Of a DNA stretch of 64,000 bases, positions 1 through 64,000 are shown piece by piece (within the stretch, counting starts at the first letter, position 1; each line of letters starts with the position of its first letter). The translations under genes were made by a program, and so were the position numbers. Source of the DNA: Siphonodentalium dalli (taxonomy: Eukaryota > Mollusca > Scaphopoda > Gadilida > Siphonodentaliidae); NCBI GenBank assembly GCA_032622095.1, contig CP136062.1, positions 134,247,282 to 134,311,281 of the forward strand, given 5' to 3'. The notes beneath the pieces are model-generated. The model saw nothing but the letters and a program-made list of their open reading frames with translations, was not told the origin of the DNA and did not search any database.

Positions 1-655
1 TCGTATTTAAATGGTACTTTAATTACCCCCCCCCCCCTTCCCCCATTCTCCCCAGTTATTTGTTTATCAAACATGGACAGATATAAGATCAGATCTGACC
101 TGTGTATTAAATAAGATTAAGTGTTTCATAACAGGGGTGTATGGTTTTCAAAAATATATGTAGTTTATACAATTCAAAAGTATTATCTATATAATGTTAT
201 ACAGACATAATATGATGGGGATGCTGGCCCCTATGACCACTAAATCGTTCATATAAAAGAAAGTAAGTTAGCCCTCATTTGAATGGTTTCACACATTACA
301 ATGTTTTACAAGTAGCTTGGGCACTAAAAGCCACAACCTTCAATGTTAATCTTCTGAGTGCTCTGTGGCCCCTAAAATTCAATCAACCATGAAAATGTGA
401 ACAAATGGGAAAATAAGGTTCCTGGAAATACTAACATCTACCATATTGATTTTCAAAACAAGTCATCACTTACAATAGTCATGTATATTTATCTGCCTGT
501 TTCCCCATTGCATAGATAAATCATATTGGCTATCAGCTGTTGTTTTAATTTTGAAAGCACGTGTCTGAAGGGTTAATATATTTTTCAAAAATCAAGTAAT
601 CAGTCAATACCAAAATTGATAGAAGTGAATAGTGTGCAAAGATACTCAATATATA
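1..655. other. AT-rich stretch without a recognised gene
   Basis: I see no exon-like sequence or recognisable repeat boundary here. The only notable piece is a short poly-C run near position 30. Confidence 0.5.
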
Positions 656-659
656 TTAA

Positions 660-1399
660 CTCTTTCGCTGCCACCCCGCCACACGGACATACTCCCCAGT
701 GCCAAGCATTCTGGGTGTAAATACAAGTATTTTATGTATATGTGGGTAATGCAATGACTATCGGGTAACTATCGGTGTATTTAGTTGAAACTTCAAATGT
801 GGGTATATTTGACAATGACCTATCACCTGCCCTGACGTGGAGACCCATTCAAGGTCAAAGCCTTTGGGTCACGTGCCATTGGCGGCCATCTTGGATTTGC
901 TTTAATTTATGTTTTTCGGTAATTTTTTTCAATTCATATATGATTAAATGTTTGTTTTTTGTTCTATTGTTCTATCCCATTAATTAATGCTTCACCAGTT
1001 AATCATATTCCGGCTACTATTCCGTATTTTTCACCGACCTCATTCCGACAGAATTTTTGGACGCTAAACTGATCAGCAGAAAGGAGGCCGCCAAGTCAAT
1101 TATGATGTTTATTTTCCTCTCATATATCGCATCCCATGCACCAAAAGTTAATTTGTCAATGGTATATTCTGGCTCGGACTGTACTCATAGAACTTCAGGA
1201 GTAGCATGACTTTGACTGACCTTTCTTCTAAATTGTCGGCGCACACCAGCACTCTGCATAAAATAAATGAACCCCCGTTGTAATGCAACAAAACAATATA
1301 ATTACGATCCGTAAACCAGGTGCACCCCCGAACTCGCATAAATGCGTATTTGGCAGCGACTGGGTAACTCGCATTTATGCGAGCTTGGCATCGAAAGTG
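660..1399. mobile_element. piggyBac-type non-autonomous element with TTAA target site
   Basis: The segment is flanked on both sides by TTAA (656-659 and 1400-1403). Its ends are imperfect inverted repeats: CTCTTTCGCTGCCA at the left, and the complement of CACTTTCGATGCCA at the right. TTAA duplication with C-starting inverted ends is the hallmark of piggyBac-type transposition. A second hairpin lies just inside the right end (about 1330-1390, arms containing CTCGCATAAATGCG). No transposase reading frame is present, so it would depend on an enzyme from elsewhere. Confidence 0.65.
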
Positions 1400-1839
1400 T
1401 TAAGAGATATGAGGAAGAGTCCATGTACATTATAGCATGTGTCTATGGAAACCTTGGAAAGGGTTAATTATTTTTGAAGCAAATTAAAGGAATTTAGAAG
1501 ACACATATAGGTGAGGGGGCCCTTATCTCACCCTGTAATGAAATTTCAAGAATAGGAAAAACACCAGTCTTGTGCTGCCATTAATCAATTTGACAGTTAG
1601 AATAAACAAACAGCCAGACACCAGTGTTGTTTATCTTGCTTGACCCACCAGAGCTCTGTATCATATGTCATCACTCATTTCATAACAGATTTCACTTGGA
1701 ATGACAACATCTATAAAAATCCTCTCATATACTCTGGATGTTGGATGATCACATGGTAATTTATTGATATCATTATATTACATGAAACTATTGCAATAAA
1801 ATCTTCATATTTTCAAAACAGGATATCACACCTAATTAA

Positions 1840-2138
1840 TCATATAAAACTAAAATAAATGAAATTGTCAATTTTTTTTAATTATTTAATTTTTTTTTTT
1901 ATTGTTTAATATTAAAGTTCAAACAAAATTTAATATCTGTATATGCTAAATTTAGCAAGGAGCTAAATCTAAAAAAAATGAATTTAAAAAAAAAAAAAAT
2001 TCTCTCGAAAAAGGGTCATAACTCCTTTAAAATTAATCGGATCAAACCCAAATTCGAACTCGATCTGTATTATGGGCTGAGAAACAAAATCGATCGGATA
2101 GAAAATGTTTGAGTTATCGCATTACTCGTAAAGTGTCT

Positions 2139-2172
<34 letters not shown>

Positions 2173-2265
2173 GGACAGACAGACGGACGAACGACGAGTG
2201 GTCAATCCGGGCAACGACACTATGTTTACCATACTATGGTATGGGTAAACATAAAAACGTGTCGT
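1840..2265. repeat. Interspersed repeat ending in a CAGA microsatellite
   Basis: The segment contains 'gggtcataactcc' followed by a stretch related to 2985-3160, then a (CAGA)n run at about 2132-2190 that decays into 'ggacgaacgacgag'. It ends with a small palindrome around 2222-2250 (TATGTTTACCATACTATGG and its complement). Repeats of this make-up are common in mollusc-like genomes. No reading frame is supported. The family name is unknown to me. Confidence 0.5.
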
Positions 2266-3553
2266 AGGCATGGATAAATATCCAACATCACATTAAAAAT
2301 ACAAGTAAAATTGCAAGTTCGGTACATTATATGATTAGACAACAAAAATATTATTTGAAAATAGCCAATTTAACACTGAACATATGTACTAATATCCAAA
2401 TTATTGTGAACAAAAATGGCGTCCCAATTTTTAATGAGGCAAATGTACATAACATACGGATATACATATACACATGAAGGAGACCAAACTGTATGTCAAC
2501 AATAGTACCACTTGTCAACAGCTGAGTTAATTGAGTGAATGCTGTAAATTAGATCATTTCTAACCAAGAAAATTATTTGTTTTCGAGAATTTTCAATATC
2601 AAGTCAAAAACTAGATTTTCTTTTTATAAGCATTTCCAAAGAAGTTACCGGGTACCATTTTCATTTTCAAATTTCCGATAATCACCTTGAAACAATGCAT
2701 AAAAGCCAATAGCTGATCTTTGGCCTTTTACCTGAAGCTCTCACCTGTGTGTCATGGAGAAATATAGTTTTCAAATAAATCCATCGATTTTCCTCATAAA
2801 TGTGCAAAATTTTCAATAAAATAAATTTTAATTTCTGGGAACAATCATTAAATAAATCTTTGCTCCCAATTGTCTACTCTGTTGTTAAAACACAGTTTTA
2901 TTTGATCAGACACAAGAATAATCAGTAAATTCTAAGTCTATGAAGTTATCATCCAGAAAACTAAATAATCAGGAAATTCTAAGTCAACAAGGGTCATAAC
3001 TCAAGTAAAAATGAGTGGACTAAACCAAAATTCAAACTTGGCCTATATTTTCATGTGAATAATCCATATATTAAATTTGAAAATAATCAGATAATTAAAA
3101 CCAAAGTTATCGTCCGGTAACCAAAATAATCAGCAATTTTTAAGTCGACAAGGACCATAGCTCTGGTAACAATGGACAGACACCACATCCCCCCTGGCAC
3201 CTCATATTTGAACTTGACATGTGCCCCCTAACCAATAAGCTCACATACCAAATAATAATTAATTACAACTGAAGATATCATCCGGAGACCATCTGGGATG
3301 CACAGACTGACGGGGTACAACTAAAATAATAGCATTATATTTCATTATTAACAAATAATAGTGACAGATTCCCTCGCACTATCCTTAAACATGAACCTGA
3401 ATGAGAATTATACTGGAAACATGTGCTGACTGGAACATGTAAAAATCTTAACTTGCCATACAGTTAAAGTTAAAACTTCTATATCTACACAGTGAGGGAT
3501 GAGTTTATTACTTGTCAATGATTATACAATAATCTATCATCGAGCGTATGATG
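2266..3553. other. Intergenic, degraded repeat fragments
   Basis: Pieces at about 2985-3060 and 3120-3290 resemble the element at 1840-2265 ('gggtcataactcaagtaaaaatg'). Otherwise the stretch is AT-rich and I see no exon. Confidence 0.4.
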
Positions 3554-4732
3554 AATGAAAGTGTCAATGACACTGTAGCTCAACTTGGGAAGGATTTTTT
3601 TTTTATGAGCAATGAATGGAATGATAAAGAAGAAGGAAAGTAAACTAGAGGTCACTCCGAAGATTCGCATGAAGTATGCTGATGATCGGATGAGGGATGT
3701 GGTCTGTAGGGTGCGCCAAATGATTTAGTCATATAAAGAATAAATTGCTGACGGCCATATTTTTCAATGAATTTCGGTAAAAATAGGAGGCTACCATCTA
3801 GATGTCACCCTGAAGATCCATATGAAGTTTGGTGATCACCAGAGGAGGGATGTGGTCTGTAAGGTGTGCCAAAGGATTTATTCATGCAAAGAGTAAAAAT
3901 CAAGATGGCTGCCTGCTGCCATGTTTTTCATCGAAAATTGTTCAAATTCGATAGCTCCCATCTAGAGGTGATTCTAAACATGCCTGTAAATTTTAAAATC
4001 AATTCTCCCATAAATGCGGGCTGCGAGGTGTGCCGATGGAATCAAATTAGAAATCCAAGATGGCTGCTGGTGGCCATTTTTTTTAACAGATTTCGGTCAA
4101 AATAGGAAGCTCCCATGTAGATCCAAATAGAAGTTTGGTGACGATCGGATGAGAGATGTGGCCTGTAGGGTATGCTGAAGAAATTAGTAATACAAAGAGT
4201 AATTTCCAATATGGCCGCTGGCAGCCATGGTTTTTAAAAAATTTCAGTCAAAATAGTAGGCTCCCGTCTAGAGGTCCCCCGAAGATCACTATGAAGTTTG
4301 GTGATGATTGGATGAGGGATGTGGTCTGTATAGGGTGTGCCAAAGGATTTAGTCATGCAAAAAGTAAAATCCAAGATGGCTGCCGGCGGCCGTGTTTTGC
4401 ATCAAAAATCGTTCAAATTCGATAGCTCCCATCTTCAGGTGATTAAAAATGATCCGACAATAAATAAGGGCTGTAAGGTTTGCCGATGGATTCAAATTGG
4501 AAATCAAAGATGGCTGCTGGTGGCCATGTTTTTCATCAGACAAATTTGATAGCTCCCATATATAGGTCACCCTGAAGCTACATATGAAGTTTGGTGAAGA
4601 TCGGATGAGGGATGCGGCCTGTAGGACATGCCGAAGGAAATTGATGATGCACGGATGTCCGCATGCACACGCGGACGACAGATGCCAACCCATGGCAATA
4701 GCTCAAACTTTACATGGTAAAGTTGAGCTAAT
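3554..4732. repeat. Composite element of ~160-bp units carrying CCAAGATGGC (copy 1)
   Basis: One end reads GAAAGTGTCAATGACACTGT followed by 'agctcaacttggg'. The other end is a short hairpin around 4708-4730 (CTCAAACTTTAC and GTAAAGTTGAG). Between them about five diverged units of roughly 135-165 bp repeat a block containing 'ccaagatggctgctggnggccatgtttttcat' variants. Further full or partial copies are at 36885-38208, 53208-53780 and 59364-60542. The same two ends recur in each, which defines an element rather than a simple tandem array. No transposase is encoded. Short open frames inside it are not credible genes. Confidence 0.65.
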
Positions 4733-4869
4733 AATGACCCAGTGTAAAATAATTACATTTGACCCAGATCTGACAATTTATAAAACGGAGCAAAATGTTC
4801 TCACTAACTTTTTCACTTAAGTTGTTGATGTCGGACTGATGACGTCAACCGGGGACTTAAGTCTAGGAG

Positions 4870-5300
4870 ACGTAATTCATGTGCAACCACTTAGTGCAGT
4901 AGTACCGATAGCTGTGATTTATCTATATGCACATGTGCAATCCACCCCACTAAATCATCAGACAAGCCTGAGTTTAGTGTGCCTGTTATTTGCAGAATGA
5001 GGTCCCCAGAGGGTGAATTTAGTGACGCTATCCTGCATAACGACACATTGCATAATCGAGGTTCCCGATGGGTGTACAATATTCACAATTTGGGAACTTC
5101 AATCTGAGTCTATGATATCTCCCATAGCAGATGAGGCCATGTATATATAATGAGGTCCCCAGAGTGTGAATTTGGTGATGCTAGCCCACTGTGTGGGATA
5201 GCATCACTAAATTCACACTCTGGTAATCTCATTCTGCAAATGACAGGCACACTAAACTCAGGCTTGTCAACAGACCTCAGTTCACGAGTAAGTTCATCAT
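4870..5300. repeat. Inverted-repeat element with GAGGTCCCCAGAGGGTG arms (copy 1)
   Basis: The arms around 5150-5190 and 5195-5250 are near-perfect complements (gaggtccccagagtgtgaatttggtg against its reverse). A second arm pair covers 4960-5030. Related copies are at 10378-10570 and 51360-51780. The core can fold into a long hairpin. No coding capacity and no clear target duplication were seen. Confidence 0.5.
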
Positions 5301-5433
5301 TATCATTTGGTTTCTACATCTGGAATTATCATGTCATCAACATTTACACACATTTTCATTTCCTTGATCCCCAATATATTGTGTGAGTGATCTCTTGCCT
5401 ACAACACACACTTCCAACGGTCTGTCTCTGATT

Positions 5434-5648
5434 CAGTAATACCCTAAATAATCGACTCCTTAACCACAGCGGAATTATGGGTAACTTTTCAGGATTTAGT
5501 CGGAAATACGGCTTGTTGCCATTCATTGGAAAGCTCTCAGTGAGAACTTTCCGATGAATGGCAATAAGCCATATTTCCTACTAAATCCTGAAAAGTTACC
5601 CATAATTCTGCTGTGGTTAAGGAGTCGATTATTTAGGGCATTACTGTA
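5434..5648. mobile_element. Palindromic MITE, probably Tc1/mariner type (full copy)
   Basis: Two arms of about 95 bp are almost exact complements, with ends reading CAGTAATGCCCTAAATAATC. They are joined at 'gaaagctctcagtgagaactttc'. Single-arm copies lie at 42460-42590 and 43585-43691. TA at the boundaries fits a mariner-type insertion but does not prove it. It lies about 150 bp beyond the last exon of the Schlafen-like gene. Confidence 0.6.
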
Positions 5649-5803
5649 ATACTTCAGAGATTACATCCAGTCTGAGTATGAGAGTTTTGAGATCCACTGT
5701 TTGAAATGTGCTCAGTCCTTGTGATTCTATATTGGGGTGATCTAGAAGCATGTTCTTCATCGCTGAAAGTAACACCATAATGTTTCTCATTTGAGCTCCT
5801 TTC

Positions 5804-5852
5804 TCAGGAATCTTGGTTCTTTAATTTTTCATTTCTGATAGCTCTCTTTAGG
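5804..5852 (-). CDS. Schlafen-like gene, terminal exon 7
   Basis: The acceptor TTCTACTTCAG has a branch-point-like CACTAAT upstream. With the two carried bases it encodes SLKRAIRNEKLKNQDS and stops at TGA. Charged helical composition and matching phase support it, but it is short and 3.2 kb from exon 6. Confidence 0.55.
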
Positions 5853-8800
5853 CTGAAGTAGAATTAGTGAATTATTCGTGTGATTCTGTTTTAAATAGGA
5901 GACAAATAGTCCAATTGGGGGACAAAAATGTCCAGCCCGATTCGAGGGTTCGTGTATCTCACTGACAGCCACTATGGTGATCACAATTAGTTTATAAATA
6001 ATAAATACTCACAATAATACCAAATACGGTATCATAGTTGCCAAACAAGTCATACATAGAGATTTGTTCAGGGCAGTTTGTACAACGTGTGAGTGTCATT
6101 GGAAGATTCCATTATGGTGATTATTGATGACTCCAACAGGAAATTTCCCAAAACGTGTAACCAGAAATTAAAACAATCATCTAATTGGTATGGTGTTATC
6201 ATTTCCAAGGTCATTATTCCAAAGGTCTGTTATTCCGAAGGTCTGTTATTCTGAAGATCAGCTATTCCGAAGGTCTGCTATTCCGAACGTACACTTTACG
6301 GACATAATCCATGTGACTAGAATGATTTATAAATCGCCTATATATTATGCATGATAGACATAATAACATACTGCTGGGTACTATCGGTGGAATATAGTTC
6401 CACTTACAAATATTGGACAAAATATAAAAACTTTCGGAATAGCGGACCCTCGAAACGACAACTGCAAGTTATGACGAGGGTCCGTTATTCCAAAGGTTCG
6501 TTATTCCGAAGGTCCATTAGATTGTTTCTATATGATAGCATGCATAATTATGGTCATTGCATATTGATACTTTTGGCAACGAAACAATGATAGTAAAGTA
6601 AGAACAAACAATGATCACCCCAATTTTAAAAGCAACTTTTCGATTTCAATTTAAACTTGAATTGCTTACAAGGAGTTCAATAATCGTAACTCTATATAAT
6701 TAGTTGCTTGTAAGGCCAAAAAAAAAAGATAGTATGTTTCCGATAACGAAGTGAAAAAATTAGGGTAGGTAGGTAGGTAGGGAAATTTTATTTTTTTATT
6801 TTATTTTGATATTTTTTATCCAGCTGCAGAAATATTGAATTACCTCGACCGAAAATGACATAAAATGCCAACTTGTGTTGTGGGAAAGTATTACTTGATA
6901 AACACAGCACTAGGAAATATACATTAAGATTGATGAAAGATCAAACTTACTTCATGCTTTAATAAGGATGTTATTTATTTTTCACATACCACATTTTATA
7001 AATTTGGCTATAAACTTGGTATGAGATTGATGTCACTAACTTTTATAAGAATTTTACCCATAATACCGCCATTATACCATACTTGTATTGTGACAACAGC
7101 ATCCCATTGTCTAGAGGTAGCCAGTGCACCCAACCTAGCATACCTGGTTTTTGGAAACAGTAGCTGTACCCCTAACATATGTGGTCATAACCTATATACA
7201 TGTATATATACAGATACACACACGTCTGTTTATAGTGTTCCTACCGGTACTCTCAGGCTCCAAATAAAAGTGCAGGCCCAAATAATAGTGTACAGGAAAA
7301 ATTCCATTGAAAGTTAAAACAGTGCAGACCCAAATAACTCTGAGCAAAACATCAACTTTAGTTTAATAATTGTATAGTACATGTAGGTCAAGCATAGTAA
7401 TCAGCATAGTATGTGTCATGTAGAGTTTTATTCGATATTGACATGTTCACATGTACGCCATATACTTTTCATAGCCTCAAAATTAATAAACTTACAGACT
7501 CAGATAAGCACTGTGCAGGGGGGGGGGGGGGGATTTCCCAAGAAAATAATAAATGGGCATGCATGTTTATTTGGAACTCATGAATATGTTCCATAAGTCC
7601 CAAACAAGGCATACTGGTAAAGCAGGCATGAGATCCACTCTCTTGAAATTAAAATTGCAAGATTCATGCCTATCAATCCACAACCCATCACACACCTGTG
7701 GCTTTTGAGACAACTGTCACACTTCATGTCACTTATCACAGGCTTATGTTAGAAACCATGTGTTTTGCACCTAATGATTATCAATATTATCAAGCATTAG
7801 CGGTAAAATTTTTGACTTTTTCTCAAAATATCAATAAAAAGATTAGGGTCAGCGGGTTATTTTTAGGGTCGGTTGATGTACGGAAACATAGTATCTTTTT
7901 TATTTGGCCTAACCATTTCGACCATGTATCTATGTGAGCAATCCCCATACAGCTGCGTCCCTTTTCTATGCTCCGCATAGCAGTGACTAGTTCGCTGGCA
8001 GAGGAACGCATAGCAGTGATTGGTTAGCTGACAGAGCTTGTGTTGCGAGGCGACTGAACTCTGCCTTGCAGCTTCCAGTCGCTGGAGCTGAAGTAACTCC
8101 GATGGCACGTCAATTATCCCTTTCAAAACAGGAGCTGTGCTGGTGCAGCATTAAATATCCTGTGCCAGTGCATTATCTTATATATGCAAGTCTCCCATCG
8201 GGAGCATCGCACATATAAGAGAATGCACTGGCTTAAGGTCAAGGTAACTATTGTTAGGCCAATGTATTCTCTTATATATGCGAGGCTCCCTATGGGAGAC
8301 TCGCATACGTAACATAATGGGGGACCTTCAGAATAGCGGCCCTTCGGATCTTCGGAATAGCGGACCTTCGGAACAACACAACATCAGAATAGCAGACCTT
8401 CGGACTGTACTCATCATTTCCCCATTTTCATGAATGAAACATGATATGTTTTTGTATTTATTCCATAAACCAACTACATCAAGATACCAAAAATTTATTT
8501 CTGGTGACAATTTTCATCATTATATATTCTGACAATAATTTTCAATCACTGAAGGCATGGCGAACTGTGACCTGCCAAAATATCATGACAGCATCTGCAG
8601 ACGTCAGATAAAATATTGCCAGATAGAATCCAAAGCAGTTTTTACTTACCCAACAAAAAGTCAAGATCTAATATCACTGAGCATGATATGTAAAAATAAA
8701 TTGTAAACATAGAAACAAGGAATACCATGGTAACACACATTTTGGAGCTATTTAACTAGTTGATTTGCGAACCTGCCAACAACTATTTTTTTAACGAATA

Positions 8801-11800
8801 TGCCAAAAAGATACTCTTCTTAGCGCGCCATCCTTTTCAGGCAGAGTAAATAAAGACTTGCAAATAAAGTATTACACCCATTATGACAGTGGTATTTAAT
8901 ATATTTCAATTTCCAGGCCATGTCCACTTTGCCCATATTGGTCTATTAATAATGAATTCATAATTCTTTGCCTCACAAGTAAAAATAAGAGCAGTAAAGA
9001 CTACTCTATGCTTTAAAAAATATTCAACTTAACTCATTTCCAGGTAAGAAAGTTACTCTGAAGTTTGATCATACCTTTTGATTTCATCTTCACATTTCTG
9101 TCTAATATCCTGCCTTGTTAATGCAGCAATTTCATTCATGGTGTACTATAAAAAGAAATCCAAATGTGAGCATATTGGAGAAAAAACAATATGATGAATT
9201 CCAGGGAACAATTTATATTTTTACAATATAAATCTACATATTCTTTTCCATTTTCAAAAGTTTGCATAGCATTTTCCCCAATATCTCATATGGCTAAGTT
9301 TAAAATATCTACTTATATGTGCGATTTTGTCTCAAGAAACACTTGCAACAAACAGCAGTGAAGACAGCTAGTTTTGTAAAATGTATGGCCTCGGTAACAT
9401 TAATTACAGGATGTTGGAGAATAATTTTTCTCTTCTACAATCAGTTCATCATGTTCAAGACACACATATAACCTACCGGTACTCAGTCTCAGTGCCAAAA
9501 AAACATATTTCTTGCTTGTTTTATTTGGCTTTATTGTCATTTCATGCAGCCATAAGGCCATATCAAGATGTCAGTTTTATGGGTGGAGAAAATATGTACA
9601 TAAGGTTAACTGGGAAATTACTCTATAACCACTACCCCCCGAAAGCAACAAGTGCAATGCCAAGCATGACATATGCCTCCTGATGCTCAATTTAGAGAGT
9701 GGGCAATGGATGGAATTTTTTTTTTCATTTTCTAAACCCAAGAAGTGGGTATCCATTACCCTTAAACTGGGCTATCAACACACCAAAGCATAACCAAATC
9801 CGATGATCCATGCTGAAGGTACAAGCTGAAATGTTCATAGAGACAAAATTGAGAAATTCCCAAGTCAAACAAGGGCTGTAATTCTGGTAAAAATGAATGG
9901 AAGAATCCTGTAGTAAGTCGGTATATTTCCCCCCGAGCTGTGTTATCAACATACCAAAGCACAACTGAATCAGAAGATCCTTGCCCAAGTTACAAGCTGA
10001 AATGTTCTTTTGGACACAATATTCACAAACAAGGGCCGTAATTCTGGTAAAAATTAATAGAGGAAACCCGTAGTATGTGGATATCCTTTCCTCCAACCTG
10101 TGCTATCACCATGCCACAGGACAATGAAACCCCATAATAAAGACATCCACAGCATACTGTTTGTTATGGACCCGTTTTTCCAGCAAAGGACCATAAATCT
10201 GGAAAAAAATAGTGGAAAAAACCTGCACTATGTGGAGATCCTTTCCACAATGCTGGTCTACCGGCATACCAAAGGACATCCAAATTGGACTATCGATACT
10301 TGAGCTGTGTTGTGAAATGTTTGTTATGGAAGGACGGACGAAAGGTCTCCACTATTTACCCCCCGAATCCTCCTTTGGAGGGCTGGGGCATAACTAGCTC
10401 AGTTATACGAAACAGATTACCTCTGCAACTGGGGAACTTCAATCTGATCATAGATCTCCCATAGAAGTTGAGGTATAAGCAAAATGAGGACCCCAGAGGG
10501 TGATTTGGTATCATAAATTCACCCTCTGGGGACCTCATTCTGCAAATGACACACACTATTTGCAGGCTTGCATTACAACATATACCTGTGTGACTGATGC
10601 TTGTCTCCTGAAGAACACAAGACCTTCTTCATTCTCATGCAGAGGGTGCATGTTAAAGAAGCAGCTTTTATTTCCCTTGTTTCGATGATCATCCGGGTCC
10701 CATGGATGTATGATGATTTCTATCACATAACTTTGTGGCAGGATACCCTAAGTGTGAGGAAAGATAACCAAATATATTTATTTCCTGCAGGATAACTATT
10801 CAACGGAAAATTCAACCAACATAACTGAACCCTCTTTTGAAAGCCCTCCTGATCATGATGCCAAAGAATCCAATAACCCATGGCTGAGATATAGAGTGGA
10901 CTGACGGAAATCCAACATTTTCAGATAAACTCTTGAATGGAAAAGGCTAACAATGCCAATGAACCCTCTTTTGAGAGTCCTCCTCGTGTCAGGCCTACAT
11001 ACCATACATTTCATTGAGATCCAATAACCCATGGTTGAGAAATATGAGCGGATGGATAGACGGACGGACGAATGTAATCCAGTATACCCCCCCATCTTTT
11101 GGATGGGTGTATAATAAATCAATAAATATTGAGATCTTTGTGGAAAAATGGTATCAGTGTATTAATAAGCAGCAATGTTAGTGTCAGTTTGGGTAAAGTA
11201 ATTTTGATCCATAAGCATCTGAGTCAAAACTGTGATCACACAAACTTCTGAAATGGTGTTACCAAATATAGTACACCCCATGTGGTGACGTTTAATGATT
11301 GGTTAAACTAGAGTCACATGATATAGATATGTAGCAATCACACCATGGGATGCAGAAAATGCAATGCAATTGATTGGATGATACTGATCAATCGATACTG
11401 GGCAGAAATTGTCTTTCATTTACTTGTAGGGGTAACTGACCGAAGAAAAAAAAATTCAGCTCAGAAATCAAATTTAGACGTGTTTCAACGTGGTCATTGT
11501 GAGGTGCATCCTCTGCAGAGCGGGCATACGGGTGGACAAACTGATTACTTAATACGACTGTTTTTTTCATTCAGCATATAAATAACGGTATAAAATTATG
11601 TGACCTGGCTATACTCTCACACTATTAACCTAAACAAGACAAACCCTCAAATCAGAAGCACGATCGATATACTCACACAGTTAAATTCCGATCGATATAC
11701 TCACACAGTTAAATTCCGATCGATATACTCACAGTTAAATTCTGATCGATATACTCATACAGTTAAATTCCGATCGATATACTCACACAGTTAAATTCTG

Positions 11801-14800
11801 ATCGATATACTCACACAGTTAAATTCCGATCGATATACTCACACAGTTAAATTCCGATCGATTTACTCACACAGTTGAATTCCAATCGATATACTCACAC
11901 AGTTAAATTCCGATCGATATACTCACACAGTTAAATTCCAATCGATATACTCACACAGTTAATTTCTGATCGATATACTCACACAATTAAATTCTGATCA
12001 ATATACTCACACAGTTAAATTCCGCAACAGATTCTTTGTCACACCAGCAATAATTGTAAGTCTTAAATGTGTGGGGATTCATTCGTCTTGTTTTGTCAAC
12101 AAATTCACTAAAATGAAAGAAATAATTTCCATGGACATCACAAAATGAAACCTAAGGCCAATCATGATTAGCGGATGTGATACCCAAACCTCTAATCATA
12201 CCAGTGACCACAATCTAAACAGTAATCTAGAAGTTAAAACACTAATTGATCACTACATACACGGAACGACATGAGAGGATGAGTGAGCTTATCAATGCGG
12301 CACGAGTGCCAGTGCAGAAGGATAGAACAAGTGGTGCAGCACCCATCCTAAAATCTATTAATTGAAAAGCAGACTAACAAGGTTTATTCAGAAACAAACA
12401 TGGCTTGTTTTGTCATGTGTGATGATGCTTTTATTTTATAGTTCCGGTTTCGTGGTTTCGAAGTGTCATTTACGTCATATGACATCAACGTTGTCCGATT
12501 CCACATATATATGGTGAATCACTTGAAGAATAAGACACACGATCAGGCATTTAATAAAAAACTGAAATGCCATTTGAACAACATATCCTAATGTCACGAA
12601 TCTAATTGGATTTTTACTTACTCTCAAGTACACCATCATGATTCCATCATATTTGTTCAAATTAGTTGATGACATACAGTATTGCATGTTGCTTGCCATG
12701 TAAAATACATCAGTGAACTCAAGGTACAACATAAAAAACATGTTTTTATTCAGAATTAAACATAAACATCTGCATGTTAAATTGTAGAGTCACTTTCTTT
12801 TTAAAAGTGAATTTATGGTTTCAGGATAATAATTACAACATCTTGATCATTTGGGTACTTTTTTATGCCAATGATGGCTATTTCCCAATAAAATGTATTG
12901 AAACACTTACACATATAAGTGAGGGAATTAATCTAACAAATGAAGACTCTGATTTCATGTTATACATGTACATATCAATATCACATAACATAACATAAAT
13001 TTAAACATTAAGCCAACAATTCCACTTTAACCTTTTCATGACTGGAGCTTCCTGAAATTTTGCGAAAACTGTGTGCCAATGCATTCTCCTATATATGCAA
13101 GTCTCCCATTGGGTGTAACTATATTTACCTTGTAAGCCAGTGCATTCTCTTATGTATGCAAGGCTCCCTATGGGAGACTGGCATAAATAAGGAATGCCTG
13201 GCACAGTATCTTTAATGCTGCACCAGAGCAGTTCCCATCATGAAAGGGTTAACAATACAGATAGAAGTCCCTGTGGACACAATAACATAATAGCACCTAC
13301 ACACCTTTTGTTATAGGAACACAATTTGGTTATATCATCTGCAGTAGCATCTGGTTCTGCAACAGGTATAATTTTTACTTTGTACCGGTGTTCTTTGACT
13401 TCTGGCGTGTAGCAATGAAACAGGTCCTTAATTGCTCCGAGAACATGATCTTTCTGTATAAAGAAAAAAAGTCAGTGATCATCCATTTATTAGGTACTAG
13501 ACCGGGTTAAGGGGTTTCCACACGTTAGCTATGTCAGGAGGTGTAATGTTTAGACTTACATAGAAAACTACTTAATTGTTGAGCTAGCTAGTGCACCATC
13601 TGAAAGAATGTATGCTTATCATCTGAAGACCACATCAAGCATATTCTATAACAATAAAAATTCCAAAAAAGATGACTATAATCATATTTTTAGAAGGGAA
13701 ATTTTGGGAAGAGCGTTCTCAGCAAGAATAACAAAATTATTGGAAATGAATAACTGCCATAAAAAGTACGTGATCTGAACTATTAAATGGCTCCAATGAC
13801 AATTTAATAGAGAGCAGCACTGCTTCAATACTGTTGGTTTGTGCAGCTTATTTGTGCTGGAAAATTTTAAGCATAAAAATGTGTCAATAAATACTTGAAC
13901 TACCTCTATACAAGCATTATATCCACCAGAAAGACAATGCATTGAAGTCATAAATAATACAACCTTGAACAAAATGTTTGGGTCCCAAACAAAAACAGCC
14001 ATTTGCACGGCATGGAACAGAAAAGAATGTTCCCTGTTAGTCTATTCCTGATATGGTATAAATACAATTGAAACAGCTGTCAAATGGCTGTGACCATGGA
14101 AAATATTATTCAGAGCTTATCAAGCGGTATATCCATATTTCGTCAATTTGTCAACCTATCTTATACCTCCTTCCAAATTATGCATATACCGGTAGTCTGA
14201 GACAGAATTTTGAAACTCGAATGAGCCATGTCCGTTTAAAGTATATTTACATATTATGATTGCTTTCTTATTCACTATAACCCTTTTATAAATGGGCTCT
14301 TGTGTTGCATACTACATGGCTCATACAAGGGTGATGGTGGGATGTAAATTGAATTTTACTCGTTGTAACGTCTCCCTGATATAAAGTGACTTCTCCCAAT
14401 TTGAAATCTCTAGGAATAGCGACCTGTCATGTACATTTCGAGTCCTGTTGCTGTTGTAGACACAATCCGGGTTTCTTTGGGTACTGTCGTCCAGTGTGAT
14501 AATGATACTGAGGGCCAAACAAGTAACTAACCTGGTATAATGTCAGTCGCAACCCTACAACAGTACCATTATCTGTTATACCAAGGTAGACTGTTCCCCC
14601 ATTACCAGTATTCACAAAACCATTTAACGCTCTGTAAAAGACAAAATACTTGATGTATTATAACAAGTGCAGCACACTTTTTGCTGAGGTTTATAAATTT
14701 TCAGAGGTGGCTTAATTTGAAAGATGTTTTTATCCAGCCTGCAATGACTGAACAAAACTCGTTGAATGTGGATGCCCTTGCTTTACTAAGCCACATAGTG

Positions 14801-16823
14801 GCACTGACAATATGTCACATAGGCGGTGTTGAGATTTGGGCTGTGCCATCCCATTAAAGGGATGGGCGGCATTCGTTGTAGGTTATAATTTAGAAATAAA
14901 ATTTATCAAATTATGATAATTTCCTAAAGAATCTACTAATAGTATACCATAATGATGATATGGATGCAATATTATTCACAAAACATGCTTTGTGTCAGAG
15001 AACATGCAGGTTGAGTGTTGTTTAGTTTCTCACAAAAAGCATGTGCATTGTATATAAGCAGTCAGGATATTGTGTCAGTTCCTTATTTAGATTTGTGCAC
15101 ATTCTACGTTGGTTGTAAAACCCCTAATTTGGTGCGCCCACAACTTACAACTCACAATACTATCATAGTAAATTCCTTATTTGGTGTGTGATGTAATTAC
15201 CATAGGTTAGGAGAAAATACTAACTGGATTGAAAAATATTCATCTCTTTGCCAGAACAATTATATTATGCACACATTTTCTGTCTGATCATTTCCCAATC
15301 ATGAAGTAATGTGGATTAGCTGGATTTTTAACTGACAGTGGGTGGTATGGGTCGATTGATGTAAAATTTGGTGTGATTTGAATGCGATTGTTGATGGTGC
15401 CAATAATTTGATCTCGCCTTCCACAGTGCAACGGAACATATTCGTTGGACGATCCGGTAGTTCTGTGTGCTTGTCTATAAACAAATAGTTCTGTAACGTT
15501 TTTAATGTTTGTTTACATAACAAAGCATACAAACGTGACAATAACATACAATATACGCAATATTTATGATTGGTATGAGAACAAATTCTGTCTGTTATAT
15601 AATATTCTTTCTGTTTTTGGAGGTTTTAGCAGATGTGACTATTTTAACAGCAATACCCACTGTGAAGGCTGCCGAATCTTTAATCATAACTATTTTTATA
15701 ATAGCATAAAAGTAGCATTGGGTGTTTGAGGCATATATTCCATGATGATCATCAGGGACTTGGAACATGTAAGTAGAATCAGAGAAAGAGGGCTTTTAAA
15801 TATGCAGTGGATGTGGGGAAAAAATTGCCCCCACTCATATTGTGAGGTCTAGCTTCAAAAACAATTTATTTTGTCAGCAGTAATTATGTGAATTCAGGCT
15901 ATAATCACAGTACAATTTGAATGCATTTATAGTTATATATACCTGTTAATTCAATTGTGTATAATATCATTAACCTCACAAAAGTCAAAGTTTTTGCCAG
16001 AGAAAACTACTTCAAATTCAGAGATAAAATGGTTGACTAACGCTGATAAATAATACCAATGCAGGTGCTCTGAGACTGATGGTCAAAGAGCAATTGATTC
16101 ATACAGCAGTAATATGTAACAAAACATTCAATTAAACTTTGATTGAATGGTAATTGATAGGTATCATCATATTGAAAGTGGTTCAATTAAGTTTTTCTCA
16201 AGGTGTGAATCGTTTTATGAATATGTTATAACCTGCTTGTACAAGAATTACAGATCAAGGCGCCAATAATCGATTAGAGTTAACTATGGAAAGTTGTGGA
16301 CGAATTTGTGCCAAACCTAGCTATGCTTAATGGAATATTACAGATTTACACACATCTTCGAGGTTTGATCCCTACAATACAATATTCATCACTTTAGGCT
16401 GTAATGAATAAACTGAATCATCAGCCATGACATGACTATATATTATTATGTTTCTATCGCTATAAACAGTGGACAACGATATCAAATCTGTCGAGAGCAG
16501 CATATCACAGACATATTCTGATGAATCATTACAGCTTCAAGTATAACAAGTCAAATCGAAAATTCCAAGAATTCTTGTATCGGCATCCAGCTTTGTATCA
16601 GCCAAATTAATTGCAGCTTGCTACAATGGCTCTGATATTTATTCTACCTTGAGACAGCCTTCCTTGATGCCCGTCCGTCACTTGTGGCTTCCTGTGTCCA
16701 CGGTGGTAATTCCCCAACATGTAAATTTCTGTGGCCTTTAAACTCATGAGTTGCATCTTCTTCAAATGAGATTATAGAATCCTGAATGTAGTATCGCTTT
16801 GCTATCAATGGAGTGTTATCCAT
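5804..16823 (-). CDS. Schlafen-like protein with AlbA_2 domain (SLFNL1-like), 7 exons, 267 aa
   Basis: Exons on the minus strand: 16823-16648, 14631-14532, 13453-13305, 12107-12011, 10747-10586, 9145-9075 and 5852-5804. Every intron is GT-AG, phases match at all six junctions, and the 804-nt sum gives 267 residues plus TGA. The AlbA_2 (Schlafen) fold is marked by HEFKGHR (residues 26-32, with conserved Glu and Lys) and NTGNGGTVYLGITDNGTVVG (66-85). A strand-rich region follows, with CWCDKE (about 160), SYVIEIIIHPW (about 180) and EEGLVFFRRQASV (about 214-226). A short charged helix (IAALTRQDI, then KLKNQ) ends it, as in SLFNL1. Schlafen-family proteins are RNA-associated and some are nucleases; the activity of this one is not known. 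The ATG at 16823 follows an in-frame TAG that could itself be part of an acceptor (ATAG), so an upstream coding exon is possible. The last exon is short and least certain. Confidence 0.82.
6206..6513. repeat. TTCCGAAGG short tandem arrays in inverted orientation
   Basis: Units around 'tattccgaaggtctgt' repeat at 6210-6290 and again at about 6475-6515, with a complementary copy near 6433. The same 16-bp-type unit occurs at 8321-8402, 55116-55246 and 56446-56574. The inverted layout looks like the subterminal arrays of a DNA element. Confidence 0.5.
6713..6785. repeat. Short poly-A/'tatgtttccg' repeat
   Basis: 'ggccaaaaaaaaaagatagtatgtttccg' variants are followed by (TAGG)n at 6764-6782. Related pieces are at 7835-7912 (opposite orientation) and 16913-16985, where 'gacgtttgtttccgctaacc' precedes 'gaccgaccc'. 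Function unknown. Confidence 0.4.
8110..8325. mobile_element. Truncated piggyBac-type hairpin MITE (copy 1)
   Basis: The left end 'ccctttcaaaacaggagctgtgctggtgcagc' matches the family at 39131 and 39569. Inside are two tandem hairpins whose arms read GCATTCTCTTATATATGCGA. The right end is lost where TTCCGAAGG-type sequence begins at about 8321. It sits in intron 6 of the Schlafen-like gene. Confidence 0.55.
8321..8402. repeat. TTCCGAAGG-type tandem repeat
   Basis: Four or five complement-strand units (CTTCGGAATAGCGGAC) abut the truncated MITE, which suggests that a later insertion removed the MITE's right end. Confidence 0.45.
9075..9145 (-). CDS. Schlafen-like gene, exon 6
   Basis: Acceptor TTTTTATAG, donor AAAAG|GTATGA. 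It encodes YTMNEIAALTRQDIRQKCED followed by EIK, a C-terminal helix. Confidence 0.8.
9740..10345. repeat. Diverged ~130-150 bp tandem units with 'gtaattctggtaaaaa'
   Basis: Four units repeat a block with 'gccgtaattctggtaaaaat', 'tgctatcaccataccaaagc' and 'aagctgaaatgttc' variants, ending with 'ggacggacgaaaggtc'. The array lies in intron 5 of the Schlafen-like gene. Open frames here are repeat-derived. Confidence 0.5.
10378..10570. repeat. Inverted-repeat element, GAGGTCCCCAGAGGGTG family (copy 2)
   Basis: Complementary arms 'gaggaccccagagggtgatt' (about 10485) and 'tcaccctctggggacctc' (about 10520) form a tight hairpin. The right end 'ctgcaaatgacacacac' matches copies 1 and 3. It ends 16 bp before exon 5 of the Schlafen-like gene (intron side of the donor). 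Confidence 0.5.
10586..10747 (-). CDS. Schlafen-like gene, exon 5
   Basis: Acceptor CACACTTAG, donor CAG|GTATAT. This 162-nt phase-0 exon encodes SYVIEIIIHPWDPDDHRNKG and ENEEGLVFFRRQASVTQ, the second conserved block of SLFNL1-like proteins. Confidence 0.85.
10830..11115. repeat. Two-unit repeat with 'aacccatggctgagatat'
   Basis: Two units of about 120-130 bp, each with 'gaaccctcttttgaaagccctcctg' and 'ccaataacccatggctgag' variants, end in 'ggacggacgaatgtaatcc'. A diverged relative lies at 49225-49460 in opposite orientation. Confidence 0.45.
11661..12022. repeat. 28-bp minisatellite, 13 units, overlapping exon 4 and its 5' splice site
   Basis: Thirteen head-to-tail units, twelve of 28 bp and one of 26 bp, fill exactly 362 bp. 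On the minus strand each unit is GAATTTAACTGT (the last 12 coding bases of exon 4) followed by GTGAGTATATCGATCG (the start of the intron). Every unit therefore carries a GTGAGTAT donor or a one-base variant of it. Reading past the first donor meets GTG AGT ATA TCG ATC and then a stop within the next unit. Only the exon-proximal donor keeps the frame. Confidence 0.92.
12011..12107 (-). CDS. Schlafen-like gene, exon 4, whose donor lies in a minisatellite
   Basis: Acceptor TTCATTTTAG. It encodes EFVDKTRRMNPHTFKTYNY and then CWCDKESVAEFNC. The donor TGT|GTGAGTAT at 12010 belongs to the last (exon-proximal) unit of the 28-bp array at 11661-12022. The final 12 coding bases are part of the repeat unit. 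Confidence 0.8.
13031..13248. mobile_element. piggyBac-type hairpin MITE (copy 2)
   Basis: Flanked by TTAA at 13027-13030 and 13249-13252, with inverted ends CCTTTTCATGACTGGAGCT and CCCTTTCATGATGGGAACT (complement). The two internal hairpins are degraded. It lies in intron 3 of the Schlafen-like gene, 53 bp from exon 3. Confidence 0.7.
13305..13453 (-). CDS. Schlafen-like gene, exon 3
   Basis: Acceptor TTTATACAG, donor AG|GTGTGT. It encodes KDHVLGAIKDLFHCYTPEV, then YKVKIIPV and ITKLCSYNK. It ends two bases into a codon, matching exon 4. Confidence 0.85.
14532..14631 (-). CDS. Schlafen-like gene, exon 2 (AlbA_2 core)
   Basis: Acceptor TTTTACAG, donor CAG|GTTAGT. It encodes the glycine-rich AlbA_2 motif NTGNGGTVYLGITDNG and ends in frame after LTLYQ. 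Confidence 0.88.
15500..15710. repeat. Diverged copy of the 45282/61600 repeat family
   Basis: 'gtttacataacaaagcat', 'gacaataacata' and a 'gttttagcagatg' block recall the sequence at 61790-61910. Boundaries are unclear. It sits in intron 1 of the Schlafen-like gene. Confidence 0.3.
16648..16823 (-). CDS. Schlafen-like gene, exon 1 of the model
   Basis: It encodes residues 1-58 plus two bases, including PLIAKRYYIQDS and the HEFKGHR motif. The donor is AG|GTAGAA. An in-frame stop lies 12 nt upstream of the ATG, so either this is the true start or the exon begins at the AG of that TAG. Confidence 0.8.
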
Positions 16824-17538
16824 CACAAGTTTCTATTTACGGCATGGTAATGGTGACTAATATAATTAAATCTGAAAGAATAAGATCACATATATATCAT
16901 TTGATATATTCATATAAGGCCTAAAAAAAAAGACGTTTGTTTCCGCTAACCCGACCGACCCTATTTTAAACCCCCGACCCAAAACATTTTATTGCCATTG
17001 CAAAAAAACAAAATGGAAAAAAACAAAAACAAAAAACATATTTTTATTTAAAAAAAATTTAATATTATTTTTTTCAATTTAGGTTCCAATTCATATCATA
17101 ACAAGATGCAAAACATTTATATATATTGACATTAAGAAATTTAAGTTTACAAAACGATTTAAGTTTAACAGTTGGAGTCATACTGTAAAGTATGTTTGGC
17201 TTTATCTAGCTTTCATCTGTGAAAACTTCAAATAGTTTCAGTTCAGGTTTGTTATCATTCAGCCTTCAGACTTCAGTATTTCAATCAAATACAGTACAGG
17301 AACATTAACAATTTGATCAAATCAACCTGGTTATCAGGTGGGATCTCATAATACCAAACGAAAAATTAACATAGAGATTAGTACTATAAATAGTAATTAC
17401 TAACTTAATAATAATAATAATAATAATAAGGTTTATAGTCACGACTCCACAAATGTGCTCTCGGACTTAACAATATACACATAAAACATATACAACACAA
17501 TACAGATATACAACATAAACTGCGGCTATTTCTTAACT

Positions 17539-18944
17539 TTACGCAATGTGGGCCGAGGACCAAATGCATGCCACTTCAAACAGGTGGGTTTTAAGTGTGG
17601 ATTTGAACTCATTTATGGTTTGTGGAATCCTTAAGTGATCAGGAAGTAGATTCCACAACTTTGGGCCAGCCACAGAAAAAGCGCGATCGCCGCATGTAAC
17701 CAGATCCCCAGGTTTATAGACAAGTTGATTTGCCCTGGCGGACCTGAGGGGTCTGACGGGTTGATAGCGCTGAATGAGATCCGACAAGTACGATGGTGCC
17801 AGATTATTTAAACACTTATAAGTGAAAAGCAAGACCTTAAAATGGATCCTCTGCTCAACGGGAAGCCAGTGTAATTTGGCTAAAATTGGAGTGATATTAT
17901 CAAATTTCTTTGTTTTGGTAACAATCCTAGCAGCACAGTTTTGTACAAGCTGAAGTTTCCGAATAAGGTATGTGTTGCAACCAAATAAAAGTGAGTTACA
18001 GTAGTCTATACGGCTTGTGGTAAATGCATGAACGAGTTGTTTGGCCGTCTCTTCGGCGACCACATTTCGCACCCTGCTGATATTTCTCAGGTGACAATAT
18101 GCCAATCTGCAAACTTGCATTACATGCACCTCCGCAGATAGATTGTCATCCATCATATACCCCAGGTTGCGGACCATAGTCGACTTAGAGACTGCACTAT
18201 CTCCAAGCACAATATCGTGGGTAGTTGCTTTCTGCAACTGATGCGGTAACCCGATATATATCAGTTCAGTTTTGTCAGGATTGAACTTAAGGAAATTATC
18301 AGTCATCCAGATTTTAATATCAGATACACAGTGCTCTAGGGATTCTCTGGCTGGAATCTCACAACCAGGGTTGAAATGAACGTAGAGTTGGGAATCATCC
18401 GCGTAAAAGTGAAAATTCAGTCCATGATGACGGATTATGTCCCCCAGCGGTAGGACGTAGATCACATAGAGCATGGGTCCAAGCACAGACCCCTGTGGCA
18501 CACCGTACTTAAGTGCAAAAACATCCGAGTGAACGTTGTTCACTGTGACACTCAATGTACGGCCGTTCAGATATGACCTAAACCAATCTAAGGCTACACC
18601 AGTCACACCGAGTCTGTTTTCAAGTCTCTCCAATAGCACAGCGTGGTCGATGGTGTCGAAGGCGGCACTGAGGTCCAGTAACACCAAGCATGACACTTCC
18701 CTTTGATCCATTGACATAAGCAAGTCGTTTTGGACCCGAAGAAGTGCAGTCTCAGTGCTGCTATTTGGACGATAGGCAGATTGAAACACTTCCGACAAGC
18801 CAGTGGACGACAAGTATTCGCGGAGTTGTTTGGAAACAACCCTCTCTATCAGCTTTGAAATAAAAGAGAGGTTTGAAACCGGTCGGTAGTTATACTTAGG
18901 ACCTCGACATCAAGCCCTGGTTTCTTCAGTAGCGGCGTTACTAA
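17539..18944 (-). pseudogene. LINE reverse transcriptase, C-terminal portion
   Basis: An open frame of 424 residues (17539-18813) is preceded by further homologous sequence up to 18944 in a different frame. Visible motifs: SAAFDTIDH (palm motif A), YGVPQGSVLGPMLY (motif B), FHFYADDSQLYVHF with catalytic YADD, then QNCAARIVTKT and LHWLPVEQRIHFKVLLFTYK, typical of CR1/L2/Rex-type LINEs. One frameshift separates LVTPLLKKPG from YRPVSNLSFISKLIER near 18890. Confidence 0.85.
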
Positions 18945-20483
18945 GGGGGTGTTTATACATTACCTGGCGAAGATCGCATTCGCTTTAGCCGGCAGCGATA
19001 ACAATAGAGTGTTTATACTTCGCCGGATAAGAATTACGGCTATCCGGTTACTCAGCTATACGGTTTTCAACTTTTGGATAAAATGATTTAGTACAAGCAC
19101 CTGATTGTCGTATGGATTCTAATTCGCTCTGCGGTTAAGTTAGATGTTTATCTGGGGTCATGCCGTCATGGGTGATTTCCTTTCAACAATTAACTCGAAC
19201 AATATTATTGTGTAATCGCTGATAGACCAGCCCGCTTTTCACCTGTGTATATATTGGTCAGTGTGCCAGTTTGATTGTCTCTAATCAGCTGTCAGGTCGG
19301 TGGTCACGCACCTTGGTTATAAGCTATTATTATAAATACTAACCGATGATGGTACACGTACTCTGCATGTGCATGGTACATTTGTTGCGCATTCGAGGGA
19401 ATTAATTCATGTACATGTATGTCCATATATATATATGGAGGAAATGGGATGGCACGTTTCTATGGATTCAAACTTAATGGACAATTAGTTCAATAATCTA
19501 AATCTGAGTGTGGGACTGTTCATCTTTGGAATTTATCGACCGACCGTGGTTATGGCAGGTGTGAGAATTTTTTTTTATCTGAACCCTGAAAATTGCAAAA
19601 CCCTAGCATTCAGCCTTAATATTTCCAATTGTTGGACATTTTCCAAACTTGACACACCTCTAATAAGGTTGGATCATTTCCAACTGATGGTCATTTCAGT
19701 CCAACAATTTGGTAAAAAAATAAGCAAATGTTGCCTAAAGAAATCACCAATAACAAATTGTTCAAAAATAAAACTACGAGAACAATTTCAACATATTGCT
19801 GGTGTCAAATGTCCAACTATTGCCGTGTCAGGTATGAAATTTCCAGCTTTTGAATATTTTGATTAAAGTTGGGATGAGACACCCCATCGCCACGGCCCTA
19901 TATACATGGACATGGTGAACGCCCGAGTAAAATTCAAAACATATTTTATTGTATAATGTGCAAACGGAAAATGTGTCACATTTGATTCGCGATGTTGAAA
20001 CTTATATATATAATATAAAATCCAATCCGAATGATTAGACACCAATTTGTAGATGTATGCGACGAAAAGATCTCAAAACTGACAATGGCCATGCTTTTGG
20101 TGCGACACTCACTTCACAGGCTGTATATGAATCCAAACAAACCATTAACAATGTTTTTTAAATATCTATAAAATTACCAATAGCAATACCTGAAAGTTTG
20201 AGTTGGATATTAATAATTTCAGCATTTCCATTTCTAAAAAGTTTCATTTCACTAATACTGCCCATGCAACCATATCTCTAACAGGAAGCGGCTAGATGTT
20301 TACAGGTGTACAGCAATATCATATTGCAGTTCAGTGAGAACTAAAACGAAAACTATTAACAAGTAAAGGAGACACATGAATATATGCGTATCTTCGCCGG
20401 CGATGTGTAAACACTCTGCCCAACCTTCGCCGGCTAACGGGTTCGCCGGGTAACGGCTTCACCGGCTATGTGTAAACGTCACC
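18945..20483. mobile_element. PIF/Harbinger-like non-autonomous element in the LINE
   Basis: The segment is flanked by TAA (18942-18944 and 20484-20486). The left end GGGGGTGTTTATACAT pairs with the right-end complement GGTGACGTTTACACAT. Subterminal repeats of 'ttcgccggctaacgg' type occur at both ends. Three-base TAA/TTA duplication is typical of PIF/Harbinger. Removing it with one TAA rejoins the LINE frame as MKHA-LVTPLLKK. No transposase is seen; the 118-codon open frame at 19510-19866 has no recognisable domain. Confidence 0.75.
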
Positions 20484-21163
20484 TAAGGCATGTTTCATGG
20501 TGGATGGGAAAATGCCACTATCCAAAGAACTGTTTACAATATTCATCAACACGGGTGCTCGTGCTGACTTACATGTCTTCAATAACTTTGTTGGTATAAT
20601 GTCGAGAGGGCACTGTTTTGATGGAGATTTCGATATAATTTCTGACAGCTGATCAGATGTGAGTGGCTAAGCTTGAAACACGTCAGTTTTTTCAGTCCCC
20701 TTGATGAACCACTGGTCTGAAGAAATTCCCAGCTGAGTGTTCCATTGTTGCTAACCATATTGCATCGGATGTTCTCAATTTTGTTTACAAAGAACTTCGC
20801 AAATATATTGGCAAGATCGACCGATGACGTATACTGAGGGAGTGGCGAGGACTTGTTTTTGTGAAGTACGTAGTTTATCATGTCAATAACATCAGATAGA
20901 ACTTTAGGCCGTTTTGAGTTATCGCTCACGAGGTCAGCAAAATATTGCCGCTTGGCCTCGATGATAAGTTTATTGACACAATTTCGTTGTGTCACGAACA
21001 ACTCCCTGTGAATCTCCAGTTTTGAGGAACGCCATTGCAGTTCGAGATTTCTACGACGCACTTTCTCTAATCGGAGGTCGTCATTAAACCATGGAGATGA
21101 TTTACGGTTCACCATGGTTTTAGTTTGCGAAGGTGCAAAACTGTCAACCAACTCCTGGGCCAC
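20484..21163 (-). pseudogene. LINE ORF, N-terminal portion before the insertion
   Basis: It encodes the linker before the reverse transcriptase: SSPWFNDDLRLEKVRRRNLE, then DLANIFAKFFVNKIENIR, and after a frameshift SPSKQCPLDIIPTKLLKTCK and GIFPSTMKHA. The last residues continue across the Harbinger-like insertion into the downstream portion. Confidence 0.75.
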
Positions 21164-21829
21164 AGAATTGAAGTTTTTAACCAGCGCGTCGACTGAAAGA
21201 TCAAATTAAAATCCAAGATGGCTGCTGACGGCTATGTTTTCCAATGAAATTCAAAAATATTTGATAGTTGCCAAAATCCATATACCATATTTGACAAAAA
21301 TCATTAAATGCATTGATTAATCCGTCGATAATGAATATGGTCAGATCAAAGAATTTGACACATTTACCAAAGCGACAAAGGGGTTTGATCGTACATACTA
21401 TGGAACTTCCGTGTGGATGTTTGATCCATACTACCCTCAGAGTCCAAATAAGCGTATAGTGTGGAATACTAAGTAAGAGTACAGAATGGACAATTCTGCT
21501 GAACCCAAAAAGAGTAAAGGGTGGAATAACAGTACAGGATGGCAACTTCCAACATGGAAGCAAGTCAGTTGGAAATGCTATATACCATCAATCATATACA
21601 TGTATATTTCTCATTGCTCTGTTGTTTGTTATAGGAGTTACCAGACAGACTTCCAGCACTATGTTATCTTTTCTTGACCTGAGTGATGGCTTAATTTCTG
21701 ATAGGCATGCGGTATAGCCATGCAGCCTGATGATCCCAACTTTAAATAAACATACAAACCCAAATAAGCACCATGCATACAGGTCAGTTTACAAATTATT
21801 TAAAAATCTATGACATATATTTAAAGGTC

Positions 21830-22340
21830 CCCCATAATTTGTTTTATGTTACCATTCTAATAATGATCAAAAATACGATAAAACTCCTCTCAATTACTAT
21901 TTCAATGGCTTCGGGGGTCAAAAATATTTGATTCGAGTCGAGGAAGTCACCCATCAAAGCTGAGATTTGTTAGATATCGATTTTAGAAATCTATTATTTT
22001 TCATTATCGGGAATTCTTTCTGGCCCAGAAGACAGTCAAAATTTTGTTACGACTTGATTATAGAGTTATCCATCCTTGTCTGTTTGAATAGAGTTTTGGC
22101 GTAAAATCTTGAGCAGGTTACCAAATTGACGGCAGTTATTAGTACTCATCTCGAGCAATTAACAAATTTCAAAAATCAATATCTAATAACTCTGAGCTTT
22201 GTTTGATGGGTTCCTTGACTCGAATCAAATATGTTTTACCCCCAAAGCCAAAGAAATAGTAATATAGGACCCTCTGATCGGATTGTTGTTGTTGGAATCT
22301 GTTGAGATGGGGACCCTCTTTACGGATTGAGTACGGTACC
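21830..22340. repeat. Interspersed element with 'gattcgagtcgagg' arms (copy 1, uninterrupted)
   Basis: Complementary arms at about 21905-21995 and 22150-22260 carry 'ttcgggggtcaaaaatatttgattcgagtc' and its reverse. The right end reads 'tgttgttggaatctgttgagatggg'. Copies at 36370-38470 and 52170-52890 are each interrupted by another transposon, and this one serves as the unoccupied reference. Confidence 0.6.
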
Positions 22341-22544
22341 TTTAATTTCTCTCGTATCGAGGATATTATTCAATGGAACACCGTATTAAAAGAACATCCG
22401 GTCTCTTCTGACATTTTCTCAAAATATTGCCACATACATCGTGACACTGGGTGGTAAATAACTACCATATCTAACATATCAGAAAGATTTCATGTGATAC
22501 ATTATATAGTCGTGAAATATACCTACTATTTTGCAACTGACAAG

Positions 22545-22702
22545 ATGTCAAAAGAATCATTTGCAGCGAAAATTAGACCTGGCGTCGGCGTGGCGGTGCT
22601 CTTGAAAAATATACATCAACCAGATTGTATCCTGCTTGGACAGCGAAAAGGGATAACAGGAGATGGACTATTCGCTTTGCCAGGAGGTCATCTCGAATTC
22701 GG
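22545..22702 (+). CDS. NUDT15: NUDT15-like gene, exon 1
   Basis: The start ATG is 22545 ([15 protein letters not shown]). An upstream in-frame ATG at 22494 would add a tail not seen in the family. The donor is GG|GTAAAT. Confidence 0.88.
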
Positions 22703-25700
22703 GTAAATGTAAAAAAAAATTAAATACATAACCCACAACTCCATGCGAAACAACTTCCCTGGATTTCCTCTCCAAATTTCTGAAAAACTAATATTGATTT
22801 TAGAAGCACCGATAGTTCTAGTTCTGAAGTATTGGGGGGGGGGGGGGGGGGGGGGGGGGGTAGGCCTAATCCCCGGGAAATTTCAACCGCACCCGCTCTC
22901 ATGAAGTTGGAATCTTCTAACTCATCTCAAGTTGTCCAACTGTTGGAAATTTCTAATCTGACATTGCACCTGCACCATGAGTGGAAATAAAAAGAAAACG
23001 ACCGAAAGTTAAATTCCGCAAATGTCGGGGGTATATATATATATATATATACTAGAAGGTGACCCGACTTCGTCCGGGTTTGACCTTGAATTGTCTATTT
23101 TGAAGGCCAAGGTCAAGTGGGGTCACGATTTGACCCGTCCAAAACAGTGCCCGAACAAAAGTACCCGACAAAAGTACCCGTCGAAATCCATCCGGTTTTA
23201 CCTGATTTGACCTTGAATTGACCATTTTGAAGGTCAGGTGGGGTCAAACACCAACACCCCAAAAATGGTGGAAATCGGCCCAGCGGATACCGGGAAATCG
23301 GCCCAGCGGATACCGAGATACCCTATGCATAAAATTTCGTCCGTAAAAATCCGCCAGTTTAACCCGATTTGATTTCCACTCAAGTATATAAACGCGCCTC
23401 ATATACACACGCTCATTAATTATCAAGTTTCAACGTAAAGATAAATTACCATCGGTGCCCGAGATATCGCCAAGACATCTGAAACAGTCAAATGCATCGG
23501 CCGGTTAAGCGTAGGGTTGAAACGATTACTCGACTAGTCGTAGACGACGCTGAAATGTCAGAACGTCGACTCTGAATTTTGCCGTCGACTAATCGGAACA
23601 TAGTGTATTAGTTCCATGTATAACGTTTTCAAGATCGATTCCGACATAAACGGTGTTAACTGCGTGTAAGTTACAGTAAGTTTTACGTTTGGTGACACCC
23701 GGAATTGACAGTGTTACTAGTATAGACACACACAGTGACCCGACTATTAATCGAAAGAATGAAATTGACAACACAATGTCTCACTCGTCGTTTGAGGTCA
23801 AAGACATCACTGCGACATGATGGCAATGATTGACGCGGCTTTATCGTTTGTCGGAGACCGCTTTGATCTAGACACTGTGTATATTTCAATTGATCAACTG
23901 AAGGTTGCTTAAGGTGACATCATTGTTGCTACCGTATATAAATGATACTGACATTAAGAACTGGCTATCGTATTCTACAACATAGCCTATTCTATAGGGC
24001 GTATTTAGTCGGAACATTAACATTTTATAGTGACACCGCTTGGCACCGGTTTATTGGTGATCACGTGACTAAACGAAATCTCGAACGCAGATATTAAATT
24101 TAAAACCTGTATAAATGATCGAGTTTCTAATTATTATCCACCACATGTCTAATTATATAATTACATTCAGTGTGTTGGATAAATATCAAGATGTTTACAG
24201 TATTATTTCCCAAATAAATTGGTGTCTATGCAGGGAAATGCGCTACGCAATAGACCGTCATCGCATCAGTCATCAGTGTACGCCATGTACGATGAATTTT
24301 CCGTACCATGTTATGTTTGAAAGTTTTGATATCGGGTACCGACTAGTCGACGCAACGCGACTTTTGGGTCTCGACTAGTCGACTCTGAAATTCACTAATC
24401 GTTTCAACACTAGTTAAGCGTTAACGTGATCTAACGTTATGACCTCTAACGACGTCATAGAAGTTACGCATTGTTTTTATCCTGATGGAAGATATAGTAC
24501 CACTTCTTCTTGATAATTGAGGCAGATAACTAAAACGGATGCATACGAATTATATATCGTTGGAAAGAGGAAACACGAAAGATTCTCACAGTGTCATTAT
24601 TATGACTGGCATTTTATTATTCGCGCTGTTTCGAATCGATTTGTAAGCACCGAACTCAAATGAAAGTCCCGTAACACAGCGTAAAAACAGATTTGACGTC
24701 GGCACGTGAAAAGTTGACCTCGGATCTGAAAATCAATAGGCCTATGTTACTCCTGACCCGAAAATACCCCCACATACCAAGTTTCATCGAAATCGGGTCG
24801 GCCGTTGTCGAGTTCATCGATTACACACACACAAACAAACAAACAAACAGATCTTCCAAAATATATAATAGATATATTTTTTAGACAAACCTATTTCCCA
24901 TGGTCTGTATATTCGAAAATGTGCAACTCCCGCGAGTTCCGATCCCAGAACATTTGCTATAAACGTGTAATAAACGTGCTATATGTAACTTATAACATAT
25001 TTTACCAAAATGAACTATGTAAGTATGTTGTACCACACAAGTTGTGCAGAGCGAAGGCAGTTATGGATTTTCATCCCATGGTCTATTTATAAATAGAATA
25101 TGCATGGGACAACACGCGTGCGCGTACGACGTGTGAGTTTATAGTGCAGCTTATATACTTTTGCTCACTTTTTCCTTTTAAGCGAAGAATGGATTGAATG
25201 CGCCGAGCGGGAGCTTATGGAGGAGACAGGACTTAAAATGAAAGATGCTTGCGTCGCTACAATAAATAACACAGTGCTTCTATCAGAGAAATATCACTAC
25301 GTTACCATCTTTGTTAGCGGACAACTCGACACTGACTATAAAACAGAAGCAGAAAATCTGGAGCCCCACAAATGTTATGGTGAGAATTTTACATGCCGCG
25401 CTTCACACTGAAACCATCATGTTAACATTTAAAATGCTAATGCAGTTATATATACTACTAGAAGGTGACCCGACTTCGTCCGGGGTTTGACCTTGAATTG
25501 TCTATTTTGAAGGCCAAGGTCAAGTGGGGTCACGATTTGACCCGTCCAAAACACTGCCCGAACAAAAGTACCCGACAAAAGTACCCGTCGAAATCCATCC
25601 GGTTTTACCCGATTTGACTTTTTAACCCGATTTGATTTCCACTCAAGTATATAAACGCGCCTCATATACACACGCTCATTAATTATCAAGTTTCAACGTA

Positions 25701-28700
25701 AGGATAAATTACCATCGGTGCCCGAGATATCGCCAAGACGTCTGAAACAGTCAAATGCATCGGCCGGTTAAGCGTTAACGTGATCTAACGTTATGAACTC
25801 TAACGACGTCATAGAAGTTACGCATTGTTTTTATCCTGATGGAAGATAGTACCACTTCTTCTTGATAATCGAGGCAGATAACTAAAACGGATACATACGC
25901 ATTATATATCGTTGGAAAGAGGAAACACGAAAGATTCTCACAGTGTCATTATTATGACTGGCATTTTATTATTCGCGCTGTTTCGAATCGATTTGTAAGC
26001 ACCGAACTCAAATGAAAGTCCCGTAACACAGCGTAAAAACAGATTTGACCGCGGCACGTGAAAAGTTGACATCGGATCTGAAAATTGATAGGCCCATGCC
26101 ACCCCCCGGCCGAAAATACCCCCACATACCAAGTTTCATCGAAATCGGCTCGGTCGTTTTCGAGTCCATCGCGATCACACACACACACACACAGACACAC
26201 ACACAGATCTTCCAAAAATATATAATAGACTAGCCGATGAGCCCGACGTTGTCCGGGCTATTCAAAAACCAAATTTCAAGTCGATAGCTCTACCCAGCCC
26301 GACGTTGTCCGGGCTATTCAAAAACCAAATTTCAAGTCGATAGCTCTACCCGTTTCCGAGATCTGGTCTGCGCATGCGCGAAGATGGCGTCGCACGGGCT
26401 CGGCGACCCGATAAAATTCCTATCCGGGGCAAGATACATTCACATACCAAATTTCAAGTCGATAATTGCTCCACCCGTTTCCGAGATCTCGTCTGCGCAT
26501 GCGCGAAGCTGGCGTCGCACGGGCTCGGCGACCCGATAAAATTCGTATCCGGGGCAAGATACATTCACATAGCAAATTTCAAGTCGATAGCTCCACCGTT
26601 TCCGAGATCTCGTCTGCGCATGCGCGAAGCGGTCGCCGCACGGGCTCGCCAATACGACAACGTCCACCGCCTGGTCAAACTACACACACGTACCAAGTTT
26701 CGTCCCGATCGGTCGAGAATCGTAGATTTGTATAAATGACAGACAAACATACAGACAGACAGACAAACAAACAGAGGTCTTCAAAATATATATGAGACTA
26801 GCCGATGAGCCCGACGTTGTCCGGGCTATTCAAAAACCAATTTTCAAGTCGATAGCTCTACCCAGCCCGACGTTGTCCGGGCTATTCAAAAACCAAATTT
26901 CAAGTCGATAGCTGTACCCGTTTCCTAGATCTGGTCTGCGCATGCGCGAAGCTGGCGTCGCACGGGCTCGGCGACCCGAAAATATTCGTATCCGGGGCAA
27001 GATACATTCACATACCAAATTTCAAGTCGATAGCTCCACCCGTTTCCGAGATCTGGTCTGCGCATGCGCGAAGCTGGCGTCGCACGGACTCGGCGACCCG
27101 ATAAAATTCGTATCCGGGGCAAGATACATTCACATAGCAAATTTCAAGTCGATAGCTCCACCCGTTTCCGAGATCTCGTCTGCGCATGCGCGAAGCTGGT
27201 GTCGCACGGGCTCGGCGACCCGATAAAATTCGTATCCGGGGCAAGATACATTCACATAGCAAATTTCAAGTCGATAGCTCCGCCCGTTTCCGAGATCTCG
27301 TCTGCGCATGCGCGAAGCGGGCGCCGCACGGGCTCGCCAATACGACAACGTTCACCGCCTGGTCAAACTACACACACGTACCAAGTTTCGTCCCGATCGG
27401 TCGAGAATCGTAGATTTGTATAAATGACAGACAGACAGACAGACAGACAAACAAACAAACAGAGGTCTTCAAAAATATATATGAGACTAGCTGGTGGGCC
27501 CGACTTCGTCCGGGCTATTCGTCCGGGCTATTTTTGGATTTCTTTGCCATAAACCTGACTATATGATCGTATAATTATATATGAGCAAGGACACGGTCGC
27601 ATGCGAAATTGGACCCGATTTGACCTTGAATTGAACATTTTGAAGGTCAACGTCAGGTCGGGGTAACGATTTGACCCGTCCAAAACACTCCCCGGACAAA
27701 AGTACCTAGGTATCAAATTTCGTCGAAATCCGTCCGTTTTAATTACCCGATTTGACCTTGAATTGACCATTTTGAAGGTCAATGTCAGGTCGGGGTCACG
27801 ATTTGACCCGTCCAAAACACTCCCCGGACAAAATTATCCCTAGGTATCAAATTTCGTCGAAATCCGTCTGGCAGTTTTCCCGGCCATTGCTGATAAACAG
27901 ACAGACAAACAGAAGTCCCAAAATATATATTAGACTAGAAGGTGACCCGACTTCGTCCGGGCTTTGACCTGAATTGACCATTTTGAAGGTCAAGGTCAGT
28001 TGGGGTAACGATTTGACCCGTCCAAAACACTGCCCGGACAAAAGTTCCTGACAAAACTACCCGTCGAAATCCATCCTGTTTTACCCGATTTGACCTTGAA
28101 TTGATCATTTTGAAGGTCAAGGTTAGGTCGGGGACACGACTCGACCCGTCCAAAACACCCAGTGGACAAAAGTAACCCTATGTATCAAATTTCGTCGAAA
28201 TCCCATCAAAATTCGCGATTTGACCTTGAATTGACCCGATTTCAAGGTCAAGGTCACGTCGCACGGGCAAATGAATAGGCTTATGAGACTCCCCACACGA
28301 AAGTATCCCCACATACCATGTTTCATCGAAATCCTGTGATATTCGGCCGTTTGACCTTGAATTGACCCGATTTCAAGGTCAAGGTCACGTCGCACGGGTA
28401 AATTAGTAGGCATATGTCACTCCCCGGCCGAAAATAACCCCACATACCGAGTTTCATCGAAATCGGCTTGGCCGTTTTCGAGTCCATCGATTACAGACAC
28501 ACACACAGACAGATCTTCCAAAATATATAATAGACTAGAAGGTGACCCGACTTCGTCCGGGCTTTGACCTTGAATTGTCCATTTTGAAGGTCAAGGTCAA
28601 GTGGGGTCACGATTTGACCAGTCCAAAACACTGCCCAGACAAAGGTACCCGACAAACGTGCCCGTCGAAATCCATCCTGTTTAACACGATTTGACCTTGA

Positions 28701-31700
28701 ATTGATTATTTTGAAGGTCGGGGTCACGACTCGACCCGTCCAAAACACTCAGTGGACAAAAGAAACCCCACGCATAAAATTTCGTCGAAATCCCATCAAA
28801 ATTGGCGATATGACCTTCAATTGACCCGATTTCAAGGTCAAGGTCACGTCGCACGGGCAAATGGATATGTTTGTGAGACTCCCCATACGAAAGTACCCCC
28901 ACATACCAAGTTTCATCGAAATCCCGTAATATTCGGGCGTTTGACCTTGAAATGACCCGATTTCAGGTCAAGGTCACGTCGCACGGGGAAATTAATAGGT
29001 TTATGCCACTCCCCGGCCGAAGATACCCCCACATACCAAGTTTCATCGAAATCCCGTGATATTCGGGCGTTTGACCTTGAAATTACCCGATTTCAAGTTC
29101 AAGGTCACGTCGCAAGGGCAAATTAATAGGCCTATGCCCGTTCCCGGCCGAAAATACCCCCACATACAAAGTTTCATCGAAATCGGGTCGGCCGTTTTCG
29201 AGTTCATCGCGAACACACAGACACACAGACAGATCTTCCAAAATATGTAATAGACTAGAAGGTGACCCGACTTCGTCCGGGCTATTCAAAAACCAAATTT
29301 CAAGTCGATTGCTCCACCCGTTTCCGAGATCTGGTCTGCGCATGCGCGAAGCTGGCGTCGCACGGGCTCGGCGACCCGATAAAATTCGTATCCGGGGCAA
29401 GATACATTCACATACCAAATTTCAAGTCGATAGCTCCACCCGTTTCCGAGATCTCGTCTGCGCATGCGCGAAGCGGTCGCCGCACGGGCTCGCCAATACG
29501 ACAACGTCCACCGCCTGGTCAAACTACACACACGTACCAAGTTTCGTCCCGATCGGTCGAGAATCGTAGATTTGTATAAATGACAGACAAACATACAGAT
29601 AGCTCCACCCGTTTCCGAGATATATAGCCCAATGTCATTTGCGGATACCTCGGCCGGTGATGAGTTAACGCGACATCGGCCGGTTAAGAGTTAACGCGAT
29701 CACGTCACGATATGTTGATGGCGTAATATATTTACGCAATGATTTTCGATGAGCGAAGCATGATCCTGCGTTCTTCCCGATAATTAAGGTAGAAACTTTA
29801 AACGTACACCGGCGTGTGATACATCATTGGAAAGATGAAGCGCCACAGATTCTAACCGTGCAAATTATACGACTAGCAATTTATTATTCGCGCTATATCG
29901 AATCGATTTGTGAGCACCGAACTGAAATATATTAGCGCAAAACGGCGTAAAAACAGATTTGACCTCGGCACGTGAAAAGTTGACCTCGGATCTGAAAATC
30001 AATAGGCCTATGTTAACCCCCGGCCGAAAATACCCCCACGTACCAAGTTTCATCGAAATCGGCTGGGCCATTTTCGAGTCCATCGATTACACACACACAC
30101 AGACAGATACACACACAGATCTTTCAAAATATATAATAGACTAGCCGATGAGCCCGACGTTGTCCGGGCTATTAAAAAACCAAATTTCAAGTCGATAGCT
30201 CTCGGCGACCCGATAAAATTCGTATCCGGGGCAAGATACATTCACATACCAAATTTCAAGTCGATAGCTCCACCCGTTTCCGAGATCTGGTCTGCGCATG
30301 CGCGAAGCTTGCGTCGCACGGGCTCGGCGACCCGATAAAATTCGTATCCGGGGCCACCCGGGCAAGATACATTCACATAGCAAATTTCAAGTCGATAGCT
30401 CCACCCGTTTCCGAGATCTCGTCTGCCCATGCGCTGCGCGGGCGTCGCACGGGTTCGCCAATACGACAACGACGACCGCCTGGTCAAACTACACACACGT
30501 ACCAAGTTTCGTCCCGACCGGTCGAGAATCGTAGATTTGTATAAATGACAGACAGACAGAGGTCTTCAAAATATATTATAGACTAGCCGATGAGCCCGAC
30601 GTTGTCCGGGCTATTCAAAAAACAAATTTCAAGTCGAAAGCTCCACCCGCTTCCGAGATCTGGTCTGAAAACCAAATTTCAAGTCGATAGCTCTACCCGT
30701 TTCCGATATCTGGTCTGCGCATGCGCGAAGCTGGCGTCGCACGGGCTCGGCGACCCGATAAAATTCGTATCCGGGGCAAGATACATTCACATACCAAATT
30801 TCAAGTCGATAGCTCCGCCCGTTTCCGAGATCTCGTCTGCGCATGCGCGAAGCTGGCGTCGCACGGGCTCGGCGACCCGATAAAATTCGTATCCGGGGCA
30901 AGATACATTCACATAGCAAATTTCAAGTCGATAGCTCCGCCCGTTTCCGAGATCTCGTCTGCGCATGCGCTGCACGGGCGTCGCACGGGCTCGCCAATAC
31001 GACAACGACCACCGCCTGGTCAAACTACACTCACGTACCAAGTTTCGTCCCGATCGGTCAAGAATTGTAGATTTGTATTAATGACAGACAGACAAACAAA
31101 CATACAGACAGAGGTCTTCAAAATATATATGAGATAATCCCCCAAAGACATATTGTGTGCTTATTATCGATGAGCCCGACGTTGTCCGGGCGACGTTGTC
31201 CGGGCTATTCAAAAACCAAATTTCAAGTCGATAGCTCCACCCGTTTCCGAGATCTAGTCTGCGCATGCGCGAAGCTGGTGTCGCACGGACTCGGCGACCC
31301 GATAAAATTCGTATCCGGGGCAAGATAGATTCACATACCAAATTTCAAGTCGATAGCTCCACCCGTTGCCGAGATCTCGTCTGCGCATGCGCGAAGCTGG
31401 CGTCGCACGGGCTCGGCGACCCGATAAAATTCGCATCCGGGGCAAGATACATTCACATACCGTATATCAAGTCGATAGCTCCACCCGTTTCCGAGATCTC
31501 GTCTGCGCATGCGCGAAGCGGGCGCCGCACGGGCTCGCCAATACGACAACGTTCACCGCCTGGTCAAACTACACACACGTACCAAGTTTCGTCCCGATCG
31601 GTCGAGAATCGTAGATTTGTATAAATGACAGACAGACAAACAAACAAACAAACATACATACAGACAGAGGTCTTCAAAATATATATGAGATAATCCCCCA

Positions 31701-32929
31701 AAGACATATTGTGTGCTTATTATAGTGAATCAACACGGGAGAAGCTTCTATATATATATCGTTTTCATGATTTGGCAAAGAATATATAGTCACAGTTACT
31801 GGACATAAATAGCTCTTTATATTTGGATACCGATTTATAAACTCGATTAAACCCTTATTTTTGGGACTTTATGTCCAGTAACTGTGATATAGTGTAAACG
31901 AGAAATAAGAAATGTTCTTTATCAACAGTTCGTGTATAACTGATCATAAGATGTGTCTCGTTTATTTCATATATATAATACAGGCTTAATTGCGGTCTAT
32001 AATCACTCTAACTTACGGCGTTTACAAATCGTTATGGTCAAGATCCATAGAAAGAAAAGACAATCATGATTCATGACCACCCTATATATAGGGTATCTGC
32101 ATGTCGGAAAGGAATAATGAAGGCAGCATAGATGAATCGGTACAAGTTATCACATCAGAGCTGATCAATAATACCTCCTGATTGAACAACAATACTTCAC
32201 CTCATAATAAAAAGAAAAAGAAAACAAACCATGGTATGACATTGATCGCAAAATTCAATACAGAAATTTGAAACATCTTAGCAGAAAGTTAACACATTAA
32301 ACAAACCTTTTCGATCTCAGGTCATGTACGAGGCAAAATTATAGAACAAATCATCAGGAAGAAACAAAGGGAGTTGCGTTTCTAAGGAAACTGAAGGAAA
32401 AACGATCTCGAAACGGCTGGGGTTAAAAAAAAAATATATTGATTTCCTTATCACAATCAAACAGGAAGTAAAGACACCTTCAAGAAAAATATAGTTCCAT
32501 TTTAAATGTGCCTTTTCATGTTGACAAAATGTCAAAAAATTTCAACCACCCTTACACCAGCCCAAGTTTATCTCACGTACAGTCAACACTAAATAACCCA
32601 ACACAATTTTAATCTGTATTCTAATTAACATAATAATAACATTGAACTTTTTCATTGCGCTAAGCTCGTATGTCACTGCGCGTGCCGATAATACACGTGT
32701 GTCTTACTGAATAAATATGAGGCGGGTTTAGGAGCTACTTATGTGATAAAACATTATTTACAATATTTGCTATAAATAATCCGCCAGAAATATGAAGTCC
32801 AATGTACATCTAATTGTTTTAACCATTCCAGGATGGAGTTGGATAAAATGGTGCGATAAACCACAAAAAGACCAACTGTTCTGGGCACTAAAGACTGCCG
32901 TTGAACAAGGCTACGATCCTTTCAGATGA
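22545..32929 (+). CDS. NUDT15: NUDT15-like Nudix hydrolase, 3 exons, 150 aa
   Basis: Exons 22545-22702, 25183-25379 and 32832-32929 have GT-AG introns and matching phases, and sum to 453 nt. The Nudix box spans residues 48-70 ([20 protein letters not shown] then TGL) and fits GX5EX7REUXEEXGU with all catalytic Glu and Arg in place. The box is split between exons 1 and 2 inside Gly-53. The start has [10 protein letters not shown] and ILLGQRKG...[13 protein letters not shown]; the end has [10 protein letters not shown]...YDPFR, both typical of NUDT15 (MTH2), which hydrolyses oxidised or modified purine nucleotides such as 8-oxo-dGTP and thio-dGTP. Human NUDT15 is 164 residues, so the length fits. 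Intron 1 (2.5 kb) and intron 2 (7.5 kb) are packed with transposons. Confidence 0.9.
22837..22861. repeat. Poly-G tract
   Basis: An uninterrupted run of about 25 G in intron 1 of the NUDT15-like gene. Shorter runs occur near 7517, 54668 and 55757. Length may be unreliable in assembly. Confidence 0.8.
23053..24890. mobile_element. Hairpin-headed repeat, type A (copy 1), occupied by a hAT element
   Basis: It starts TAGAAGGTGACCCGACTTCG, a head that folds as CCCG-loop-CGGG. It continues with 'tttgaccttgaattg...gaaggtcaaggtca' blocks and 'accaagtttcatcgaaatcgg', and ends with (CAAA)n then 'agatcttccaaaatatataatag'. The paralogue at 25459-26230 matches both sides but lacks 23512-24420. Confidence 0.7.
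23512..24412. mobile_element. hAT-type element with perfect 8-bp duplication
   Basis: The inverted ends TAGGGTTGAAACGATTA and TAATCGTTTCAACACTA are flanked by GTTAAGCG at 23504-23511 and 24413-24420. Subterminal 'cgactagtcg' palindromes occur near both ends. The 8-bp duplication and TAGGG-type ends indicate hAT. The paralogous copy at 25765-25790 has the single unoccupied GTTAAGCG. No transposase frame is present. Confidence 0.88.
25183..25379 (+). CDS. NUDT15: NUDT15-like gene, exon 2 (catalytic Nudix helix)
   Basis: Acceptor TCCTTTTAAG, donor ATG|GTGAGA. It encodes [17 protein letters not shown] and the strands through EPHKCY. It is flanked on both sides by copies of the same hairpin-headed repeat. 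Confidence 0.9.
26368..27340. repeat. 122-bp type B monomers with GCGCATGCGC core
   Basis: Monomers start near 26371, 26496, 26617, 26939, 27061, 27183 and 27305. The spacing within runs is 121-125, mostly 122. Each contains TGCGCATGCGCGAAG, 'ctcggcgacccgataaaattcgtatccgg' and 'accaaatttcaagtcgatagctcc'. Further runs lie at 29338-29480, 30295-30440, 30717-30980 and 31259-31520. Confidence 0.85.
31134..31725. mobile_element. Last type B element with a ~35-bp flanking duplication
   Basis: The sequence starting 'gagataatcccccaaagaca' and ending 'tgtgtgcttatta' occurs at about 31133-31168 and again at about 31688-31723, flanking a complete type B element. This fits a long target duplication from insertion, or a local tandem duplication. 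Confidence 0.6.
31730..32830. other. Remainder of NUDT15 intron 2, no element identified
   Basis: A pair of complementary blocks, 'atagtcacagttactggacataaa' at about 31783 and 'tttatgtccagtaactgtgata' at about 31869, marks one small inverted-repeat element. Nothing else is recognisable before exon 3. Confidence 0.4.
32832..32929 (+). CDS. NUDT15: NUDT15-like gene, exon 3
   Basis: Acceptor AACCATTCCAG. It encodes [20 protein letters not shown] then [11 protein letters not shown] and TGA, the conserved C-terminal helix of NUDT15. Confidence 0.88.
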
Positions 32930-33173
32930 AAAACTGTCCATTTTGCAGCCGTTATGTAACTACTGGCAGTATTGTTCACGTGTTTTATTTTATAAAATCA
33001 TTAATTAAAAAAAAAAAAGGATATGGAAAACTCTTATATTCTATTTCAATTTACCTGTATCCTACACTATAAAACAGTATCATTGTGCATAGGATTTGGG
33101 AGTTCACCTATTTGCTACACCCACTACGTTAAACTGAATGCGATTTATCTGCATATAGGCCTACTTGTAGTGT

Positions 33174-33450
33174 AAGGCCCACTTAATTTTTTAACCCTCA
33201 AATCACATATATAAGATATATGCCATATTATATACCATTTGGAAGAGTAAGCTCCAAAACATTGTATTATCAACTTATCCGGTGTAATAAATTGTGAACA
33301 TGTTGTTTTTGTTTATTTACCGACTTGTTTTTGTGCTCAAGTTTCATCTGGTTTTGTTGTGGAAAGTGTATTATTTTCAATGGAGGGAGAATAACTCAAT
33401 ATTTTAAAGATAGAGTTATTCCCCTTTGATTGAGAATACATTTAGAACGT
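33174..33450. mobile_element. Truncated copy of the AAGGCCCACTTAA MITE
   Basis: The left end AAGGCCCACTTAATTTT and about 275 bp match the full copies at 55528-56050 and 58180-58635. The right half is absent. Confidence 0.55.
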
Positions 33451-34099
33451 ATTCAACATACCCCCACCCGCTTATTAACGCAACCGGTGTATACTGTTCT
33501 ACAAATTTGAGAAATCTGTGGTCCCATGGGGATTTTATAAATAGATAATTGGTTTTTCCAGTTATTTTGGGACGCGTTAAAGTTGTACCGGTACTGCGAC
33601 CCCGAGTCCGATAAAAGCTGTAGTTGGAATGTCCAAGTTCGAGAAAGTCCTGTTGACTATGCCGATGATTTGAGAAGCTTTATTGTTTTAGGATATTGTA
33701 GAAAGGCTAATATGGCCGTGTCAAATTGAGCTATATAGCGATGGGATATCTCGCAGGACAACACATTTCGGGTTTTCGTGGGGTGTGTATTCGCTGGATG
33801 TCTTATAGTTGCAGTGTGTAACTATCATGACCGCGTTCATTGCGTTCAATTTTTAAGTATGAACAATGTATGGGCCATGCACACTTGAAGATTTTATGGC
33901 GGGAACACAATTTTTGATCCGCATTTAGAAGCTTTCTGGTTTGGTGAATGAAAAACCTGCAGTAATAAGCCGTAGTCTTTTGTAATAATTTGAAGGATTA
34001 GTGTGTTTTAACGGAATTCTGGTTTTTAAATCTCATGCGCCTCCACATAATCCTCAGCACATTGAGGGCGATGGAGTACCAAGTAGATGTAGATGTAGA

Positions 34100-34400
34100 G
34101 ATGTACGTCGCCTTTCTTGTACACGGGTGCCACGTTCGCATTTCTCCAGTCGTCCGGCAATTCGCCAGTTTCGATGGATTTCCGGAAGATATTCGTCAAT
34201 GGTGGAGATATGACGTGAGCCAGGGTTTTTAGGACGATGTTCGGGATTACAATTGGTTCGGTCCAGGCGCCTTTGAAGGTTTCACGTCTTTCAACAGCTT
34301 CGTAACACCTTCTTCGCTGATCTCTAGGTCGGCTATCACATTTTTGGCGCTGGGTAATGGTGGAATTGTATCCCCTGTCTCTCGGGTAAACACGGATTTA
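34100..34400 (-). pseudogene. LINE reverse transcriptase fragment
   Basis: On the minus strand it reads QFKSVFTRETGDTIPPLP, then LEISEEGVTKLLKDVKPSKA and PGPN; after a frame break IVLKTLAHVISPPLTNIFRK and ELPDDWRNANVAPVYKKG. This is the start of a non-LTR reverse transcriptase (the 'K-SKAPGPD' and 'P-W--A-V-PI-KKG' blocks). It differs from the LINE at 17.4-21.2 kb. It is short and frameshifted. Confidence 0.7.
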
Positions 34401-34426
34401 AACTGTTATAATTATAATTTATATTT

Positions 34427-34642
34427 ATGGCTAATAATATGATCTTGGGGGCGTTACCATTTCTGACTATGGTTTTCTTGCAGATTACTATATTTGTTAA
34501 TCTCAAATCTTCGCTCGTGGATTTTCCGCAAGGTACTGCTGAAGTTTCGATGGCCTACAGTGTTATTGACAACAGGTGCGCCGACGTCAAAGCGAAAGTA
34601 GGATTTCCATATTTACCCACGGGAAATTCCAATCTATTTTAA
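34427..34642 (+). other. Short open frame, not recognised
   Basis: 71 codons (MANNMILGALPFLTMVFLQ...) include a hydrophobic N-terminus. There is no splice or homology support that I can see, so it is probably chance. It is listed because the surrounding 400 bp hold nothing else. Confidence 0.12.
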
Positions 34643-34892
34643 GCATATGAATCACTGGGGGAAAAAATCAGAGCACAATCGTCTTGTTTCGACAGTGTCG
34701 CGACAGTCTCTTTGTGGTTTTGCAGCTTCAATGTGAGTATCTAAGACATTCATTTAGCTCTATTTTAATTTGTATAGTTGCAGTGTGTCCTCAATCTTAT
34801 TATAATCGTTATTAGAAGTGTATTTTTATTAGATTTAATGTTACACAAGCTTTCAAGTTTTAATTTTAATGTGAAATTCAAAGTTACATCCT

Positions 34893-35639
34893 GGTCCAAC
34901 AAATTAGACTATACGGATTAGGGATCTGCGAATCGGGGATTTTGCATCGAATCGAATCTCGATATCGAATCTCCTTTCTGATATCGACATCGAATCGAAT
35001 CTCGAATCGAATCAACTAGTGATTGACATTGTTTACCAGTGTTTATTTCGTGGTCTCATGACGAAAACCTGCAAAATTCACTAGATACTATATAACAATG
35101 TTAATCTCCTTAAACATCCTTTGGAACTTGTGTTTTCTTTAGGAAAATCATGACATAGCAAATCACTCTCATGAAGGGTTTGGGATATGTTGCATTGAAT
35201 TTCTAATTTATACAGTGTGATACAGATTACATATATATGCGGCGAATGATCACAGTGACAGGTTGCGATCGAAGGACATAATTTGCATATTAAATGCACG
35301 TCTATTCTGAACGGCATATATATTACATGACATACGTTGGCTAACCTTGTGCTTCAATTTGTGTGATTTCAGGTCATTTGGCATAGTGTGTTATCTAGAC
35401 GCAAATAACGAGACAACACCGATTCGAAAATATCCGAATCAGCGGACCGATTCGGTGTCAATCTCGAATCGGGTGCCTGATATTGACATCGAATCGAATC
35501 TCAAATATTCGCAGCTCCCTAATTCGGATTAAGAATTATTTTAATATTTGGACATTTACGATTATGAGGAATTAAGATAACATAAATGTCCAAATATTAA
35601 AATATATCTTAATCCGAATCGTCTAATTTGTTGGACTAA
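34893..35639. mobile_element. Palindromic element, left arm occupied by a hAT
   Basis: The outer ends GTCCAACAAATTAGAC and its complement, followed by 'ggattaagaatta...taatatttggacattta', form a long palindrome once the hAT at 34919-35521 is removed. The arms then run about 70 bp around a 20-bp centre near 35560-35580. Confidence 0.7.
34919..35521. mobile_element. hAT-type MITE with 8-bp duplication
   Basis: The ends TAGGGATCTGCGAATC and its near-complement (ATTCGCAGCTCCCTA) are flanked by ATACGGAT (34911-34918) and ATTCGGAT (35522-35529), a 7-of-8 target duplication. Tandem 'atcgaatcgaatctcg' motifs lie just inside both ends. No transposase frame. Confidence 0.8.
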
Positions 35640-35814
35640 TACCAAACTAGCCATTTTAGCTGCTGATGGCCTCCATTGACCTGTTTAGTGTTATCTAAAC
35701 CAACAAAACTTAATTTACTACCAAATAACACAAAATATAAACAAAATTAGCCTTGATATTTTCTTATGGATGTATAATAACCATGACTGGTATAAATTTA
35801 TCTTTTTTTACCTA

Positions 35815-36345
35815 GATCATGCCATGATTCGAATCTCTACTATGGCTAACACCCGTAGAGATCATATTCCACAAGTACAAAACCTGGTAACTTTTTGAAG
35901 TTTTGACAGGGAACCTTATAAAGTCGAAAAAACAACGCGAGGAATATATTTCTTAGTTATTATCTGTTCCTTAATAATGTAATTCACTGTTGGTGAAGGT
36001 CCCAACTCAAAATTTTACGATTTAAATGACTTTGTGAGCGACTTTTTCTTTGCGCAGCTTACAATTATGGAATATCTCCAGGGTAATAATCAAGGTTTAT
36101 TGTGATATCAGCTCACAAAAGTCACAGAAAAACATGCAATTTCGAGTTCGGACCTTCACCTACAGCCGCTTTGAAAGTATATTATTAAGGAACAGATAAT
36201 AACTAAGAAATATATTCCCCACATTATTTTTCGACTTTATATTAAAGTTCCCTGTCAAAACTTCAAAAAAGTTCCCAGGTTTTGTACTCATGGTGGAATA
36301 TGATCTCTATGGGAATAATGCAGCCATAGAAGAGATTCATGGCAT
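35815..36345. mobile_element. Long inverted-repeat MITE (copy 1)
   Basis: Arms of about 170 bp: 'gtagagatcatattccac...ttttgacagggaacctta...ataatctgttccttaataatg' and its complement. Ends read ATCATGNCATGAATCTCTAC. A second copy is at 53848-54365. TA at the ends is compatible with a Tc1/mariner origin. No coding sequence. Confidence 0.65.
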
Positions 36346-36745
36346 GATCTAATTTTTACCATGCTATGCATTCAGCATTACAGATATTAATGGTACTCAA
36401 TCCGATCAGACAGTTCCCATATCATCAAGATACAACAACAACATTTCTTCAAAATACGTTTTAGTTATCAGAATCGATTTATTGCAACCAAATAATGCTA
36501 ACCACTAGCTGTAAGCTATGGTATCAAATTTCCCAAAACATGTTATTTATCAACATTTTGTTCAGCAAAATATGGCCGTATTGTCACTTAAGTATCACTT
36601 ATTGCCACCTGATTTTAGAGTTATCCAACTTCATCCGCAATTTTGTCCGTGACCATCCGTTTGACCACATTTTTCTAGACCACAAATCATTGCACATCTC
36701 GAGAAATAACAAACTTAAAAAATTGTTATCTGATCACTCTGAGCT

Positions 36746-38293
36746 GGGAGCGAGTCAACTCGTACCCTGACCAACTCGTACCCTGTTATAAAATGCCCGT
36801 TATTTAGTTAACTAAAGCGCTTAAAATTTTTTAAAAGATGCAATATGTCTTAGTCGTGGTGCCGGATCATAGTATGTCCATTATTAGCTCAACTTTACTT
36901 TGTAAAGTTTGAGCTATTGCCATGGCTTTGTCGTCCGTCGTCCGTGTGTACGTGTGTACGTAAGGCGTCAACAATGCAGTCTACAGGTCGTACCTTTGGT
37001 CGGATCATTATGAAATTTGTCATAGCTGTTGACATCAACATTTAGACCAGAATGATTAATTTTGGGGTCATTCGGTAAAAAAACATGGCCGCCAGTGGCC
37101 ATCTTGCATTTCAAAATTCAATCCATTAGCACGGGCTACAGGGCGTACTGTTTGTCTGATCGTCATGAAATTAGTCATGGATGTTAATATTGACATGTAG
37201 ATGGGAACGAGTAATTTTGGGGTCATTCGGCCAAAAAACATGGCGGCCAGCAGCAGCCATCTTGGATTTTACTCTTTGTATGACTAAATACTTTAGCACG
37301 GGCTACAGGTCGTACCTTTAGTCTGAACATCATCAAATTTGTCATGGATGTTAATATTGACATGTAGATGGGAACGAGTCATTTTGGGGTCATTCGGCCA
37401 AAAAACATGGCCGCCAGCAGCCATCTTGGATTTTACTCTTTGTATGACTAAATCCTTTAGCACGGGCTACAGGCCATACTTTTAGTCTGATCATCATAAA
37501 ATTTGTCATGGCTGTTGAAATTGAAATATAGATGGGAACGAGTCATTTTGGGCTCATTCGGACAAAAAACATCGCCGCCAGCGGCCATCTTGGATTTCAA
37601 AATTCAATCCATTAGCACGGGCTACAGGTCGTACTGTTCATCTGATCATCATGAAATTTGTCATGGATGTTAATATTGACATGTAGATGGGAACAAGTAA
37701 TTTTGGGGTCATTCGGCCAAAATACATGGCCGCCAGCAGCCATCTTGGATTTTACTCTTTGTATGACTAAATTCTTTAGCATGGGCTACAGGTCGTACCT
37801 TTAGTCTGATCGTCATAAAATTTGTCATGGATGTTAACGATGACATGTAGATGGGAACGACTCATTTTGGGGTCCTTCGGCCGCAAACATGGCCACAGCA
37901 GCCATCTTGGATTTTACTCTTTGTATGACTAAATTCTTTAGCACAGGCTACATGTCGTACCTTTAGTCTGATCATCATAAATTTTGTCATGAATGTTAAT
38001 AATGACATGTAGATGGGATACAATCATTTTGGGGTCATTCGGCCGAAAACATGGCTGCCAGCAGCCATCTTGGATTTTACTTTTCTCTTCATGTCTATAA
38101 ACTAGTATTAGACATTCAACTTTCCACATTCCTAATCGCTCCATTGACTGTAATACATTAAATTATTCCCTTTCCAAGTTGAGCTACAGTGTCATTGACA
38201 CTTTCATTTAGTTAAAATACCACCGTTTTGTCCCCATGGATTGCTGAAAAACATCAGGGTACGAGTTGGTCAGGGTACGAGTTGACTGGCACC
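36746..38293. mobile_element. Mutator-like non-autonomous element, 9-bp duplication
   Basis: It is flanked by CTCTGAGCT on both sides (36737-36745 and 38294-38302). The inverted ends of about 40 bp contain AGTCAACTCGTACCCTGACC followed by 'aactcgtaccctg'. GG at the end and a 9-bp duplication are typical of Mutator-type elements. Most of its interior is the ~160-bp-unit element at 36885-38208. Confidence 0.78.
36885..38208. repeat. ~160-bp-unit element with CCAAGATGGC motifs (copy 2, reversed)
   Basis: It starts with the CTCAACTTTAC/GTAAAGTTTGAG hairpin and ends 'gttgagctacagtgtcattgacactttcat'. Seven units of 155-170 bp each repeat 'atggccgccagcagccatcttggattttactctttgtatgact'. It is nested inside the Mutator-like element. 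Confidence 0.7.
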
Positions 38294-38981
38294 CTCTGAG
38301 CTATGATGTGTGGGTTCCTCGACTCGAATCAAATATATTTTACCCCCTAAGCCAAAGAGATAGTAATTTAGGAGCATTAATTCGGATAAAACATCTTTAA
38401 ATGCATTACAACTATTTGCAATGTTTTATATAAAAATCTGTTGTTTTTGTTGTTGGAAGTGTTTTTTCGGAAGCCCGAAGGGGCACCCTATCTATTATTA
38501 ATCAACTTATCAGTGATAATCTCCGAGTCTGAATGATACAATCACACAAATCATCATACCAGATAAAAGAGATTATCCTTGGTAGCATCCGGGCTTTTCC
38601 TAGTGACAGTTGTAGACTATTGTTCCAATAAATTGTCTAAAATTTCCAAGTTTGAATAGTGATTATTTCAAGTGTGAGGATCCCTCAAGATTTAATTTTA
38701 ATTTTTTGTCAATTGGTTAATGTATAAGTGCACGATGAACCATGGTTTAGTAACAGCAGGCAATAAATTGGCTTTCTGACCAGCTGGAGTGGCAATTTAA
38801 ATACTTTATTTTTCTCTATGGCAGGGTCACAGTCCCTATTCTAAATATGCTCAGGGTAGGATAATCTGTACACACAATCAGCTCACCCCCTTGCTATAGT
38901 GTTGGTGATGTAGTAATAACATCCTAATTAAATAATTACCTGGTTGTACCTTCCATTTTTCAGATTTAACTCCTTACAAGA

Positions 38982-39039
38982 ATGGATAGGAGAGAGAGCA
39001 TTCTACCAAACTTTAATGTTGATGTTAATGTGTCACAAG
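38982..39039 (+). CDS. ALPK1: ALPK1 homologue, first coding exon
   Basis: ATG at 38982, 19 nt after an acceptor AG. It encodes MDRRESILPNFNVDVNVSQ plus one base; donor AAG|GTGAGC. The next exon completes GAT (Asp), so the phase agrees. It is short, hence less certain than the others. Confidence 0.68.
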
Positions 39040-42000
39040 GTGAGCTGAGCACATATCTAGTTCTGAATATGCTCTGTGACTTGCCAAAATATTTGGCAAA
39101 CAAGTACTCAATTTCACAGTGGTCGCTTAACCCTTCCATGTCTGAAGCTTCCTGAAATTTTGCAAAAACCCTGTGTCAATTAATGCATTCTCCTATATAT
39201 GCGAGTCTCCCATAGGGAGCCTTCGGATATAAGAGAATGCATTGACCTAACAATATTTACCTTGACATTGTAAGCCAGTGCATTCTCTTGTATATGCAAG
39301 GCTCCCTATGGGAGACTCACATATATAAGAGAATGCGTGACACAGGATATTGAATGCTACACCAGCACAGCTCCCACCATGAAAGGTTAAAACATGCATG
39401 TCACGAAGGTGAAAATTAGGAAAGTTAGTACCTAGTCATTTACAACAGGTAGTTAATCTGATTTGTATTTGAGACAGGTAGGGGAACTGTGTCTGATGAT
39501 GATGTTTATACAACTAGTCACCTTTCTGTTGAGGTCCCTGTGTGTAAGTTGATATACCTTATCTTTAACCCTTTCATGGTGGGAGCTGCGCTGGTGCAGC
39601 ATTGAAGACCCTGTGTCAGTGCATTCTCTTATATATGTGAGTCTGCCATAGGGAGCCTCACATATATAAGAGAATGCACTGGCTTACAAGGTCAAGGTAA
39701 ATATTGTTAAGCCAATGTATTCTCTTATATATGCGAGGCTCCCTATGGCAGACTCACATATATAAGAGAATGCATTGGCACAGGGTTTTCACAAAAAATT
39801 CAGGAAGCTCCAGTCATGAGAGGGTTAATTATATTGTGAGGGTGTTTGGTTTATTGTTTTATGATAATCCACCAGAGGAAGGATGAGAATATACTAAACC
39901 TAACAATTAGCTCCTGCTGGAATGTATTTATTTGTGGTTATGTGAATTTCGCCCAACATGTAGATGCATTTCAATTAAATTCAACGAAGATCAATCATCT
40001 TCATTATCTGAAATGACAAGTTCTGTTTGTTTAATTTATAATGTGTGTGTAAATTTCTAAATCAACGAAAGTCTTTAATTCATTAATGCCAAACCCCTAG
40101 CAAATTATATAGCCTGGCTGCCAGCCCCCATGAGCGATGTTATGACATATTATTATATTAGCATCAATCAGATACCATTTTTGAGTCATCTTCTGGCTGA
40201 TGGATGATGATTTCTAATGGCAAGTTCACCACACCTGTTGGTTTCATGGATATAAACTGATGGACGCTCATGTCTGCTGTAGACATACATTTGTGCTTTA
40301 ATATTTTAATGAGTTATTGCTAACTCTATGTCAAAATAAACTTGGTCGATGCCTTCATCTGTTGACATTGAGGCCCGTCTGAATATTGTCATCAAATTGT
40401 CCTGTTTGGACGATGTGATAATTATGTGATACTGCAGACTGTAACCACATCGTTGCCATAAAGCAAATATATTTTTAATTATAAATTTCCAATTTAATCA
40501 ATTAGCTAATTATTTCACTGTAATTGGTATCATTTTTTATCATAATGAATAGCACAAAAAGGGGGAAAGGAATAAAGTGAAAATATAACAACTTTGGTGA
40601 ACGTTATAATGCCATCACCTAGAGAGTTAAAATAGCCATTTAAACCAGTTGTTTAAACTAATGGGAATAAATGTTCCATAAAGCATGATGAATTTTGGTC
40701 CAACATCATTTGTCAACTTCTAAAAGAATTTGGCAAAAAAAAAATTCATTGGGCAAAATAATTGGCAAATGTGAATTGTGAGTCAGCGTGGACCCTGTTC
40801 TAGTTGTGTATTACCAATATTCACTTATCCATTATGTAAACTCATTGGTTGTTCATGATATGCCAAACAAACCTGGATCACATCAAAGCTTCTAATATAA
40901 AAAAGCTATAGTACTAGCTGAGTTGAAGGAATATCTCAACAGCTTTTTCGAAACTCATCAAGCTTCGTTCACAATGATAGCAGCTAGTGAATATTTTACC
41001 AACCAATGAATATGAATCATTCTGCTCTTGTATTATATGTTCTCTGTCTGTCTTCTGCTTTTATTACCTAATCACCCCTCCAATATGAGTCCAAATGAAT
41101 ATTCCAATGTATACTTTTATAACTGAATGGGAGCATTTGGATATTTATTGTAAACTTCTGATATATAATAACAAATAAGAAGATTGTGTGTAATTGTATT
41201 GTTGTAAATTGATTCTTTGCAACCAGAATACATCTTTATTTGTTTCTATTTAGATGTGCTAGCAGAGATTTATGGCCATGACATTGATTCAGCTGTGCAG
41301 AATCCATTGCGATGTTTGGAGGCATGGTTCGCTGTCCTGCCAGATAACATCCAAGAACTAGTTGTAAATGCCGAGGCACAGATGTGGCCATTCCTGCCCA
41401 ATGATGTCAGCCACAACTGGATTTTCCAGAAACATTCTAAGTTTACTGACATATCACACATTGAAATTCTGCTGGTAAGTAATTATCCAATCTCTTATTT
41501 AGAGGGACTTGAATGAAAAAATATCATAACAGTTTATAAACCATCATCACTATGAAGAACATGGAAATATATATAGATTTGTGTCTTATTTTTTATAGCT
41601 CTCTAATTATGAGATATCACATGTTAAAGATGGATTATCTCTTTAAATAATAAATTTTAAATAGTTTCGTGGTTGGAAAATAATTGATATGAACTGAAGA
41701 CCCCTGTCCGGAAAAGCTTCTATCAATTAATATTGATTTTATTTCGAATATTAAATCGGGACCGTGTATGTGCCTATTTTTAGAACAGACCATTCGGATG
41801 ATATAGAGCACTGGGCTGTTCCCATCATGATGGCTGCGCACCGAAATCAAAATATGCCAGATTGATTATGTGTATTGTGTTGTTCCACATATATAAGCGA
41901 TAATGAGTATAATTAACGTTTATTTGTGACAAAATTGTACAATAAAATTTCTGGTCTCTGTTAACAGTAACCACTATTGTTCGTTAGCCAAACAACTACA

Positions 42001-45000
42001 CCTTTTTAGACTAGAAAATATTCTAAATAAAATTAATATTAATCGATAGAAGCATTTCTGGACAGGAGTCTTTGATTCAGATCTAATATTTTATACCCCG
42101 GTAACTATATAAAACATGTTTACAAAGAGATAATCCACCTTTAAAGCCATTGTTCGGTTTGTTATGTCAAAAATACTGTTATTAAAGTGCCTGCCATTTT
42201 ATCAACAAAAAACTTGGCAAATTCTGATAAAATCATGAATGTTTATATAACAAAAGATCAGAGAAATGAATAATATTCCAGAAAATGTAGATTTTCAGCA
42301 AAACATTTGATTTACCATGTCAATTTGTGATGTTTGTTGATAAAGTGACTTGCACTATGCACTGTAACATTAATGTTTACATAACAATAGTTTCAACATG
42401 TAAAGTCTCGTCACCAGAGAGTTGTCAGTATTAAAAATAAGAACAAATTTAAGTCCATATACAGTAATGCCATAAATAATCAGAGAGCTTTCCGATGAAT
42501 GGCAACAAGCCATATTTCCGACAAAATCCTGAAAAGTTACCCATAATTCTGCTGTGGTTAAGGAGTCGATTATTTAGGGCATTACTGTATTTCTCCATTT
42601 TCTTCGTATAGTGATGATGGTTGTACAAACTTTTATGATTTTTCACATTTGCCCATTGCGATTGCCATGTCACTTTAATTCCTGACTAGATTCTTTCATT
42701 CAGTTCTAAAACGAATAAATTCAATTTGGAATGGTCCAAATTTCATTTGTATAAAGATCATCAGACCATATAGGTGGAGAGAATGCCCTATTCATCCCCA
42801 TTCATTCATTTTAGGAATGTTCGGATAATTAATAAGTTGAACGATTATTTAATATCCAATATTTAATTGGCATAATATCTTTTGTTGACAGAGATGTCTT
42901 GACATGGCAATACAAGCTAAAGAATTTGAAAAAGCTGCAGCCTTGGCATTTGTCATCGACCGATTCATGTACAGATATGGTGGATCTTCAGTTCTGCTCA
43001 ACATTGTTGATAAAATTTCTCAACTGGCTCCTAATGTTGTCATAGCACCTCAAGTTATCATCAGAAAGGCGAGAGTAATGAAAGATAATGGAAATCTACA
43101 TGGCGCGATGAAAGTACTTGACCAGATGATTGATCGAGCAGGTATTAAACAACTTATGAATAGTAAATAACTTGTCTGCCCATTACAACACATTGAAATT
43201 TGACAATACATTTTGTACATTGTACTTTGTCATACTTTGGGTAATCTTGCCTGTGAATCTTCTACATTTGCATAAAAATTCAGTTGACGGTAACCAAATT
43301 GTTGTTAAAACCAGATAGTGAGTTTGTATTAATTTTATATTTTCACTTCTGTCAATGAAATTGAGAAAACACTAATTTTTTAAACTTTTGCCATGACCTT
43401 GTTTTTACTCAAAACTGTAGTTTTATATAAATAATGCATCCCGGCCAACTATGCCTAAACAGTGGTCCGCAAAGGAAAGTAGTTCACCTGTCGCTCATGG
43501 ACAATACTTTCTCTCTTAAAATTCAACTCCAAACCCTGCATTATCTATTGAATATCACATTATATATCATATCAACCTACCGGGGAGAGCTTTCCGATGA
43601 ATGGCAACAAGCCATATTTCCGACTAAATCCTGAAAAGTTACCCATAATTCTGCTGTGGTTAAAGAGTCGATTAATTAGGGCATTACTGTACATTGCCTG
43701 CTGGTTCTCTAATGGTTTTGAAGAAGAAGGTTGTGCTGTTTTTCGATTTTGGAGAGGGACTTATTTTGACAATTCGAGAGTCTATCGGACTTAATGAGCT
43801 TATACCGGTACATTTTTTTTCAGAAGGCAAATGGGATTACAAGAATGAGAACCAGTATCTAAATGTTGCTACAGTGTGTATACAAATCAAAGGCCACATC
43901 TATCATAATCTTGGTAAGTATAAAGTTTGTGTAGAAAAGAGATGTAATTATTGGAGTACCAGTATTAATTTAGAGATCATATTATCAGACTTGGCACATG
44001 GAAAGCTGGCAAAGTGATAATTACAAATTCCATGATTCATTTTATTCAACTTGCTAGTTCTTCATTGCCATATTATTGTCATCAAATTACAGCTGTTAAG
44101 TCAAATGTCGGTAACTTGAAAACCCCACTTAATTTGAAGTCATTGTCTGGTCATAGCTGATTCTGTGTGAAAAGTCAATAGAATAAACATGGTTAAGTCG
44201 AAGGACGATAAATCAAAATTCCTGTTTCAGGGAAACAAAATTTAGTCCCAGCCAGCTTATAATTTCATAACACTAATTTAACTATACATTGTTTGTTGAA
44301 CTTATCATCTGAACATTTCAATGAATATAAATCCTTCTGGTCTTGTATTATCTTTTTTTTCTGTCTGTCTTCTTCTTATATATCCTGAACACACCAATCA
44401 ATAACAGATTATTCCAATATCCACCGTTGTGTGGGAGAATCCATTTTGTATAGATGATACCCTGATGTGATTGCAGTGTATAAACACATTTGGCTCAGAT
44501 CACAGACATATAAATCGCAAACCGACTTTTATGTGTTTGTGATTGGCACAAATGATTTCATATTGTGTAATTATTATGTAAGATAATGTCATCCCAGTGA
44601 AATGGGACGACCTGAAAATGAGTTGGAAATATTATTAAATATCGGGAAGTGTTGATGTCATTAATTTTGCTGTTGTACTAACAACATTGTAATTCCTACA
44701 TTTATTATCACTTCTGTGCCAAATTTTAAAATGCTATAGAAATGAAGTGGATGTAACTATTTAGGAAATTAATGTAGTTTGTGTGCATTTTTGGAGTGAT
44801 AATGCGTTGTCACGGTGACCATTGGGCACATGTGTGAAGCAGTTTACACCAAATTGCTGTAACGGCCACAGTGCATTATCCCTCAATAAACCACACCCAA
44901 ACTACCATTTTCGAAGTAGAATTTGCTGATAATTTTCTTTTCCGGAAGATAAATTGAATATAATATTTGATAGAATTTTATGAAACAGGTTATATGGTTT

Positions 45001-48000
45001 TCATATGAAAAAGTCCAGTATGTGGATTAATTACATGATAATACAGGTCAAGTTCAAATTTGGGTCTCATCCGACTATTTCTGACACAGATATGACCTTT
45101 TTCATTTCAGACCTTTTGCCATCGAGGAGGAAGTTTTTTAGTAGCAGAAATAGTTTCTTCATGCCAGAAATTTTGACTTCTTTGTTCTTAAAAAAGGCAA
45201 TGACCCAAAAAGCCAACAGTCCAAAAATCCACCTCTTTTTATTCTGGTGTCTAATCAAATATGTTAACAATATTGACAGTTGAAAGGTACGGTTGGCCTT
45301 GGCAGTGGGTATCCTGTGAAAATATTTCCACCCGTCAAAAACCGCCACAAACAGAAAGAACATAAAAATGTAGACAGACTTTATCCGTATACAAATAAGA
45401 AATATCGCATAAACAGTATGTTATTGTCATATTTTTTACCATTGCTATGTAAACAAAAGCATAAAAAGTTACTTTTCTGGTGTTTGTTTATATTATGATG
45501 GTAAACATAAAGAGCGTTCTTTGTGGGTGAATTCCTGATATAGAACGAATAAAGAGCGTTTATGCCATTTGTGTGTGATTAGTCAGTAGCATTTTGCTGT
45601 CCTCTGTAACCCAATCAGGCTCTTGCTTAGGTAAAATATAGTAAATCTTTATGATAACATGCTGTTTACGCAATGGTCATGGTATATATGAACGAAACTG
45701 TATGCGTTTTAATTATTTTTTTGGTTACAGTGATTGGAACAAATATGAATATTTTCGACAATTAAGGCCTCACGTGCCTTTGAAAGCAAAGTTAGATTCA
45801 AGGATTGTTCCCAGAATCAAATTTTTCATTTCTAAAAGGTCACTGGTCAAATAAAGCCACCTTATTCGGGGGGACATGCGGCCTAGCAGCCTTTTATTTA
45901 TATAACTTGTTCCATATTTATTTCCACAATATCAGCTTAAATAATATTTACAATATGGAGAAATCTTATACCATGCAGCACATTAAGATATCCCAATAAT
46001 CTACCTCTAATATACAATCGATCAATTTAATCTATGGTTGCACGTCGTTTAAAAAATATGCCCAATTATTCTACCAACTGCATTTAGGTCAACAATATGT
46101 GATGAGCAACGAACAGGATTTAGTGTAAAAAAACACAGGCTATCTTTTTATTCAGTTTAATTTATTCAACTATTTCTATTTTCACATTTTTCAGGGTTAT
46201 GGAAGGAAGCTATCGGTCCACTTGTTCAAACAGTTCATGGCTTCAATCAGCTCAAAGATGACAAGGGAACTTCAAGCTCCTTAAGTTTACTGTCACGGTG
46301 CCTCAGTAAACTCAACAATGAGGAGTATCAGCAACTCAAGCGTGTATATAGCTTCATGTACAACAGCCCCTTCTATGAAGCATATTATTGTGGAATGGTT
46401 GCATTGTACTACGCTCCAATTGATAACCTGTTTATGGCAAAACATCAGGTGATTTATATTAAATTCACATACATTGATGCTACTCAAGGGCCTTAACATT
46501 GGGTACATGTGGACGATTATAAACCTATAGATTTTTAAAATCTGTTATTTTTTACCACCAGGAATATTTGGCGGCTGGCAAAAATCAGCTGACTTCTTAC
46601 AGAAATAGTACAGGCATGCATGCCGTTATGGGATGTCACTGCTCGATATACCATCAGCGCATCGGTGGTGATAGAAAATTAGTTCAGTATTAAAAGATGA
46701 TGAAAAGTGTCGCCATCAACAAGAATATGGAATATTGTGATAGTTGATGTGCGGATACATGCATTATACTTATTTATGAATCGGTAATCATGTTTTATCC
46801 ATGCATATATTCATGTTATATGGCACCATGCTGGTTACAAATGGAGTTTACATTCGTGATAACAGTTGTTGTGGAATTCCAATTTGAATTAGGAATCACC
46901 ATATATGGAAGTTGTAAATCACACTCGCTGACCTCAAAACTGCCAAGAAACTGTTATTGTAGGATTTTTACGGCAAATATGATATGATGATTGGTATTGT
47001 TGTGAGTATTTTTAATGGTAATAAACTAATTTGGATAACTAAATTTGCTTTTGGTGAAATTCCGTTGTTGTAGTAACTGGATGATAGAGGGACCATCAAA
47101 TCAGATTATGTACCTTTAACATGTCAGTTTGTGAGTGGAAATTCAGATTATGAAGCAGTGAATTATTATTTCTCTATCTGTTGTAGCTTGTTGCTGATGA
47201 GAATCTCCTGATGTACACTGTCAATCTTGGTTCACAACAAGAGAATTTGCTGCATACTGTTCTGCATGATCTGAAAATCAGTTTGCGAGCGCACAAGTCT
47301 ATTGATATCCTACAGGCATCAGAACAGTTCTATGAGTTCATCAGAGCGGTGTTTGTTGCAAGTCTTATTCTACATTTATCACCGTATGCAATGGATGGTA
47401 AACTTAGCTCATACTTTGAAGATGTTAGCCTATTTTTATACCAAGAGTATTGTAGAAGACATCTAGCCGGAGAACATCGTGGGAGAACAGTGAAGGCAAT
47501 GAATTCTGCTTTGACGTTGTTAGGAATTGAAAGTCTGGCCGGAAGTGAGCTCGTTGAAGAGAGAACATCGGGACAACCTTCAGAGAAATCTACAACTGAA
47601 GAGGGTCCATCCGATGAGGAAGCCAACAAAATTGAGCCTGATGAGTCACATGACACAGATTTAAAGTCCAAAGATACGTCATCCTGGGTTGATGGGATAA
47701 AGGTTGAGAAAATGGTACGCCATCTTGCTGGAACAGTTCCAGTTAGGAGAGCAGTTCAGGTTGATAAAAGCAGACAAGACAAAGCCATTACTGTAGCAGG
47801 AGATAGCGTGGATACTATTTGGAAGGAACTGAGTCACCATGGATGCAAGTATGGTAGGAAGTTTGTCGGTTTGCCTGCTGATCCAGAAGAATATCTTGCT
47901 AAATTTGATTTGAGACAGATCAGGAATATTGAGTCCATAGATGCATCTGTAGAGATTCAGCCAGTTGTGAATGTTAATGCCACAATACTTTCGACAACAG

Positions 48001-51000
48001 AAAGTGGGAACATACAGTCATCTACAACAAAACTGTCATCATTGTCTTCAGATTTGGCTTCAACAATCTCGTCACCTGCGGAAGACTCCAGTCTGGCATC
48101 AACAGAACCAAGTCCATCAGGTTCCGACAGTCAGTTGAATTCATCTAATTCCAGCAGTGCTTTAGGCGATCTCTTTCTGCCAATGAACAAGTTTTATTCC
48201 AATAGTGTTGCTATCCTCAATTTTGTTGACTCCGCTGGACACTATATCCCAGTATCAAGGCAGACCAACACAGGAATAATTGCACACCCTGCTATCATCA
48301 AAGAACAAACTCCTGTTGTTCGGAAAATCTCCAGTAGCAGAGAGAGCGGTGACATCTCTTCAGTTAGTTCATCCACTGATGTCAGTTCAACAAAATCATC
48401 TATTCTTGATTTGCCAGACTCAGCGGAAGAATTATGCCAGACATTTGAGAGTCTTGGGATTGGTTCAGGAACATCATCCACTGATCCTGCCGAATTCTTA
48501 AGCAGATGGCAACCCTCTGCTAAACGTACGAAGGACGGATACACAGTACAACGTAAATATATATTTTGACTTGATTTTTGGATTTTCCGTGCAAAGTTTT
48601 TCATTTTGTGGATTCAACAAAATAGAATACGTACAGTTCAATTATATAATGCTTGTAGACTTCATGATGCAACCCAATTGAATTGATTGATTTTTTGTGG
48701 CATGGCTCACATGATCAGGAGATTTATTCCTTTGTAATTATGCAAGAAAACATAGAGCAATTAAAAAGATTCAACTGAAAAATTGAATTTAAGAGATATA
48801 TTTCTAATGAAGAAGTAATTCAAAATGGATTTAGAAAAATAGTTATTGCATAGAAATCCGTAGTTGGCACTCTACATCCCTACATTTGTTGCCGAAGATG
48901 CCTTAGATGATGCTGCCATGAAAATAACTTGATTAACTTGCATTGGACGTCACCTAGAGAAAAGCAAACTATAGAACAGTTTTCATTGTGATTTGTTCTC
49001 TGGTGTTTATAAACTTAAAATAAATGTTGATCCCAACTATTTCAGGATCAAACTTGTGGACATATAATCCAGAAAATGGACAGTGGAATGGGCAGAGTAC
49101 CCTGGCTATGATTGGTCCAGAGATCCCTGTGGAGAAAAAAGGAAATTGTCGTAAGGTTTATGAAGTGAAGTTCCTTCATCAAGATGAACCACTGGGAAAG
49201 TTAGTATTTTTATACCCCCAATTTTTGAGAAAAAAAATGGATGGTATACCGGATTGACTTTGTCAGTCAGTCAGTCCATCTTGACATATATCTCAGCCAT
49301 GGGTTATTTGATTTGGATGGAATATGGGATAACTGTTCAACACTGGGAGTGCTTTCAAAAGAGCTACCCGTAGGGCACAATGGTGTTTTTCACATGTTTG
49401 TCCCACTGCATCTCGATCTCTTCAGCCATGTGTTATAATATCTATCTCAATGAAATTTGGTATGGATGTTCACAGTCACAAGGGTTTTCAATGAAGTGTT
49501 ATTGATGTTCGCATTTCACCATTATGCCTTGGATTATTTTATATATGTGTTCCGTCCTGCTCATATTTTGATTTGCCATGGCAAGGATGTATGCCAACAC
49601 CCGAGGTGCAACCTCTTGTTCCATCGGATTCCATCCATCTGAGACCAAATATGTAAGGCTACAATAAATTAATGTGATGTGGAACACTCCGCTTGGGCGA
49701 CTCGGTGGGAATAGAGAATAAACCTGCTCAAGCTGGTTCTTCTCATAATATTTTGTATCCAAATTCATTAATTGGCAGCAGACAACGCCATTCTTATATA
49801 TGGATCATATTCAGTGACCCTCATTGGCAGAATCATTGTCGTTTGTTTATTGGCTTATTTTTATATATAAATTCGTCCCAAATTAAGGAGTAAATATTTA
49901 TAATTACACGTACTTCAAACGTTGTGTTTTCTGAAGTGGTATTATCTAATTTATTGAAATATTCAACAATATTAAAGATGATCTATCTCTTTGTAAACAT
50001 GTGTTATAGTTACCAGGGTATAAATATTATATATGAATCAAAGACCCCTGTCCCGAAATGCTTCTATCGATTAATATTGATTATATTTCAAATATTTTCT
50101 GGTCTAAAAATGCGTGGTTGTTTAGCTAATGAATAATATTTGTTACTGTTAACAGAGACCAGAAATTTTATTGTGTAATTGTGTCACAAATAAACATTAA
50201 TTAGACTCATTATCGCTTATAACTATGGAATAAAACAATACAGACAATCAATCTGGGACATTTGATGTTCGGAACGTAGCTATGGGAACACTCTAATGAT
50301 CTCTATCACTACATGGTATTGCCTGAATGGTCCATTCTAAAAATAGAACAACAAAGTGTCCATTTAAAATCATCTCATTTAATAATAAAATATTTGAAAT
50401 AAAATCAATATTAATTGATCAAAGCATTTCCGGATATGGGGGTCTTCAATTCATATTTATTATTTTATATCCACGCAACTATTTCAAAATTGTTATATGA
50501 AATGATAATCCACCTTTAATTTATTGCCACATTCCTCCTGTTAGCATAGATTCTAGGTACTCACTTGTCTGTTTGAGTTACTAAAATAAGCACACAATAT
50601 GTATTTAACCATTTTCAGGTATGTGGGTAAGAGATACATATTAGAAAGATCACCACAGCAGTATCTCCAAGACACTATATGCCAGATGCTTGCTCGATAC
50701 TATGTCACAAGCTTCAACCAGAAGTTGCAGACCTTGCAAGGCAACCAGTCTACATTCCAAGTATACTATCTCCCAGTCTACCATCTACAGATGCTGTCAG
50801 AAACTGGTAACCTGGAATACTGTGTCAACGTGGAGCCTTTTCTCAAAGGGAAATTTGAGAAAATTACAAATAATCTCAACCATCGAAATGATACTATGAC
50901 TATGGTAAAGGGAGATGAGTTGAGAGACATTTCAACCGCTATATCGCATTATTCCTATTGCATGACACAAGGTCATTTGATGCTGGTTGATATCCAGGGT

Positions 51001-51207
51001 TTTATGCCATTGGATGGGACTGGTATTGTGTATTTAACAGACCCTCAGTTCCACACTGTATCTTCATCTACAGTCTCCCTGGATAAGTTCTGCACTGCAG
51101 ATCATGGGAAGAATGGAATGGATTCATTCTGGATGAACGTTCATCCCTCCTGTAATAAATTCTGTGGCCTTTTGAGTTTGAAAAGACCAGAATCACAAGA
51201 CCGTTAA
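38982..51207 (+). CDS. ALPK1: Alpha-kinase 1 (ALPK1) homologue, 8 coding exons, 993 aa
   Basis: Exons: 38982-39039, 41254-41474, 42892-43141, 43824-43913, 46195-46448, 47187-48552, 49046-49199, 50619-51207. All introns are GT-AG, phases agree at all seven junctions, and 2982 nt give 993 residues. In mammals ALPK1 is a cytosolic receptor for bacterial ADP-heptose: the N-terminal domain binds the sugar, the C-terminal alpha-kinase phosphorylates TIFA, and NF-kB signalling follows. Here residues 20-470 match the sensor domain (AQMWPFLP, FVIDRFMY, APQVIIRKAR, CIQIKG, KDDKGTSSSLS). A Ser/Thr/Glu-rich linker spans about 470-740, and the kinase spans about 748-985 with YVGK (Lys-802), VEPFLKG, VDIQG, YLTDPQFH and a HPSCNKFC zinc cluster. 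Human ALPK1 is 1244 residues; the shorter linker explains the difference. A non-coding 5' exon probably exists upstream, since exon 1 of this model is preceded by an acceptor (TTTTTCAG at 38963). Introns hold several MITEs. Confidence 0.93.
39131..39386. mobile_element. piggyBac-type hairpin MITE (copy 3), ALPK1 intron 1
   Basis: Flanked by TTAA (39127-39130, 39387-39390), 256 bp, with ends CCCTTCCATG and CATGAAAGG. It contains two near-perfect hairpins with GCGAGTCTCCCATAGGGAGC-type loops. Same length as, and inverted relative to, copy 4. Confidence 0.82.
39569..39824. mobile_element. piggyBac-type hairpin MITE (copy 4), ALPK1 intron 1
   Basis: Flanked by TTAA (39565-39568, 39825-39828), 256 bp, with ends CCCTTTCATGGTGGGAGCT and AGCTCCAGTCATGAGAGGG. 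Both internal palindromes are nearly intact. Confidence 0.85.
41254..41474 (+). CDS. ALPK1: ALPK1 homologue, exon 2 (sensor domain)
   Basis: Acceptor TTCTATTTAG, donor CTG|GTAAGT. It encodes VLAEIYGHDIDSAVQNPLRC through DISHIEILL, including AQMWPFLP, whose Phe-66 aligns with human Phe-61. Confidence 0.9.
41628..42140. mobile_element. TTAA-flanked MITE, AGATGGATTATCTCTTT ends (copy 1)
   Basis: TTAA at 41624-41627 and 42141-42144. Inverted ends AGATGGATTATCTCTTT and AAAGAGATAATCCACCT. Subterminal 'gaagacccctgtccggaaaagcttct' inverted blocks. It lies in ALPK1 intron 2. Confidence 0.8.
42460..42590. mobile_element. Single-arm mariner-like MITE (copy 2)
   Basis: A short left end ACAGTAATGCC followed directly by one full arm, ending GGCATTACTGTAT. 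Related to 5434-5648, with most of one arm deleted. It lies in ALPK1 intron 2. Confidence 0.6.
42892..43141 (+). CDS. ALPK1: ALPK1 homologue, exon 3 (ligand-pocket arginines)
   Basis: Acceptor TTGTTGACAG, donor GCAG|GTATTA. It encodes FVIDRFMYRYG and APQVIIRKARV. Arg-117, Arg-151 and Arg-154 align with human Arg-116, Arg-150 and Arg-153. Confidence 0.93.
43585..43691. mobile_element. Single-arm mariner-like MITE (copy 3)
   Basis: One arm only (GAGAGCTTTCCGATGAATGG to GCATTACTGTAC). It lies in ALPK1 intron 3, 130 bp before exon 4. Confidence 0.55.
43824..43913 (+). CDS. ALPK1: ALPK1 homologue, exon 4
   Basis: Acceptor TTTTTTTTCAG, donor CTTG|GTAAGT. It encodes GKWDYKNENQYLNVATVCIQ then IKGHIYHNL, matching the human WLYRNESDK...SVCIQIRGQI segment. 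Confidence 0.92.
45282..45642. repeat. 360-bp interspersed repeat (copy 1)
   Basis: Its reverse complement occurs at 61600-61955, including 'cataaagagcgttctttgt' and 'actaatcacacacaaatggca'. It lies in ALPK1 intron 4. No coding capacity; class unknown. Confidence 0.6.
46195..46448 (+). CDS. ALPK1: ALPK1 homologue, exon 5
   Basis: Acceptor CATTTTTCAG, donor CAG|GTGATT. It encodes LWKEAIGPLVQTVHGFNQLK, then DDKGTSSSLS; Asp-228 and Lys-230 align with human Asp-231 and Lys-233. Confidence 0.92.
47187..48552 (+). CDS. ALPK1: ALPK1 homologue, large exon 6 (end of sensor, linker)
   Basis: Acceptor CTGTTGTAG, donor CAAC|GTAAAT. It encodes 455 residues: the last helices of the sensor (HKSIDILQASEQFYEFIRAV), an acidic and Ser-rich linker, and a conserved-looking island HHGCKYGRKFVGLPADPEEY about residues 510-530. 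The linker is of low complexity and poorly conserved in the family. Confidence 0.92.
49046..49199 (+). CDS. ALPK1: ALPK1 homologue, exon 7 (start of kinase)
   Basis: Acceptor CTATTTCAG, donor GGAAA|GTTAGT. It encodes NLWTYNPENGQWNGQSTLAM and the glycine-rich-loop region up to HQDEPLGK. Confidence 0.9.
49225..49460. repeat. Repeat fragment with (CAGT)n and 'agccatgggttatttgat'
   Basis: A diverged, opposite-strand relative of 10830-11115, starting with 'gtcagtcagtcagtcc'. It lies just after ALPK1 exon 7. Confidence 0.4.
49655..49900. repeat. Diverged copy of the 485-bp repeat seen at 62560-63529
   Basis: Shares 'gtgatgtggaacactccg', 'caacgccattcttatata' and 'gtaaatatttataatt' blocks in the same order. 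It lies in ALPK1 intron 7. Confidence 0.45.
49976..50515. mobile_element. TTAA-flanked MITE (copy 2), ALPK1 intron 7
   Basis: TTAA at 49972-49975 and 50516-50519. Ends AGATGATCTATCTCTTT and GATAATCCACCT. It shares interior with 41628-42140 and 58667-59186. Confidence 0.72.
50619..51207 (+). CDS. ALPK1: ALPK1 homologue, exon 8 (kinase catalytic core)
   Basis: Acceptor CATTTTCAG. It encodes YVGKRYILERSPQQYLQDTI through LSLKRPESQDR and TAA. Lys-802 aligns with human Lys-1067, the lysine whose loss inactivates the human enzyme. Asp-922, Asp-939, His-943, His-973, Cys-976 and Cys-980 are at the expected catalytic and zinc positions. Confidence 0.95.
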
Positions 51208-51359
51208 AAATAACTACATGTGTTCTCAGGCAATACTATAGAGGTTTCAGTTCTAGCTTGTGGCTTGTAAGGTAAATGACAGGATAACATAGTGACAGTG
51301 AATTCGAGACAACAAAACCTAATATTTGTAATTAGGAAACATCTCGTTACTAAGGCTGC

Positions 51360-51780
51360 AAATAGTGTGTGTCATTTGCAGAATGAGGTCCTCCAGAGGA
51401 TGAATTTAGTGATGCTATACCATACGGTGGGCTAGCATACCAAATTCACTCTCTGGAGACCTCATTCTGCTCAGGCCTCATCTTCTGGGAAGTATCTATA
51501 GTCTAAAATTAACATTGTTTTTAGTTACTTTTTCCCTTCTGTTCAGTTTCTGTATCCCATAATTTGCAGGAGACAAAATGCATAATCGAGGTGACTAATA
51601 GGTGAACATCACCATTTACAACTGGGGAACTTCAATCTGATCCTATGTCTCCCATAGCTGTTGAGGTCTAAGCAGAGTGACGTTCCCAGAGGGTGAATTT
51701 GGTGATGCAAGCCTGCCGTGCGGGATAGCGTCACTCATTCTGCAAATGACAGACACACTATTTGCAGGTTTGCTAATTAT
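51360..51780. repeat. Inverted-repeat element, GAGGTCCCCAGAGGGTG family (copy 3)
   Basis: The outer ends 'tgcaaatagtgtgtgtcatttgc' and 'tgcaaatgacagacacactatttgca' are complements; two internal hairpins match copies 1 and 2. It starts about 150 bp after the ALPK1 stop codon and could contribute to the 3' UTR. Confidence 0.55.
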
Positions 51781-52169
51781 ACTGATTTTAAACAACACTT
51801 TGGTTGTCTAATAATGAGAGTGTCTGCAGAAGTGATAACTCTGTAGATGTTAGTATAAAGAACTTGTGATAATCAGTTGAATTATAATTGGTTTTAATTT
51901 TGAAGGTTCAATCATCTTAGTTGATTCTATTATTATGACTAAATCTGACCTATCCTCAAATTAGATTGAACTGATCGGACACCTTGCGGAAATGGCAGAT
52001 TAATGCCTACAAGTTACAGGCCATAATCTACAAGCAGAACCTCTGTAATATATTGAAAATTTATGAGGAGGAGAGGCTATCTGTATTTTTGATCAGAAAT
52101 TCCAAAATTAATTAATGTGTAGATTATTTTTTGGAATAAAATCCTACAATTTTCAAAGGTATACAAGCT

Positions 52170-52890
52170 CATTTTCAATGCATTTTAGTCATTAATGATG
52201 CATAATCTGAATTAGTGCTCCCAAATTAGTATTTCTTTGGCTTCGGGGGTAAAAAGTATTTGATTCGAGTTGAGGAAACCACACAAAGCTCAGAGTGATC
52301 AGATATCAATTTTTGAAATTTGTTATTTCTCGAGATATGTAATTTTTGGGCCTGGCAAAAATTTGTCAAGGCAACGGTCTCGGACAAAATTGCAAATTAA
52401 GATGAATGACTCTAAAATCTAGTGGCTTGGTGTGTATATATTTGACAATCTGGCCGTATTTCGTTGAACAAAATGTTAATAATAACACGTTTCGGGCAAT
52501 TTTATACTATAGTTGACTGTGGTTAGCATTATTTTCCGGCATATTAATCGATTCTGATAACTAAAGCGACATTTCAAAAAATGTTGTTGTTGTTGGAATC
52601 TGATGATATGGGACCATCGAATCGGATTAACCCTTTGAGTGCCAGGGGCCGATCTCGTCAGCCCTACAAAATAAGTCTGTTAAAGAATATAAGAATAAAT
52701 TATTAAAATTGTAAAAAATTGTAAAAAAAAAAAAATTGTTAGGCCAATGCATTCTCTTATATATGCGAGGCGACCTATGGTCGACTCGCATATATAAGAG
52801 AATGCATTGGCACAGGGTATATGGGTTGATACAAAAATCGACCTGGCACTCAAAGGGTTAAGTACCTTAAATATTTAACAGAAACGTATC
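52170..52890. repeat. Copy 3 of the 21830 element, interrupted by a piggyBac-type MITE
   Basis: It matches 21830-22340 in reverse, with 'ttcgggggtaaaaagtatttgattcgag' at about 52240 and 'tgttgttggaatctgatgatatggg' at about 52580. The 52631-52857 insertion falls near its end. Confidence 0.6.
52631..52857. mobile_element. piggyBac-type hairpin MITE (copy 5)
   Basis: TTAA on both sides (52627-52630, 52858-52861) with perfect 16-bp inverted ends CCCTTTGAGTGCCAGG. The core is a nearly perfect hairpin with arms GCATTCTCTTATATATGCGA. Confidence 0.88.
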
Positions 52891-53207
52891 TAAACTTTTC
52901 TTGGAAAATTCCAAATTGGCGAAATTCAGTATCAAATTTGTTTGAGACCGGTGTTGGTTGATGAAGGAGATGCCTGAGAACACAGAAATTAGTTGGTCAT
53001 TCTCATTGTTTTTGTTTTTTGGCACAAGTACATGTACCATTATTGATCTATTGTGTGTGCCTAATTATTGATGACGCAACATTTTATAACATTATCTGCT
53101 AATTGTGGTGTGGCATGGCAATCCAAATGATGTAATGAATATGGATGCTGGAATAATCTCATTCATGGAATCATGGTGACAAAACATTTAAATTTCCAAT
53201 CACTTTT

Positions 53208-53780
53208 TAGCTCAACTTTACTTTGCAAAGTTTGATCTTTTGCCGTGGGTTGGTGTCTGAACGTCCGTCCATCAACAATTTCCTTTGGCACACCTTACAG
53301 GCCGCATCCATCATCTGATCGTCACCAAACTTCATATGGATCTTCCGGATGACCTCTGGATGGGAGCCATCTATGTTTCCCGAAATTTGTTAAAAAACAT
53401 GGCCACCAGCAGCCATTTTGGATTTCAAATTTGAATCCATCGGCACAGCCTGCAGCCCCCATATATTGGAGAATTGTTTGAAAATTTGCAGGCATGTTTA
53501 AGATCATATCTAGATGTGAGCCATCATATTTGAACAATTTTCGATGAAAAACATGGCCACCGGCAGCCATCTTGGATTTTACTCTTTAGATGACTAAATC
53601 TTTTACACCCTGCAGCCCACATTTATTGGTGAAATGTTTGAAATGAATATTATTTCATCTACACAATACAAGTCCTTTACTTTAACTTTTTGGCTTTCCT
53701 TCTTCTTTATCATTCTATTCATTGCTCAGCAAAAAATAAACCTTCCCAATTTTAGCTACAGTGTCATTGACACTTTCATT
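53208..53780. repeat. ~160-bp-unit CCAAGATGGC element (copy 3, shortened)
   Basis: Both family ends are present (CTCAACTTTACTTTGCAAAG and 'gtgtcattgacactttcat'), but only about two units remain. Confidence 0.6.
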
Positions 53781-53847
53781 ACTGTACTTACTAGGTGTAC
53801 GTTTTGTAACAATGAATCATACACAATTGTGATATCTAGATAATATG

Positions 53848-54365
53848 TAGATCATGTCACGAATCTCTACTCTTAGCTACGCATGTAGAGATCATATTCC
53901 ACCAGTACAAAACCTTGGAACTTTTTTAAGTTTTGACAGGGAACCTTATAAAGTAAAAAAAATAACATGGGGAATATATTTCTTTGTTATGATCTGTTCC
54001 TTATTAATGTACTTCACTGTAAGTGAAGATCCCAATTTGAAATTTCACGATTTAAGTGACTGAGCGATATTGCTTTGCATCGTGTACAATTATGGAATTT
54101 CTCCTGGGTGATTAATTCAATGTTTATTGCAATTTCGGTTCACAAAAGTCACAGAAAAAAATTCAATTTAGAGTTGGGACTTTCACCTACAGTTAAGTAT
54201 ATTATTAAGGGACAGATAATAACTAAGACATATATTCCACCCCGAGTTATTTTCGACTTTATAAGGTTCCCTGTCAAAACTTCAAAACGTTCCAAGGTTT
54301 TATACTGGTGGAATATGATCTCTACGGGCGTTAGCCAGAGTAGAGATTCATGACATGATCTAGAT
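53848..54365. mobile_element. Long inverted-repeat MITE (copy 2)
   Basis: Same arms as 35815-36345, with ends 'tagatcatgtcacgaatctc' and the complement near 54345-54365, giving a near-complete palindrome of about 515 bp. Confidence 0.68.
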
Positions 54366-55109
54366 AATATGTTGTGACTTATTTTTTGCTATTCATATAT
54401 TATAGATTTTATAACCATATAAATGCTTATATACTGAAATTATTTTTTTTCATTTATCATTTATCAGATTTGTTGACATATAAGTAGTTTAGACTTTCCC
54501 TATTACATGTACAAGAACCATGAGTAGCCTGATAATTTTTGTGATTAAAAGAGTTTCTCTATCTATGCAGTGAAGTATCCAGCGATTGTTTGGGGACACC
54601 TGTTTTCGGCAATACCAAAGACATGAGCGAGGGAGGTTTGGGAGGGGGTATCCACCTGCTGATGGTGGGGGGGGGGGAATTCTCCCCCTGGATGTTTTTT
54701 TAAATCCAATGCATTGAGAGCTAATCTAGAGCTCTTGGAGTCAGTATTTTGAATTTGACTGAGAGTTCACTTTGATCAAGTTTCTGAAGCATAACTTTGG
54801 AATTTTTTTTATATATGTATGGATTGGAAATGCTTATAAGTTATTGTCAGATATTTTTTTGTTTGTTCAATGGATTATGCTAATCCTGCTTGAAATGAGA
54901 CCATTATCACTGTAATTCATATAATAGGCTATATTTTCTAAAATTCAAGTGAGAGACACATTAATAATATACTAGTAGTACAGAAATAATGTCTATTAAG
55001 TTACATGTAGTAATTACTAGTAGTACTAATCTCTACTAGTATGTTAATTATTCATTTGGTATCATGAGATCCCACATGATAACCACAGGGGCCTGTAACG
55101 CGCTCCGCT

Positions 55110-56595
55110 GTCCGGGTAGGGTTCTCTATTCTGAAGGTTCATTATTCCGATGGCTCGCTATTCCGAAGGTTCATTATTCCGAAGGTTCCCTATTCCGAAG
55201 GTTCATTATTCCGAAGGTTCGCTATTCCGAAGGTTTTCTATTCTGGGCGTATTTAACCAGAAATGAATCAAAATTTGCACCCCACCACAAAAACCACACG
55301 AGGAATGAAAAATACGATTACGCTAGTATACATATATAGTACATTTATACATCCACTTCTAATTCCCAAATTGTCCTAGATATCGGTTATTAATAGCAAG
55401 AAAAGAGTATCAGTTTATCGTTCATTATGGAAAGTTAAAAACACGATGACTGAAATAAACTACATGTAAGAGATATAGTTTTTCCGAACTGGCAATCTGT
55501 ATTTGAAGAAAAAAAACATCAACATTCAAGGCCCACTTAATTTTCGAACCCCCAGATCACATATATAAAATATATGCCACTATATATACCATTTGAAATA
55601 TGAAGCTCTCTAACACTGTATTATAGCTTATCCGGTGCAATAAACTGTGAACATGTTGTTTTTGTTGAGTTAACGCAGGGTTAACGACTTGTTTTTGTGC
55701 TTAAGGTTCATCTGGTTTTGTTGCGCAAAGTAAAGTGTATTATTTTCAATGGAGGGGGGGGGGGGGGGGGGGTAACTCTATATTTTAAAGATAATGTTAT
55801 TCCCCTTCAATTGAAAATATATTAGGTTGAATTCTGTTGCATTCTGAGATCCATGACATATAACGGGGGAATCTTTTTATGATTTAAGATGTTTTCTATT
55901 TCTCTAGGGGCATCTTCTGATACAGACGTTTGGAATGGTGATGAACTATATATAGTGTTTTAATCATATTTTATGGCACAGATTGTGTTTAAAACCTGAT
56001 ATCAAGGCACTATAAAAAATAGCTGATGACTCGAAAATTAAGTGGGCCTTACAACTCAATACAAATTCACAATTGCAGTTAGGTTCAACTCATACCCGTC
56101 TATTCAACGACATTCTGCTTCGCAGTATTCATTAAGAGTTATAAACCTGCTGTTTAATCCCGCCTTTAGCTGGCGTATTGTTGCCTGTAAGATTATTGAG
56201 ATATAACGCCATACGCGATGACATTAAATCGCATGGAAAGAGCAATTGTGTGGACTGCCTGACGTGAATATGTATTGGAAAATAACGTCATACGTAATGA
56301 CATTAAATCTCAAGGAAACCCGCGAACAAATAAAAAATAACATTTATTGTTTCAATGTTTTAAGTTATTTCCTTCATAAAAAAGAGTCTTCGTGATAAAG
56401 AACCCTCTCAATACTTGAATATATAATTAACCTTTTAAAAAAAAAAATCTTCGGAATAGCGAACCTTCGGAATAGAGAACCTTCGGAATAGCGAACCTTC
56501 GGACTAGTGAACCTTCGGAATAGTGAACCTTCGGAATAGCGAACCTTCGGAATAGCGAACCTTCGGAATAGAGACATGTTCCCCCGCGTCCGCCC
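55110..56595. mobile_element. Element with inverted subterminal TTCCGAAGG arrays
   Basis: Seven or eight 16-bp units (TATTCCGAAGGTTCGC type) at 55116-55246 face their complement at 56446-56574, about 1.45 kb in all. The outermost sequences are GC-rich on both sides. A complete AAGGCCC MITE sits inside. The arrays translate as repeating YSEGSLFRRFAIPKV because 16 is not a multiple of 3, so each frame is visited in turn; this is not a gene. Confidence 0.55.
55528..56050. mobile_element. AAGGCCCACTTAA MITE (copy 2)
   Basis: Inverted ends AAGGCCCACTTAATTTTCGA and TCGAAAATTAAGTGGGCCTT are perfect over 20 bp. A poly-G run lies at 55757-55773. It is nested in the 55110-56595 element. Confidence 0.75.
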
Positions 56596-56639
56596 CCTTT
56601 TGCACTGCCCATATACGCCGAGTAGTGTGGAGTGCCGGA

Positions 56640-56870
56640 TGATCACGAAACTTTGCATACATGTATGTTATGTGCATGTATGCGCATGCGCAAAATTAAA
56701 TCGATGTATGTGCATGTATTTATATGCATGTTATTGATTATGGGCGAATATGTGTGAATTTGTGCATGTTTATGTGCATGTCATCGATATGCATGTTAAG
56801 GTGGTGAGTAAGATTATGGTTCTGATGGCGACTGGAGGAGCGTGAATGCGTGTTCGCTCTTGTATGTATA
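56640..56870. repeat. Alternating purine-pyrimidine tract rich in ATGCATGT
   Basis: 'tatgtgcatgtatgcgcatgcgc' and similar words repeat irregularly, giving a potential Z-DNA or cruciform-prone stretch. No gene. Confidence 0.4.
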
Positions 56871-57519
56871 CATGATGTGGATGTTGGGAAAGTAAACCCA
56901 ATATATTTTCAAATTTGACCGGAGACAGGAAAAAAAAAATGTGATAAAATGTGGTGTCTGCTACCGTGGATCGAGGTAATCGTGAATAGTTGTATCCTGG
57001 ATTTTGGAAAATTATTATATGGTATGTATGAACCCGAATTATGTAATGAAAAATTTGTTTTTCTGAGGTTTTTGTGATGAAAATATATTTTTTGGAGGTT
57101 TTTGTTCAATTTTGTGTTGAAATTTTTTTTTTTTTAGTTTTGTGTTCAATCAACGTTCCAGAGGTGTATGTCTGAATACATAAAAACAAATTTGGGGAAA
57201 AAAACTGATTTTATTGGGAACTTTTTATTTTGGTTTCAAATTTTTTTTTTTTTGTTGGCCCGCGTGATATATCTAAATACTCGGAACGATAAGACGAATT
57301 CAATTCCGTAAAAAAAAATTCTATATCGCACATACCGTTTTCTCAAAGATGTTAGTAGAACCTGGCAGAACCCCAAAAAAACATAATTTGTTTTAAACCC
57401 GATATAGGTCGTGTGACCTATCAAAATACTCGGTACGATAAGACGAATCCGAATATGCAAAAACAAAAATTGTTTTCTGTGTTCAGTAAATTTACGAGTT
57501 AAACGTGCAGGTTTGCTGA

Positions 57520-57592
57520 TTGCAGCCGCCGCAAACGCCGCAAAACGCAACCGCCGCAAAACGCCGCCGCCGCAAACGCCTCCACCGCAATG
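57520..57592. repeat. Short (CCGCAAACG)n array
   Basis: Imperfect 'ccgcaaacg/ccgcaaaacg' units, strongly GC-rich against an AT-rich background. Coding potential is unlikely. Confidence 0.5.
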
Positions 57593-57682
57593 ACGTCACT
57601 ACCAACGGTGAGGGAACCTCTATTTTTTTGGAGCAAAATAACATGACATGTGTACCATTATTATATTGTTTTATTATATTAA

Positions 57683-58127
57683 CTATTCACTGTCATCCGC
57701 TTTGTGATCACTGTCACTTTCACCGGCTTTGTCGACATCACTGCCTCTTTCGTCCGAATTGTCATCACTTTCGTCAGAAGTGTCATTTGTTTCGTCCATG
57801 AATTTTTCTAGCAACGGTTTGTACTTTAATATTGACATTTTCACTGCATCACGATCTTCATAACCATTATTCAAATATTTGTCGACTTTATCCATGACTG
57901 TTGTGCAGAGTCCCATTGCGCAGCTTCAGATACTCTAATATTGTCCTAGCATAACCATTCATAAATTGCCTCATGTCTTTACTTTTAAGGTCCTTGTCAG
58001 CTTGTACTTTTGCTTCTTTTTCTGTTGAGCCATTTTCCTTATACGTTTCCACTTTATCACTCCATTCTTCTTGTGTTTTACCTCTACTCTCATCACACAC
58101 ACTTTTGAAGTATTCATCTTCATTCAA
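57683..58127 (-). pseudogene. Acidic coding relic of unknown family, one frameshift
   Basis: Two overlapping minus-strand frames join by a frameshift near 57910. The first half (58127-57888) is highly charged: EDEYFKSVCDESRGKTQEEW then KDMRQFMNGYARTILEYLKL. The second half (57916-57683) gives MDKVDKYLNNGYEDRDAVKM, SILKYKPLLEKFMDE and a Glu/Asp/Ser tail ending at a stop. Amphipathic helices and biased composition look like real protein, perhaps the end of a transposon-encoded protein. I do not recognise the family. There is no splice evidence. Confidence 0.4.
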
Positions 58128-58179
58128 TTTAATTTTCTTATTCTGACCACAGATGGCAGAGTTTGTTTTGTGGAATTAA

Positions 58180-58635
58180 AGGCCTACTTAATTTTTGAAT
58201 TCCCAGATCACATATATAAAATACATATACCATTTGAAAGAGGAAGCTCCAAAACATTGTATTATACAGCTCATCCGGTGTAATAAACTGTTTTTGTTGA
58301 ACTACTGACATGTTTTTTTTTATCTGGATTGTAGTTCAAATTGAATTTTATTCAATGGAGGGGGAATAACTCTAAATCATAAAGATAGAGTTATTCCCTT
58401 TCCATTGAAAATACATTTTTAGTTTGAATACTGATTCTGGGAGCCAAAAGGGGGTAAACATTATATGATTTCAGCTGTTTTCTATTTCTCCATGGGAATC
58501 ATCTGAGGCACAAACGTTTCAAATGGTGATGAATTGTAGTATATTAATCATATTTTATGTCATAGACTGTTATTAAAACCGTATATCAAGGCACTATAAA
58601 AAAAATAATCAGTGACTCGAAAATTAAGTGGGCCT
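58180..58635. mobile_element. AAGGCCCACTTAA MITE (copy 3), TTAA-flanked
   Basis: TTAA at 58176-58179 and 58636-58639. Ends AGGCCTACTTAATTTTTGA and TCGAAAATTAAGTGGGCCT. Shares its interior with 55528-56050. Confidence 0.75.
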
Positions 58636-58666
58636 TTAAAAAGAATTATCAGTATTTATAAATTAA

Positions 58667-59186
58667 AGGTGGATTATCTCTTTGTAAACAGGTATTATAT
58701 AGTTATCGGGGTATAAAATATTAGATCTGAATCGAAGACTGCTGTCTGGAAATGCTTCTATCGATTAATATTCATTTTATTTCGAATATTTTCCGGTCTA
58801 AAGAGGTGTGGTTGTTTAGCTAACGAACAATAGCAGTTACTGTTAACAGAGACCAGAAATTTTATGCTGTAATTTTGTCACAAATAAACATTAATTATAC
58901 TCATTATCGCTTATAACTATGGAATAAAACAATACAACCAATCAATGTGGGACATTTGACGTTCGTTACGTAGCCATAGGAAGAGCCTAATGCTCTCTAT
59001 TGCTATATGGTATCACCCGAGTGGTCTATTCTAAAAATAGACAAATAAACGGTCCCAATAAAATATTCGAAATAAAATCAATATTAATTGATATAAGCCT
59101 TTCCGGACAGGGGTAATCGGTTCATACTTATAATTTTATACCCACGCAACTATTTCAAATTTGTTATTTAAAGAGATAATCCATCT
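58667..59186. mobile_element. TTAA-flanked MITE, AGGTGGATTATCTCTTT ends (copy 3)
   Basis: TTAA at 58663-58666 and 59187-59190. Inverted ends AGGTGGATTATCTCTTT and AAAGAGATAATCCATCT. It is 24 bp from the preceding MITE. Confidence 0.82.
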
Positions 59187-59363
59187 TTAAACATAGATAT
59201 GTAAACTAAACTATCATAACATCATAGACAATATTGACTTCTGATCAGGGTGTATCATGGTCATATTAAATCTTTTTTTATTATAAAATTCAACAATGAA
59301 TGCTACTAATTTGTACCCATGTTATACAATCTACAGTGACATATATCAAGGAACTTCAATCAT

Positions 59364-60542
59364 AATGAATGTGTCAATGACAATGTAGCTCAACTCGGGG
59401 AGGTGTTTATTTTATGCTGAGCAGTCAATAGGATGATAAAGAAGGAAAGTCAAAAAGTTTCAGTAAATGGATTGTATTGTGTAAATGAAATAAATTTTAT
59501 TTCAAACATTTCTCCACTAAAGTGGGCTGCAGGGTGTGCCGATGGATTCAAATGTGAAATCCAAGATGGCTCAAGGCGCCCATGTTTTTAACAAATTTAG
59601 GAAGAATAGGACAGCTTATATCAAGAGGTAACACCAAAGAACCATATGAAGTTTGGATGAGGGATGAGGCACATAGGGTGTGCCAAAGGATTTAAAGAGT
59701 AAAATCCGAGATGGCTGCTGGCGACCATGTTTTTTAACGAAATTGGGGAAATATTGTTGGCTCCCACCTAGAGATCACCCTGAAGGTCCTTATGAAGTTT
59801 GATGAGGATCGAATGATGGATGTGGCCTGTAGAGTGTACCGAAGGATTTAGTCATGCAAAGAGTAAAATCCAAGATGGCCGCTGGCAGCCATGTTTTTTG
59901 ACGAATTTCAGAAATAATTGACGGCACCTAGTCGTCATCCCAAAGATCCTTATGAAGTTTGGTGATGATCGGATGAGGGATGTGGCCTGTAAGTTGTGCT
60001 GAAGGATTTAGTCATGCAAAGAGTAAAATACAAGATGGCTGCCGGTGGCCATGTTTTTAATCAAAAATCTTTCAAATTTGATAGCTGTCATCTATAGGTG
60101 ATCCTAATCATGCCTGTAAATTTCCATAACATTTCTTAGATATATGCTGGCTGCAGGGTGTGCCAATGGATTCAAATTTGAAATAATCGATGACTTCCAT
60201 CTAGATGTCACCCCGAAGATCCATATAAAGTTTGATGATGATCAGAAGATGGATGTGGCCTTTTGGGTGCGCCAAAGGATTTAGTCATGCAAAGAGTAAA
60301 ATTCAAGATGACTGCCAATGGCCATGTTTTTTTTTATTATCGAAAATCGCTAAAATTTGATAGCTCCCATCTAGAGGTGATCCTAAACATGCCTGTAAAT
60401 TTTCAAAAACTTCTGGCGGCCACAGGGCGGCCATGTCTTTTAACAAATTTCGGAAAAATCCGATGGCTTCCATCTATAGGCACAGACGACAAACGCCAAC
60501 CCACGGCAATAGCTCAAATTTTACAAAGTAAAGTTGAGCTAA
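59364..60542. repeat. ~160-bp-unit CCAAGATGGC element (copy 4)
   Basis: Starts AATGAATGTGTCAATGACAA and ends with the CTCAAATTTTAC/GTAAAGTTGAG hairpin at about 60512-60540. Five to six diverged units lie between. Same orientation as copy 1. Confidence 0.65.
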
Positions 60543-60559
60543 AAAGTATCAGGCTATCT

Positions 60560-61595
60560 GTTCTTATAGTAGGAAAACTTTAAACTACCAGGAAAAAATA
60601 GAGTTATCTTGTGGACTGGCAATAATATTCTATAAAGAGCACAGCTAAATAAGACACGCTGAACCTCTTGGGGAAAATCAATTTATTGTACCCAGTACGA
60701 TATTCAACAAGAAAACTAAGATGCATGCATCAGGTCAGCCATGAACTATTTAGCATAGAATAATTCAGTTCGGTTGCAGTTTCACAACGTTACAACTGAC
60801 ATTCGATTACACCTTGAATGTGGAACTATGTAAGAGTGAATATTAATGTTCTAAATCCCATGTTTCACCTTTAGTGGTAATGGGGTCGTACTTTATTAAC
60901 ACGCAAGTAGTGTAATTAAGTACGGGTAATTAGAAGTAACAAATCGTTTAGTTTCTATCGTATCGGCTAAAAGGGGTGAGCAGATTGCTGATGATGAATG
61001 CTCTCGTTAGCTGCCAATATAATGTGCATATTTGCCCCGTTACGTTTATACACTGTAGCATTGGCGGGCCAGAGTGTGTTGACATGTTAAGTTCATTAAT
61101 AACAGATCAGCAGGGATTTGTCGTGATAACGTATACGTGGAAATATGCTACCTAAACGGTTAAATTAACGGTTGATCTATTACACCACCGTGTATACTCG
61201 GTTTAAATAGGTATATTATATAGGGACGTGTGCTCAATTTTGGTGCGGACCGATGATAAAAAAAAATCAGAGGTAAATGTCGGCGGGCGGGAGGGCCATT
61301 TTTTCAATAATTTTTTAAGAAATTGAACAGTTGCAGCAGCAGCAAAAAAAAGGGTGTACAATTGGCAAATGATGAGGGGCGGCGTGACGTGTAACTAGGA
61401 TTGAAATTAGATATTTAATTTGGAGATTATTCGATGAGGGATGTTATATTAATTATATTAAAGGGACGAGGGGGCTTAGTTGTCGAAAATATTCATATTT
61501 GTTCCAAACACCGTAAACAGAAAAATATTAAAACGCATACATTTTGGTTCAAATATACGATCACTATCGCGTAAACATCATGCTCACATAAAGAC
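60560..61595. other. Intergenic, no gene or repeat boundary recognised
   Basis: AT-rich with a GC-richer patch near 61275-61305 and a short (GCA)n at 61336-61346. No exon-like sequence found. Confidence 0.4.
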
Positions 61596-61599
61596 CTAC

Positions 61600-61955
61600 T
61601 AAATTTTACCTAAACAAGAGTCTGATTGTGTTATAGAAGGCAGCACAATGCTACTGGCTAATCACACACAAATGGTATAAACGCTCTTTATTATTTCCAA
61701 ATAAGGAATTGAGCAACAAAGAACGCTCTTTATGTTTACCATCATAATATAAAGAAACACCAAGAAAGTAACTTTTTATGCTTTGTTTACATAACAATCG
61801 TCAAATTTACGACAATAACATACTGTTTATGAGATATTTCTCATTTGTATATTAACAAAGTATGTCTATATTTGAATATTATTTTCGTTTGTAGCGGTTT
61901 TTGACAGGTGGAAATATGTTCACAGGATACCCACCAAGGCCTTCCGTACCTTTAA
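61600..61955. repeat. 360-bp interspersed repeat (copy 2, reversed)
   Basis: Reverse complement of 45282-45642 over nearly its whole length. Confidence 0.6.
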
Positions 61956-62234
61956 GGTATACTGCAACTTTGTTTCTTGTCAATAGCAGAATACATAATG
62001 CTATTAAGAAGTGACACAAAACACAGAACATTTTTTTTAATTATAAGTATTGAGCAGTGAGAAATATTTGAGTCGAGGAAACCAGTAACGAAAGGCGATA
62101 TTAACATGATTTCTGTCAGCGAATAATTGTTTACGTTCCAATGAATATTAAAATGTACTGAAAACAAACTGCTAATGGGTGCCAGACTTTCATAAACACA
62201 AATTATGTATTAATGGTGTAACGACATATTTCGT

Positions 62235-62490
62235 TCTTAATTGTCTAAAAAAAATAGGGGATGGGGATGTTTGGATCTCTAGTTTAACGACATTTTTCGG
62301 TCTTTAATAGTTTAATGACATTTTTCGGTCTTTATAATATCTCAAGATATAGGGGGTATTTGGATCTCTAGTTTAACGACATTTTTCGGTCTTTATAGTT
62401 TAACGACATTCTCGGTCTTTAATATTTCAAGATATAGGGGCCCTTAGTGGGTATTTGGATCTCTAGTTTAACGACATTTTTCGGTCTTTG
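62235..62490. repeat. Short tandem repeats of 'gtttaacgacatttttcggtc'
   Basis: The block 'gtttaacgacatttttcggtctttat' occurs about six times with variable spacing, in two longer periods that include 'ggatctctagtttaacgac' and 'caagatatagggg'. Confidence 0.65.
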
Positions 62491-62559
62491 ATAGCAAAAT
62501 GGAAGAAGTACATCTTTGGAAAGATGTGGTGGCCCTAAAAAGGAAAGTTGTTTGGTGAT

Positions 62560-63529
62560 CTTGAAATGCAGTTTTTCTGAACAGTCTTCCTTGATTAAAG
62601 TGATGTGAAACACTCCGGCAGACAACGGGCAGAGTGATCAAATAGAAATTAAGAATAATCTTTCTCAAAGTAGTTATTTGTTACGAATATTAATCCAAAT
62701 GGATGATACACAACGTCATTCTTATATATTAGTTAAATGCAATGACTCTCGATGGCGAAATCATTTTTGTTTAATTATAGCCGATAGTTGCGCCCCGAAT
62801 CGAGATGTAAATATTTACAATTTGGAGTAGTTCAGACGATGTTCTCTATGAAGTGGGGTGGTAGATTTTTTTGGAAATTTTCAGTGATGTTAGTAGAATG
62901 ATAACATTCCCCAGGTTGGCAAAGTGCCTGAGCACTAACTTATCAATTTCTCGCACCCGAAAAAGTCCATAACAAGTCCATAATATGTCTTTAAGCATAT
63001 ATATAAATCTCCGAAAACCAAAATTCTAAAGCATTAAACGATTTCTTGAAATGCAGTTTTTCTGAACAGTCTTCCTTGATTAAAGTGATGTGAAACACTC
63101 CGGCAGACACCGGGCAGAGTGATCAAATAGAAATTAAGAATAATCTTTCTCAAAGTAGTTATTCGTTACGAATATTAATCCAAATGGATGATACACAACG
63201 TCATTCTTATATATTAGTTAAATGCAATGACTCTCGATGGCGAAATCATTTTTGTTTAATTATAGCCGATAGTTGCGCCCCGAATCGAGATGTAAATATT
63301 TACAATTTGGAGTAGTTCAGACGATGTTCTCTATGAAGTGGTGTGGCAGATTTTTTTGGAAATTTTCAGTGATGTTAGTAGAATGATAACATTCCCCAGG
63401 TTGGCAAAGTGCCTGAGCACTAACTTATCAATTTCTCGCACCCGAAAAAGTCCATAACAAGTCCATAATATGTCTTTAAGCATATATATAAATCTCCGAA
63501 AACAAAAATTCTAAAGCATTAAACGATTT
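62560..63529. repeat. Near-identical 485-bp tandem duplication
   Basis: 62560-63044 and 63045-63529 align base for base with only a few substitutions (for example 'acaacggg' against 'acaccggg'). The low divergence shows a recent event. The unit contains no gene. A much older relative lies in ALPK1 intron 7 at 49655-49900. Confidence 0.92.
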
Positions 63530-64000
63530 GCTATATTTCCAGGGCATATATTTCATCTGATTTTGCGAGAATCCATATATACTTTTTCACGAGAATCCAG
63601 GGTAATTTGCGAGAATATTTACGAGAATCTAGATTTGGATTCTCGCCGAAATATAAGCCCTGATTTCACTCTGAAGTGTGCCTAAATGGCATAAATTGTA
63701 CCGTGGTTCCCATGTTCGCCAAAGTGGCATAAATTTATTTCACGATAATACTAATTTTAGGCATTCATTTATATCACTGATATCAGGACAATAAATAGCC
63801 ATTTCCATTGCATGGAACAAAGAGCGTTATTGTTTATCGGTGTTGTTTTTGGAAGTGGTGGTAGTTAAATTTTATACATTTCGACCCCCAATAAGTATTT
63901 CCGAACAAATGAATTATTAACAAGCGTGACATGACATCATTGACGAAGATAATTAACACCGATCTACAAGCAATTAAAGTCTTAAAATGAGCTAAAATTT

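Follow-up and report, generated by a model that had tools for sequence, protein, structure and literature searches.

Is ADP-heptose sensing by an ALPK1-type kinase confined to vertebrates? Human ALPK1 detects, in the cytosol, a core sugar of Gram-negative bacteria and phosphorylates TIFA at Thr9. Mollusc genome annotations carry automatically assigned "alpha-protein kinase 1-like" names. In the published view, the loss of heptose synthesis came first and ALPK1 then originated within the vertebrates. A passage in a 2025 paper describes both TIFA and ALPK1 as absent from invertebrate lineages (PMC12457700), a commentary citing Tang et al. states in one passage that ALPK1 arose in vertebrates (PMC11461863), and a metazoan TRPM paper also terms ALPK1, 2, and 3 vertebrate kinases (PMC13143021). 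Among the literature matches listed (titles and abstract beginnings, subscription papers lying outside the scope), we found no description of an invertebrate ALPK1, and a word search of a TIFA review (PMC13283784) returned no mention of invertebrates, evolution, species, orthologs, or zebrafish. Here, we examined a candidate ALPK1 gene from Siphonodentalium dalli within a stretch of 64,000 nt, referred to below as the window.

RESULTS

An eight-exon gene

Eight exons, all on the forward strand, join between positions 38982 and 51207 of the window to give 2982 nt including the stop codon, encoding 993 aa with no internal stop. E values in the list are from tblastn with human ALPK1.

Exon 1, 38982..39039, + strand: residues 1-19; start ATG with A at -3 and G at +4
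Exon 2, 41254..41474, + strand: residues 20-93; Phe-66 codon at 41391-41393
Exon 3, 42892..43141, + strand: residues 94-176; Arg-117, Arg-151, and Arg-154; E 1.1e-11
Exon 4, 43824..43913, + strand: residues 177-206; E 4.3e-5
Exon 5, 46195..46448, + strand: residues 207-291; Asp-228, Lys-230, Ser-234, Tyr-251, and Phe-286
Exon 6, 47187..48552, + strand: residues 292-746; remainder of the N-domain and Ser-rich linker
Exon 7, 49046..49199, + strand: residues 747-797; start of the kinase domain; E 8.7e-7 with the human ALPK1 kinase
Exon 8, 50619..51207, + strand: residues 798-993; Lys-802 codon at 50629-50631; Asp-922, Gln-924, and Asp-939; zinc ligands His-908, His-973, Cys-976, and Cys-980; E 8e-31

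All seven introns, 493 to 2281 nt in length, have GT-AG borders, and with its stop-free translation the eight-exon model proposed in a preliminary description of this DNA holds. Four of the eight exons (3, 4, 7, and 8) were matched by human ALPK1 in tblastn searches, while exons 1, 5, and 6 had no such match at E up to 1; exon 2 alone reached only 0.094, and exon 5 alone only 0.068 in phmmer. Exon 6 stays open for 455 codons, which would be expected by chance at about 2e-14 per given place in random bases of the same G+C content. Exon 1 is the least certain because it has no homology to human ALPK1; its placement is based on start context and a donor site, and a sequence resembling an acceptor directly before it hints at an additional 5' UTR exon. 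A gene in decay or joined incorrectly, rather than a working ALPK1, would be consistent with an exon 1 that has no homology, but the 993 stop-free codons, the intact intron borders, and the presence of the inspected catalytic and zinc residues make this explanation highly improbable.

Assignment to the ALPK1 family

Among all PDB chains, 13 distinct sequences were matched with an E value of 1 or less. Two were ALPK1 kinase chains (E 1.8e-40 and 2.2e-39, the latter 8zd3_B) and two were ALPK1 N-domain chains (E 1.7e-30 for 5z2c_A and 1.9e-30 for the other); at this threshold, ALPK1 chains alone matched the N-domain. The next kinase was eEF2K at 2.4e-7, with an eEF2K fusion at 2.6e-7, and ALPK1 leads the other kinase matches by more than 30 orders of magnitude in E value. 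The remaining matches (MHCK-A chains, the putative protein kinase 4kuj, and 1ia9, from TRPM7) covered the kinase part only. The sole Pfam family found in the protein was Alpha_kinase (PF02816) at residues 778-980, with an E value of 1.1e-34 and a score of 120.6 bits, the curated cut-off being 21.3. An ALPK1 N-terminal domain and an alpha-kinase are joined within one spliced frame, and, judged from its sequence, the protein is a member of the ALPK1 family and probably an orthologue of ALPK1. A pattern search of IMG/VR for relatives gave 66 pattern matches, with no relative among them.

Structure prediction was consistent with this assignment to a limited extent. Exon 3, folded alone and without an alignment, gave a model with a pLDDT of 67.6, for which the best six Foldseek matches were 5z2c chains (E 7.5e-3 to 1.9e-2; TM 0.68-0.70 by query); other helical-repeat proteins appeared at E 0.27 and above, and no match fell below 1e-3. 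In VIA-align, however, 5z2c was absent from the best 50 rows for this model, which were mostly helical-repeat proteins. We therefore take the exon 3 model, whose structural matches are weak and lean on the sequence, as mild support for the assignment. The single-sequence model of exon 5, which carries the other half of the pocket, had a pLDDT of 53.9 and a single, meaningless match. The preliminary claim of an ALPK1 homologue keeping the kinase core and most of the pocket is borne out by the PDB matches together with the alignment and posteriors described below, and mildly by the exon 3 model.

The ADP-heptose pocket

Register in the pocket was assessed with pair-HMM posteriors, computed under three parameter sets against human ALPK1, the letters of which agree with 8zd3_A over positions 1-456. 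The ligand contacts other than R150, R153, K233, and Thr237 are background knowledge or come from the preliminary description. That description had aligned the pocket by hand, and its register is reproduced for F61 (F66 here), R116 (R117), R150 (R151), R153 (R154), K233 (K230), and T237 (S234), all with posteriors of 0.94-1.00, as well as for D231 (D228; 0.80-0.87). Gln-67 is lost, as had been said; the aligned position is S72, with a posterior of only 0.45-0.62. In addition, human Tyr254 aligns to Y251 (0.83-0.95) and F295, which we assume to be a ligand contact, to F286 (0.73-0.86). A literature search found no paper for Phe295 or the ALPK1 zinc-ligand names, none of six queried residue names appears in PMC9484401, and PMC12420824 was likewise uninformative.

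The pocket is conserved above the background of the core. Identity is 6/8 for the residues of the preliminary description, against 73/212 in the aligned core (P = 0.021; this and the following P values are simple hypergeometric). For the same residue types the core keeps 14/59 (P = 0.0014), and only 6 of its 27 Arg and Lys residues are kept, including all four in the pocket (R117, R151, R154, and K230; P = 8.5e-4). Of the Asp and Glu residues, 5/19 are kept, D231 among them. R150 is described as required for the ADP-heptose response in a passage of PMC11614533, and R153 and K233 each in a passage of PMC10723048; all three are conserved, as R151, R154, and K230. In both sources, the hydroxyl of Thr237 is reported to act as a gatekeeper (PMC11614533, PMC10723048). 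This hydroxyl is retained as Ser-234, the residue itself being changed.

Two features count against the main reading developed below: the loss of Gln67 and an apparent residue other than Ser at the position of human Ser277, where the register is weak. According to passages of PMC11614533, Ser277 is strongly conserved in vertebrates, and its change to Phe allows human nucleotide sugars to activate ALPK1, a bulky residue widening the ligand range. In the S. dalli protein, the position falls on Tyr-267 or Glu-268, neither of them Ser, with a best posterior of 0.25-0.32. The ligand range may therefore differ or be wider. One can envision the same fold and pocket serving another ligand, a different nucleotide sugar such as one of the animal's own, owing to changes at positions beside the pocket that would govern specificity in vertebrates. 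Given the poor register at Ser277 and the conservation of the hydroxyl at position 237 and of all four basic residues, we consider this alternative unlikely, though the Ser277 position and the lost Gln67 speak for it.

The kinase core and zinc site

Lys-802, within YVGK, lies in place of the catalytic lysine in the alignment with human ALPK1, in agreement with the preliminary description; we equate this lysine with human Lys1067, by residue count and from that description. Asp-922, Gln-924, and Asp-939, to which we assign catalytic roles by assumption, are present in the kinase domain. Counted on the alignment, Val-827 corresponds to human Val1092, the spiradenoma site. The spacer from VDIQG to TDP is 12 residues long and the zinc motif is HxxCxxxC, both of the ALPK1 type as counted on the alignments. 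Identity with the human kinase chain is 85/226; the two ALPK1 kinase chains of the PDB search, which we take to be human and from another mammal, are identical to each other at 207/223 positions.

For the zinc site, the earlier proposal stood in three of its four ligands. His-973, Cys-976, and Cys-980 are in place, but His-943 sits in DPQFH, which is the next motif, and is replaced by His-908, in AISHYSY, which fits by alignment. His-908 was picked using what we take to be the location of H1751 within the TRPM7 sequence. H1751 is described, in a passage of PMC5318989, as the invariant zinc histidine of alpha-kinases.

The window around the gene

Human TIFA gave only chance matches in the 64,000-nt window (best E 0.78 in phmmer and 2.9 in tblastn), and the absence of a TIFA-like frame from the window also counts against the main reading. 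Pfam was run on 30 window frames, including 23 of the 55 flank frames of at least 62 aa; one reverse transcriptase exceeded the cut-off, three matches fell below it, and no FHA domain was found in these 30 frames. Scans of the window for tRNA genes and Rfam families were empty. The other features are as follows.

17542-18909, - strand: reverse transcriptase frame (Pfam)
26-32 kb and 37-38 kb: tandem repeats

Two loci in metagenome-assembled genomes match the reverse transcriptase at 49% and 41% and do not help to place the host. The repeat patterns had no matches in viral_contigs (two patterns) or in genome_contigs (one pattern); the repeats resemble those of molluscs and their kin. From the sequence divergence and this style of repeat, the host is likely an invertebrate and an animal without adaptive immunity. 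On the same grounds, a vertebrate such as a jawless fish, in which the gene would extend ALPK1 no further than the vertebrates already reported to have it, is an unlikely host.

The lack of a detected TIFA in the window would also be expected if the ancestral role of the protein were at the cilium or centrosome rather than in immune sensing, the pocket holding an internal metabolite. In passages of PMC6752478, human ALPK1 is reported at centrioles and the base of the cilium, and patient cells with T237M form fewer cilia, both of which favor such a role. The basic residues of the pocket are conserved above background, which argues against it, though an internal ligand bearing phosphate would need them likewise. 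Overall, we hold this origin to be quite improbable.

DISCUSSION

The S. dalli gene encodes what is, on well-supported grounds, a relative of ALPK1 that retains most of the ADP-heptose pocket as well as the kinase core. Taken as a whole, the reading that we favor, and judge reasonably likely, is that of an ALPK1-family nucleotide-heptose sensor whose alpha-kinase starts an antibacterial signal. The gene structure, family, pocket residues, and catalytic residues are observed; from here we infer the ligand, its contacts, activation, and the immune role. We imagine that the N-terminal domain would bind a nucleotide-heptose of bacterial origin, either ADP-heptose or a closely related compound. Lys-230 and both arginines of VIIRKAR would touch the nucleotide diphosphate, while the heptose would lie against the Asp-228/Ser-234 loop. 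Binding would switch on the C-terminal alpha-kinase, which may then phosphorylate a partner protein at a threonine residue and so give rise to the antibacterial signal. That the protein senses ADP-heptose itself is a fair inference from its residues.

Neither of the statements cited above from PMC12457700 and PMC11461863 could stand if an invertebrate ALPK1 retains the pocket. On the broader proposal, heptose sensing would pre-date vertebrates and would still work in an invertebrate, perhaps with broader ligands and without TIFA; the vertebrate-origin view would be wrong, and the gene lost or overlooked elsewhere. We see the case for this proposal as evenly balanced. If the host is an invertebrate, as the DNA suggests, the alarm raised by a bacterial sugar is older than published accounts allow, and both statements need revision; the origin of the alarm becomes directly testable with one recombinant protein.

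Comparison with known systems sets the S. dalli protein apart from the other alpha-kinases. TRPM7 (1ia9; E 4.8e-4) and MHCK-A (3lkm; E 2.3e-6) have the alpha-kinase core and zinc site in common with it, and the matches cover the kinase part only. eEF2K (7shq) likewise shares the alpha-kinase fold and matches in the kinase part only, at the E value given above; its VDIQG-TDP spacer is 5 residues and its zinc motif HxCxxxC, in contrast to 12 and HxxCxxxC here. Relative to human ALPK1 (8zd3, and 5z2c for the N-domain with ADP-heptose), Thr237 is changed to Ser, Gln67 is lost, Ser277 is apparently not kept, and the linker is shorter, the whole protein having 993 aa against 1244 aa in human. With human ALPK1, it shares the domain order, most pocket residues of the N-domain, the kinase core, and the HxxCxxxC zinc motif, at identities of 73/212 in the N-core and 85/226 in the kinase.

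Repeats and mobile elements

Inverted repeats of a short element are clustered within intron 1 of the ALPK1 homologue (39182-39791), with arms of up to 110 nt that are 93% complementary, and this cluster is likely a small mobile element. Introns 2 and 7 hold related copies of one element in inverted orientation (41624-42114 and 49972-50519), with 262-nt arms that are 85% complementary.

Tandem arrays with a unit length of about 122-131 bp lie at 26316-31537. At 62559-63529, a 485-bp unit occurs twice, head-to-tail, with 98% matches; the unit was either duplicated recently or doubled by the assembly.

Two pieces lie on the minus strand:

17542-18909, minus strand: LINE-type reverse transcriptase frame (Pfam PF00078, E 3.3e-30)
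20582-21205, minus strand: likely a further piece belonging with this frame, without a Pfam match

Two relatives of the reverse transcriptase (loci L001 and L002) were found in metagenome-assembled genomes, one labeled Bacteroidetes and the other archaeal; both are on short contigs, which may be eukaryotic DNA mistakenly binned into these genomes.
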